Source of the DNA: Armatimonadota bacterium
GTDB lineage: Bacteria > Armatimonadota > Zipacnadia > Zipacnadales > UBA11051
Assembly: GCA_013178155.1 (NCBI GenBank)
Contig: JABLXH010000037.1
Coordinates: 1-44,438 of the forward strand
DNA: 44,438 bases
Direction of reading: 5' to 3'
Shown piece by piece: positions 1-44,438 of the stretch (positions are counted from its first letter, which is position 1; each line of letters starts with the position of its first letter). The notes below the pieces were generated by a model. The model was not told the DNA's origin and searched no databases. It saw nothing but the letters and a program-made list of their open reading frames with translations. The translations under genes were made by a program, and so were the position numbers.

Positions 1-51
1 GAGCCGTGTCGCGAGTCGTATCATGTGGCTGAAGCAGAGGGAAGAGATACC

Positions 52-825
52 ATGCTTAGAACGGCCGCGTTGGTCGGTGTCGTGCTGCTCGGCGTGCTGC
101 GAACCGCCGCACAAGCTCAAGACCCACCCTTCGGCTACACTGGAGACTTCTACCGCATCTCCCCAATCGCGTTGTATGGAACCCTTCCGGAAGACGACGT
201 CACAGTCGAGGCCGGGAGCCAGATACACTACTACTTCTACACCACCGACGCCGACTCGGTCGAGGAGTACATCCTGGGCGAGTCCCAGGGCGCGCCCGTG
301 ACGCTCTACGACGACAGCTTCTACTACCCCCAGATGACAGACATCGAGAGTTGCCCATCCCCGACGATCGGCCCGGACAACGACCACGAGATGGACACCG
401 GCTACACCAACGTGACCGAACTAGCCGGTGGTGTCAATGGTCCCTCTGAGACCGGAGGAGGAGCCACTGACACCTGGTGGGGGCAGGACGCAGCCCCACC
501 CGTCTGGTACCCGGACGAGGGGACACGGAATGACGAGGCAGTGGGGCCATACTGTGTGGACGTAACGATCACCCCCAACTGTGGATGGATCTATGGCACA
601 GTGTCCTATGGGGGCAACGGCATTCAAGGCGCAACGGTCAAGCTGTACGTGGGCACGCAGCAGATCAATGTGACAACGTCCGGCCAGGGCGGCGCCTACA
701 GCTTCCACTACCTGCCAGAGGGGAGCTACACGGTCAAGGCGACCACGGCCATGGGGAAGCAAGGCCAAGCCAACGCCAGTGTGACCAAGGGTCAAGGCAC
801 CCAAGCGAACATCGCGGTGCAGTAG
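52..825 (+). CDS. Secreted protein with C-terminal carboxypeptidase-regulatory-like (CarboxypepD_reg) domain
   Basis: The ATG at 52 follows a purine-rich GAGGGAAGAG ribosome site and opens directly onto a signal peptide (MLRTAALVGVVLLGVL..., cleavage near AQAQ). An in-frame GTG at 25 would only add a charged stub. The protein is 257 aa. The middle is acidic and rich in Tyr, Gly and Thr and matches nothing I recognise. The last 75 residues read GTVSYGGNGIQGATVKL then GGAYSFHYLPEGSYTVKA, the classic beta-sandwich repeat of the carboxypeptidase regulatory-like family. Such domains usually serve as extracellular adhesion or spacer modules, not enzymes. It is followed by a strong inverted repeat and then two rightward genes, an STN-like protein and a pseudopilin, suggesting a cell-surface or secretion-related group. 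The specific role is unknown. Confidence 0.75.
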   Translation: MLRTAALVGVVLLGVLRTAAQAQDPPFGYTGDFYRISPIALYGTLPEDDVTVEAGSQIHYYFYTTDADSVEEYILGESQGAPVTLYDDSFYYPQMTDIESCPSPTIGPDNDHEMDTGYTNVTELAGGVNGPSETGGGATDTWWGQDAAPPVWYPDEGTRNDEAVGPYCVDVTITPNCGWIYGTVSYGGNGIQGATVKLYVGTQQINVTTSGQGGAYSFHYLPEGSYTVKATTAMGKQGQANASVTKGQGTQANIAVQ

Positions 826-851
826 CACGGCGGCGACGCGCATCTGTCGGG

Positions 852-884
852 CGGCGGGACGAGGCGGACCGCCTCGTCCCGCCG
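852..884 (+). terminator. Perfect GC-rich inverted repeat after the first gene
   Basis: Arms 852-867 and 869-884 are exact reverse complements (16 bp) around a single central base, so the RNA hairpin would have a small loop made from the innermost bases. Only TTC follows, so there is no proper U-tract. It sits 27 bases after the stop at 825 and just before the AGAAGGAGG ribosome site of the next gene. It is probably a terminator or an RNA-stabilising or attenuating hairpin. Confidence 0.55.
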
Positions 885-902
885 TTCAGAAGGAGGACAC
901 CA

Positions 903-1988
903 GTGAAAGGACACCGTTGCGCAATCGCGGCCACCTTGGTGAGCGCGGTGGTCCTGGCGATCGCGACCCATGTGGACGCTGAGGACTGGGGCCCCGCGCC
1001 GATCGTGCTCGAGACCGCTTTCACGGAGGCCCAGCCGCCGCGTGCGCTGCTGGATCAGACGGTGAGTGTCACGCTGACCGGCACCGTCGCGCAGGTCGTG
1101 CGCGCACTGGCAGAGGGGGCAGGACGGGACTGGGTGGTTAGCGCTCCCAGCGACGACTTCGGCCCGGAGAAGGAGTTCCAGGTTGAGGGCCTGGCGCTCT
1201 GGCAGGCGATGGACAAGCTGCTGGGTGTATACGGCTACGACTGGGGTGTTCATGCGAGGGTTGTCATCGCCTGGCCGGCCACACAGCCGGCCAGGGAGCG
1301 ACCGGACCAACCCGCCCCCGAGGAGGAGACGTGGGTTGATACTGAGCCTCGCGAGTCGCTTGTGCTCGACACACCGACCGCCCTAACAGACTTGCTGAAG
1401 CCGCTCTCCGAGCCGTGGGATGGAGAGGCGCAGGCCGAGTACGCGTATGTGGCCCCGGAGCTACGCTCATGGCGCTTAGTGGGTCGCATCGCGGCGTTGG
1501 ACCGCCTCAATGGTGCCAGCATCCCACTGGCTGTGGGTGCGGTCACTGAGTACGCGGGGGGCGCCATGGCCCTGGAGTATGGCACCCATCGGCGCCTGGA
1601 CGACGCGTGGAAGTGCCGCGCCAGCTCCCCAGATGAGCCCGGAGGGCCCCCTGAAGAGACATGGCCCAAGATGCGCCTCCGCAAGGCAGTCCTGGGGGCC
1701 CTGACCGCGCAACAGTGGGTCTACCTGCGGAACCTCGGCGAAGTCCAGATCGCCTTCCGCGAGTTGAGCGTCGAAGCCGCGGCGCTCTTCTTAGCGGCCG
1801 CGGAGAAGGCGCCGCGGCTCCAGACCGGGGGGCGCGCAGTCGACTGGCACCAGCCGCAGAGGCTATTCGTCAGCATACGGGTCGGGGAGATTACGCAGCG
1901 GCAGGACGACGGCACCGAACTCAAGTTCCCGACGCTGCAGGTAGGCTGCAACGTGCCACTTACCGACGACACGATGTGGAGGTTCTAG
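903..1988 (+). CDS. Exported protein with an STN-like (secretin/TonB short N-terminal) domain
   Basis: The frame is open much further upstream, but the GTG at 903 is preceded by AGAAGGAGGACACCA and starts a signal peptide (VKGHRCAIAATLVSAVVLAIATHVDAE). The protein is 361 aa. Residues about 40-110 (VSVTLTGTVAQVVRALAEGAG... then ALWQAMDKLLGVYGYDW) follow the beta-alpha-beta pattern of STN or secretin N-terminal domains, in which a short strand, a helix binding an 'old' residue set and an LL..G.Y strand alternate. There is no secretin pore domain. The rest, including an acidic Pro-rich linker near residue 130, is unrecognised. It lies 15 bases upstream of a pseudopilin gene and is probably co-transcribed with it. 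A periplasmic assembly or sensing role beside type II-like pili is an inference. Confidence 0.6.
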   Translation: MKGHRCAIAATLVSAVVLAIATHVDAEDWGPAPIVLETAFTEAQPPRALLDQTVSVTLTGTVAQVVRALAEGAGRDWVVSAPSDDFGPEKEFQVEGLALWQAMDKLLGVYGYDWGVHARVVIAWPATQPARERPDQPAPEEETWVDTEPRESLVLDTPTALTDLLKPLSEPWDGEAQAEYAYVAPELRSWRLVGRIAALDRLNGASIPLAVGAVTEYAGGAMALEYGTHRRLDDAWKCRASSPDEPGGPPEETWPKMRLRKAVLGALTAQQWVYLRNLGEVQIAFRELSVEAAALFLAAAEKAPRLQTGGRAVDWHQPQRLFVSIRVGEITQRQDDGTELKFPTLQVGCNVPLTDDTMWRF

Positions 1989-2003
1989 AGAGGGGTGAGG
2001 ATC

Positions 2004-2630
2004 ATGCTCGCTCGCCGCCGAGCGTTCACGCTCGTCGAGTTGCTTGTCGTCATCGGCATCATCGCGGTCCTCGCGGGCATCCTGTTTCCGGTATTCGCAC
2101 ACGCTCGCGCAAGGGGACAGCAGACCCACTGCGCGGCCAACATGCGACAGGTGCATACGGCGCTCGTGGCCTACTCTGAGGACCACGGAGGCCTGTTGCC
2201 GCAGGCGACCACGAAGTGCCCGGGTGGCGAGTTCGGCACTCAATGGCAGGGGCAGATGGACATCGTCTGGTGGGACTTCGTCCTCCCGTACGCAGGATCC
2301 ACGAAGATACTCTACTGTCCGTCGGCAGTCACTACGCTGCCTACGTACTGGATCAACGCAAACCTCACCTTCCTGCAGCCGCGCAGCATCGACGACTGCA
2401 CGGACCCGACACGGACAGTTCTGCTACTCGAGGGGCGCGTACCCAGCGGCCCAGACCAAGCGATCAACTTCCCGGCCATCTCCTTCTGCAACCCCGACCT
2501 GACTGCCCTGTTCTGCCGCCACTCCGGCAAGATGAACGTGTGCTTCGCCGACGGGCATGTCAAACTGACTGGCATCCGTGACCTTAGAAAGGGCAGCCCA
2601 CTGTGGGAGGTGGAGAAACCTCTGGAGTGA
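2004..2630 (+). CDS. Type II pseudopilin-like protein with H-X9-DG motif
   Basis: The ATG at 2004 follows GGGGTGAGGATC. A GTG nine bases earlier is in frame but less well placed. The 208-aa product begins MLARRRAFTLVELLVVIGII, a class III prepilin leader followed by the hydrophobic assembly helix with Glu at +5 of the mature protein, and continues into the FPVFAHARARGQQTHCAANMRQ stretch typical of the family. The C-terminus has H-SGKMNVCFA-DG, the H-X9-DG element of the DUF1559-type pseudopilins that are abundant in Planctomycetota and Armatimonadota. Cysteines in the centre may form a disulfide. These proteins are processed by a prepilin peptidase and inserted in the inner membrane. Their function in these phyla is largely unknown. 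It ends 18 bases from the convergent neighbour. Confidence 0.85.
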   Translation: MLARRRAFTLVELLVVIGIIAVLAGILFPVFAHARARGQQTHCAANMRQVHTALVAYSEDHGGLLPQATTKCPGGEFGTQWQGQMDIVWWDFVLPYAGSTKILYCPSAVTTLPTYWINANLTFLQPRSIDDCTDPTRTVLLLEGRVPSGPDQAINFPAISFCNPDLTALFCRHSGKMNVCFADGHVKLTGIRDLRKGSPLWEVEKPLE

Positions 2631-2648
2631 GCTGCCCTGCGAGGCCGT

Positions 2649-3860
2649 CTACCTGATCCGATACAGATGCACGGCATAGGGCGCGAAGCTGTCGGCAAAC
2701 CGGCCATCGGTCACCGGCAGCTTGCGGTTCTCGCCCAGGACCTCCGCCTCGGCGGCAGCGGCCAAGCCCGGGACGGTGAAGCTGCCCTCGGTGGCGGCGT
2801 TGCGCATGCCGACGGCAAAGACGTAGGTCGCGCCCTCGTGGCGCTTGGTCATGGCGGCGATGGGCACCTCGGGCACCGATGATTGCACTGTCGCGCCGTC
2901 GGTCACCGTCGGGCTATTGAGCACGGGAGCCAGCTCGCGAATCTGGGCGTTGATGGCGGTCACGGCCGGCAGCATCACCGGGTCGTCCAGCAGCGCCCAC
3001 TCATTGAAGCTGGGCTGGAACTGGTGGACAAAGTAGATGAGGCCGGTGGAGCCGTGGATGAGCGACATCCAGACCTCGGCCCTGACCTGGTCTGGCGTGG
3101 CCTGGCGCTCGGCGTTGCCGATGTGCGTGCACTCGATGCAGTTCCAGATGATCTTCTGCCCGCCGGTCCACTGTCTGAGGCGCTCCACGCCCTTGGGGAC
3201 GTACCACAGGTAGTTCTCCGGGTCCGGCTTCTCCAGGCCCGCCACGGGGTAGACATCGAACGAGATGATGTCTCCGCCCTTGACGTAGGTCTCATAGTCG
3301 GACAGCTTGGCTCCGGAGCCCCGCCCGTACCACTCATCGTTCGCCACGCCCTGCCCGAGGTTGAGCAGTACCGGCCGTGAGGGGTCCTTGGCGCGGATAC
3401 GGTGATAGTCGTCCACAATCTTCTGAGGCGGGATGCACGGGCCCCAGCCGCGCTCGCCGGTCTCGGGGTCCGTAACCGGCTGGGCATTGTCCGGCTCATC
3501 GCCATGCATCCAGCCGACGATGATGGGGTCCTCCAGGTGAGCCAGACCAACCTCGTTCTGCTCGCAGATGACGGGCATGCCCTCGCGGGTGAGGTCGGCC
3601 AGTTGCTGTTCGGTTGGTCCCTGCCATAGCCCCACATACAGGTTGATGCCGGCGGCCTTGTACCGCGCCGCGTTCTTGGCTTGTTGCAGCCACACGGCGA
3701 TGGGGAAGTAGTTCGGATCGGCCGGCGGCCCGTGCTTCCATTGCGCGTAAGCCGTCTGCGTCGCTTCCTGAGCGCCAGCGCGTGGCGGCAGCCCCACAGC
3801 CAGCCACAGGGCCACGGCTCCCAGACCAACGATGACAATGCCCGGCAGCATGCGTGCCAT
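2649..3860 (-). CDS. Secreted glycoside-hydrolase-like TIM-barrel protein
   Basis: The start at 3860 (ATG) is preceded on the minus strand by CAGAGGTGAGAGTGAG and begins the signal peptide MARMLPGIVIVGLGAVALWL, cleaved near GAQ-EA. The frame is open for 70 further codons upstream, but that stretch looks non-coding. The protein is 403 aa. Its sequence follows an alternating strand/helix pattern expected of a TIM barrel: YKAAGINLYVGLWQG, MPVICEQNE, IIVGWMHGDEPDN, PVLLNLGQG, DIISFDVYPV, KIIWNCIECT, LIYFVHQFQP. The HGDEPD and NCIECT segments supply candidate catalytic carboxylates. The C-terminal 80 residues form a small beta domain ending AVHLYRIR. This resembles clan GH-A/GH42-like glycosidases, but the family cannot be assigned by eye. 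It is divergent from the heparinase-like lyase. Confidence 0.6.
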   Translation of the reverse strand: MARMLPGIVIVGLGAVALWLAVGLPPRAGAQEATQTAYAQWKHGPPADPNYFPIAVWLQQAKNAARYKAAGINLYVGLWQGPTEQQLADLTREGMPVICEQNEVGLAHLEDPIIVGWMHGDEPDNAQPVTDPETGERGWGPCIPPQKIVDDYHRIRAKDPSRPVLLNLGQGVANDEWYGRGSGAKLSDYETYVKGGDIISFDVYPVAGLEKPDPENYLWYVPKGVERLRQWTGGQKIIWNCIECTHIGNAERQATPDQVRAEVWMSLIHGSTGLIYFVHQFQPSFNEWALLDDPVMLPAVTAINAQIRELAPVLNSPTVTDGATVQSSVPEVPIAAMTKRHEGATYVFAVGMRNAATEGSFTVPGLAAAAEAEVLGENRKLPVTDGRFADSFAPYAVHLYRIR

Positions 3861-4006
3861 CTCACTCTCACCTCTGCTCAACAGTTGCCGCCCTCCCGGG
3901 TAGTGTTCCGTTTCGCGGCCTGGACGACCTGCCGCAGGCAGCGGCAGGGATGCCCGCCTCCGGCGCCGAATGGGCTCTGGCGATGACCGGCCACCGGAGG
4001 ACCCCC

Positions 4007-7000
4007 ATGCCCCAACCGTCAGCTGTCGCTCTGACACTGCTGCTCGTGCTAACGCTGTGCGCTGCCGCACCGGCCAAGGAGTGCAGCCGGCTAGTCACCG
4101 CTGACATGCGGGCCCGGGCGCTGCGCAACGCGGAGCGGTACCCGTGGGTTGCTGACTGGCAACGGGAGGTTACCCGGTCCGCGGAGCCGTGGGTGCAGCT
4201 CAGTGACGAGGAGCTGTGGGGTCTCGTGACCTCGCAGGAGCTGCCGCGCGCGGCCTATATCGCCGCCGGGATCCTCTATGAGGGTAAGCCCGACGCCTGC
4301 CCCAGTTGCGGCAAGCCCATCGGCTACTCGGGTGTCATGGACTTCTGGAAGCATGACTGGAAGGTTGGCTGCCCCAACTGCAAGGAGCAGTTCCCCAAGA
4401 ATGACTTCCGGGCGTTCTATCAGAGTGCGCTGGACGAACACGGCTGCTTCCGCCGTGAACTGGGTGACCGCTCATTGCTGTATAACGCCGAGCACCCCGA
4501 CCCCAATGACCCGGACCACAAGCTGTGGGTAGACGACGGCTATGGCTTGACGGACAGCACGGGCAACGTGCACCACTTCATCGCCTACTACAACCAGTGG
4601 GCGCAGTGGGCCAGCATCTTCAAGGCTGTGGAGAGCCTCAGCCTCGCCTATGCCGCCACCTCCGACCGGCGGTATGCCCACAAGGCGGCGGTGCTGCTGG
4701 ACCGGATCGCGGACGTCTACCCGGAGATGGACTACTACCCGCTGGGGAGGATGGGCTTTCAGCATTCCCACGGGGGCACGCTGCACGGGCGCATCGAGGG
4801 TAACATCTGGGAGGCCTTTCGCGCCGAGTCACTGGCCAGAGGCTATGACCTTATCTTCGACGGGATCCAGGGTGACGACTCGCTGGTGCGGTTCTGTACG
4901 ACCCAGAGCGCCCGCTACCAACTGGGCGACAAGAACAGCGTCGCCGCTGTCTGCAGACACATTGAGGACCACCTGCTGCAGGAGGTGTTCAAGTCGGTCC
5001 AGGACGGCCGCATTGACGGCAACACCGGCATGACCCACACCTGCCTGGCGACTGCGGCGATTGCTCTGGACCGGCCGGGGATGACCGAGCAATGGCTGGA
5101 CTGGCTCTTTGACCCGGAATACCCGGTCACGAACCCGAACTACCCGCGCACCAAGGACCCGGTGCCTTGGGTCATGACCCAGGGCCTGGACCGCGATGGG
5201 ATGGGGGGCGAGTGCGGCGGCTATGGGCTCATCTGGTCGCGGGGTATGCTGGACCTGGCGGAGATACTGGCAGCATACCCGCCATACAGCAGGCATGACA
5301 TGGTGCGAGAGTACCCGCAGCTTCGGCAGGCGGTGCTGGTCGAGGCGCGGCTGAACGTGCTGGACGCCGTGATGCCCAATATCGGTGACACGGGGGCCTG
5401 CGGCTCATGGGGACGCGCCGGCGATGTGACGACCTTCGTGCGCGGCTACCGCCTGATGCGGGACCCGCGCATGGCGGTGTGGGCCTGGCGACGGGCCGGA
5501 GGGCAGGCGTCGCGCCTGCGCGTCCTGCCGGCCAGTGTCTTCGATGAGGACCCGGAGGCCCTGGCGGCTGAGATCCAGCGGGTGGGCGCCGAGGCGTTTC
5601 GGCCCCTGGAGTCAGACTTCATGGGCAGGTACGGCCAGGCCTACCTGCAGACAGAAGCGACCCAGGACGGCCGGGCCATCAGCCTGCACTTCGGCTACAA
5701 CAAGGGACACTCCCACCACGATTGCCTGACGCTGGGCCTGTGGGCGCACAATGTGGACATGCTGCCCGACCACGGTTACCCCGAGTTCACCGGCGCTTGG
5801 CCCCAGCGCATCGCCTGGACCTCAAACACCTCCAGCCACAACACCGTGGTCGTGGACGATCAGCGGTCGGCCTACAGCCCCGGCGGCAAACTGGAGCTCT
5901 TTGCGATCCAGACCCCGCTCCGGGTCATGCAGGTCGCCTCGCCGACCGCCTACGGTGACAAGCTGGAAGCCTACCGCCGCACCGTGGCCCTGGTAGATGT
6001 CTCCGAGACCGACAGCTATGTGCTGGATGTCTTCCGTGTACGGGGCGGCAGCACACACCGCATGATGACCTGCGGCGCAGCATCTGAGGCTGCCCTGGAG
6101 GGGCTGTCCCTGACCCCGCAGCCCACTGGCACCTTCGCCGGGCCGGAAGTGGAGTTCACCACTACGCCTGGTCCAGGGGAGAGCAACGACAGCACCAGCG
6201 GCTTCTCGTACCTGTTTGACGTAGCCCGCTCCGGTGGTCCTGTCAACACACCGTACCGGGCCGACTGGCGTATCGAGGATGCCCGTGGGCGAATCCGTGA
6301 CGGCCATGGACCTCACCTGCGCCTGCACGCCCTGAACCCCTGTGACGAGGTGGCTCTCGCGAGCGGCCAGCCGCCGCAGAACCACACCGGCAACCCAAAG
6401 AGCCTGCGCTACCTGATCCAAAGCCGCTTCGGGGAGAACCTGCGTAGTCAGTTTGTGTCCGTGCTGGAGCCCTACGACACGACGCCCTTCATCCGGTCGG
6501 TGCGGGCGTTAGCGGTGGAGACGGACGCCGCGCCGGACACGGTGGTGGCGGTCGAGGTGCAGCTCGCTGATGGCCGCAGCGATATGCTGATCTGCTGTGA
6601 GCAGCCCAGCCGGGTGCGGATCGCCGCTGACACCGAGTTCTATGGGCTCTATGGGATGGTCCGCCGCCAGGGCGACCGCGTGACCGCGCTTCGTCTTACC
6701 GGCGGCACGCTGCTGCGGGCCGGTAACGTGAGTGTGACGTGCCGGGTAGCGGCCTGGACCGGCGTGGTGCGTGAGGTGGATGTCAGTGACCCCGCCGACA
6801 ACGGGGTGATCCTGGACCCGCCGCTGCCGCCCGACGCGGTGGTCGAGGGCCAGCCGATCCACTTCGCCAACGCTCTGCCCTATGACACCAGCTACTTTAT
6901 CCGCGGCGTGGACGGGGCGCGGGTCTCCACTGGCGACATCACCCTTGTCGCCGGGTTCAGGAATCCGAAGGACTTCACCGCCGGGTATACCTACCAGGTC

Positions 7001-7051
7001 AACCCGGGCGACCGGTACACCGTGCACTGCCTGGCCGGGTTCGACCGCTGA
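4007..7051 (+). CDS. Heparinase II/III-family polysaccharide lyase with embedded zinc ribbon
   Basis: The ATG at 4007 is six bases after GGAGG and starts a clear signal peptide (MPQPSAVALTLLLVLTLCAAAPA). The mature 990-residue protein has three parts. An alpha/alpha-toroid N-terminal half carries CPSCGK (C98, C101) and GCPNCKEQ (C122, C125), a four-Cys zinc-ribbon insertion. The heparinase II/III beta-sandwich starts near residue 560 with NKGHSHHDCLTLGL, then DHGYPEF and TSSHNTVVVDDQ, the diagnostic His/Asn/Asp strand set of PL12/PL15/PL17/PL21-type lyases. A long C-terminal beta region ends GDRYTVHCLAGF. Such enzymes cleave uronic-acid-containing polysaccharides (heparan, alginate, ulvan-like) by beta-elimination. 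The substrate cannot be told from sequence alone. It stops five bases before the convergent gene. Confidence 0.85.
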   Translation: MPQPSAVALTLLLVLTLCAAAPAKECSRLVTADMRARALRNAERYPWVADWQREVTRSAEPWVQLSDEELWGLVTSQELPRAAYIAAGILYEGKPDACPSCGKPIGYSGVMDFWKHDWKVGCPNCKEQFPKNDFRAFYQSALDEHGCFRRELGDRSLLYNAEHPDPNDPDHKLWVDDGYGLTDSTGNVHHFIAYYNQWAQWASIFKAVESLSLAYAATSDRRYAHKAAVLLDRIADVYPEMDYYPLGRMGFQHSHGGTLHGRIEGNIWEAFRAESLARGYDLIFDGIQGDDSLVRFCTTQSARYQLGDKNSVAAVCRHIEDHLLQEVFKSVQDGRIDGNTGMTHTCLATAAIALDRPGMTEQWLDWLFDPEYPVTNPNYPRTKDPVPWVMTQGLDRDGMGGECGGYGLIWSRGMLDLAEILAAYPPYSRHDMVREYPQLRQAVLVEARLNVLDAVMPNIGDTGACGSWGRAGDVTTFVRGYRLMRDPRMAVWAWRRAGGQASRLRVLPASVFDEDPEALAAEIQRVGAEAFRPLESDFMGRYGQAYLQTEATQDGRAISLHFGYNKGHSHHDCLTLGLWAHNVDMLPDHGYPEFTGAWPQRIAWTSNTSSHNTVVVDDQRSAYSPGGKLELFAIQTPLRVMQVASPTAYGDKLEAYRRTVALVDVSETDSYVLDVFRVRGGSTHRMMTCGAASEAALEGLSLTPQPTGTFAGPEVEFTTTPGPGESNDSTSGFSYLFDVARSGGPVNTPYRADWRIEDARGRIRDGHGPHLRLHALNPCDEVALASGQPPQNHTGNPKSLRYLIQSRFGENLRSQFVSVLEPYDTTPFIRSVRALAVETDAAPDTVVAVEVQLADGRSDMLICCEQPSRVRIAADTEFYGLYGMVRRQGDRVTALRLTGGTLLRAGNVSVTCRVAAWTGVVREVDVSDPADNGVILDPPLPPDAVVEGQPIHFANALPYDTSYFIRGVDGARVSTGDITLVAGFRNPKDFTAGYTYQVNPGDRYTVHCLAGFDR

Positions 7052-7056
7052 GGCGC

Positions 7057-10000
7057 TCAACGCACCGGGTGCTGGGCCGCATCAGCGAACAGGGCCGTAG
7101 GCTGACTGGACAAGCGCACCACGTCGAAGGCGAACCAGTCGTCACTCCAGGCCTGCAGCTTCAGTGTGCCGGTCGCTGGAACGGGTACCCCCGCGGCCAG
7201 AGCCTGCCCGCCGTAGACGGCGTCCAGCTTGCCGTCACGCACTGACAGGACCAGGTCATGGGTCTTCACCGGCGCGACCTGCGGATGGTATGCGCGGCCC
7301 TCGCGCCACGGGTCGCCCACGATGCTCCACCGCTGACGGTCAAACAGCAGCCCCTGGTCACCAATGAGGACCCGCAGCAAGCCGCTGGCGCGCAGGCGCA
7401 AGTGCACGGTCCCGCCGCGCGCCAGGTCCAAACCCACGAGTTCGGCCGTGGCGTAGTCGTGGTAGAGCTTGCTAAGCAACCGGGGGCCGGAGCGACCGTC
7501 ACCGAGTTCGTAGCCGGGCTCGACCGTGACGCCGTAGGCCTCCGGGTGCAGGTCCCAGTCCTCGGGTCGGAAGTGGTCCACCTCCACGGCGGGCGGAGGC
7601 TCCGATGCGGCGTCTGCCGACGGCCCTGGCAGCGAGCGGTCCCCCGGCGGCCGGGGGCTCAGGCGGAACGCGGCAAAGCGGTGCGGTAGCAGCTCGAGAG
7701 TCAACACGCCCTCGGCAACGACTGCGGGTGCCTTAGCCACCACGTCGCGGGCTCGCACCTCCAGGCCGGGAAACAGCCGCGACGCGTCCAGGCGGACAGC
7801 CTGCCGGTCCCAGGTCAGGTTGCTGACCACCAGCATCGCGGCATCAGCCTTGCGGTAGTAAGAGTAGACCACGTCGCCCGCCAGCCGCTGAATGTGTGGC
7901 TGTGGTCGCCAGTAGGGCCGGTAGTCAGTGGTCGCCTCGTCCTGGAACTCGTCGTAGATACGCCGCTCCAGCTCGGCACACTCGCCGCCCACCTCGACGT
8001 CATGCAGAGCCGACAGCGCCATCAGAGGGAAGGCCCCGTAAGAGGCGGGAATGGCATCCGTCCGGAAGCCCCAGGGCCGACCGCAGTATCCCACAGCGAA
8101 CTTGTGCAGGGGCAGGCGGTAGCCGGGCCGGTAGCGGGAGAGTTGCTCCCCATCGTAGTAGCCATCGCAAAGCGAGAGCGTCTCGATCCCGATGGCCCCA
8201 CCGGTGTGGGCGAACAGCCACGGGCGGCCCCGCTCGTCGAAGATGCCGCGAATACGCTTCAGGAAGGAGCGGGTGGCGACAAGCGGCGTTGGGTCCTCTG
8301 TCTCCCAGCCGATGACAGCCGTCCCGTCACAGGCGGAATGGGCCGGATGGTGACATTCCCAGGGCACGGTGGTGCCGTCCATGTAGACCCCGTCCAGGTC
8401 CGCCTCAACCGCCAGATGCCGCATGCCGTCCAGCAGCAGGTCACCATAGGGACCGCGTGGGCAGCACACCCAGCAGGGCATACCCAGGCCGGGGTTGTAG
8501 GCGCGGCGGTACCACATCAGGCCGGGGGGGATGATCAGTTCGGACCGATACTCCTGAAAGCCCGGAGCGTTCTCGGCCAGAAGCTGGCCGAAGTACACCA
8601 CCTGCGGCTTGCCCTGCGCATGGGCGGCAGCGGCTCGGCGCTTGACCTCCGGCAGCTTCGACAGGTCGGGATAGCCCTGGTAGTCCGACCACTCCTCAAA
8701 CCACAGAGCGGTGTGGAACAGACCATCCTTGCGCAGCGAGACCGGCTTCGTCGGTGTCGGCTGCAAGAAGAACCGGAAAATGCGACCTTCGGTGGTCACC
8801 TGTCCCGGGCCATCCACAAGGTTGAGCCGTAGGCACGTGCGCCCCGCCTCCTCCACGACCTGGACCTGTGAGCGCCGTTGCCGCGACAGGAACACCGGCG
8901 TGTCGAAGCCGAAGGCCAGGCCGCGCTCATGGCCGCCAACCCACACCGGCCCAGCTTCACCCTCCCAGCCGAAGCCGGTCAGTCGGCGGATGTCCTGCAC
9001 CAACATCCGGTGCACGAACAGGGCGCTTTCGGGTCGCAGAGGGAACTGCAGGCTCAGGCGGGTGATGCTGGCGGGCGGGATGCCTGGCAGGCGGAGCTTG
9101 ACGATACTGAAGCCATCGAAGTCCACCTCCGTCCGCACCTGCAGCTCGCCGCCAGCGCACTCGGCGCTGGCCAGGGCCAGGGCCCGGCTACCGCGTGCAG
9201 ACACCACCAGGCGCCGCGGCGCGAATGCGAGGCGCCGCCCACCCGCCTCGACGATGAGCTCAGCCCGCCCCGCCAGGACCTCCTCGCCGGCCCGGCTGAT
9301 AGCCGAGGGGAGCCCATTTGAGCCGAAGGTCATCTCGCCCGGCAGCAGGGACACAGTGCTGCCGCGCACCTCCGGCGCTGTCCAGGGCCACGGGATGCGC
9401 TCGCTCACGTAGTCCATCCCGGCGTCCGTCTGGAGCCATTCAGGCTCGGGTACCGCCACGAGTTCCGCTGTTCCGCGGGCCAGTTCGGCGCCCCCCACAT
9501 CGGTCAGCACGGCCTCGGCAGTGACGGGGAGACCCACCCGGCGGGGTACTTCGACGATGAGACGGTTACCGGGCAGGGTCTGAACCGGCGCCCGCCGCTC
9601 CTGCAGGCCCGGGATGCGGACTACAATGGCCCCACTGCTCGCGCTTCCCGACACTGTCGCCACCACCCGCCGGGCGAGAGGGTACCACTCCACGAAGAGC
9701 GACGGTTCAGCGGCTGTTGGCTCCGTGAGGGCAGCGGGGGCCGGCTCAGGCTCGATGGTGCGCAGTCCCTCCTGGCCCCGCGGCAGGAACACCAGCTTCC
9801 CGAAGGGCATGGGGACGTACCCGCCGAAGGCCGGCAGGTGCCAGGCCGCCATGTCCGGTGGGCGGAAGCGGAAGAGATTCGCCAAGATCGTCCGTCCCGC
9901 CGGCTGCTGCAGGCCCAGGGAGGAGAAGGGGATCCGCATCTCGGCGCTCCACCCGCCGCCCTGACGCTGCGTGGCGGCCGTAAACAGGGGGCGCTCCAGA

Positions 10001-10497
10001 ATGCCCTCATTGTAGGTCCGCGAGATGGCCCCGGCCGCATTCACGGTGAACTGGTAGTAGTGGTCGGCAGCCGTCACCGGCTGGTCCAGAGCGTTGGCAT
10101 AGCCGCCCATCTTGAGCACCTCTCGTGCCACCACATGCTCATCGGCGAGGCCCAGCACAACCTGCACCGCGTCGTCGTCACTGAGCAGGTCAGTCGGGCC
10201 GCGCCGGAAGGCCTTCGGGTACCCCGGCTCTGTCTCGGCGCAGACCACGGCCACCAGCAGGTGTTCGGCCTCATGCTTCAGACGGAACACAGTGGCCACC
10301 GGCAACGGCCGCTCGTTGCCCGGCAGCCACAAGTTGCGCAAGACGGCCGCCTCGTCCCACTCGCCAGGAGCGAGCCGGCCATCCAGCGTCACCGGCGCGG
10401 CGGATGGTGGGATACAGACCGTGGGCTCCGGCGCGGCTACCGCCAGGCCGATGGCCCCGACGACGAGCAGGAGACTGAGCAGGAGCGGTGCTTGCAC
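7057..10497 (-). CDS. Large secreted CBM9-like / DUF6067-type glycoside-hydrolase-like protein
   Basis: Initiation is at a GTG (10497) with CCGGGAGGTCCAGA just before it. The signal peptide is QAPLLLSLLLVVGAIGLAVAA. The protein is 1146 aa. Residues about 30-240 form a CBM9/DOMON-like sandwich (VTLDGRLAPGEWDEAAVL, LLVAVVCAETE, SDDDAVQVVLGL, WSAEMRIPFSSL). A beta supersandwich-like region follows with VWVGGHERGLAFGFDTP. A TIM-barrel region then shows DLDGVYMDGTTVPWECHHP, RPWLFAHTGG and SLCDGYYDGEQL, as in DUF6067 glycosidase-like proteins. The DGVYMDG aspartates are likely catalytic. C-terminal beta domains include a LamG-like segment. It faces the 10678 gene across 180 bases and shares its general plan. 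Substrate and reaction are unproven. Confidence 0.65.
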   Translation of the reverse strand: MQAPLLLSLLLVVGAIGLAVAAPEPTVCIPPSAAPVTLDGRLAPGEWDEAAVLRNLWLPGNERPLPVATVFRLKHEAEHLLVAVVCAETEPGYPKAFRRGPTDLLSDDDAVQVVLGLADEHVVAREVLKMGGYANALDQPVTAADHYYQFTVNAAGAISRTYNEGILERPLFTAATQRQGGGWSAEMRIPFSSLGLQQPAGRTILANLFRFRPPDMAAWHLPAFGGYVPMPFGKLVFLPRGQEGLRTIEPEPAPAALTEPTAAEPSLFVEWYPLARRVVATVSGSASSGAIVVRIPGLQERRAPVQTLPGNRLIVEVPRRVGLPVTAEAVLTDVGGAELARGTAELVAVPEPEWLQTDAGMDYVSERIPWPWTAPEVRGSTVSLLPGEMTFGSNGLPSAISRAGEEVLAGRAELIVEAGGRRLAFAPRRLVVSARGSRALALASAECAGGELQVRTEVDFDGFSIVKLRLPGIPPASITRLSLQFPLRPESALFVHRMLVQDIRRLTGFGWEGEAGPVWVGGHERGLAFGFDTPVFLSRQRRSQVQVVEEAGRTCLRLNLVDGPGQVTTEGRIFRFFLQPTPTKPVSLRKDGLFHTALWFEEWSDYQGYPDLSKLPEVKRRAAAAHAQGKPQVVYFGQLLAENAPGFQEYRSELIIPPGLMWYRRAYNPGLGMPCWVCCPRGPYGDLLLDGMRHLAVEADLDGVYMDGTTVPWECHHPAHSACDGTAVIGWETEDPTPLVATRSFLKRIRGIFDERGRPWLFAHTGGAIGIETLSLCDGYYDGEQLSRYRPGYRLPLHKFAVGYCGRPWGFRTDAIPASYGAFPLMALSALHDVEVGGECAELERRIYDEFQDEATTDYRPYWRPQPHIQRLAGDVVYSYYRKADAAMLVVSNLTWDRQAVRLDASRLFPGLEVRARDVVAKAPAVVAEGVLTLELLPHRFAAFRLSPRPPGDRSLPGPSADAASEPPPAVEVDHFRPEDWDLHPEAYGVTVEPGYELGDGRSGPRLLSKLYHDYATAELVGLDLARGGTVHLRLRASGLLRVLIGDQGLLFDRQRWSIVGDPWREGRAYHPQVAPVKTHDLVLSVRDGKLDAVYGGQALAAGVPVPATGTLKLQAWSDDWFAFDVVRLSSQPTALFADAAQHPVR

Positions 10498-10677
10498 TCT
10501 GGACCTCCCGGTTTGCAGCCAGCGTGACGCCCGTCCAGCTTAGTGCCTGAAGCCGCCTCGGAGCAAGGCGGACCTGGTCCAGGCGGGAGGATTTCGTCAG
10601 CATGTTGCGCAAAGGAATCACTCTGAGAGAGACTGTGGCGCCCAGGCGGCGGCCACCGCCGAGAGAGGGAGAAGCTC

Positions 10678-13269
10678 ATGCGGATGTCAGTACCTCTGTT
10701 TGGCACCATCATCGGGACGGTGATCACCATGGCAGCGCTGCCAGCGAGTGCAGAGATCAGACTTCCCATCGTGCGGGGGGATGCAGCCGCTGGCGTGGAG
10801 CGCATCCGCAACGGTGACTTCGAGCAGGTCGAGAACGGTCAGCCGGTGGGCTGGACGGCCTGGAAACAGGGCTTTTCGCCCGCGCCTGGACAGGGACGCG
10901 AGGGCTCCATGGCCGTGACCTGCGTCTTTCGGGCGGCCGGCGAGGAGTATGGCGCTGACAACGACATAGTGCTGAACCAGACCCAGCCGACACCCATCCT
11001 GGTACGGGGCTGGAGCAAGGCCCAGGACGTGGACGGCGCGGCCGACAGCGGCTATTCGCTCTACTGCGACCTGGAGTACATGGACGGCACACCGCTTTGG
11101 GGCCAGATTACCCCCTTCAGCACCGGCACCCACGACTGGCAGCAGCGCGAGGTGTTCATCGTACCCGCCAAACCGGTGCGGTCGCTGACAATCCACTGTC
11201 TCTTCCGGGGCCACCGCGGCCAGGTCTGGTTCGACGACGTTCAGGCGCTGGAGATGCAAGTGGCGGCCGGGACGACGCTGCTGGACGGCGTGGCTGTGGT
11301 TCCCGGCGCGGCGCCAGGCGTGACCGAGCAAGGCGAGGAGATCCGGGGGGGCGGTGTGGGTCTGCGCTATGACGCGGCCACCGGCGCGGTGGGGCGCGTC
11401 TCCGTGGACCGGAAACTGCTTCCGGCGGGCGTCGGCCCCGGCGGGTTCCTGGTGCGCGACGTGGCCGCCAACTCCGACTGGCATGGCTTCACCGATGGCA
11501 AGTGCGTGGCCCTGAACCTGGAGCTGGAGGTGCAATGGCAGACGGGTGAAGACGGCATCCGCCTGAACGGGCGGCTGCGCGACACCACGGGTCAGGACCG
11601 GGCTGTGACGCTCATGTTCGCCCTGCCCGTGGACGCCCGCGGCGACCAGTGGGGCGAGGGCATCCATGAGAGCCAGACCATCGCCGAAGGCGAGTACTCC
11701 GATACGGTCACGATGGGGACCGGGACGACCGGGACCATGTCACGCTACCCCTTCACCGGTGTCCACGGCGACGACTACGGTCTGAGCCTCGGCCTGGACT
11801 TCGATCGCCCGTGCCAGTACCGGCTAGCCTACAATGCCGACACCCAGCAGTACTTCGTGAGCTTTGACCTGGCGCTCGTCCCTGATACCCGGGCCTTCCC
11901 CAGCGCCGCCCCCTTTGGCTTGACGATCACCAGCTTCGATCCGGCCTGGGGTTTCCGCGCCGCGGCCCAAGGCTACTACGAGCTCTTTCCCGAAGCCTTC
12001 GTCTGCCGCTCCAGGGAGCAGGGCATCTGGATGCCGTTCGCCAAGATCAGCCAGGTGCAAGGTTTTGAGGACTTCGGGTTCAAGTACAAGGAGGGCAACG
12101 ACGAGACGGCCTGGGACGATGAGCACGGCATCCTGACCTTCCGCTACACGGAGCCCAGTACCTGGTGGATGTCCATGCCCGAAGACATGCCCCGGACCTA
12201 CGAGGCGGCCATGGCCGAGGCCCGACGGCTGGCAGAGGCCGGCAACATCAAGGCCAAGGCACTCCTGACCTCCGGCATCTTCGACGACCAGGGCAGATAC
12301 ATAATGCTCTTCCGCAACGAGCCCTGGTGCAACGGCGCGGTGTTCTCCAACAGTTGCCTGCCGGGCATCGAGGGCGAGATCAACGACGCTCGGGTCGCAT
12401 GGAACGAGCGGATCAAGGAACAGCTCTATGGCCCCAATCGGGTCGGCGACCTGGACGGCGAGTACCTGGACTCCCTCGAAGGCTACGTCACCAGCGACGT
12501 CAACTTCCGCCGGGAGCACTTCGCCGTGGTCAACCGCCCCCTGACCTTCACCCGCACCGACCACCGTCCGGTCATTCACAAGGGCTTCGCTGTGGACGAG
12601 TTCACGGAATGGATCGCCCGTGACGTGCACGGTCTGGGCAAGCTGATGTTTGCCAACGCTGTGCCCTACCGCTTCACCTTCCTTTGTCGCCACCTGGACA
12701 TCATGGGGACCGAGACCAACTGGCTCTGGCAAGGGCGCTGGAGCCCCTCGGACCACAGCAGTCTGGGCATGGTCCGCACGCTCTGCGCCCAGAAGCCGTA
12801 CCTGTTCCTGCAAAACACCCAGTTTGAGCCCTTCGGGCCCTATGTCGAGCGCTACTTCCAGCGCTGTCTGCTGTATGGCATGTACCCCAGCTTCTTCAGT
12901 CCCGACGCCTCCACCGGCAACTACTGGACACTGCCCGAGCTGTACAACCGGGACCGGGAACTGCACCGCAAGTACCAGCCGGTGATCCGACGCGTCGCCG
13001 AGGCGGGCTGGCAGCCGATAACCTTGGCGCGAACCGAGTCCCCGAAGATCATGCTGGAACGTTTCGGTCCCAACGCGGCGGGCGAGACCTTCATCACGGT
13101 GTTCAACGATGGCGCTGAGACGCAGACCGCCCAGATACGCCTCGATGCGAGCCTCGGCGCGGCCACCGCGACGGAGCTACTCTCCGGCGAGCCACTGGCC
13201 CTGGCCGACGGGACCTTTGAGGTGACGCTGGCGCCGGAGGCTTGCGTGGCGGTGATGCTCACGCGGTAG
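10678..13269 (+). CDS. Secreted glycosidase-like protein with N-terminal CBM4/9-type domain
   Basis: The ATG at 10678 follows GAGAGAGGGAGAAGCTC and begins a signal peptide cleaved near PASA-EI. The protein is 863 aa. Residues about 40-200 are a jelly-roll carbohydrate-binding domain (IRNGDFEQVENGQPVGW ... GQVWFDDVQALEM), the CBM4/9 plan also seen in the GH39 gene of this window. The middle (VHGDDYGLSLGLDFDRP) looks like a beta supersandwich. The catalytic-looking barrel holds VGDLDGEYLDSLEGYVTSD, HKGFAVDEF, FANAVPYRF and ETNWLWQGRWSP, and a small beta domain ends AVMLTR. The GEYLDS aspartate or glutamate occupies the place of DGVYMDG in the divergent neighbour. I could not name a CAZy family. 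It is the first gene of a tight rightward series, with the GH62 gene starting 12 bases after its stop. Confidence 0.6.
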   Translation: MRMSVPLFGTIIGTVITMAALPASAEIRLPIVRGDAAAGVERIRNGDFEQVENGQPVGWTAWKQGFSPAPGQGREGSMAVTCVFRAAGEEYGADNDIVLNQTQPTPILVRGWSKAQDVDGAADSGYSLYCDLEYMDGTPLWGQITPFSTGTHDWQQREVFIVPAKPVRSLTIHCLFRGHRGQVWFDDVQALEMQVAAGTTLLDGVAVVPGAAPGVTEQGEEIRGGGVGLRYDAATGAVGRVSVDRKLLPAGVGPGGFLVRDVAANSDWHGFTDGKCVALNLELEVQWQTGEDGIRLNGRLRDTTGQDRAVTLMFALPVDARGDQWGEGIHESQTIAEGEYSDTVTMGTGTTGTMSRYPFTGVHGDDYGLSLGLDFDRPCQYRLAYNADTQQYFVSFDLALVPDTRAFPSAAPFGLTITSFDPAWGFRAAAQGYYELFPEAFVCRSREQGIWMPFAKISQVQGFEDFGFKYKEGNDETAWDDEHGILTFRYTEPSTWWMSMPEDMPRTYEAAMAEARRLAEAGNIKAKALLTSGIFDDQGRYIMLFRNEPWCNGAVFSNSCLPGIEGEINDARVAWNERIKEQLYGPNRVGDLDGEYLDSLEGYVTSDVNFRREHFAVVNRPLTFTRTDHRPVIHKGFAVDEFTEWIARDVHGLGKLMFANAVPYRFTFLCRHLDIMGTETNWLWQGRWSPSDHSSLGMVRTLCAQKPYLFLQNTQFEPFGPYVERYFQRCLLYGMYPSFFSPDASTGNYWTLPELYNRDRELHRKYQPVIRRVAEAGWQPITLARTESPKIMLERFGPNAAGETFITVFNDGAETQTAQIRLDASLGAATATELLSGEPLALADGTFEVTLAPEACVAVMLTR

Positions 13270-13280
13270 GAGGGATCAGA

Positions 13281-14336
13281 GTGGAGACGCAGCCGCTCAC
13301 CTGGACCGTGGCTTGCGGCCTGGCGCTGGCTGTCGTCGCCGGCTGCCTGGCCCAAGACGCACCTGATGCCTCGGCGCGGCAGGCCGCCATCAGCGACCTG
13401 TTGGCCGGGCGCTTCGCCTGGCAGATGTCTCCGCCCTTGCTGGGACCGGTCAGCACCGAAGGCGACACCCGCTACTCGGTAAAGGACCCCTCCGTGGTCT
13501 TCGACGGCCAGCGCTGGCATGTCTTCTGTACGGTCCGGGGCAAGGAGCGCAGCCACCGCATCGAGCACATTGCCTTCGCGGACTGGGAGCACACCGCGCA
13601 GGCCACGCGCCAGATGCTGACCATGCACGGCGGCTTCTTTTGCGCGCCTCAGGTCTTCTACTTCACGCCCCACCGCAAGTGGTACCTAATCTGCCAGGCC
13701 AGCAGCCCGGATTGGTCACCCGAGTACGGTGCCGCCTTCGCAACCACAGACGATGTCGCCAACCCCGGCTCGTGGAGCGCCCTGCAGCCGCTGGGCGCCC
13801 GGCCTGTGGGCGACAACGCGGGCCTCGATTTCTGGGTCATCTGCGACGACACGAAGGCTCACCTGTTCTTCACCACCCTCGATGGGCACATGTGGCGTGA
13901 GGAGACCACTCTGACCGACTTCCCGCATGGGTGGTCAGAGCCGGTGGTCGCCATCGAGGGTGACGTGTTCGAGGCCAGCCACACCTACCGGTTGCGCGGC
14001 CTGGATCAGTATCTGACGCTGATCGAGGCCCAGGGCGGGCACGGCTGGCGCTACTACAAGGCCTACCTGGCAGACCGCCTCGACGCCGAATGGCGACCCC
14101 TGGCGGCCTCGCGCGACCAGGCCTTCGCCAGCATGCTAAACGTTCAGGCGCCGGCCGAGCGCTGGACCGAATGCATCAGCCACGGAGAGCTGCTGCGCAC
14201 CGGCAGCGATGAACGCCTCGAGGTGGACCCGGCCAAACTCCGCTTCGTCTTTCAGGGCGCGTTGGATCGCGACCGCGAGGGGAAGCCCTATGGCGAGATC
14301 CCCTGGCGGCTCGGACTGCTGGAGCCTGTGCGATGA
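13281..14336 (+). CDS. GH62-family alpha-L-arabinofuranosidase, putative lipoprotein
   Basis: The GTG at 13281 has TAGGAGGGATCAGA before it; the frame is open 13 codons further but overlaps the preceding gene. The protein is 351 aa. Its five-bladed propeller motifs match GH62 in order: VKDPSVVFDGQRWHVF (D69, candidate general base), FCAPQVFYFTPHRKWYL, NAGLDFWVICDD (D183, candidate pKa modulator), HLFFTTLDGHMWR, GDVFEASHTYRL (E231, candidate acid), YLTLIEAQGGHGWRYYKAYLADRL, TECISHGELLR and DPAKLRFVFQG. GH62 enzymes release L-arabinofuranose side chains from arabinoxylan or arabinan. The leader ends VVAGC (Cys22), a plausible lipobox, although its n-region lacks basic residues, so the enzyme may be membrane-anchored. 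Its stop overlaps the next start as ATGA. Confidence 0.85.
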   Translation: METQPLTWTVACGLALAVVAGCLAQDAPDASARQAAISDLLAGRFAWQMSPPLLGPVSTEGDTRYSVKDPSVVFDGQRWHVFCTVRGKERSHRIEHIAFADWEHTAQATRQMLTMHGGFFCAPQVFYFTPHRKWYLICQASSPDWSPEYGAAFATTDDVANPGSWSALQPLGARPVGDNAGLDFWVICDDTKAHLFFTTLDGHMWREETTLTDFPHGWSEPVVAIEGDVFEASHTYRLRGLDQYLTLIEAQGGHGWRYYKAYLADRLDAEWRPLAASRDQAFASMLNVQAPAERWTECISHGELLRTGSDERLEVDPAKLRFVFQGALDRDREGKPYGEIPWRLGLLEPVR

Positions 14337-17300
14337 GCGGCCAACCGCTGGCTGCGCCGCTGGCAGTTGCTCTCTCCCTGCTCGGCCTTGCCGGCCTCGC
14401 AACCGCGGCGCTCGTGGGGCCGTCCCGTTCGGACCCCCACGTGACCGTGCTGTGTGACCTGATCGACGAGTTCCCCGCGGCCGAGCGCATCAACGCCCCG
14501 TCGGTGGAGCTGCACCCCCTGGCCCGTACCCACGCGCAGGTACTGCCGAGCATCAGCCTGCACCCTACGGGGGAAGGCGACACCATTGTTCGCTACCGGC
14601 TGGACCTGCCGCGCATCGGTCCCGGCGAGCGGCTCCTGGCCCTGATGCAGGTCGCCATGTCCGACGGCATTCCGTGGGACAGTCCATTGGAGCCTAACGG
14701 CGTGCGGTTCTCGGTCGCGGCCGAGGGAGAGACGGTGTGGGAGGAGGACGTGCGCTTCACCGGCTGGCAGTGGCGTGCGGCCGAACTGACGTCCCTGGCG
14801 GGCCGAAGGGTCGCCCTGGACCTGCGCAGCAACGCCATCGGCGGGAATGCTGCCTATGACTGGTTCCTCGTGGCCCGCCCCCGGGTGGTCCGCTTCCGTG
14901 GCGTGAACGATGCGAGCGCTCTGGCAGGCAACGCATCGGGCTACGCCGTGGCCCGCGTCCGCAGCGACGGCCCCGCAAGGGTGCGCCTGTCGGCGGGTGG
15001 CGCAGTGACAGAGGCGCTGGTGCCTGGGGGTACCCACTGCCTGGCGGCGCGATTCGACGGCGCTGCCCCCGCCTCGTGCGAGGCTATCGAGGGAACCGCT
15101 GAGGTGCTGAGCATCGAGCTGGCTCCGGCCTCCTATGCCGTTAAGCTCGGTGACCTGGCCACCAGCCAGGCATTGCTGATGGCCGGACAGCCCTTTGAGG
15201 TCTACCTCCCGTTGATGAACCCCGGTGAGGGCACGTACCCGGGCGGCGATGTCGCCGTGCTGCAAGGAGCCGGAACACGGCGCCGCGCAGTTAGCCTGCC
15301 TGTGCGGCCTGGCGGTGAAGGCGTCGTACGCTGGACTGGCCTCCGCTTCGACCACGCCGGGCGGTACCACCTGGCGGCGTCGCTGGACGGCCAGCGTCGT
15401 GAGCTTGAGGTCACTGTGCTCCCGGCGGTGGCGTGGCCGGACACGCGGCCGGGCGAGCCGGAGGTCCGCACCGTCGCCGGCCACCCGGCCGTGGGCCTCG
15501 CCGGCAATCCGCATGCCCGTGTGTGCGTCCTGGTGGGCACCGACGGCAGCGCCGGTGCTGTGGCGCAGACCTGGGATGGGCGCGGCTGGCAGACGGTGGC
15601 CACCGTGGCGCCGCTGGCGCGGCTGCAGGTAGCTGCACCGGGCGGGTCACAGGAAGTCCCCCTGCGTTTCGGAGCGCCACAGGCACGGGGCGACCAACTG
15701 GTCGTCACGGGCGATGCTGTCGTGGCGGACGGCGCGACCTGGACCGTACGCCTCACCCTCAAGCCCGACCCAGAGGCTCCGCGCCTCCACTGGGACTGCC
15801 AGGCGCGGTGCGATACCGGGGCGGAACTGCTGGGCTTCAACTCGCCGGAGTTGGCGGCGGGTGAGGGAGCCTTCGGTGAGCGCAAGGAGTTCGCGCTTTT
15901 CCCGGGCGTGGAGTACCTCGAAGGTGACGAGCCCTCGTCCTCTCCGCGCGACTTGGCCCCGCCCCTGAACGACCGCCGCGCGCCCCGGGCGGACAAGATC
16001 GCCGTCCCCCTCATGGCAGCGCAGGGTGGGGGAGCTTTGGTGGGGCTGCTGTGGGGTATGCAACAGAAGTGGTCGGAGGGACAGAGCTTGCCGGCGGCGC
16101 GCTTCAATGCCCCCGCCTTCGACAGCGGGCCTCGCTACGTGCGTATGGCCCTGAGCGCCCCCGGCATCGGGCCATACGTGCCGGAGAACGCCCCCCAGGC
16201 CACGAAGCCCTACCCCCTGGCGGCGGGGCAGAACCTGCGTCTTCAGTCAGTGCTGGTGCTCGACCACCGCTCGCGTTACCAGGAAGGCCACGTGGCGAAG
16301 GGGCCGCACCGGGGCAGCCTTCTGACGCAGGCCTTCCAGCACTGGGTGGACGTCTTCGGTCTTCCGGCGCCACAGCCGCTTCCGCGCTCGTGGGAGGCGG
16401 AGCGAGAGCTCTGCCGCGAAGCCTTTCTCAAGACCCTCTGGAGCCAGGACCCTCCCGGCTGGCCGCCCTACGCCGGGCAGCCTGTCGGCTATGACACCGA
16501 GGCCCTCAGCTCCCTGTCGCTGGAACTGCAGGCAGGCGTGGATGCGGACACGCGAGCCGAAATCGAACGGCGCTGCCGGACCGTGGCGGAACGGGCGCTA
16601 CGGGACAAGGGGCCCGGTAGCCTGCTACAGGGCAACCGCGTGCTGCTGCCTTTCCACTACGGCCACCTCGCCGAGAGCCTGCGCCAATACCGGGGCCTGG
16701 CGCAGAGTCTGCTGGGCGGGCGCGAAGACGGTCTGTGGGTGTGGCGACCCGGTGACGCCGAGCACGCCGGGTTGGGCGTCCCTGGTACGCACACCCTCGG
16801 GCAGGCAGCGTACCCGTGCCTGGTGGTGCTGCGCGCGGCCCGGTTCCTGGGCGACTCGGACCTGACCCGGGAGGCGCTGCAGGCCTTGCGACAGATGGAG
16901 CAGTACGAGGTCCCCCGGGGGGCCTCGATGTGGGAGTGTCCGCAGTATCAGCCCGACCTGTTCGCGGCGGCGCTGGCCATCAAGGCCTATGTCGAAGCCT
17001 ACCGGCTCACCGGCGACACACAGCATCTGGCCCACGCCCGCTACTGGGCCTGGACGGGACTGCCCTTCGTGTACACCTGGAGCCTGGACGGGTATCCCAC
17101 CATGCTCTACAACACGGTCGGGGTCATCGGCTCCACCTACTACACGCACTCCTGGATTGGCCGACCGTTGATCTGGATGGGCATGGACTACGCCTACGCG
17201 TTGCAGGACCTGGCGCCCCACGACAACAGCTTCGCGTGGCTGCAGGTCGCCGAGGGCATCACGCGGTCGGCGACCTGGCAGCAGTACGCCGAGGGGCCAA

Positions 17301-17749
17301 GCAAGGGTCTCTTTCCGGACTCCTGGGAGATGGCCACCAACACCCCTAACCCCGCCGACATCCTGCCCAACCTCATCCTGCTGAACGGTCACCGTCTGCG
17401 TGGCTTGTCCCTGGAGACACGCTTCGCCCGTGTGGGTGAGGGCGAGGCGGCCGTACACCTCAACAGTTCAGCCGACATCGTGAGCATCGAGGGCGGTCTG
17501 CCGGGCGACCGGGTCAGCTTCACCCTCGCCGGAGTGCCCGGCTTCCCCGCCCACAGCGTCCTGGCTCCGGTGGATGAACCTGCGGCCGTCGAGGGCGCCG
17601 GAGACCGGGCAGCGTCTGACGCGGAATTGCAGGAGCGCCTCGTGGGTTGGCTCTATGACGCCGAGTTGCGGGCACTTGTCCTGAAGCAGACGCCCGGAGC
17701 GGGGCCGCTGACGACCGTCGTCCACTGGCGCACAGGGCCGGGCGGCTAG
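14333..17749 (+). CDS. Large secreted protein with six-hairpin (alpha/alpha)6-like C-terminal domain
   Basis: The ATG at 14333 overlaps the GH62 stop (ATGA), indicating translational coupling. The 1138-aa protein starts with a signal peptide (LAAPLAVALSLLGLAGLATAA). Residues 30-650 are predicted beta-rich, with jelly-roll-like and Ig-like segments (YRLDLPRIGPGERLLALMQV, FEVYLPLMNPGEGTYPGGDV). From about residue 690 the pattern becomes helical hairpins: VGYDTEALSSLSLELQAG, FHYGHLAESLRQYRGLAQ, YQPDLFAAALAIKAYVEAY, HARYWAWTGLPFVY, WIGRPLIWMGMDYAYAL. This resembles six-hairpin glycosidases. I recognise no family-specific catalytic signature. Coupling to GH62 suggests a role on the same arabinose-containing substrate. 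Its stop codon interlocks with that of the convergent GH39 gene (shared CTAG). Confidence 0.6.
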   Translation: MSGQPLAAPLAVALSLLGLAGLATAALVGPSRSDPHVTVLCDLIDEFPAAERINAPSVELHPLARTHAQVLPSISLHPTGEGDTIVRYRLDLPRIGPGERLLALMQVAMSDGIPWDSPLEPNGVRFSVAAEGETVWEEDVRFTGWQWRAAELTSLAGRRVALDLRSNAIGGNAAYDWFLVARPRVVRFRGVNDASALAGNASGYAVARVRSDGPARVRLSAGGAVTEALVPGGTHCLAARFDGAAPASCEAIEGTAEVLSIELAPASYAVKLGDLATSQALLMAGQPFEVYLPLMNPGEGTYPGGDVAVLQGAGTRRRAVSLPVRPGGEGVVRWTGLRFDHAGRYHLAASLDGQRRELEVTVLPAVAWPDTRPGEPEVRTVAGHPAVGLAGNPHARVCVLVGTDGSAGAVAQTWDGRGWQTVATVAPLARLQVAAPGGSQEVPLRFGAPQARGDQLVVTGDAVVADGATWTVRLTLKPDPEAPRLHWDCQARCDTGAELLGFNSPELAAGEGAFGERKEFALFPGVEYLEGDEPSSSPRDLAPPLNDRRAPRADKIAVPLMAAQGGGALVGLLWGMQQKWSEGQSLPAARFNAPAFDSGPRYVRMALSAPGIGPYVPENAPQATKPYPLAAGQNLRLQSVLVLDHRSRYQEGHVAKGPHRGSLLTQAFQHWVDVFGLPAPQPLPRSWEAERELCREAFLKTLWSQDPPGWPPYAGQPVGYDTEALSSLSLELQAGVDADTRAEIERRCRTVAERALRDKGPGSLLQGNRVLLPFHYGHLAESLRQYRGLAQSLLGGREDGLWVWRPGDAEHAGLGVPGTHTLGQAAYPCLVVLRAARFLGDSDLTREALQALRQMEQYEVPRGASMWECPQYQPDLFAAALAIKAYVEAYRLTGDTQHLAHARYWAWTGLPFVYTWSLDGYPTMLYNTVGVIGSTYYTHSWIGRPLIWMGMDYAYALQDLAPHDNSFAWLQVAEGITRSATWQQYAEGPSKGLFPDSWEMATNTPNPADILPNLILLNGHRLRGLSLETRFARVGEGEAAVHLNSSADIVSIEGGLPGDRVSFTLAGVPGFPAHSVLAPVDEPAAVEGAGDRAASDAELQERLVGWLYDAELRALVLKQTPGAGPLTTVVHWRTGPGG

Positions 17750-19746
17750 TTTCGAGTGTGCCGTGTCAGTTCCACCAGCACTACCGAGTAGCCTGGCATG
17801 TCCAGACTGAGCCTGTCGCCGGTGACCGGTACGCGCCGAGCGAGGGGCAAGGCGCTGGCCTGACGCAGGGCCTCCTCCTGTTCAGGTGTCAGGCGCTCCG
17901 GACTGCCCATGGCCTGCCAGGTCAGGAAGGGGTCGCACTGCCCTGGCGCGATGGAGGTGCCGCGGCAGGTCCACCAGCCGTCAGCAAGCCCCCGGAGACG
18001 GACCGTAACCCGTGTCGTGTAGGCCGGAAAGTCCGGGTTCTCGACGAGATTCCAGAGCATCACCCAGGCTCTATCCCTACTGTCGGCCAGGCAGGCCAGA
18101 CCGTCCACCGGGTCGTTGCTGGACTCACAGGCCACACGCCGCCCCACCATGCGGTGGAGCAGCTCAAAGGCCCGAGCGCTGGGCTTGGGGATGCCCGTCT
18201 TGGTGTACAGCGCCAGGCCACCGAGGAAACCGTCGTGGGCGTGCGGAGGGCCCTCACCCAGGGCAAAGGGGAGCGCGAGGGTGATGCCGTGGTCCAGGAA
18301 CTGGCGCACCGCACTCACACGGAAAGACGCATCATAGGGCCGGTCATGGACCGGATGCGTGCTGGACGAGCAGCCCCATTCGGTGATGAGCGTCGGGAGA
18401 TGACGGTACTGCGGGAAGCCGCGCAACACCTGCCGCACGTCACTCAGACTGAGCGGGATCGCGTCAAAGGCCGGGATGCCAACCCCCACCGTGTAGATGT
18501 GCCAGGAAAGGAAGTCTATTCGGCAGCCGATGCCGCCTGTTGCCGCGTTCCTGCCCGATGCGCAGTGCTCCAGCAACGGGCGGCACCAGCCTGTACCGGC
18601 CCCGCCAGGGCCACCGATCCGGATGAGCGGGTCCGCCGCGGTCGCCCCGGCCACCGCGTGGTCGTAGAGCTGCAGGTACTCCTCCAGTGTGCCGCTGAAG
18701 TAGCCCGAAGCGTCAGGCTCATTCCAGACCTCAAAGTACCAGTTACGGATGTCCTCACCCCAGCGCTCGCGGCAGTGCGCGACCGTCTGCCGCACCAGCT
18801 CCTGCCACTTCGCGTAGCCCTCCGGTCGCTTCGGCGGGAACGGGTTCGTCCAGGAGAGGCCGCTGTTGCCGGTCGCGAACTCTGGCGGGGTCGTCTCCAG
18901 GACGACTACCGGCCACAAACCCTGGTCCACAACCGCGCCAAGGCGGGCGTCGAGGCCCTTCCATCGGTAGATGGGTCGCCCTTCCGCGTCCTCCGAGTAG
19001 ATCCCCGGGTTGTGCAGGCAGTCGTGAAGCCGGACATAGCGAAAGCCCATGGCTTTCGCCTGCCGCATGGCAGCAATCTGGGTGTCGGTCACGACGCGGT
19101 CGGAGTAGCCCACGTCACTCCCGACCCAGAGGTGCCGGAACTCGCCGAGGCCACGGCGGAAGTCGGCGCTGACCGTGGCCTGCGCCAGGTCTAGCGGCTT
19201 GCGCCGGGTGAGCCGCGGATCGTCGAGCAACTGCAGGGACAGGTCGTCGAACCACACCGTTCCGGAGGCGTCCTCGCCCCAGAGATGGCAGTCCAGCGAC
19301 AGGTACGCCACTGCCCGCGAGAAGAGTGTCTTCGCCTCGTAACGGGTCCACTCGGTGGTGCCATCCACGAGCGCCACATCGAAGTGCCCAACAGGTCGGC
19401 GGTCGGCGTCATAGGAGATGATCTGCAAGGCGGCCTTGTGCCACGGAGCCGAGGAGCCAGTCACCACATCCTGGGTGCGCATCCAGCCGGAAGCCATGAC
19501 CCGCCCACCGGAGTAGGCGACCAGCTCGCTGCGCATCCCGCCGTGGGCCGAGACGCGCAGGGACCGGGTGCCACCATGGGATACCTCCGAATCCAGGCGC
19601 GGCGTCTCGCCGTAGGCCAGGGGCTGCCAGCCGGGGGTGCGGTCCGCGTCACCGACCTCAAAGCCGGGGTTCTGCAGACTCTCACGGGCAGTACCGGCCA
19701 GGGCCAGGCCGGGCAGTAGCAGCAAGACGCCGAGTGTCCGGGCCAT
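17746..19746 (-). CDS. GH39-like glycosidase (beta-xylosidase-type) with N-terminal CBM4/9-like domain
   Basis: The ATG at 19746 begins the signal peptide MARTLGVLLLLPGLALAG and lies one base beyond the stop of anmK, so the two are probably co-transcribed. The protein is 666 aa. Residues 22-175 form a jelly roll (SLQNPGFEVGD ... GTVWFDDLSLQLL). The barrel then shows MRQAKAMGFRYVRLHDCLHNP, NWYFEVWNEPDASGYF with acid/base Glu343, DFLSWHIYTV and PTLITEWGCS with nucleophile Glu456: the NEP and TEW carboxylates of clan GH-A in the GH39 spacing. A C-terminal beta domain ends VVLVELTRHTRN. GH39 members hydrolyse beta-xylosides, alpha-L-iduronides or related links. Xylose is the likelier target beside a GH62, but iduronide would fit a heparinase-type island. 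Confidence 0.8.
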   Translation of the reverse strand: MARTLGVLLLLPGLALAGTARESLQNPGFEVGDADRTPGWQPLAYGETPRLDSEVSHGGTRSLRVSAHGGMRSELVAYSGGRVMASGWMRTQDVVTGSSAPWHKAALQIISYDADRRPVGHFDVALVDGTTEWTRYEAKTLFSRAVAYLSLDCHLWGEDASGTVWFDDLSLQLLDDPRLTRRKPLDLAQATVSADFRRGLGEFRHLWVGSDVGYSDRVVTDTQIAAMRQAKAMGFRYVRLHDCLHNPGIYSEDAEGRPIYRWKGLDARLGAVVDQGLWPVVVLETTPPEFATGNSGLSWTNPFPPKRPEGYAKWQELVRQTVAHCRERWGEDIRNWYFEVWNEPDASGYFSGTLEEYLQLYDHAVAGATAADPLIRIGGPGGAGTGWCRPLLEHCASGRNAATGGIGCRIDFLSWHIYTVGVGIPAFDAIPLSLSDVRQVLRGFPQYRHLPTLITEWGCSSSTHPVHDRPYDASFRVSAVRQFLDHGITLALPFALGEGPPHAHDGFLGGLALYTKTGIPKPSARAFELLHRMVGRRVACESSNDPVDGLACLADSRDRAWVMLWNLVENPDFPAYTTRVTVRLRGLADGWWTCRGTSIAPGQCDPFLTWQAMGSPERLTPEQEEALRQASALPLARRVPVTGDRLSLDMPGYSVVLVELTRHTRN

Positions 19747-19747
19747 G

Positions 19748-20923
19748 TCAGTCCTCACGCGCGCGGGTTCGGGGCTCCGGGGTGATCTTGCCCAGCACCC
19801 TGGGGCCGCGGGCGCCGGTGGCGCCGGGAAGGTTGGCGGGCCTGCCGCGCAGGGTCTCCCAGGCCAGGAAGGCGAAGGCCACGGCCTCCTTGGCGTCGGA
19901 GGGTATGCCAAAGTCATCCGCCGAACGCACGGGCATGCCTGCGTGTCGCCGGACCACATCCATCAGGGCCGGGTTCCGGGTGCCGCCTCCTGAGGCGATC
20001 ACCTCCCAGACCTCCTGCTTCGCCGAGGGCAAGGCCGACAGGGCCGCGCCGATGGCCTGCCCGCAAGTCGCGGTCAGCGTGGCCAACAGGTCTTCGGCGG
20101 AAAGCCCCGGGGCGACGGCCCTGGCCCCTGCCACAAAGCCCTCACCGAACTCCTCCCGGCCACAGGACTTCGGCGCTGGGCGGGCCAGGAACTCGTGTCC
20201 CAGCACCCAGCGCAGCAATCCGTCATGCACAGCACCTCTGCGCGCCAGGGTCCCGTCGCGGTCGCACTCCCAGCCAGGCGGGCCCACCTGGCGCACGGCC
20301 GTGTCAAGGGGCATGTTGCCGGGACCGATGTCGTAGGCCGTCACCTGCGCCGCCGTGCACCCCCGGGGTATGACCGTGATGTTGGCGATGCCTCCGATGT
20401 TGAGGGCCACCCGGTTCACCCGGTCGGACCGCAGGAAGCAGTAGTCGAAGTACGGGACCAGCGGCGCCCCCTGGCCGCCAGCGGCCACATCGCGCACCCG
20501 GAAGTCCCCCACGACAGGAATTCCCAGGCGCTCCGCAATGACCGCTGTCTCGCCGATCTGGAGGGTCGCCGCCGGGGCCATATCCCCGGCAGCAGTGGGC
20601 AAGTGGGCTACCGTGTGGCCGTGACTGCCGACGGCGACGATGTCGTCCGACGACAGCCCTGCGGCACCAATAGCCGCCGCCGCCGCATCGGCCAGACGCT
20701 CGCCCACCAGGAAGTTCAGTCGCGCCAGGTCAGCTATCCCTGTCCGGTCCAGGGCGCAGTCCAGCAGCCGTCGCCGGATAGCGTCGTCATAGGGCACAGT
20801 CAGGAACGCCAGCAGCTTCAGGCGAGGGCGGCCCCTCTCCTCCCAGAAGCGCACGACTGCTGCGTCCACGCCGTCCGTGGACGTCCCCGACATCAGACCC
20901 ACCAGTGTCTGCCAGTCGCCCAA
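19748..20923 (-). CDS. anmK: Anhydro-N-acetylmuramic acid kinase
   Basis: AnmK phosphorylates and opens 1,6-anhydro-MurNAc to MurNAc-6-phosphate in peptidoglycan recycling. The hallmark LVGLMSGTSTDGVDAAVV appears at the N-terminus, with GSHGHTVAHLP, LQIGETAVIAERLGIPVVGDFR, DVAAGGQGAPLVPYFDY, ALNIGGIANITVIP, AYDIGPGNMPLD and ASGGGTRNPALMD in the usual order (ASKHA fold). I chose a TTG start at 20923 because GGAGG lies six bases before it and it gives 391 aa, the family's normal length. The first in-frame ATG (20893) would cut into the phosphate-binding loop. Upstream frame to 21244 looks non-coding. The GH39 gene follows after one base. No MurQ etherase or NagZ is in the window, though a GH84-like hexosaminidase is divergent. 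Confidence 0.92.
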   Translation of the reverse strand: MGDWQTLVGLMSGTSTDGVDAAVVRFWEERGRPRLKLLAFLTVPYDDAIRRRLLDCALDRTGIADLARLNFLVGERLADAAAAAIGAAGLSSDDIVAVGSHGHTVAHLPTAAGDMAPAATLQIGETAVIAERLGIPVVGDFRVRDVAAGGQGAPLVPYFDYCFLRSDRVNRVALNIGGIANITVIPRGCTAAQVTAYDIGPGNMPLDTAVRQVGPPGWECDRDGTLARRGAVHDGLLRWVLGHEFLARPAPKSCGREEFGEGFVAGARAVAPGLSAEDLLATLTATCGQAIGAALSALPSAKQEVWEVIASGGGTRNPALMDVVRRHAGMPVRSADDFGIPSDAKEAVAFAFLAWETLRGRPANLPGATGARGPRVLGKITPEPRTRARED

Positions 20924-20957
20924 CCTGTGCCTCCAACCAGCGTGTCGTCTGTGGCCG

Positions 20958-20987
20958 AGTGTATCACCCACATGTCCCGGTCGGCAA
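20958..20987 (-). promoter_or_regulatory. Candidate sigma-70-type promoter for anmK
   Basis: On the minus strand TTGCCG (20987-20982) is followed after 18 bases by TACACT (20963-20958), with TG one base before the -10 (extended -10 form, TGATACACT). It lies about 35 bases upstream of the TTG start of anmK. The match is only 4/6 at each hexamer, so this is tentative. Confidence 0.3.
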
Positions 20988-21082
20988 CTCCGGCTGCGTT
21001 GGGCCACGAAGGCGCTGGTGGGCGGGACAGCGAACCTGGTGTCCGCCAGATGCCACCATGCCTTCTCACCTGGAGGCCAGCC

Positions 21083-23623
21083 ATGAGACCCATCCTTCTG
21101 GTCTGGACTGCGCTGGGCGCACTTGCCCTCACGGTACCTGTCGGGGCGGGGCCGCTGACGCTGATGCCCGCCCCCAAGCACATGCGCCAGGCCGAGGGCT
21201 CCGTGAACCTGACAGAGCCCTCGCTCCGGATCACGGGCGAGCATGACGTGCGCGTGGAGTACGCACTGGAGGTCCTAGGGGACGCCTGGGGGCAGGCGCG
21301 TTTGCCGCGGACGGGTCCCAGAGCCAGCATCCACCTGAACGTCACGGGCACCCCCACCGACCTGCAGGCGGCCGCCGCCGCCCTTGCCCTTCCGCCGCCC
21401 CCCGCCGAACGGGCTGCCGAGGCCTTCGTGCTGGACGTTGGCCTTACCGACCCGCAGAGGGTCAGCATCACCGCCTCGCCTGCCGGAGCCATCTACGCGG
21501 CCTACACGCTGGCGCAGGTTCGAGCGTGCACGGAGCCAGGTACTGGACTCCCCCGTCTCGCCATCAGCGACTGGCCGAAACTGGTGACCCGCGGCCATAC
21601 GGGCTGCCCGCGTGATGTCAGCGCGAAGTCCCTGGAGACCCTCGACTGGATGGCGCGTTGGCGGCTCAATGCTATCTACTACGAGATATACGGCGATCAG
21701 GGCCAGGACTCCGTGCCGGATGTGGTAGCCGACGTCCAGCGTGAGTGCGCGCGGCGTGGGATACTCCTCTACGGGCTCATCTCCAACTGGCGGACAGAGC
21801 TGCTCTTGAAGCGTGAGCTTTGCCCCAGTCGGCAGGAGGACCTGGCCCACATCCGCCGGTACGCCACCGAGCTGCTCGACCGCGGCTGCGATGGGCTGAT
21901 CTTCCTCTTTGATGACATTACTCGCGAAGCGGCGACCCATGGCGAGCACTGCGACCTGTGCCGTGGCCGGTACAGTGACCTGGGCGCGGCACAGTTGGCG
22001 CTGCTGCAGCCCATGCTGGACGTCGCCCGTGAGCGCCAGGTGACCCGTCTCATCGTCTGTCCGACACCCTATTTTGAGGGCTGGCAGACCTACTACGGCG
22101 GTCTGGATGGCCTCGCCTACTTCCGCACGTGGGGCGCGGCCCCGGAACTGGCGGATGTGCAGCAGTACTTCTGCCAGCTCCGCCGACCGGAGATCGAGGC
22201 GGTCAGGCGGGCCGGGCTCAGGAACTTCGTCTACTGGTACAACGGGCTGTACGAGTATGCCAGTCAGGCCCCTGCCACGGTCCAGGCCCTGGACCTCTGG
22301 GGAGGCTTCAGCCAACTGGCCTGGGGCTGGTACGTGTCGCGCTGGGACCCCCAGCGGGGCGTCGTCCCCCGCGACGACACGGTCGCGGCCTTCCGCGCCC
22401 TCCCCCGTTTGACCGACCATGCCTGGCTATGCGGCGGTGGCGACTGGAACTTCGCTCTCTGGGGCTGCTACTGCTGGGATGCGGCGCGCTACGAGCCCGA
22501 GCAGTATGAGGCTGCGCTCTTGGCCGCGTTGTTCGGGCCGCAGGCGGCCGCGGCTTACGGGCGCTGGCGCGACGAGATCCGCCCGTGGCTGGCGCGGCTG
22601 GGCGGCAGGTCGTTACCGGGGTCGGACGAGGCTCGCCAGGCTCTGACCGAAGATCTCCTGGGCTCGGCTCAGGCGGCAGAAGCCGCTGTCCGTGACTTTC
22701 GCGCCAGCGCCCTCAATGGGGCCGTGGCGGGCGTGGCGCCGGCGGCGATGCGCCAGGCCACGGCTGACCGCCTGGAGCAGGCTGTCGTCCGCCTGAACGC
22801 CCTCAGCGTTGCTGCACGGACACGGCGGACAAACGCCGAGGTCGGCCCGGTCACCGAGGCTCTCAGCGGCCAGGCCACGGTCCGCGAGCAGAAGCTGAAG
22901 CTCGGGGACTTCTGGACGACCTTCCAGCTTCGTTACTCACAGACTCGTGAAGCCGATGGCAGCGTGCACCGGACCCAGTGGCACTTCGGCTCGGGCCTGG
23001 GCATGACGGGACCGAGTTACCGCAACTGGTATGACGCCGGGTTCATTGATGTGCTGCTCGACGACCAGTCCCTGGATAGCGCCACGCCGAGCTTCGAGGT
23101 GGTCGAGGGCGCGTCGGGCCAGGACCTGGTGGGCACGTGGCCCACCACTAGAGGCCAGGTTACTCTGCGCTTCAGTCTGCTTGAGGGAGGGCTGCGCATA
23201 GACGGAGAGCTTGCGCCGGTCGGCGAACCCTCGGTGACCGTCCAGCTCTTCGCCATTCCCAGCGCGGGCTTCGGCGACTGGGCCGACATGAACAAGTACA
23301 CCGTGACAGAGGCGGGGGAGGCAGCCCACGGCACACCGCTTGACCTACCCGCGGGCGCCGACTGGCTGTTCCTCGGCGACCGCACGTACGATGTGCCGCA
23401 CGAGCGCGCCGAGGGGCCGTGCGCGGTGCTGTTCGGCTCGCCGCTGCCGACCATCCACAGCGATGGCGGCAGCTACGTGGTACAAGTGGATGCTCGGTAC
23501 CCGGCCGGCACGCGCCGCTTCTCGCTGGTGCTGTGGGACTTCAACGGCCTGTCGAACGCCGACGGTCTGGCCGAACTGCAGCGCCGACTGCCCGCGGCTC
23601 GCGCCGCCCTGGCCGCGAGGTAG
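21083..23623 (+). CDS. GH84-like beta-N-acetylglucosaminidase (hexosaminidase), secreted
   Basis: The ATG at 21083 follows TGGAGGCCAGCC and starts a signal peptide ([22 protein letters not shown]). The protein is 846 aa. Residues 25-150 match the GH20b-type lead domain ([19 protein letters not shown] ... [12 protein letters not shown]). The barrel begins [37 protein letters not shown] and contains [13 protein letters not shown], in which Asp277-Asp278 match the catalytic Asp pair of GH84, where the substrate's acetamido group assists the reaction. A Cys pair (HCDLC, 290/293) follows. [13 protein letters not shown] forms a later strand. The C-terminus is a beta-rich region unlike typical GH84 tails. 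Expected activity is release of terminal beta-GlcNAc. It is divergent from anmK across 159 bases, linking it to amino-sugar recovery. Confidence 0.75.
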
Positions 23624-23685
23624 AGAAACCGCTCACGGCGAATTGCTGTCGCCTACCCGCCGCGCCAGCAAAGGAGAAAACCGCA

Positions 23686-24645
23686 ATGCAGTATCGTACC
23701 CTTGGGCGCACCGGACTGGAAGTCTCAGCCGTCAGCCTCGGCGCCTGGGAGATCGGGGGCGCCGTCAATCTCACCTTCGAGTCCCTGGGGACCATCCCCC
23801 ATGGCTGGGGCGCAACCGATGACGACCAGTCGCTGGACCTGATCGCCCGCTGCCGCGACGCGGGCGTCAACCTGATTGATACCGCTCCCATCTACGGCGA
23901 CGGCCACAGCGAGACCCTCATCGGGCAGGCGCTGCAGGATTGCCGTGACGAGTGGGTCGTTTGCACGAAGGGTGGCCACGGCGCCACCGACGGGATTGCC
24001 TGGAGTGACTTCAGCAAGGCCAGGCTGCTATCGCAGGTGGACGAGAGCCTGGCACGGCTCCGTATGGATGCCGTAGATGTCTACCTGCTGCACGGCCCCT
24101 CCGCTGACGATATCGCCCGTGGCGAATGCCTGGAGGCCCTGGAAATCATCCGGCAGCAGGGCAAAGCCCGCTTCGTGGGCGTCTCGATCGGTCCCAACGC
24201 CATGGGGGTGGACCTCATCAAGCGCGGCGTCGTGGACGTACTCCAGCAGGTGATCAGCATCGTCAATCCGGAGGCCAGGGACGAGCTACTCCCGGCCGCC
24301 GTGGAGCACAACGTGGGCATCGTCGCCCGCTGCGTGTTCGGCTCGGGCTTCCTGACCGGCAAGGTGAAGCCCGACGACCCGTTCGGCCCCGACGATCGCC
24401 GCAGTTGGCAAGCCCAGGAGAGCAAACAGGCACTGGCCGAGAAGGCCAGGGCCCTGACGGCGCTCACGGGCCCACAGAGGTCCCTGGCCCAACTCGCCGT
24501 GCAATACGTGCTGCAACTGCCCGGCGTGTCCACCGTCATCGCCGGGACCAGCAAGTGGGCCCATATGCAGGAGAACATCGCCGCCACGGACTGCCCCCCG
24601 CTGACGGAGGAGGAGTTGGCGCAGATTGCCGCCCTTCAGGGCTAA
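23686..24645 (+). CDS. Aldo/keto reductase
   Basis: The ATG at 23686 is nine bases after AAGGAG; longer in-frame extensions run into the preceding gene and are not used. The product is 319 aa, cytosolic and of normal AKR length. The sequence [21 protein letters not shown] is the standard opening strand of the family. The catalytic tetrad is visible: Asp65 and Tyr70 in DTAPIYGDG, Lys95 in VVCTKGG and His136 in VYLLHGP. The cofactor-binding end contains [23 protein letters not shown]. Such enzymes reduce sugar aldehydes or ketones, or oxidise sugars, with NAD(P)H. A role in processing sugars freed by the neighbouring glycosidases is inferred from position. The next gene starts nine bases after its stop, so the two are almost surely one operon. 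Confidence 0.9.
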
Positions 24646-24654
24646 GGAGGTCCC

Positions 24655-25452
24655 ATGTCCAAAGAACTGATCCCCATCACCGACTTCACGCGCTCGTACG
24701 TGCGCTTCCGCATGGACACGCTGAAGAAGCCCCCCGTGACGGTGTCTCAGAAGCTGCCCATGACGCTGAACAACGTGCGTGGCCCCCTGGAATGTGTGGC
24801 GGTTTTGACCGCGCTGGACACGGGCCAGAGCCAGCGCTTTGGCCTGATGGCCTCGTGCAAGAGCGAGCAGGTGTGGGTCGAACGGGATATCTGGCACCAG
24901 CCCAACGCCGACATGACCATGATTGCCGGCGAAGAGGAGTTTCTGGTCTACAAGCGCTGGGACAAGGTGGACAAGGGGGTCATGCTCTTTCCGCCGAGTC
25001 TCGGTCCGCAGCCCGAACGCCAGGTGGCTAGCGCCGCCGACGCTCTTGACAGCTACGCGCTGGAGATCCGCACCTGCACCGCCCGGGAGCTGGCCGAACT
25101 GGACCATGTGCTGGAGGCTCTCTTTGACACAACGCCAGTGGTTGCCCGGACCGAATACGAGGCCGCCGGCTACCACGTCACGCTGGAGTATCCGGTCAAG
25201 GTCGTAAACTTCAGCGAGCGGGAACGCTATTACCAGGTTGACACCGGGCCGGTGCTGCTGCCCGACTTTGAGCCAGAGGCCGGTTCGCTCATCGAGCGGC
25301 TGCAGTCGGCCTACGTGGCACACAACTGCCCCGACTGGGCCGAGTTCATCGTCTGCGTGCCGACTCCGCTGACGGGTGACATCCAGGTGCACCACTACTC
25401 GCGCAGCGTGCGGCTGGATGGCGTGCGGAACCGTCTCTTTGCCGTGGTCTGA
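24655..25452 (+). CDS. Unrecognised cytosolic protein, conserved-looking
   Basis: The ATG at 24655 follows TAAGGAGGTCCC, a very strong ribosome site overlapping the AKR stop region. The 265-aa product has no signal peptide and no membrane segment. Visible features are a basic N-terminus (RSYVRFRMDTLKKPPV), a beta-rich middle with WVERDIWHQPNADMTMIAGEEEFLVYKRWD, a helical stretch (ARELAELDHVLEALFDT) and a beta-rich end (FIVCVPTPLTGDIQVHHYSRSVRL). No P-loop, Rossmann or metal-binding motif stands out, although HQPNAD and HHY could bind metal. Its tight coupling to an aldo/keto reductase and 35-base gap to a secreted toroid protein suggest a sugar-metabolic or regulatory task. I do not recognise the family. 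Confidence 0.75.
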   Translation: MSKELIPITDFTRSYVRFRMDTLKKPPVTVSQKLPMTLNNVRGPLECVAVLTALDTGQSQRFGLMASCKSEQVWVERDIWHQPNADMTMIAGEEEFLVYKRWDKVDKGVMLFPPSLGPQPERQVASAADALDSYALEIRTCTARELAELDHVLEALFDTTPVVARTEYEAAGYHVTLEYPVKVVNFSERERYYQVDTGPVLLPDFEPEAGSLIERLQSAYVAHNCPDWAEFIVCVPTPLTGDIQVHHYSRSVRLDGVRNRLFAVV

Positions 25453-25487
25453 GCGAGGCTCTCGCTGCTGCCCAGGAGGGTGACGCT

Positions 25488-26666
25488 ATGATGCGGTTCA
25501 TGGTCGCTCTGACCCTCGGGACCACTCTGCTCGCCGGCAACGCCGGTCACGGTGCCGAACCCCTGCTGGACGAGGAACTGCGGACGCAGCTACTGGCCTA
25601 TCACGCTGATCTCTGTGACTGGGCCATGACCCTCGATGTCGGCAGCGGCATGCTCAAGAACACCACCGACACCCCTTGGTCCATCTTCATCAACGGGAAC
25701 TTTGCGCGGATGCTTCTGGCGGGTGCGAGACTACACGGGAAAGCTGAATACGAGGCAGAGGCGCTACGCTGGTGTGATACGTTCGTGGGTCAGCAACAGC
25801 TCGTGACCACCTCCACCGGCGAGACCGGAGGCTACTGGGGCGACCATGGCCCGACCGGGAACCTCTATCTGGCGGACTCGGGCACGGCCGCTACCGCACT
25901 GGCCCTGGTGGCACGTCACGTCCAGGGCGAACGCCGCGAACGCTACCTGCAAGCCCTGCAGCGCTTCGCGGTCTTTGTGCACACGGGCTGTCGAGAGGAC
26001 CCGCAGGGCCAGGGCCGACAGGCGTCAAGCGGGTGGGTGATAGGGGAAGGGCCTGATGCGGGCGCCCTGGGCTGTGGTTACTACAACGGCCACCTCAGCA
26101 CCGCACCCTACACCATCGCCACGGCAGTCAACGGCGGAGCTTTCATGGCGCTCCTGTACTCGCTCACCGGCGATGAGCGCTTGCGACAGACAGCTACGGG
26201 GGCCGTCCGCTGGATTCTGAGCAAGCGATTGCCGGACGGTCGCCTGCCGTACCTCCTCGACGGCCAGCCCAGCGACGACTGGCCGCTGGACACCATCACC
26301 TACTGCGCTGAGGCTCTGGTGGCCGTGCCCACGCACGTGGATGACGCCGCATTGCGGCAGCAGGTGGGGGAGGGTGCCAAGCCTGTGGTCGAGTGGCTGC
26401 TGCGGACCCAGAACGAAGATGGGTCCTGGGGGGCGGCCCGCAGTGCCGACCAGCAGCGCAGTCCGGGGGTGGTGACCCTTCTGGCCTGGTACTACCCGAA
26501 CGCAGAGGCCGATGTGCGCGTCGGCGAGGCCATCCGCCGGTACTGTCGGTTCCTGCTGGAACCCGCCCGGAGTGAGAACTACGGGATCAAGAGTCTCGTG
26601 CGGACGACCGGCTTTGTTGGTCTGACCCTGGCCGAACTGCTGGAGCCCGGAATCACCTTCGAGTAA
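25488..26666 (+). CDS. Secreted alpha/alpha-toroid protein, possible lyase or glycosidase
   Basis: The ATG at 25488 (followed by a second ATG) lies after CAGGAGGGTGACGCT and starts a signal peptide ending near GHGA-EP. The product is 392 aa and consists of repeated helical hairpins: ARMLLAGARLHGKAEYEAEALRWCD, GTAATALALVARHV, NGGAFMALLYSLTGDERLRQTATGAVRWIL and KPVVEWLLRTQNEDGSWGAA. The QNEDGSWG unit resembles the QW repeats of terpene-cyclase and pectate-lyase-10-like toroids. GCGYYNGHLS and PYLLDGQPSDDWPLD in the central cleft supply candidate catalytic or binding residues. I place it in the six-hairpin/toroid superfamily without naming a reaction. It is the last gene of the rightward carbohydrate block and ends just before a strong hairpin. 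Confidence 0.6.
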   Translation: MMRFMVALTLGTTLLAGNAGHGAEPLLDEELRTQLLAYHADLCDWAMTLDVGSGMLKNTTDTPWSIFINGNFARMLLAGARLHGKAEYEAEALRWCDTFVGQQQLVTTSTGETGGYWGDHGPTGNLYLADSGTAATALALVARHVQGERRERYLQALQRFAVFVHTGCREDPQGQGRQASSGWVIGEGPDAGALGCGYYNGHLSTAPYTIATAVNGGAFMALLYSLTGDERLRQTATGAVRWILSKRLPDGRLPYLLDGQPSDDWPLDTITYCAEALVAVPTHVDDAALRQQVGEGAKPVVEWLLRTQNEDGSWGAARSADQQRSPGVVTLLAWYYPNAEADVRVGEAIRRYCRFLLEPARSENYGIKSLVRTTGFVGLTLAELLEPGITFE

Positions 26667-26676
26667 GGTGAGAGAG

Positions 26677-26705
26677 CCGGTCGGGCGCACGGCGCGCCCG
26701 ACCGG
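26677..26705. terminator. Bidirectional terminator-like inverted repeat
   Basis: Arms 26677-26688 and 26694-26705 are exact complements (12 bp, nearly all G/C) with a five-base loop. It sits between the convergent toroid gene (stop 26666) and the pseudopilin gene (stop 26728), where a shared terminator is expected. There is no T-run on either side. Confidence 0.65.
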
Positions 26706-26727
26706 AATGGACCGCGGAGTCAGGGCT

Positions 26728-27390
26728 CTACTTGGACGGTAGCCAGGAATCTTCGGTCTGAAGGAACGCCTGGCGCGTCAGCCACTTGGCATGACCGTCG
26801 CAGAAGGTGACGTTGGTCCCGCCATTGTGCCGCGACGGCAGTTGGCCCCACTCGGCGCCCGGACAGCCCGTCAGCCCGCCGCAGCCGGCCCAGGGGTCCA
26901 CGCAGAAGGAGCGTGGCTGACTGCTGCTAGTTTCGCAGAACATGTACTTCTCGGCGGGCCTGTTCACGGCGGCGTCGGTGATGAAGAAGTTCAAGCGGTC
27001 GTTCATCCCATAGCTGATCTTGCCGGGAAAAGGCGTGACACCGTTGGACGAGGTCATGCTAGGACAGCAACCTGCATTGCCGTACCAGTTGTGCCCGTTC
27101 TCGGAGGGGCAGATATAAAGCTGCGTGTTCTTGATGTAGGGTTGCAGCACCCAGGGCCAGGGAAGCGGGTAGGCGCCCGCACAGCAGCGCCAGCGGCTCG
27201 GGTACATCTCGTCGTAGTCCTGCGTGTACATCAGACACCCAAGGCCGAGCTGCTTCATGTTGGACAGACAGGACGTCTGGCGCGCCTTCTCGCGAGCCTT
27301 GGCGAACACAGGGAAGAGAATGGCCGCCAGGATCGCGATGATCGCGATAACCACCAGCAACTCGATAAGCGTAAAGCCCTTGCGACGCAT
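26728..27390 (-). CDS. Type II pseudopilin-like protein with H-X9-DG motif (Armatimonadota type)
   Basis: The ATG at 27390 has GAAGGAGTG just upstream on the minus strand. The 220-aa product begins [20 protein letters not shown], a class III leader with cleavage after Gly and Glu at +5, and runs on through [16 protein letters not shown], a sequence strongly associated with Armatimonadota. The globular part is rich in Cys ([18 protein letters not shown]) and Trp/Tyr. The end has [12 protein letters not shown], the H-X9-DG element, then HAKWLTRQ. Predicted to be cleaved by prepilin peptidase and held in the inner membrane. It stands alone between a convergent carbohydrate operon and lacI, and its function is unknown. 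Confidence 0.9.
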
Positions 27391-27472
27391 GCGCTCTCAC
27401 ACTCCTTCACTATCAAGTGTAGCTGCGGCTGTCCTCCCTCCGAGACGTCTCATTCCTCCTTTCCTCCCCGGA

Positions 27473-28585
27473 CTACGAGCTCTCAACAGCTTCCTGCACT
27501 GGCCAACGACGCGGGCCCACTAGGCCCTGACCGCAAGATTCCCGAACTATCAGTGGCATGGGCACCAGCTCCCGGCGCCAGGGACTGTCGTCACCCGCGA
27601 GACGTGCCCTCAGCATCTCAGCAGCGCGGGCAGAGAGCTGCTCCACGGGCTGACCGATGGTTGTCAGGGGCACAGGGAGATGAGAACACCATGGCTCGTC
27701 ATTGAACCCCACGATCGCCACATCTGCGGGAACCGAAAGGCCCACGTTGGCCAGTCCACGCATGGCACCAATGGCCACCAGGTCAGAGCCGCAGAACAAC
27801 GCCGTCACTTCCGGACAGCGCCGCAGCAGGTCCTGGGCAGCCAGGTATCCTGCCTGAACAGCCTGGGAGAGATAAGGTCGCTCCGGCGCGTACTCGACGT
27901 ACTGATCGATCGGTTGCTCATAGCGCTCGCTTATTCCGTGTTCATCCAGGGCGCGGCGATAGCCGACAATGCGGCCAAAGGTCTGGTCGGCGGAGGCCAG
28001 AAGACCGATGCAGCGATGCCCCAGCTTCAGAAGGTGGCTGACCGCTGCCTCCGCGGCCCTGACGCGGTCGGTGGAGATGGCATCGGCGGGCACAGCATCA
28101 CTGGGTAGCTGGTGGTGGTCCGCAATGAGGGTGTAGACGCCGCGATCCCAGAGTATGCCGCACAGGTCTTCCAGCAGCTCCAGGTGCCAGTTGGTGGCCA
28201 GGGAGCGGATGGCGACTGCCATCGGCGCCGACAGCAGCAGGCTGGCGGCGATCTTCTCGGCGGAGCCCAGATCCTGGAGGCTCTGGGCCGGGATGATCTG
28301 AGCTTGCAGACCCGCGTCCAGCAAGGCGCTGTGCAGCCGCAGCGCCTTGACGTTCATCATGTAATCTTCAGTGTAAGCCACCACGAGGGAGACCACGGCT
28401 GACCGGCCGATGGCAAGCGCTTGCGCATGGGGGTTGTGGTGGTAACCGAGGGCGTCGGCGATGCGACGGATGCGGGCCAGCGTTTCGGCCCGCACCATGG
28501 AGGAGCGGCTGGGGCTTAGCGCGCGCGAGACCGTCGCCTCTGAGACACCCGCTTGCCGGGCGATGTCCTTCAGTCTTACGTTCAC
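27473..28585 (-). CDS. LacI-family transcriptional repressor
   Basis: A GTG at 28585 starts the protein, with GGCAGGTGGACAGCG before it. The 370-aa product opens with VRLKDIARQAGVSEATVSRALS, the helix-turn-helix of the LacI/GalR family (residues 4-25), then the hinge-helix region HNPHAQALAIGRS. The periplasmic-binding-like effector domain follows (VVSLVVAYTEDYMM..., VTALFCGSDLVAIGAMRGLANVGL, DVAIVGFNDEPWCSHL, PLTTIGQPVEQLSARAAEML), all family hallmarks. The effector is presumably a sugar or sugar derivative. Its promoter carries a perfect LacI-type palindrome at the transcription start, so it is likely autoregulated. The divergent UroD-like/MDR/outer-membrane series is the natural second target. 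Confidence 0.93.
   Translation of the reverse strand: MNVRLKDIARQAGVSEATVSRALSPSRSSMVRAETLARIRRIADALGYHHNPHAQALAIGRSAVVSLVVAYTEDYMMNVKALRLHSALLDAGLQAQIIPAQSLQDLGSAEKIAASLLLSAPMAVAIRSLATNWHLELLEDLCGILWDRGVYTLIADHHQLPSDAVPADAISTDRVRAAEAAVSHLLKLGHRCIGLLASADQTFGRIVGYRRALDEHGISERYEQPIDQYVEYAPERPYLSQAVQAGYLAAQDLLRRCPEVTALFCGSDLVAIGAMRGLANVGLSVPADVAIVGFNDEPWCSHLPVPLTTIGQPVEQLSARAAEMLRARLAGDDSPWRRELVPMPLIVRESCGQGLVGPRRWPVQEAVESS
28413..28424. promoter_or_regulatory. Possible auxiliary LacI-type operator inside lacI
   Basis: GCAAGCGCTTGC is a perfect 12-bp palindrome that repeats the core of the main operator about 200 bases away. It encodes the hinge-helix residues AQALA, so it may be there for coding reasons alone. 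The spacing would allow repressor looping. Confidence 0.25.
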
Positions 28586-28611
28586 CGCTGTCCACCTGCC
28601 GAAGCGACAAA

Positions 28612-28625
28612 TGCAAGCGCTTGCA
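28612..28625. promoter_or_regulatory. LacI-family operator (14-bp perfect palindrome)
   Basis: TGCAAGCGCTTGCA is a perfect palindrome with the central CG step typical of LacI/GalR operators. It lies 26 bases upstream of the lacI start codon and about 145 bases before the divergent UroD-like gene. It overlaps the expected transcription start of the lacI promoter, which indicates repression by blocking initiation. Confidence 0.8.
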
Positions 28626-28629
28626 GCAG

Positions 28630-28658
28630 AGTATAAAGACCCACTGGTGCTCTGTCAA
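28630..28658 (-). promoter_or_regulatory. Sigma-70-type promoter of the lacI-family gene
   Basis: On the minus strand TTGACA (28658-28653) and TATACT (28635-28630) are separated by exactly 17 bases. This is a perfect -35 and a 5/6 -10, the best promoter match in the window. The start site would fall near 28623, inside the palindromic operator. Confidence 0.8.
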
Positions 28659-28768
28659 GCTCCTTGTCCGAGCGTGAAGGTGCCTGGGGCTCTCGGCGGC
28701 GAACTCCACCTTACGCTGGCCCGGGCTCAGAGCCCTCGCCAACCACGTTACGCCAGAGGGCAGTGTCC

Positions 28769-29719
28769 ATGTCTGATGACCGCATGAAGGCCATGAACTT
28801 CGAGTACCCTGACTACATCCCCGTATCGGTGGGCATCCTGCCCGCGGCCTGGATCAAGTACCGCGAGCGACTGGACGAGATCATCCGGCAGCACCCGGTC
28901 ATCTTCGGCCAGCAGGGGCCCGACCCGCGCGACTATGACTACGTCCCCGAGACCTATGCCGCAGGGGAACATGTGGACGCCTGGGGCTGCGTGTGGAGCA
29001 ACATCAAGCATGGCGCCGAGTCTATCGTCACCGGCCACCCGGTGCCGACCCGCGAGGCGGTCCACACTTTCCAGCCCCCGCCCCCGGGTTCAGGCATCAA
29101 GCATGGTTTCATGTGGCTGATCCTGGCGGATCTGCGTGGCTTCGAGGAGCTGATGATAGACTTTGCTGAAGACGCCCCGGAGCTGCAGATACTGATTGAC
29201 AAGGTCCTGGAGTACAACTGCGGCGAGATCGCGCGGATGCTGGAAAGCAGGCCCGAGATCCAGTATTTCGGCGATGACCTGGGGATGCAGGACCGCCTGG
29301 CCATCGGCGAGCACAAGTGGCGCAAGTACCTCAAGCCCTGCTACGCCCGCATGTACGCCATGTGCCACGAGGTGGGGACGAAGGTCTACATGCACACCGA
29401 CGGGCATATCGTGCCGATCATCAAGGACCTCATCGAGTGCGGTGTGGATGTGCTCAACCCGCAGATCCGGGCCAACGGCCTGGACAATCTGGTGCGGGAG
29501 TGCAAGGGCAAGGTCTGCGTGAGCCTCGACCTGGACCGCCAGCTCTTCCCCTTCGCGACCCCGGAAGAGATTGACGCCCACATCCGCGAGTGCGTCGCCG
29601 CTCTGGGCAGCCCCGAAGGCGGCCTGTGGCTGACCGCCGAGGTCGGCCCCGATGTACCGCTGGAGAACATCGAGGCCATCTGCGCGGCCCTGGAGAGGTA
29701 TCGGGGTTATTTCCGCTAG
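28769..29719 (+). CDS. Uroporphyrinogen decarboxylase-like (UroD superfamily) protein
   Basis: The ATG at 28769 follows AGAGGG at eight bases; an in-frame frame open from 28664 lacks coding character. The product is 316 aa, cytosolic. YFGDDLGMQDRLAIGEHKWRKYLKPCYARMY, then KVYMHTDGHIVPIIKDLIECGVDVLNPQ and LWLTAEVGPDVPLENIEAICAALERY, is the standard C-terminal half of UroD-superfamily barrels. The haem enzyme's substrate-binding signatures are not evident, and the His-x-Cys zinc motif of MtaA/MtbA methyltransferases is replaced by HTDGH. This type is common in sugar-degrading planctomycete-like bacteria, where it is suspected to act on methylated or small carbon compounds rather than porphyrin. 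It heads the series divergent from the LacI repressor. Confidence 0.8.
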   Translation: MSDDRMKAMNFEYPDYIPVSVGILPAAWIKYRERLDEIIRQHPVIFGQQGPDPRDYDYVPETYAAGEHVDAWGCVWSNIKHGAESIVTGHPVPTREAVHTFQPPPPGSGIKHGFMWLILADLRGFEELMIDFAEDAPELQILIDKVLEYNCGEIARMLESRPEIQYFGDDLGMQDRLAIGEHKWRKYLKPCYARMYAMCHEVGTKVYMHTDGHIVPIIKDLIECGVDVLNPQIRANGLDNLVRECKGKVCVSLDLDRQLFPFATPEEIDAHIRECVAALGSPEGGLWLTAEVGPDVPLENIEAICAALERYRGYFR

Positions 29720-29781
29720 GCGCAGTACTGGCCACATACGACTGGTCACGCGAGCCAATGTCGTCCGGGAGGAATGTGTCC

Positions 29782-30789
29782 ATGCTAGTCGCCGCCATCT
29801 TCGGTCCGGGGCAGGGCGGGTTGGTCGAAGTTCCCGACCCACAACCGAAGGACGACATCGTCGTCGTCAAGGTCCATGCCGCGCCGATGTGCACCGAGTT
29901 CAAGGCCTTCCGCGAAGGCCATGTGACCCAGACGCTCGGGCACGAGGCCGCCGGCGAGGTTGTGGCTGTCGACAAGGCCACGCAGGTGCGGGTGGGTGAT
30001 CGCGTTGTCGTTCAGCCTCAGCACCCCTGCGGCAAGTGCGCTCTTTGCGAGGGCGGCAACTACATTCACTGCGAGCACAACCGTGACGTGCTGGCCGAGA
30101 CCGGCAGCGCGGCGGGCACCGCCACCTATGCCCAGTATGTGCTCAAGTCCGAGCGCCTGCTGACGCCCATCCCCGACGGCATGAGCTACGACCACGCGGC
30201 CATGGCCTGTTGCGGCCTGGGGCCGACCTTCGGGGCCATGCAGCTCATGGCCGTGGACGCCTTCGACACGGTGCTCATCACGGGCCTGGGCCCCGTCGGT
30301 CTGGGCGGGGTCATCGGGGCGCGGTACCGGGGCGCGCGGGTCATCGGAGTGGATGGCCACCCCTACCGCGCGGCCTTGGCCCGGGACCTGGGCGCGGCGG
30401 CAGTCATCAACCCCCAGGACCCCGACGCCGTGCGCCAGGTTCTGGATCTCACCGGCGGCCTTGGCGCCGACAAGTCCATCGAGACCAGCGGGACCGCACC
30501 GGCCAAACCCTTCCTCATGGACGCCACCCGCCGCAAGGGCCACATCGCCTTTGTGGGTTGGGAAGGACAGGTAGATGCGGGCCAGATCGTCCTTAAGGGC
30601 CTGACGATCCACGGGGCCTGGCACTACAACCTGTACGACGCCGGGCGTCTGCTGCGTATCATCGCCGACTCGGGGGCCCAACTGGATCGCCTCATCACCC
30701 ACCGCTTCCCCTTGAGCCAGGTCCAGGAAGCCTGGGAGCTGCAACTGACCGGCAACTGTGGGAAGGTGGTGCTGCACCCGTGGGCATAG
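29782..30789 (+). CDS. Zinc-dependent MDR dehydrogenase (threonine/sorbitol dehydrogenase-like)
   Basis: The ATG at 29782 lies eight bases after GGGAGGA; an in-frame ATG at 29758 lacks a ribosome site. The product is 335 aa. Candidate catalytic-zinc ligands are Cys37 (APMCTEF) and His54-Glu55 (LGHEAAGE). The structural-zinc lobe is complete: Cys83, 86, 89 and 97 in HPCGKCALCEGGNYIHC. The Rossmann dinucleotide loop is GLGPVGLGG (168-176), with VIGVDGHPYR supplying the acidic NAD-selecting residue. These enzymes oxidise secondary alcohols of polyols, sugars or amino acids with NAD+. It overlaps the following barrel gene and follows the UroD-like gene by 62 bases, so the two enzymes probably act in one pathway under the LacI repressor. 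Confidence 0.9.
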   Translation: MLVAAIFGPGQGGLVEVPDPQPKDDIVVVKVHAAPMCTEFKAFREGHVTQTLGHEAAGEVVAVDKATQVRVGDRVVVQPQHPCGKCALCEGGNYIHCEHNRDVLAETGSAAGTATYAQYVLKSERLLTPIPDGMSYDHAAMACCGLGPTFGAMQLMAVDAFDTVLITGLGPVGLGGVIGARYRGARVIGVDGHPYRAALARDLGAAAVINPQDPDAVRQVLDLTGGLGADKSIETSGTAPAKPFLMDATRRKGHIAFVGWEGQVDAGQIVLKGLTIHGAWHYNLYDAGRLLRIIADSGAQLDRLITHRFPLSQVQEAWELQLTGNCGKVVLHPWA

Positions 30790-32765
30790 GCCGGGGGCAT
30801 CGACTCTGGAGTACCTGCTGGCTGTGGCTTGCGGTAAAAGCGCTAGCCTTTGCCGCAGAAGGTGACGTGGAGCAGCTAAGGGCGGTGCGGTTCGCGGAGC
30901 CCCCGGTCCTGGATGGCGACCTGAGCGATCCCTGCTGGCAGAGAGCCCCGGCTATCACGAACTTTCTGGAGCATGAGACCGGGGGACCTCCCAGCGAGCC
31001 GACCACCATGTGGCTGGGGTATGACGGACACTATGTTTACTGGGCCGTGCACGCCAGGGACTCCGTACCCTCGCAGATCTGCGCGGTGCAGAAGAAGCGC
31101 GGCGGCGACCTGTGGAGCGACGACCGCGTGACCCTGAGTCTGGACACGTACCGAAGCCACCAGGAGGCCTACCGATTCACCTTCAACCCCTGCGGCACGC
31201 AGACCGAGGAGATCCCGGCCGGCGCGGCCGACAAGACCGAATGGCGCGGAGACTGGGAGGTGGTGGCGAAGATCGTCAGTGACGGCTGGGTCGGCGAGGC
31301 CCGCATCCCCTTGCGCATCTTGCGCTATCCGCCGGGAGCCGACGCCTTCTGTGTGATGGCGACGCGTCGGATCGCCCGCCTGCAGGAGATGGTCGCCTGG
31401 CCCTACGAGGGTTTCGTGCGAGCGGAGCGGCAGGCGGTATGGGGACCACTGGAGCTGCCCAAGCCCAGGCCCCGCTTCACCACAATGCTCCATGCCGTGC
31501 CACAGTGGCGCGAGGGCAGCACGGCGCTTAGCGTCGGCGTCGATTCGCGGGTCGTGATGCCGTCGGGCATGACGGGCTTGCTCAGCGTCAACCCCGATTT
31601 CGAGGATGTGGCGCAGGAGGTGGAGAGCATTGACTTCACCTATACCGAGCGGCGTCTGGATGATGCCCGTCCCTTCTTTGTGGAGGGGCGCGGGTTCTAC
31701 CCCGATGACAACGTCTTTTACTCCCGCCGCCTGGAGGACATGGATGTCGGCCTGAAGTACTTCGGTCGTGTTGGCAACGACCGCGTCGGTGTGCTGGATG
31801 CCTGGACCCCTGGCAGCCGCCACACCATGGTCGGCAACTGGGTCCATGAGTTCACCACCCGCTCCAATGCCACGTTGGTCGCGGTGTTGGACGACAACGA
31901 GGGCGAGACCAGTGGCCAGTTTGGCGCGGAGGTCACCCTGGGCACGACGGTCGGTGAAAAGGGTGGAAAGAACGTCTCAGCGGAGCTCTTTACGACCACC
32001 GTGCCGGGCCAGCCGGGGTCGCGCCAACGCTGGTCGGTGGGGGGCTACTACGGTCCACCCAGCGGGCAAAGCGGTATCTGGGCCAACTATGGCCGCGTGG
32101 ACGAGGGCTTCGCGCCCACCACGGCCTACTTCCCCGAGAACGGGTTCACGCGCTGGAACGTGGGCCTCTGGGCCAACAGGGAGTTCCGCACGGGCCGACT
32201 GCGTAGCTACTACTTCGAGGGGGGACTGAACTGGCGCGATCGGCTGGATGGCAGCACCTTCGACCATGAGCTCTGGTCCTGGGCGGGCTGTGAGCTGCGA
32301 AGCCACTGGAGTTTCGGCCTTAGCGCCTCTCGCAACGACCGCCCTCCCTACAAGGACCACACCGAGGGCATGTACGTGTCGTGGAACACCGACGACATCT
32401 ACCGGGGCGGCAACGCCTCCGCCACCATCGGCAAGCGTGCCGGGGGCGATTACCGCTACATCGAGGTCGGCCAGGGCTTCCGCCTGTCCGAGCGCTGGGC
32501 CCTGCGCGCCAACGCCTCCTGGTTCAGTCTCGACCTGCCGACCGGCCCCATCAGCAACCGTCAGTTGATCGTCACGGCTACCTGCGAGCTAGACCCGGAG
32601 AACACCTTCAGTGCCCGGCTCGTTGACAATACCGAGGGCAGCAACGTCTACGCATCCTACCGCCGCAAGGTGCGCCAGGGCATGGACCTCTATATCATTG
32701 CCGGCGACCCCAACGCCGAGGAGACCACCGAGCGTCTGGCCACCAAGGCGGTGTGGGCGTTCTAA
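30780..32765 (+). CDS. CBM9-like domain plus DUF5916-type outer-membrane beta-barrel protein
   Basis: A GTG at 30780, overlapping the end of the MDR gene by 10 bases, starts a signal peptide (GHRLWSTCWLWLAVKALAFA). The protein is 661 aa. Residues about 30-220 are a CBM9/DOMON-like sandwich (PVLDGDLSDPCWQRAPAIT, MWLGYDGHYVYWAVHARDS, GEARIPLRILRY). The typical DUF5916 joint follows (SGMTGLLSVNPDFEDV ... RRLDDARPFFVEGRGFY). The rest alternates polar and aromatic residues in amphipathic strands and ends KAVWAF with a terminal Phe, the outer-membrane barrel insertion signal. It is the best evidence here for an outer membrane. A role in binding or passing glycans at the surface is inferred from the CBM9 domain. 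Placement in the UroD/MDR series suggests it handles the same substrate. Confidence 0.8.
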   Translation: MGIGRGHRLWSTCWLWLAVKALAFAAEGDVEQLRAVRFAEPPVLDGDLSDPCWQRAPAITNFLEHETGGPPSEPTTMWLGYDGHYVYWAVHARDSVPSQICAVQKKRGGDLWSDDRVTLSLDTYRSHQEAYRFTFNPCGTQTEEIPAGAADKTEWRGDWEVVAKIVSDGWVGEARIPLRILRYPPGADAFCVMATRRIARLQEMVAWPYEGFVRAERQAVWGPLELPKPRPRFTTMLHAVPQWREGSTALSVGVDSRVVMPSGMTGLLSVNPDFEDVAQEVESIDFTYTERRLDDARPFFVEGRGFYPDDNVFYSRRLEDMDVGLKYFGRVGNDRVGVLDAWTPGSRHTMVGNWVHEFTTRSNATLVAVLDDNEGETSGQFGAEVTLGTTVGEKGGKNVSAELFTTTVPGQPGSRQRWSVGGYYGPPSGQSGIWANYGRVDEGFAPTTAYFPENGFTRWNVGLWANREFRTGRLRSYYFEGGLNWRDRLDGSTFDHELWSWAGCELRSHWSFGLSASRNDRPPYKDHTEGMYVSWNTDDIYRGGNASATIGKRAGGDYRYIEVGQGFRLSERWALRANASWFSLDLPTGPISNRQLIVTATCELDPENTFSARLVDNTEGSNVYASYRRKVRQGMDLYIIAGDPNAEETTERLATKAVWAF

Positions 32766-32818
32766 CCCGGGTTCCGATACGAGCGGTCACCAGACCGCGA
32801 TCCAATTGGAGGCTAGCC

Positions 32819-33757
32819 ATGACCCGCCTCATCTCGCTATCGGCGCTGCTGGTGTTTCTGCCATTGACCGTCGCCACCGCTCAGGAAACCCAGGAGGGCA
32901 TCACCGTGGTCGCCACTGCCGTCAACCCTGACCCCGAGAAGCTGCCGACCCTCAGCGTCTACCAGGACAGCGCCTTCAGCCAGGGCCAGACGCTGACGAT
33001 GGTTCGCGCCGCCTTCCCCAACGTACCGGGCTTCGTCTGTGACTCGTGGTGTTACGAAAGCCCGGTGGACTTCCTCGACGCCGCGCCGCTCGACGGTGGA
33101 GCCATGCAACTTCGTCACCGCCTGCGGGACAATCCGGACGTACTGCTGGTGACGGTCGTAACACCGGAGGAGGGCGCGGTGGAGTTCAACGCCCGGGTGG
33201 AGCTGGCGACGCCCGGGCAGGGCACGCTGCCCGCCAACCCGCTGGTCCCCAACCTTTGCTGGCAGGTGCGGCACGCCCCCGGCTTCGCCAGCCGTCCCGA
33301 CCCCTACCCCGAGTTCGTCAAGCGCTGCTTCATCTTCACCCCCCAGGGCCGGACCTTCCTCGACCAGACCACCCGCCGCCTGATTCCCTGCCGCCCGCCC
33401 GAGGACGAGTACAACAACCCGCCCTGGGTGCAGATGTACGTGGGCGTCTGGCAGGAGATACCGCAGGCCACGCCGACCAGTTGGTCTGACACCAGCCCCG
33501 ACCGTTACACCACCCCGATCATCGGCGTCGTCTCGCGGGATGGCAAGTACCTGGCCGCGCTGGGTAACGGCTCCGCGAGCCTCATGTGCCAGGCCTGGCA
33601 TGACTGCCTGCACAACAACCCGCCGTGGGTTCCGGCAGACGCCCCGGTCGCCGACCGGCGCTGGCGGCTGAAGGTCTACGTCATGGACAACGACCCGGAG
33701 AAGCTGCTGGAGCGGGTGACCAAGGACTTCCCGACGGCAAAGGTGAGGGGGGAGTGA
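32819..33757 (+). CDS. Secreted cysteine-containing protein of unknown function
   Basis: The ATG at 32819 follows TTGGAGGCTAGCC and starts a clear signal peptide (MTRLISLSALLVFLPLTVATAQE). The 312-aa product is beta-rich, with paired cysteines in GFVCDSWCYES and SLMCQAWHDCLHNN plus single ones at NLCWQ, KRCFIF and IPCRP, so disulfides in the periplasm or outside are likely. Trp/His-rich segments (DSWCYES, WHDCLHNNPPW) could form a ligand pocket. No family signature is recognised. It follows the outer-membrane barrel gene by 53 bases and probably belongs to the same transcript. Confidence 0.7.
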   Translation: MTRLISLSALLVFLPLTVATAQETQEGITVVATAVNPDPEKLPTLSVYQDSAFSQGQTLTMVRAAFPNVPGFVCDSWCYESPVDFLDAAPLDGGAMQLRHRLRDNPDVLLVTVVTPEEGAVEFNARVELATPGQGTLPANPLVPNLCWQVRHAPGFASRPDPYPEFVKRCFIFTPQGRTFLDQTTRRLIPCRPPEDEYNNPPWVQMYVGVWQEIPQATPTSWSDTSPDRYTTPIIGVVSRDGKYLAALGNGSASLMCQAWHDCLHNNPPWVPADAPVADRRWRLKVYVMDNDPEKLLERVTKDFPTAKVRGE

Positions 33758-33845
33758 GAGGACAGCGCCAGGCGGATGCGGCTGTGGCGACTAGGTAGAT
33801 CCGCCTTCCGTCGGTCTCGGTGTGCACTGCTACAGGAGGTCTTGG

Positions 33846-34598
33846 TTGAGCGCGAGGCAGTTGGTTTACATGGACGAATCCGGGGACGCGGGTTTCAAGC
33901 TCGACAGGGGATCGAGCCCCGCCTTGGTCATTGCCGGTGTAATCTTCGATGACCCGGCCGATGCCCAGGCCACCGCCGACCGCATAGAGTTGCTGAGGGT
34001 GCAGTCTGGCCGAAGCTCGCGCTACCAGTTCCACTTCACCGATATGGATCGCCGCTCACGTGAGGACTTCTTCCGCGCGGTGCGCCTCTTTCCGTTCCGC
34101 GTGCGCGCTATTGTGATGGCGAAGGACCGTATCTACCCCGACAGTATGCTGCGCCGCCGCGGCGACTACTCTTACAGCTACACAGCTAAGATGCTGCTCA
34201 AGCATACCTTTGGCATGGTGGAGGAGGCGAAGCTCTTTGTGGACGGAGAGGCGGGGCGCCAGTCATTGCGTGAGATGGTCTCGTATCTTCGCCGGGAGTG
34301 CAACACGCCGGGGCTCAGGGTCATCAGGGAGGTGAGGTTCGTCCCGAAACGCGAGGGCAACGTCCTGCTGCAACTTGCCGACATGGTCACCAGCGGAATC
34401 GCCCGGTCATACCGAACGGACAAATCCGACCACAGGGTCTACCGAGAACTGATACAGCCACGACTGGAGGACGTGTGGGAGTTCGGACATCCTAAGAAAC
34501 CAGAAGTGAGACGGCCCCGTGACCTATCCTGCCATCAGCAGGCACGCGCTCCATTCGGAGACAGTTCGGACTACGGGGCCTCGGTAGTCTCATTGTAA
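33846..34598 (+). CDS. DUF3800-domain protein
   Basis: A TTG at 33846, six bases after AGGAGG, opens LSARQLVYMDESGDAGF; the YxDESGD motif is the hallmark of DUF3800, a compact RNase-H-like fold with conserved acidic residues. Supporting motifs are SPALVIAGVIFDD, YQFHFTDMD, LFVDGE and NVLLQLADMVTSGIARSY, the last being the conserved QLAD helix. The protein is 250 aa. DUF3800 proteins often sit in mobile or defence settings and their activity is not established. No other defence gene is nearby. The final 30 residues after DVWEFG look unrelated to the family and are encoded over an inverted repeat, so the natural stop may have been lost. Confidence 0.8.
   Translation: MSARQLVYMDESGDAGFKLDRGSSPALVIAGVIFDDPADAQATADRIELLRVQSGRSSRYQFHFTDMDRRSREDFFRAVRLFPFRVRAIVMAKDRIYPDSMLRRRGDYSYSYTAKMLLKHTFGMVEEAKLFVDGEAGRQSLREMVSYLRRECNTPGLRVIREVRFVPKREGNVLLQLADMVTSGIARSYRTDKSDHRVYRELIQPRLEDVWEFGHPKKPEVRRPRDLSCHQQARAPFGDSSDYGASVVSL
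34569..34589 (+). terminator. Hairpin at the 3' end of the DUF3800 gene
   Basis: GACTAC (34569-34574) pairs with GTAGTC (34584-34589) around a nine-base loop. The same bases can instead pair with GGCCCCGT at 34513-34520, giving two exclusive structures. It may be a weak terminator or structured RNA; it lies inside the reading frame's last codons. Confidence 0.3.
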
Positions 34599-34738
34599 CC
34601 AAAATGGGAGAGCTGTCAATACCGATAGAACATAAGTTCCATTCGCCCTTACAGAACTGCCAAGCGTCCAGCGGACGCAGGACACCCCTCTACCCTCAGC
34701 GAATCCCTCTCTCAACTCTCCCTGGGAGCGTCACCACC

Positions 34739-36019
34739 ATGCTTACGGGCCTTGTGATCACTGTCGGGTTGGCGTCGGCGAACATCGTGGGCAACACCAA
34801 CCGCGAGATTCAGGCGGCGGTGGACCGCGTGGCGGCTCATGGCGGCGGCGAGGTGCGGTTGCAGGCGGGGCTCTATGAGATGACGGACTCCCTGCACCTG
34901 CGCAGCGGCGTGCGGATTGTCGGCGAGGGGGAGAAGACGGTCCTGCGCAAGGCCGCCGCGGTCAGTTCGCCCATCATCGCCTACCTGGGCTATGGACACT
35001 ACGACATCTCCGTGGCCGAGCCAGACGAGTTCCGGGTCGGCGACGGGGTGCATATCCACGATGACAATAGCGGCGGGTTCTATGACACCGTCGCGACCAT
35101 CACCTGGCGGCGCGGTGACCTGCTGGGCATCAGCCGCTTCCTGAACCACGACTATGATGGGCGGGCGGGCGCCGTGGCCACCACCATCTTCCCGGTCATC
35201 AGCGGCTACCACCTGCAGAACGCCAGTGTCGAGAACCTGGCCATCGAGGGCAACAAGGAGGAAAACCCCTACCTGAACGGTTGTCGCGGCGGCGGCGTGT
35301 TCCTGTATCAGGCGCATGACGTGAAGCTCCGCAAGCTGTTCGTGCGCAACTACAACGGCGATGGCATCAGCTTCCAGCAGTGCCGCAACACCGTCGTCGA
35401 GGGCTGCCTCGTCGAGGGTTGCACCGGCCTGGGCCTGCACCCCGGTAGCGGGTCCGTGGGGCCCATCATGCGCAAGAACGTCAGCCGCAACAACGGGGGC
35501 GATGGCATCTTCTATTGCCTGCGGGTGTCGTATTCGCTGTGCGAGGGCAACATCATTGAGCGGAACGGGGGCTACGGCATCTCTATTGGCGGGCGCGACA
35601 CCGACCACCTGATCCGCGGCAACACCATCCGCCACAACGGCAAGGCGGGCATCTACTTCCGCCCCGGGGACCTGATCATGGCCGGCAGCCGTCAGGTCAT
35701 CGAGAAGAACGTGCTGGAGGGCAACTGCGTCACCGAGGGCACAGCCGAGGTGGACATCCAGGGGGAGACGCGCGACATTTACCTGCTGGACAACACCATC
35801 GTCCCCGGCCGACGCGGCGACGAGCGCCTGTACGCGCTGCTGCTGTGCCCGCAGGCTGACCGAATCGTCTTTGCAGGCAACCAGGTGCCCGGCCCGGCCA
35901 GTCGCGCCGTGGACAACCAGGCGGGCAAGTCAGCCCTGAGCACCGAACGCCCGGCCAAGCTGCTGCCGGTGGGGCCCAGGCACATCCCGGAGGGCGCGGC
36001 GGCCCATCTGGGCAACTGA
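34739..36019 (+). CDS. Secreted right-handed parallel beta-helix protein (pectate-lyase-like fold)
   Basis: The ATG at 34739 is ten bases after GGGAG and begins a short hydrophobic leader (MLTGLVITVGLASAN). Upstream in-frame ATG at 34604 adds a stretch without coding character. The product is 426 aa. It opens NREIQAAVDRVAAHGGGEVRLQAGLYEM, the standard entry cap of pectate-lyase-superfamily beta-helices. Repeated rungs follow: VRNYNGDGISFQQCRNTVVEGCLVEGCTGLGLH, RKNVSRNNGGDGIFYCLRVSYSLCEGNIIERNGGYGISIGG, RGNTIRHNGKAGIYFRPG. Members bind or cut polysaccharides; no catalytic Asp/Arg set can be assigned by eye. A strong hairpin follows the stop. Its substrate is unknown but the enzyme fits the carbohydrate theme. 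Confidence 0.75.
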   Translation: MLTGLVITVGLASANIVGNTNREIQAAVDRVAAHGGGEVRLQAGLYEMTDSLHLRSGVRIVGEGEKTVLRKAAAVSSPIIAYLGYGHYDISVAEPDEFRVGDGVHIHDDNSGGFYDTVATITWRRGDLLGISRFLNHDYDGRAGAVATTIFPVISGYHLQNASVENLAIEGNKEENPYLNGCRGGGVFLYQAHDVKLRKLFVRNYNGDGISFQQCRNTVVEGCLVEGCTGLGLHPGSGSVGPIMRKNVSRNNGGDGIFYCLRVSYSLCEGNIIERNGGYGISIGGRDTDHLIRGNTIRHNGKAGIYFRPGDLIMAGSRQVIEKNVLEGNCVTEGTAEVDIQGETRDIYLLDNTIVPGRRGDERLYALLLCPQADRIVFAGNQVPGPASRAVDNQAGKSALSTERPAKLLPVGPRHIPEGAAAHLGN

Positions 36020-36046
36020 GGTGCCAGCCAACGTTGCATGGAAGCG

Positions 36047-36081
36047 CGCGGGGCGCCATCCGTGGTGGATGGCGCCCCGCG
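36047..36081. terminator. Bidirectional terminator-like inverted repeat
   Basis: A perfect 15-bp stem (36047-36061 with 36067-36081) and five-base loop lie between the convergent beta-helix gene (stop 36019) and aroC (stop 36103). The stem is very G/C-rich and has no T-tract on either side. Confidence 0.7.
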
Positions 36082-36102
36082 GAGTACCTGAGGCCCCTCT
36101 GC

Positions 36103-37278
36103 TTAGCTCCCGGCTGGCCTCCAGGGGAGCTTGTGCTGAACCTTGCTGACCGCGTCGTAGCCCTTCCACATCATCAAGTGGTCGAGCAGTGTTATGGCCA
36201 TCATGGCCTCACCGACCGGTACGGCACGGCCGCAGATCTGGGCGTCGCGGCGGGTGATGGCCGACAGCACCGTCGGTTCCAGGGTCGCCATATTGACCGA
36301 GTCCTGGTCAATGGAGATGGTGGAGGTGGGCTTGACCACCATGCGAACGACGATGGTCTCGCCGTTGCTGATGCCGCCATCAATGCCGCCGGAGTGGTTG
36401 GTGCGGAAGCGAATCACATCGCCGTCGAGGTATGGAATGTCATTGGCCTCGGAACCCTTCTTCAGGGCGAGGCCGAAGCCGTCGCCGAACTCAACGCCCT
36501 TGACCGCCGGGATGCTTAGCAGAGCGTGGGCCAGTGTCGCGTCGAGCTTGTCAAACACCGGCTCGCCGAGCCCCGGAGGAACATTGCGCGCCAGGAGCTC
36601 GACGATCCCGCCGACGGTGTCCCCTTGCTCCTTCACCTCTAGCGCACGCTGCACCATGCGCTCCGCCGCTTCCAGATCAGGGCAACGAATATCGTTCTTG
36701 TCGCGGTTGGCTCGAATCTCATCGAAGCTCATCCCATCGCGCATCTTGATGCCGTGCAGCTCCTTGACATAGCCGATGACTTCGATGCCGTCCCGGGCCA
36801 GGATCTTCTTCGCCAAAGCTCCGGCGGCGACGCGTACGCAAGTCTCCCGGCCGCTGGCCCGCCCCGCGCCGCACCAATCCGCGTACTCATCGTACTTCGC
36901 CCGGTAGGTGTACTCGGCATGGCCTGGGCGGATGACGTCTTTCACTGCCCGATACTGCTGGATGTGGATGTCCTCGGTATCTACGTTGCGGATGAGTATC
37001 CCCACGGGGGCACCAGTAGTCTTCCCCTCAAAGATGCCCGAGAAGATCTCGCACTGATCGGTCTCCAGGCGCGGGGAATCGACGGGGCTGGTGCCCGGCC
37101 GGCGGCGGTCCAGCTCCGCCTGAATCTCATCACGTGAGAGCTCCATGCCAGCGGGCACGCCGTCACAGATGACCGCCAGGGCACCGCCGTATCTTTCCCC
37201 GTTAGCATCCTGAGTGCAGCCATACGACTCGCCGCACGCCGTGACTCGAAACAGCCTGCCAAAGGTGTTGCCCAACAT
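36103..37278 (-). CDS. aroC: Chorismate synthase, with altered active-site motif
   Basis: AroC converts 5-enolpyruvylshikimate-3-phosphate to chorismate with reduced FMN. The ATG at 37278 follows CGGAGGAGCGACACG. The product is 391 aa. Family landmarks are clear: GNTFGRLFRVT at the start, RRRPGTS, IRPGHAEYTY (His120 kept), RVAAGALAKK, VPPGLGEPVFDKLDA, SIPAVKGVEFGDGF, NHSGGIDGGISNG, VVKPTSTI and AVPVGEAMMAITLLDHL. Two places deviate. The usual GESHG is GESYG (Tyr19), followed by an 11-residue insert that repeats the pattern as GERYG. The usual GGGRSSARET is CGAGRASGRET after an acidic YDEYADW. The conserved first catalytic His is therefore absent. The gene is otherwise intact, and with aroA in the same direction it probably belongs to the shikimate pathway. 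Confidence 0.9.
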   Translation of the reverse strand: MLGNTFGRLFRVTACGESYGCTQDANGERYGGALAVICDGVPAGMELSRDEIQAELDRRRPGTSPVDSPRLETDQCEIFSGIFEGKTTGAPVGILIRNVDTEDIHIQQYRAVKDVIRPGHAEYTYRAKYDEYADWCGAGRASGRETCVRVAAGALAKKILARDGIEVIGYVKELHGIKMRDGMSFDEIRANRDKNDIRCPDLEAAERMVQRALEVKEQGDTVGGIVELLARNVPPGLGEPVFDKLDATLAHALLSIPAVKGVEFGDGFGLALKKGSEANDIPYLDGDVIRFRTNHSGGIDGGISNGETIVVRMVVKPTSTISIDQDSVNMATLEPTVLSAITRRDAQICGRAVPVGEAMMAITLLDHLMMWKGYDAVSKVQHKLPWRPAGS

Positions 37279-37412
37279 CGTGTCGCTCCTCCGATGTTCG
37301 GATTGAACTCATGTAATCAGGTCGGCAACAGCGCCCATGCGACCGGTCGCGGGACGCTTCCCCACTCGAAGCCTGCTGCCGGGAATGCCCGCTCTGCTCC
37401 CAGGGCCACCAA

Positions 37413-37428
37413 GCCTGGCCGTGGCACC
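37413..37428. repeat. Intergenic repeat GCCTGGCCGTGGCACC, copy 1
   Basis: The 16-mer GCCTGGCCGTGGCACC occurs here in the 180-base gap between aroC and the P-loop gene, and again at 39327-39342. Here the partner arm is decayed (GGCCA...TGGCC only). Both copies lie just past the 3' end of a leftward gene. The remainder of the gap holds no recognisable gene. Confidence 0.5.
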
Positions 37429-37458
37429 TGTCCGGAACGTGGATGGCCTCGTACCGGC

Positions 37459-39243
37459 CTACTCGCCCCCGTACCATTCCCGGATCCGCTCAAACAGCGC
37501 CTCCGCGGCCTGCCGCGGGCCCTCGATCTCGTAGCCGTCGATGCCCAGGCGCGTCCGTAGCTGGCCCACCTTGACCCCCGCCTGGAAGGCCCCGGCGAAG
37601 TAGCGCCTGGCCAGCGGCTCGTGGAGGTCGCGCAACTGCTCGGCGCCAAAGGGGTTGGCGAAGTACGTGCGCACCAGACCCCTCTCGTCTGTCGTGCCTT
37701 TGGCGGCGCGGTAGCCGGCGCGGAACACCTCGAGAGCCTGCTCAGCATCCGTGAACAACTCCACCGCCGGCTGGCTCTCGGTCACGTCCTCATAGTTGTT
37801 GGCATAGAGCAGCAAGTCCACGGGGTAGCCGGCCACGACGTCGGCATACTCCGTCAACGGCACCACCAGCCGCGCGTTGTGGCGATGGGGGTTCATGAAG
37901 ATGCTGCGGTCGAAATGCCCGAAAGCATAGCCGGGCGACAGGTCGTCCAGACGGACGAAGGCCCCGATCTCGGTGCCATAGCCCAACAGGCGGCCGTCAG
38001 GCGTCAACTGGACCGAGCCCATGTCATCGAAGATAATGGTCATGTCGGAGATGTGCTCATCAGCCAACACCCGGAAGGCCTCAAGGGTCTCGGACTTGCC
38101 GGCGCCGCTATCACCGACGATAACCACGCTGAACCGCTGCCCGCTGCGCAGGCTCAGATAGCACATGGCTCCGTGCAGCGGTAGTCGGCCGCGGCGCATC
38201 ATGATGACGTTGTGCAGGGTCAGCGTCATCTTCTTGCAGTAGCCGAAATAGTCCACGTCCTCCGACTTGGCGACGGCCCCGACGACGATGTTCTCGTCCT
38301 CGTCCACGTAGAAGGCGGTAGGATGAACTCCCAGCCGTTCAGCCGGCAGGCCGAAGAGCACCACGCCGTCGGGCTTGCGCCGTGCTTCGTCATGCCCTGC
38401 CAGCTCAAAGAGATTGACGAGGCTCACCGCCAGGGCCAGATACTCACGATCGAAGTAGAAATGAAAAACCAGCTCGCCCACCAGCAGCGGGATGCACAGC
38501 CACTGCGCCGGATCCAGCTCGACTCCTTGCAGGGGATGCTCGTGGATCTGCTCAAAGCGGCCCTTGCGGGTGTTGCGTCGGGGGTAGAGCGTCACCGGCG
38601 GCACCAACAGGGCCAGGCGCACCATCCGGATGGGGTCCAGTGCGGCATAGACGCCGCCGGGGTTCTGCCAGGCGATGCGCTCCAGCAGCAGACTCATGTT
38701 GGCGCCGGCAGGCACCTGGCGGTAGACCCGGGGCCAGTGCCCCCGCAGGTTGCGTTCGATGCGGCGGTAAGCCTCACGGGTCAGCGAACTCAGGTCCTGG
38801 TTGTTGAAGATGAAGGGCCGGTGGCCCTCGATGGCCCGGTCTCGGGTCTCGCTGGCCCTGGCCTCAAAGAGCAGATAGCGCTCGTAATGGCGCCAGTGAT
38901 CGTAGAGGTCCTCCACGAAACGGGCCAGGGCCATGGGGTCGGTCACCAGGTAGCCCAGGTCAGGCGCGCGCACCGACAGCTCCTGCCAGGTCAGGTCGCA
39001 CAGCAGGGCCAGGGCTCGCGCCAGGTCCTGGGCCGCGTCAGACGGGTGCGCCCGGTCGCCTGCAGTGTCCCGCTGCCCACAGACATGGAGCAGATCCGAC
39101 TGGCGCTGGCGCAGGTCATTCAGGAAGTTCTGGATGACTGCCACAGCCTGCGGTGCCTGCAGCACTTGCGCCGGCTGGGTGCACACCGCACCCGTCATGT
39201 AGATCATGACACTGCGGTCATTCACTTCACCCGCTATGTCCAT
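37459..39243 (-). CDS. HPr-kinase/PEPCK-superfamily P-loop protein of unknown function
   Basis: The ATG at 39243 begins a 594-aa cytosolic protein. Residues about 1-250 are helical (FVEDLYDHWRHYERYLLFE, VYRQVPAGANMSLLLERI). From about 350 there is a nucleotide-binding domain: LPLHGAMCYLSL, then VIVGDSGAGKSET (Walker A GDSGAGKSE at 377-385, the form used by HPr kinase), IIFDDMGSV (Asp406-Asp407, Walker B-like), GYGTEIGAFVRLDDL, and a Pro/Tyr/Asn-rich run VVPLTEYADVVAGYPVDLLLYANNYE. This order fits the HprK/PEP-carboxykinase superfamily. The lengthy N-terminal part and absence of the PEPCK lysine signature argue against classical enzymes. A protein-kinase or phosphotransferase role is possible. 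It lies between aroA and aroC with 108- and 180-base gaps. Confidence 0.5.
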   Translation of the reverse strand: MDIAGEVNDRSVMIYMTGAVCTQPAQVLQAPQAVAVIQNFLNDLRQRQSDLLHVCGQRDTAGDRAHPSDAAQDLARALALLCDLTWQELSVRAPDLGYLVTDPMALARFVEDLYDHWRHYERYLLFEARASETRDRAIEGHRPFIFNNQDLSSLTREAYRRIERNLRGHWPRVYRQVPAGANMSLLLERIAWQNPGGVYAALDPIRMVRLALLVPPVTLYPRRNTRKGRFEQIHEHPLQGVELDPAQWLCIPLLVGELVFHFYFDREYLALAVSLVNLFELAGHDEARRKPDGVVLFGLPAERLGVHPTAFYVDEDENIVVGAVAKSEDVDYFGYCKKMTLTLHNVIMMRRGRLPLHGAMCYLSLRSGQRFSVVIVGDSGAGKSETLEAFRVLADEHISDMTIIFDDMGSVQLTPDGRLLGYGTEIGAFVRLDDLSPGYAFGHFDRSIFMNPHRHNARLVVPLTEYADVVAGYPVDLLLYANNYEDVTESQPAVELFTDAEQALEVFRAGYRAAKGTTDERGLVRTYFANPFGAEQLRDLHEPLARRYFAGAFQAGVKVGQLRTRLGIDGYEIEGPRQAAEALFERIREWYGGE

Positions 39244-39314
39244 GAGTCACCGTCTCGCTTCCTGGTGGCCTCGGCCCGGTGCCACTGCCCGCCTTGCAGA
39301 CAACGTGCCGCCGA

Positions 39315-39337
39315 CACGGCCAGGAGGCCTGGCCGTG
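39315..39337 (-). terminator. Hairpin after aroA, containing the repeat copy 2
   Basis: A 10-bp perfect stem (39315-39324 with 39328-39337) with a three-base loop lies 15 bases beyond the aroA stop. Its right part is the shared 16-mer GCCTGGCCGTGGCACC (39327-39342). It likely acts as a terminator or REP-like element. Confidence 0.5.
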
Positions 39338-39342
39338 GCACC
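39327..39342. repeat. Intergenic repeat GCCTGGCCGTGGCACC, copy 2
   Basis: Identical 16-mer to 37413-37428, but here forming one arm of a perfect hairpin in the 108-base gap between aroA and the P-loop gene. No gene is visible in that gap. Confidence 0.55.
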
Positions 39343-39351
39343 CGTGGTGGC

Positions 39352-40617
39352 TCAGCCCATCTTCATGTCTGCCCCCAGGCCAGTCATCAGTTCCACAAAG
39401 GTCGGGAAGGTCACACCGATGGCCTCCGCCGTGCTGATCGTCAAGGGGCTATCGGCGTAGAGCCCGGCCACCGCCAGGGCCATGACGACCCGGTGGTCGC
39501 CGTGGCCGTCAGCGCGCCCACCCTTGAGCCTTCCGCCGCGGATGACCAGACCATCGTCCAGTTCTGTAACGTCTGCGCCCAGGTTCCTGAGTTCCTGCGC
39601 CATCACCGCCAGGCGGTCGGTTTCCTTCAGCCGGGCCTGGGGCACATTGCCCAGGCGTGTCTCACCCTCGGCCAGAGCCGCCACCACCGCCAGGGCCGGC
39701 AGCGCGTCAGGGGTTGCGTTCAGGTCCAGATCGGCGCCATGCAGGCCCTTGCCCCGCACGCGCAAGCCCTCTGGTCCTTCCGTGATGTCCGCACCCATGG
39801 CCCGCAGCATGTGCACAACCGCCTTGTCGCCCTGGCTGTCGGTCATGTCCACGCCACGGACCAGCACCTCCGCCGGCCCCAGCGCCGCCGCGCACAGGAA
39901 AAAGGTCGCCGAGGAGAAGTCAGCCGGAATGGTCCGGTCGAAGGCAGTATAGCGCTGTCGGCCCGGGATACGGAACCGCTGCAGCCCCTCAGCCTCATAG
40001 CAGACGCCCTGTTGGTCAAGCCAGTCGAGCGTCATCTGCACGTAGGGCCGTTCATTCAGCAGCGGCACCTCGATCTGGGTGTCACCCAGGGCCAGAGGGC
40101 AGTTCAGCAGCAGGCTGGTCAAATACTGTGACGTCGGGCACTCGATGCAGACCTGCCCACCCTGCAGCGGCCCCCGAACCACCAGCGGAGCGCAGCCATT
40201 GTCCCGCGTCGAAAAGGCCATCGCCCCCAGCGTCTCGAGTGCCTGCAGCAGCGGGCCCGCGGAGCGGCGGCGTATCTGTTGGTCCCCGGTAAAGACCGTG
40301 TAGCCCGTCCCCAGGCAGGCTGACGCCAGAGCGATATAGAGTGTTGTGCCCGAGTTGCCGACATCCACCACGTTGTCCGGGGTCTGGACCCGGCACCCGA
40401 CGCCTTGGACGGTCCACACCTCGCCGATCTCGATGGCGGCTCCGAGAGACCGGTACACTCGCACCGCTGCCTCCGTGTCCGCAGACACGAGGGGCCGGCG
40501 GATGTGCGACACTCCCTCAGCCAAAGCAGCGATCGCGACCGCACGGATCGTGTGGCTCTTGGAGCCGGGAATGTCCACCACTCCGGCGATGGTTGACGGA
40601 CGACAACGCAGTTCCAT
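39352..40617 (-). CDS. aroA: 3-phosphoshikimate 1-carboxyvinyltransferase (EPSP synthase), divergent
   Basis: AroA joins shikimate-3-phosphate and PEP to give EPSP, the substrate of AroC. The ATG at 40617 gives 421 aa, the normal length. Landmarks: VDIPGSKSHTIRAVAIAALAEG (GSKS phosphate loop, 18-21), VVDVGNSGTTLYIALA, FTGDQQIRRRSAGPLLQAL, PTSQYLTSLLLNCPLA, IPADFSSATFFLCAAAL, RLKETDRLAVMAQELRNLGADV and GHGDHRVVMALAVAG. The LGNAGTAMRP motif of class I enzymes reads VGNSGTTLYI, so the usual Arg and Pro are missing, and GEPRMKERP reads GDQQIRRRSA. This marks a distinct subclass that may differ in glyphosate response. A promoter lies within the end of vapC and a 35-base hairpin lies between it and the start. 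Confidence 0.9.
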   Translation of the reverse strand: MELRCRPSTIAGVVDIPGSKSHTIRAVAIAALAEGVSHIRRPLVSADTEAAVRVYRSLGAAIEIGEVWTVQGVGCRVQTPDNVVDVGNSGTTLYIALASACLGTGYTVFTGDQQIRRRSAGPLLQALETLGAMAFSTRDNGCAPLVVRGPLQGGQVCIECPTSQYLTSLLLNCPLALGDTQIEVPLLNERPYVQMTLDWLDQQGVCYEAEGLQRFRIPGRQRYTAFDRTIPADFSSATFFLCAAALGPAEVLVRGVDMTDSQGDKAVVHMLRAMGADITEGPEGLRVRGKGLHGADLDLNATPDALPALAVVAALAEGETRLGNVPQARLKETDRLAVMAQELRNLGADVTELDDGLVIRGGRLKGGRADGHGDHRVVMALAVAGLYADSPLTISTAEAIGVTFPTFVELMTGLGADMKMG

Positions 40618-40643
40618 GGGCAGACGGAGTCCTGGTTACAGAA

Positions 40644-40678
40644 GCGGGGAACCCGTCACGAGTGACCCGGTTCCCCGC
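40644..40678 (-). promoter_or_regulatory. Hairpin in the aroA leader (possible attenuator or vapBC terminator)
   Basis: Arms GCGGGGAACC (40644-40653) and GGTTCCCCGC (40669-40678) pair, and inside them GTCAC pairs with GTGAC, giving a 15-bp stem with a small internal loop. It is downstream of vapC but also downstream of the aroA promoter. It could end vapBC transcripts or control read-through into aroA. Confidence 0.5.
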
Positions 40679-40704
40679 CGCATGGTCTCGCAGCTTGGCG
40701 TCGG

Positions 40705-40733
40705 ATTATACACGAACCCGCAGGTCTTGCCTA
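40705..40733 (-). promoter_or_regulatory. Sigma-70-type promoter for aroA
   Basis: On the minus strand a perfect TATAAT (40710-40705) is preceded at 17 bases by TAGGCA (40733-40728), a 4/6 match to TTGACA. It starts within the last codon of vapC and would begin transcription about 80 bases upstream of the aroA ATG. Confidence 0.65.
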
Positions 40734-41171
40734 CCCCGTGCCCTCTCCCTCGGTGAGCACGACGAAACCCTCGCGCCTCGCCGCCTCGGCGAGACGACGG
40801 TCAAAGGTGACAAACTCGTGCCCCTCCGGCGCCTCCCCGCACCACTGGAGCGCCGAGGCAAGATGCAGTGCGTCGGCGGCGCGGAGAGGGTGCTCGGTGA
40901 CCAAGCGGAGGGCTATGTCGCGCACTCCTTCGGCCAAGGCCAACTCGTCCAGAGTATCGCGCAGGGCAGCAAGGGTTGCCTGCGTGATGGCGAACTCCTC
41001 AGGACCCAGTTCGCCCAGCCGCAACAGCCTCCAGAGGGCCGAGCTGCACTCAATGCTGGACAGCCACGAGGTGACTACGTCACGGTCGCTACGGTGGTAC
41101 TGGTGGGCGCGTTCGGACCAGAGCTGCTGCACCACCAGCGCAACGAGGGCTGAGGTGTCCCAGTACCTCAC
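40731..41171 (-). CDS. vapC: PIN-domain toxin, VapC type
   Basis: The GTG at 41171 overlaps the antitoxin stop (GTGA), a typical toxin-antitoxin coupling. The product is 146 aa with the complete PIN acidic set: Asp5 (RYWDTSALVAL), Glu41 (SSIECSSAL), Asp101 (RAADALHLASAL) and Asp125 (FVTFDRRLAEAA). VapC toxins are Mg2+-dependent RNases that usually cut initiator tRNA or rRNA loops and are held inactive by the antitoxin. All catalytic positions look intact, so the toxin is probably functional. The gene ends near the aroA promoter. Name assigned by family only; the exact RNA target is unknown. Confidence 0.88.
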   Translation of the reverse strand: MRYWDTSALVALVVQQLWSERAHQYHRSDRDVVTSWLSSIECSSALWRLLRLGELGPEEFAITQATLAALRDTLDELALAEGVRDIALRLVTEHPLRAADALHLASALQWCGEAPEGHEFVTFDRRLAEAARREGFVVLTEGEGTG

Positions 41172-41467
41172 CAGGGTGATTCCTCGCGCTCGCCAAGAAC
41201 GGCCTGCACCAGCGCGTTGCCCTCGACTCGCACCTTAGGCCGGGCCAGGAAGACCTCCCAGTTGCCCGTCCCCAGCCGCACCAGACCTTGGCGGGCCAGT
41301 TCCTCCAGCCGGGCGCGGTCCCGCTCGTCCCGGGACAACTGCGGCGGCGGGCACAACTGCGCCACGATCTTGCCATGCCGCGTGATTAGCACCTGCTCGC
41401 CCCGCTCCGCTCGAGCAATGTACGCGCTCGCCTTGGCCTTAAGCTCGCTTGCGCTGACAACCGCCAT
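41168..41467 (-). CDS. vapB: Phd/YefM-type antitoxin of the VapC pair
   Basis: The ATG at 41467 follows GGAGGCGGAAGGTGC. The product is 99 aa. Its first 45 residues (VSASELKAKASAYIARAERGEQVLITRHGKIVAQL) are the DNA-binding Phd/YefM fold, which binds operator palindromes as a dimer. The tail (RARLEELARQGLVRLG...) is the toxin-wrapping segment. Its pairing with a PIN toxin rather than Doc or YoeB is a common mixed arrangement. Two half-symmetric 14-base repeats lie immediately upstream and are probably its operator, so the pair is likely self-repressed. Confidence 0.88.
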   Translation of the reverse strand: MAVVSASELKAKASAYIARAERGEQVLITRHGKIVAQLCPPPQLSRDERDRARLEELARQGLVRLGTGNWEVFLARPKVRVEGNALVQAVLGEREESPW

Positions 41468-41497
41468 GCACCTTCCGCCTCCGTCGTCCCGTACTTG

Positions 41498-41534
41498 TGA
41501 CTATACCAGTCTAATCATTCTGACCATAGTAGTC
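41498..41534 (-). promoter_or_regulatory. Paired operator repeats upstream of the antitoxin gene
   Basis: TGACTATACCAGTC (41498-41511) and TGACCATAGTAGTC (41521-41534) are near-identical direct repeats, 11 of 14 bases matching, each with GAC(T)...GTC dyad symmetry. Their centres are 23 bases apart, about two helical turns. The minus-strand -10-like TATAGT (41505-41500) lies within the first. This is the pattern expected for Phd-type autoregulation. Confidence 0.55.
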
Positions 41535-41544
41535 AAAGCAGTGT

Positions 41545-43770
41545 TCACCCAAACCGCATCCTCTCCGCCGTCGGGGTATGCGGTAACGCCCGCCGCAACC
41601 GCGCTGCCAGCCGCGTGTACCGCTCGGCTTCGTCGGCAGTCCGCACCGCCTTCCAGAGGCCCTTCCTGTCACCGATGATGACAGCCAGTTTCTGCGCCCG
41701 GGTCAAAGCAGTGTAGAGCAGGTTGCGACGCATCATGATGTAGTGGGTGCTGTGCAGCACCATCACCACTGCCGGATACTCGCTGCCCTGGGCCTTGTGC
41801 ACGGTCAGCGCGTAGGCCAGCTCTAGCTGGTCGAGGTCCGAGTAGTCGTAGTTCACGGGCCCCGTATCGAACTCCACTACCGCCGTCCGGGCCGCGTGGT
41901 CCATGCGAACGATCTGCCCCACATCGCCGTTATACACGTTGCGGTCGTAGTCATTGGCCGTCTGGATGACCCGATCGCCCTCGCGGTAGAGCGTGCGGCC
42001 GCGCCGCAGCTCGATCTTGTCAGAACCAGGCGGGTTCAGGGCCGCCTGCAACGCCTGGTTGAGAGCCTCCACTCCCGCCGGGCCCCGGTGCATGGGCGAG
42101 ATCACAAGGGTGTCCGCCAGTCCATAGCCCAGCTTCGGAAGACTGCGCGTCACCACCTTCAGCACCGCCTGCGCTGCCTCCTCGGCCGTCTCACGCTCCA
42201 TGAGCACGCAGTCCTCCCCCTGCCACTGGCTGCCGGGCACCAGCCTCGGCATCCGTCCCTCGCGGATCTCATGGGCGTTGGCGACGATCTGTCCCCCCTC
42301 CTCTTGACGGAAGATCTCAGTCAGGCGCACCACGGGAAACACGCCGCTGGCGATCAGGTCGCGCAGGAAGTTGCCCGGCCCGACACTGGGCAGTTGGTCG
42401 GCATCGCCGATGAAGACAACCTGAGCAGTGCCTGGCACCGCCCGCAGCAGGTCCCGCGCCAGCATGGCGTCCACCATGCTGGCCTCGTCCACAATCAACA
42501 GGTCCACCGCCAATGGCTCAGCGGCATCATGGGCGAAATGGCCTTTGATGGGGTCCCACCCCAGGAGGCGATGGATGGTGCTGGCGGGCTTCCCCGACAA
42601 TTGGCTCAGGCGTTTGGCGGCGCGGCCGGTGGGCGAGCAGAGCGCTACCTTCCACCGCAGCGCCTCGGCGGCGTCGGCGATGGCCCGGGTGATGGTCGTC
42701 TTGCCGGTGCCGGGGCCGCCGGTGATCACCGTGATGGGACCCTGCAGGGCCTGGCACACCGCCGCGGCCTGCGTGGGTGTCAGGGCCAGGGCCCCCATGT
42801 CCTGGCGTTTCTGCAGCCAGGCGCAGGTCTGCTCGTTGCTGGGCACCCCGTCCCGCGCCCGGTCACCCAGGCTCAGGAGCAGCCCGGCCAGCTCCTTCTC
42901 CGCCTCCAGGGTCTCCTGCAGATAGTACCCCGGCTGCCTCTCCTCGTCGTCCTCGTGCACCACCTGGCCACTTCGCACCACCTCCGCCAGCGCCAGTTCC
43001 AGCAACTGCTCGTCGCAACCCAGCAGCCGCTGGGCCTGACGGAGCAGCAGGTCTCTAGGGAGGAAGAAGTGCCCCTCCCCCAGAGCCTCACTGAGCACAT
43101 GCAGCAATCCCGCCTGCAGCCGCTGCGGGTCGGTGGCGGTGATGCCCGCCGCGCGCGCCAGCTTGTCGGCGGTCAGAAAGCCGATGCCCCGCACCTCCAA
43201 CGCCAGCCGGTAGGGCTCGCGCTCCAGCACATGCATGGCGTTGCTGCGGTACTTCTGGTAGATGCGGCTGGCCATGGCCGGTCCAGCGCCGTGCTCATGC
43301 AGGAAGACCATGATGCGGTGGACTTCCCGGTGCTCGTGCCACGCGGTAGCAATGCGCTCGGCCAGCTTCGGACCGATGCCGGGGACTTCGCTCAACCGCT
43401 GGGGATGGTCGTCGAGGATGTCCAGCACCCGCTCGCCGAAGTGCTTCACAAGAGCCTCGGCCTTCTTCCTGCCGATGCCGGGGAAGAGCCCGCCGCTGAG
43501 GTACCCGACGATGCCTTCGGCGGTCGAGGGCCGCACCAGCTCATAGCTCTGCACGCGCAGTTGCCTGCCATAGCGTGCGTGTCGCTCCCAGGTCCCACGC
43601 ACCCGCAGGCTCTCGCCCGCCACCGCCCCCGGAATGACGCCGACGATGGTCACCGGCGCCCCCTGCTCGGGCGTGAGCTCAGCGATGCAGAAGCCGTCGT
43701 CGGGGTTGTGATGGACGAGGCTGGTGATGGTCCCCGTCAGTTCGTGGACGTCCGTCTCGGCATTGGTCAT
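41545..43770 (-). CDS. recD2: RecD2-type (YrrC family) DNA helicase
   Basis: RecD2 is a 5'-3' DNA helicase acting alone in repair, unlike RecD in RecBCD. I chose the ATG at 43770 (741 aa), the usual length; the frame is open to 43911 but that part is Pro/Gly-rich and non-coding in look, and no clear ribosome site marks either choice. The N-terminus has an OB-like strand set, then helix-hairpin-helix units FPGIGRKKAEALVKHFG, VPGIGPKLAERIATAW and VRGIGFLTADKLA. Helicase motifs are complete: GGPGTGKTT (351-359), SPTGRAAKRL, LIVDEASMVD, VFIGDADQLPSVGPGNFLRD, RLTEIFRQ, ELAYALTVHKAQGSEY and NLLYTALTRAQK. No recB or recC is near. It is followed by the toxin-antitoxin pair. Confidence 0.93.
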   Translation of the reverse strand: MTNAETDVHELTGTITSLVHHNPDDGFCIAELTPEQGAPVTIVGVIPGAVAGESLRVRGTWERHARYGRQLRVQSYELVRPSTAEGIVGYLSGGLFPGIGRKKAEALVKHFGERVLDILDDHPQRLSEVPGIGPKLAERIATAWHEHREVHRIMVFLHEHGAGPAMASRIYQKYRSNAMHVLEREPYRLALEVRGIGFLTADKLARAAGITATDPQRLQAGLLHVLSEALGEGHFFLPRDLLLRQAQRLLGCDEQLLELALAEVVRSGQVVHEDDEERQPGYYLQETLEAEKELAGLLLSLGDRARDGVPSNEQTCAWLQKRQDMGALALTPTQAAAVCQALQGPITVITGGPGTGKTTITRAIADAAEALRWKVALCSPTGRAAKRLSQLSGKPASTIHRLLGWDPIKGHFAHDAAEPLAVDLLIVDEASMVDAMLARDLLRAVPGTAQVVFIGDADQLPSVGPGNFLRDLIASGVFPVVRLTEIFRQEEGGQIVANAHEIREGRMPRLVPGSQWQGEDCVLMERETAEEAAQAVLKVVTRSLPKLGYGLADTLVISPMHRGPAGVEALNQALQAALNPPGSDKIELRRGRTLYREGDRVIQTANDYDRNVYNGDVGQIVRMDHAARTAVVEFDTGPVNYDYSDLDQLELAYALTVHKAQGSEYPAVVMVLHSTHYIMMRRNLLYTALTRAQKLAVIIGDRKGLWKAVRTADEAERYTRLAARLRRALPHTPTAERMRFG

Positions 43771-43879
43771 GGTCAACGAGGTTTTCGCCGCAGACGTCGC
43801 TGATGCCTCTGTGGGAGGGGTCTCCGCCCCCGACGCGGAGAGGCCTCGCCCGCCCGGCCCCGCCGTCCCGAACCACAAC

Positions 43880-43900
43880 GGCCGCCCGCGGGGGGCGGCC
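43880..43900 (-). terminator. Hairpin after the PEP-CTERM gene
   Basis: GGCCGCCC (43880-43887) pairs with GGGCGGCC (43893-43900) around five bases, 28 bases beyond the stop of the PEP-CTERM gene. A second, 7-bp stem (TCTCCGC/GCGGAGA) lies at 43821-43841. Neither has a T-run. These two stems fill most of the gap before recD2. Confidence 0.45.
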
Positions 43901-43927
43901 GGCGATCGCAACTCAGAGAGCCCGGCG

Positions 43928-44438
43928 TTAGGTCCTCTTCCGCCCTCTTAGGACGAACGCCGCCAGCCCGCTGCAGGCCAGCAGTACCCAACTGGAAGGC
44001 TCGGGGATGGCCGAGGCGGTATCATACTCGACGATATAGCCATACGGCTTATACTGCTCACCCTCGTTGGGCAGGTCGTTCCACTCCAGGCCCGTCTTGG
44101 CAAACCTTCCGTAGAAACAGACATAAGTCTCGGGCACCCCCCAGCAATCGTTGTTTGGCTCGAGACCGGACCAGCTGTAATAGGTGTCGAAACTCGCACC
44201 ATCGCTTTCATTGACCCATCGCCATCCGCCATCGGTGAAAGTGCGGTGGGTAGCGCCCTCAGCGTACCCTCTGGCCGTCGGGTCTTGGTATCCGCCAAGC
44301 CATGGGCCGTTGCCGCACCCTGTGAGATCCTGGAACCAGAAACGCTGATCACTTACCAATGTATACACGAACGCGTTCTCAGCGGAGTTCTTGATGGTCA
44401 CCAGGTACCCGCCTCTAGCCTCAGCAGCTGAGCGAGCA
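43928..44438 (-). CDS. C-type-lectin-like protein with PEP-CTERM sorting signal (5' end cut by window)
   Basis: The reading frame runs to the window's right edge, so the start lies outside. The first visible residues read ARSAAEARGGYLVTIKNSAENAFV, the classic opening helix and strand of C-type lectin-like domains, showing that the GTG at 44401 is an internal Val and not the start. The domain continues with WLGGYQDPTA, WRWVNESDGASFDTYYSW, EPNNDCWG (the EPN sugar/calcium loop) and YGYIVEYDT. The end, IPEPSSWVLLACSGLAAFVLRGRKRT split by its hydrophobic stretch, is a PEP-CTERM tail: Pro-Glu-Pro, a membrane helix and a basic end. Exosortase would process it for surface delivery. Carbohydrate binding is expected from the fold. 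Confidence 0.85.
   Translation of the reverse strand, partial: ARSAAEARGGYLVTIKNSAENAFVYTLVSDQRFWFQDLTGCGNGPWLGGYQDPTARGYAEGATHRTFTDGGWRWVNESDGASFDTYYSWSGLEPNNDCWGVPETYVCFYGRFAKTGLEWNDLPNEGEQYKPYGYIVEYDTASAIPEPSSWVLLACSGLAAFVLRGRKRT

Follow-up and report, generated by a model that had tools for sequence, protein, structure and literature searches.

Chorismate synthase (CS) catalyses the formation of chorismate, from which aromatic amino acids are made. It is a flavin enzyme that works without net redox change, a drug target, and its substrate is the product of EPSP synthase (AroA). The locus described here lies in a stretch of 44,438 nucleotides from an Armatimonadota bacterium (contig JABLXH010000037.1), which was analysed as a whole and is referred to as the window. 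It encodes a CS with a tyrosine at the place of the first catalytic histidine, which raises the question of whether this is a working CS and, if so, what replaces the histidine. Passages of PMC2386126 and PMC7144000 place this histidine beside the EPSP phosphate, which it is proposed to protonate on leaving, and a passage of the former states that it is present across all known species. The gene and its relevant parts are located as follows.

36103..37278, minus strand: chorismate synthase gene (aroC) of the Tyr type, 391 aa, with an ATG start and profile matches
37219..37233, minus strand: GESYG, residues 16-20, with Tyr in 49/49 clade members versus 0/100 others
37222-37224, minus strand: codon of Tyr19, at the position of His10 (S. 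pneumoniae) or His17 (fungal) in other CS
37186..37218, minus strand: 11-residue insert CTQDANGERYG, residues 21-31, missing in the sister genus G258
36964..36966, minus strand: His105, a candidate helper residue, 4 residues ahead of the loop Tyr that precedes RPGHA
36913..36921, minus strand: His120 (the retained second catalytic His) to Glu122, the latter being Asp in 100/100 other CS
36841..36870, minus strand: GAGRASGRET, residues 137-146, with Ser142 and Arg144 kept and Ala138 fixed in the clade
36244..36252, minus strand: Arg343-Arg344-Asp345, conserving Arg337 and the active-site base Asp339 in S. pneumoniae numbering

The window protein scores above the curated cut-offs of three CS profiles (PF01264, 395.8 bits versus 27; NF003793, 414.1 versus 321; TIGR00033, 394.6 versus 212.2), and the matches span almost its entire length. 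Its relatives L059, L034 and L037 likewise exceed the curated CS cut-offs. The original prediction, made from the window alone, described a CS lacking the first catalytic histidine, and this is borne out by the translation: the first signature position (His10/His17/His11) is Tyr, and GESYG is followed directly by CTQDANGERYG. The second histidine is retained within RPGHA (residues 117-121), and GAGRASGRET lies at residues 137-146, both as predicted. The further claim that all other landmarks are intact nearly holds, the exceptions being Glu in place of the Asp of RPGHAD and TRRDA in place of a GRHDP-like motif. On direct reading, GESY does not fit the first CS signature of PROSITE, G-x-S-H.

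The tyrosine is not the peculiarity of a single protein that had been supposed. GESYG is the hallmark of a single CS branch with strong support, and at least 49 genomes from three phyla share it. An alignment with CS of Armatimonadota and neighbouring groups, which the original prediction had proposed as a check, compared 49 Tyr-type proteins with 100 other CS, comprising 98 from loci together with S. pneumoniae 1qxo and yeast 1r52, whose sequences were taken from printed alignments. The residue after GES is Tyr in all 49 clade members and His in all 100 others, the latter being a biased sample picked by similarity to the window protein and belonging mostly to two phyla. Locus L175 was left out because its N-terminus is missing. 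In an earlier, smaller comparison, 31 Tyr types stood against 100 others with His. The 49 distinct genomes comprise 24 Armatimonadota (including L059, which carries the depositor name Abditibacteriota), 22 Planctomycetota and 3 Latescibacterota, and these counts are lower bounds because the DWCGAGR probe described below misses Tyr types that do not contain this sequence.

A search of 80 chosen genomes with the window protein gave a match in 77. Ten proteins were 63-67% identical to it, and the remaining matches were at most 49% identical over the matched pieces. Thirty of these proteins were read: the 10 close ones have GESYG, whereas the 20 distant ones have GESH, including one GTSH (L103). 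The sequence DWCGAGR is typical of the close group, and a DNA pattern for it served as a probe. This pattern was present in 34 of 291 Armatimonadota genomes (2 for the reversed-pattern control) and lay within a Tyr-type CS gene in 23 of the 34; matches in the other 11, and in G855, are located outside CS and were not counted. The Tyr type of G247 reads DWRGAGR and was found through the protein search only. A search with the window protein in 64 Latescibacterota genomes yielded 3 Tyr types (30 matches read). A phylum-wide sample of Planctomycetota contained the pattern in 2 of 392 genomes, both already known (control, 3). Within the class to which the genome of L033 belongs (Phycisphaerae), it was present in 20 of 397 genomes (control, 3), and 19 of these matches, L033 among them, lie within CS; L037 contributes one further Tyr-type genome. 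No description of a Tyr-type CS was found in a literature search at the level of titles and abstract starts.

We built a tree only on sequence downstream of the trait, with the trait columns excluded. Its 95 rows comprise every Tyr type known at that stage (31) and 64 of the other 100 CS, subsampled at a regular step. The Tyr types form one side of a branch with a support of 100/99, which corresponds to a single change. A caution applies to L049 and L103, two long His-type rows placed elsewhere in this tree. Planctomycetota and Latescibacterota Tyr types are interspersed among those of Armatimonadota. His-type CS are also found in the same phyla (Armatimonadota and Latescibacterota; L002-L031, L101-L120, L155-L181), and His and Tyr types occur within one Armatimonadota family, f45 (G238 versus G236). 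This intermixing suggests transfer between lineages. The neighbouring aroA products are close to that of the window (473 bits for L034, 489 for L033 and 485 for L032), and the CS-aroA pair may thus have moved together. The His type of G238, L103, is a long-branch CS with GTSHG, in which Thr replaces the conserved Glu of the first motif and the His is kept; its flank contains an aroA-like ORF.

Compared with S. pneumoniae CS (1qxo, a complex with FMN and EPSP), the clade keeps the other catalytic residues. Ser9, Arg39, Arg107, His110, Ser132 and Arg134 (S. pneumoniae numbering) are conserved in 49/49 Tyr types, and Lys311, Arg337 and Asp339 in all 47 that cover them, two copies being cut short. 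Besides the replacement of His10 by Tyr, the Asp112 position holds Glu in 48 and Asn in one of the 49 but Asp in 100/100 others, and Arg replaces His/Ser338 (Ser in 1qxo) in 28/28 Tyr types of the first set. Asp67, Ser68 and Ala138 (49/49) as well as Cys15 and Cys136 (48/49 each) are fixed in the clade and rare elsewhere. In three Planctomycetota Tyr types (L186, L196 and L197), RPAHAE is found in place of RPGHAE.

The loop ahead of RPGHA exceeds that of the aligned His-type CS by 3 residues and has a His, 4 residues ahead of a conserved Tyr, in 49/49 Tyr types. The same place in the 98 other CS is occupied by Arg in 53, His in 9, Lys in 7, Gln in 3, Ile in 2 and Asn in 2, and 22 do not have the loop motif, so that the residue is basic in 69 of the 76 with the motif. 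A reading of this His as a brand-new invariant residue was softened accordingly, because the gap was the aligner's and R/K/H are present in most other CS with the motif. In the gapped column, where insert-bearing rows show their second, downstream letter, the 49 Tyr types have Tyr in 43, Trp in 4, Val in 1 and His in 1. The first GESYG Tyr is thus invariant and the second is not, so that Tyr19 is more likely than the downstream Tyr to occupy the catalytic position.

AlphaFold2 models of the window protein (pLDDT 86) and of its relative L059 (pLDDT 90.5) both predict the CS fold. All 28 PDB chains found with the window model at E<=0.001 are CS, and the L059 model gives Z scores of 30.8-43.6 with 20 CS entries, unrelated rows reaching at most 4.0. 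The L059 model is similar to Candida lusitaniae Aro2p (7rca) over 350 residues (Z 43.6) and to 1qxo (Z 41.2). Fungal-type CS (7rca; yeast 1r52) share with the clade an RRRPG-type loop, the flavin-side His and the base Asp. They differ by GESHC in yeast, by an Asp after RPSHA, by the absence of the insert and by a loop Arg where the clade has His. The nearest solved sequences, from Acinetobacter baumannii and Pseudomonas aeruginosa (4lj2 and 5z9a; 301.8 and 303.2 bits), differ from the window protein by GESH, RPGHAD or RPAHAD, and GGGRSSARET. The His-type CS of Armatimonadota and Latescibacterota belong to the same family, do not exceed 51% identity with the window protein, and all have GESH except for GTSH in L103. 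In the window model, the insert follows the first strand and is of low confidence, with pLDDT <50 at residues 19-21.

The insert is missing in the sister genus G258 and in five other genomes of the family, and was observed at this site in none of the 100 His-type proteins. Seventeen Planctomycetota proteins have an insert at the same place, of 11 residues in 14 and 12 in 3, frequently as GESYGWHATAE..GYGG, which has few residues in common with that of the window. Insert bearers therefore make up 18 of the 49 Tyr types, and 31 are without it. A tree of 57 rows with the insert columns left out requires two changes, and an AU test rejects a single clade of all 18 insert bearers (p-AU 1.1e-6), which speaks against a single origin; the insert thus arose on at least two occasions, or else an exchange of an N-terminal piece took place. 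In L183-L198 and L200 the insert often starts with W-H, which positions a His 3 residues after the Tyr at the catalytic position; other Planctomycetota inserts start with WSA, WRA, WKA, WSM or WRM. An insert unique to the window species had been considered, as a scan with the peptide YGCTQDAN brought no insert bearer, before the Planctomycetota inserts were found.

The original prediction gave weight to the repeated G-E-x-Y-G, but this repeat is a coincidence. The two 15-base G-E-x-Y-G stretches agree at only 9/15 bases, which speaks against a tandem duplication, and the genome contains no second copy of the 33 bases with up to 3 mismatches, which speaks against a dispersed in-frame repeat. 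Within 37100-37340 a single direct repeat was detected, a pair of 12 bases (92%; 37155-37166 and 37234-37245), which encloses the GESYG and insert codons without joining the motifs and may be due to chance.

Two genes lie upstream of aroC on the same strand.

39352..40617, minus strand: aroA, EPSP synthase (PF00275; TIGR01356, 393 bits versus a cut-off of 287)
37459..39243, minus strand: 594-aa protein between aroA and aroC, with a faint phosphoenolpyruvate carboxykinase likeness

A canonical aroC elsewhere in the genome had been named in the original prediction as a point to check. A PF01264 profile search of the window genome (5.53 Mb, 95.6% complete, 211 contigs) found no further match. Across the clade, 48 of the 49 genomes have no PF01264 match other than the Tyr type, a count in which a second CS could be missed since the named genomes are metagenome-assembled and incomplete. 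The remaining genome, G1001, encodes a His type (L202) alongside a truncated Tyr type (L200, G1001:C301), whose similarity ends at query residue 181 while about 580 bases of the contig remain; it is either a remnant or a mis-binned contig. Users of chorismate are present in all 24 Armatimonadota Tyr-type genomes, namely prephenate dehydratase and a chorismate-binding enzyme (PF00425). An aroA gene is located upstream on the same strand at 21 of 24 distinct loci, including the window (L032 and L141 being one contig), and at 10 of 18 further Planctomycetota loci with flanks of up to ~1.5 kb. It is missing from the upstream flank covered at L036 (~4.9 kb), L035 (1.1 kb) and L037 (0.3 kb). An aroA-like ORF is also found near CS at 14 of 98 His-type loci, 13 of them Bacillota, most of the 98 having only 1.5 kb of flank. 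The linkage supports a CS function, yet it is not special to the Tyr clade.

The interpretation that we favor, with a probability of about 0.65, is that the window protein is a working CS of a divergent branch in which the hydroxyl of Tyr19 takes over the contact of the histidine with the leaving phosphate. We infer the CS activity, indirectly from the single copy, the aroA linkage and the chorismate users, as well as the placement of Tyr19 in the pocket and the roles of Tyr19, His105 and Glu122. On the tree, the first "invariant" His was changed to Tyr once, and the Tyr has persisted. The Tyr19 hydroxyl would contact the EPSP 3-phosphate as a hydrogen-bond donor, and perhaps as a general acid, while neutralisation of the phosphate would fall to the retained arginines, which would bear most of the charge; the clade-specific His105 and Glu122 possibly assist. 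The flavin part is unchanged: His120 on the flavin side, Asp345, the base priming N5, and Ser18, Ser142 and Arg144 are all in place. The insert is most likely a later, tolerated elaboration directly after the active-site strand. A passage of PMC3509576 locates the other His near flavin N1 and reports a 20-fold cost of its mutation, as compared with 300-600-fold for the active-site base Asp. According to a passage of PMC2386126, the flavin reductase of bifunctional CS, which have their own NAD(P)H flavin reductase, is not predictable from sequence.

A broader claim is that the active site as a whole has been redesigned, with the Tyr, the Glu and a loop extended by 3 residues and containing an invariant His, such that the leaving phosphate is handled differently, and that this design spread between phyla, perhaps with aroA. 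We regard it as a tentative proposal, somewhat less probable than its negation. A narrower one is that the protein is a true CS in which Tyr19 is chemically idle and fills space, the arginines alone, or His105, providing the proton. The His17 mutant in a study of His17 and His106 (J Biol Chem 2004) reportedly retains some activity. The idle-tyrosine alternative would fit the presence of His105 in 49/49 Tyr types, a passage of PMC12697075 that leaves room for non-His acids such as arginines near the phosphate, and the three-step QM/MM mechanism reviewed in PMC7144000, in which the proton steps named in the passage involve the flavin and D339. A mere filler, however, is at odds with a Tyr that is as invariant as the catalytic residues, with no Phe, Leu or other filler in any of the 49, and the basic residue at the place of His105 in most other CS with the motif means that this His is not plainly a new part. 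We therefore judge an idle Tyr19 unlikely, though it deserves serious weight. Of similar standing is the proposal that the insert is a functional module, for instance a lid of the phosphate pocket or a subunit contact, that was co-selected with the Tyr. It is compatible with the other readings, and its recurrence by at least two gains at the same site, with near-equal length and in this sample only in Tyr types (18/49 versus 0/100), speaks for it. The 31 Tyr types without an insert, the small number of residues shared by the window and Planctomycetota inserts, and the absence of a confident shape in the model make such a module doubtful.

The unusual pocket could also reflect a changed substrate. 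In that case the clade would act on a compound other than EPSP, and chorismate would be made otherwise or imported. The joint alteration of His10 and Asp112, both invariant in the 100 other CS, and the several clade-fixed pocket neighbours would be expected from such a shift, but it would have occurred in genomes in which, for 48 of 49, no other CS homologue was found, in which chorismate users are present wherever they were checked (24/24), and in which aroA is adjacent at most loci. Since the window protein and three relatives also pass curated equivalog cut-offs, we consider a changed function improbable. Least credible of all is that the Tyr and the insert result from an assembly error or relaxed selection. 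The assembly is fragmented into 211 contigs and the sister genus has no insert, yet the identical Tyr is present in 48 other genomes, 17 other proteins carry inserts of 11-12 residues at this site, and the reading frame is intact across the 33-base insert. The end branch of the window row (0.064) is shorter than that of its insert-free sister (0.15). Selection on the gene is purifying, as calculated with our own Nei-Gojobori script: over 378 codons compared with G258, dN is 0.11 and dS 0.82, for a dN/dS of ~0.14. The gene is thus not decayed, in agreement with the original prediction.

The Tyr-type CS is a genuine and conserved form of a known enzyme, for which CS activity is the function that we infer. 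If its members are CS, the clade contradicts the passage of PMC2386126 on a histidine found across all known species. These mostly single-copy Tyr enzymes of scattered uncultured bacteria provide a natural test of a textbook residue. Activity of these enzymes would mean that the His is replaceable, and kinetics and pH profiles could then separate its acid, hydrogen-bond and electrostatic roles. Should the redesign proposal be true, the "universal" His would not be required and the reaction would have two natural solutions. For annotation, the aroC of Tyr-type lineages would escape a search based on the GESH motif.

Further observations concern the surroundings of the gene and more distant homologs. 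The 594-aa protein scores 18.5 bits with the phosphoenolpyruvate carboxykinase profile, far under the cut-off of 369, and has no Pfam match. It contains a P-loop-like stretch, GDSGAGKSE. It is also found between aroA and aroC in the sister genus G258 (L132) and has no match at the other aroA/aroC loci compared for synteny. A DUF3800 protein (33822-34598, plus strand) lies two genes away from aroC and adjoins a right-handed beta-helix protein (34604-36019). Finally, a third, very divergent set of CS-like proteins is present in 23 Latescibacterota genomes (G725-G749 except G730 and G743), the best pieces of which are 29-39% identical to the window protein.
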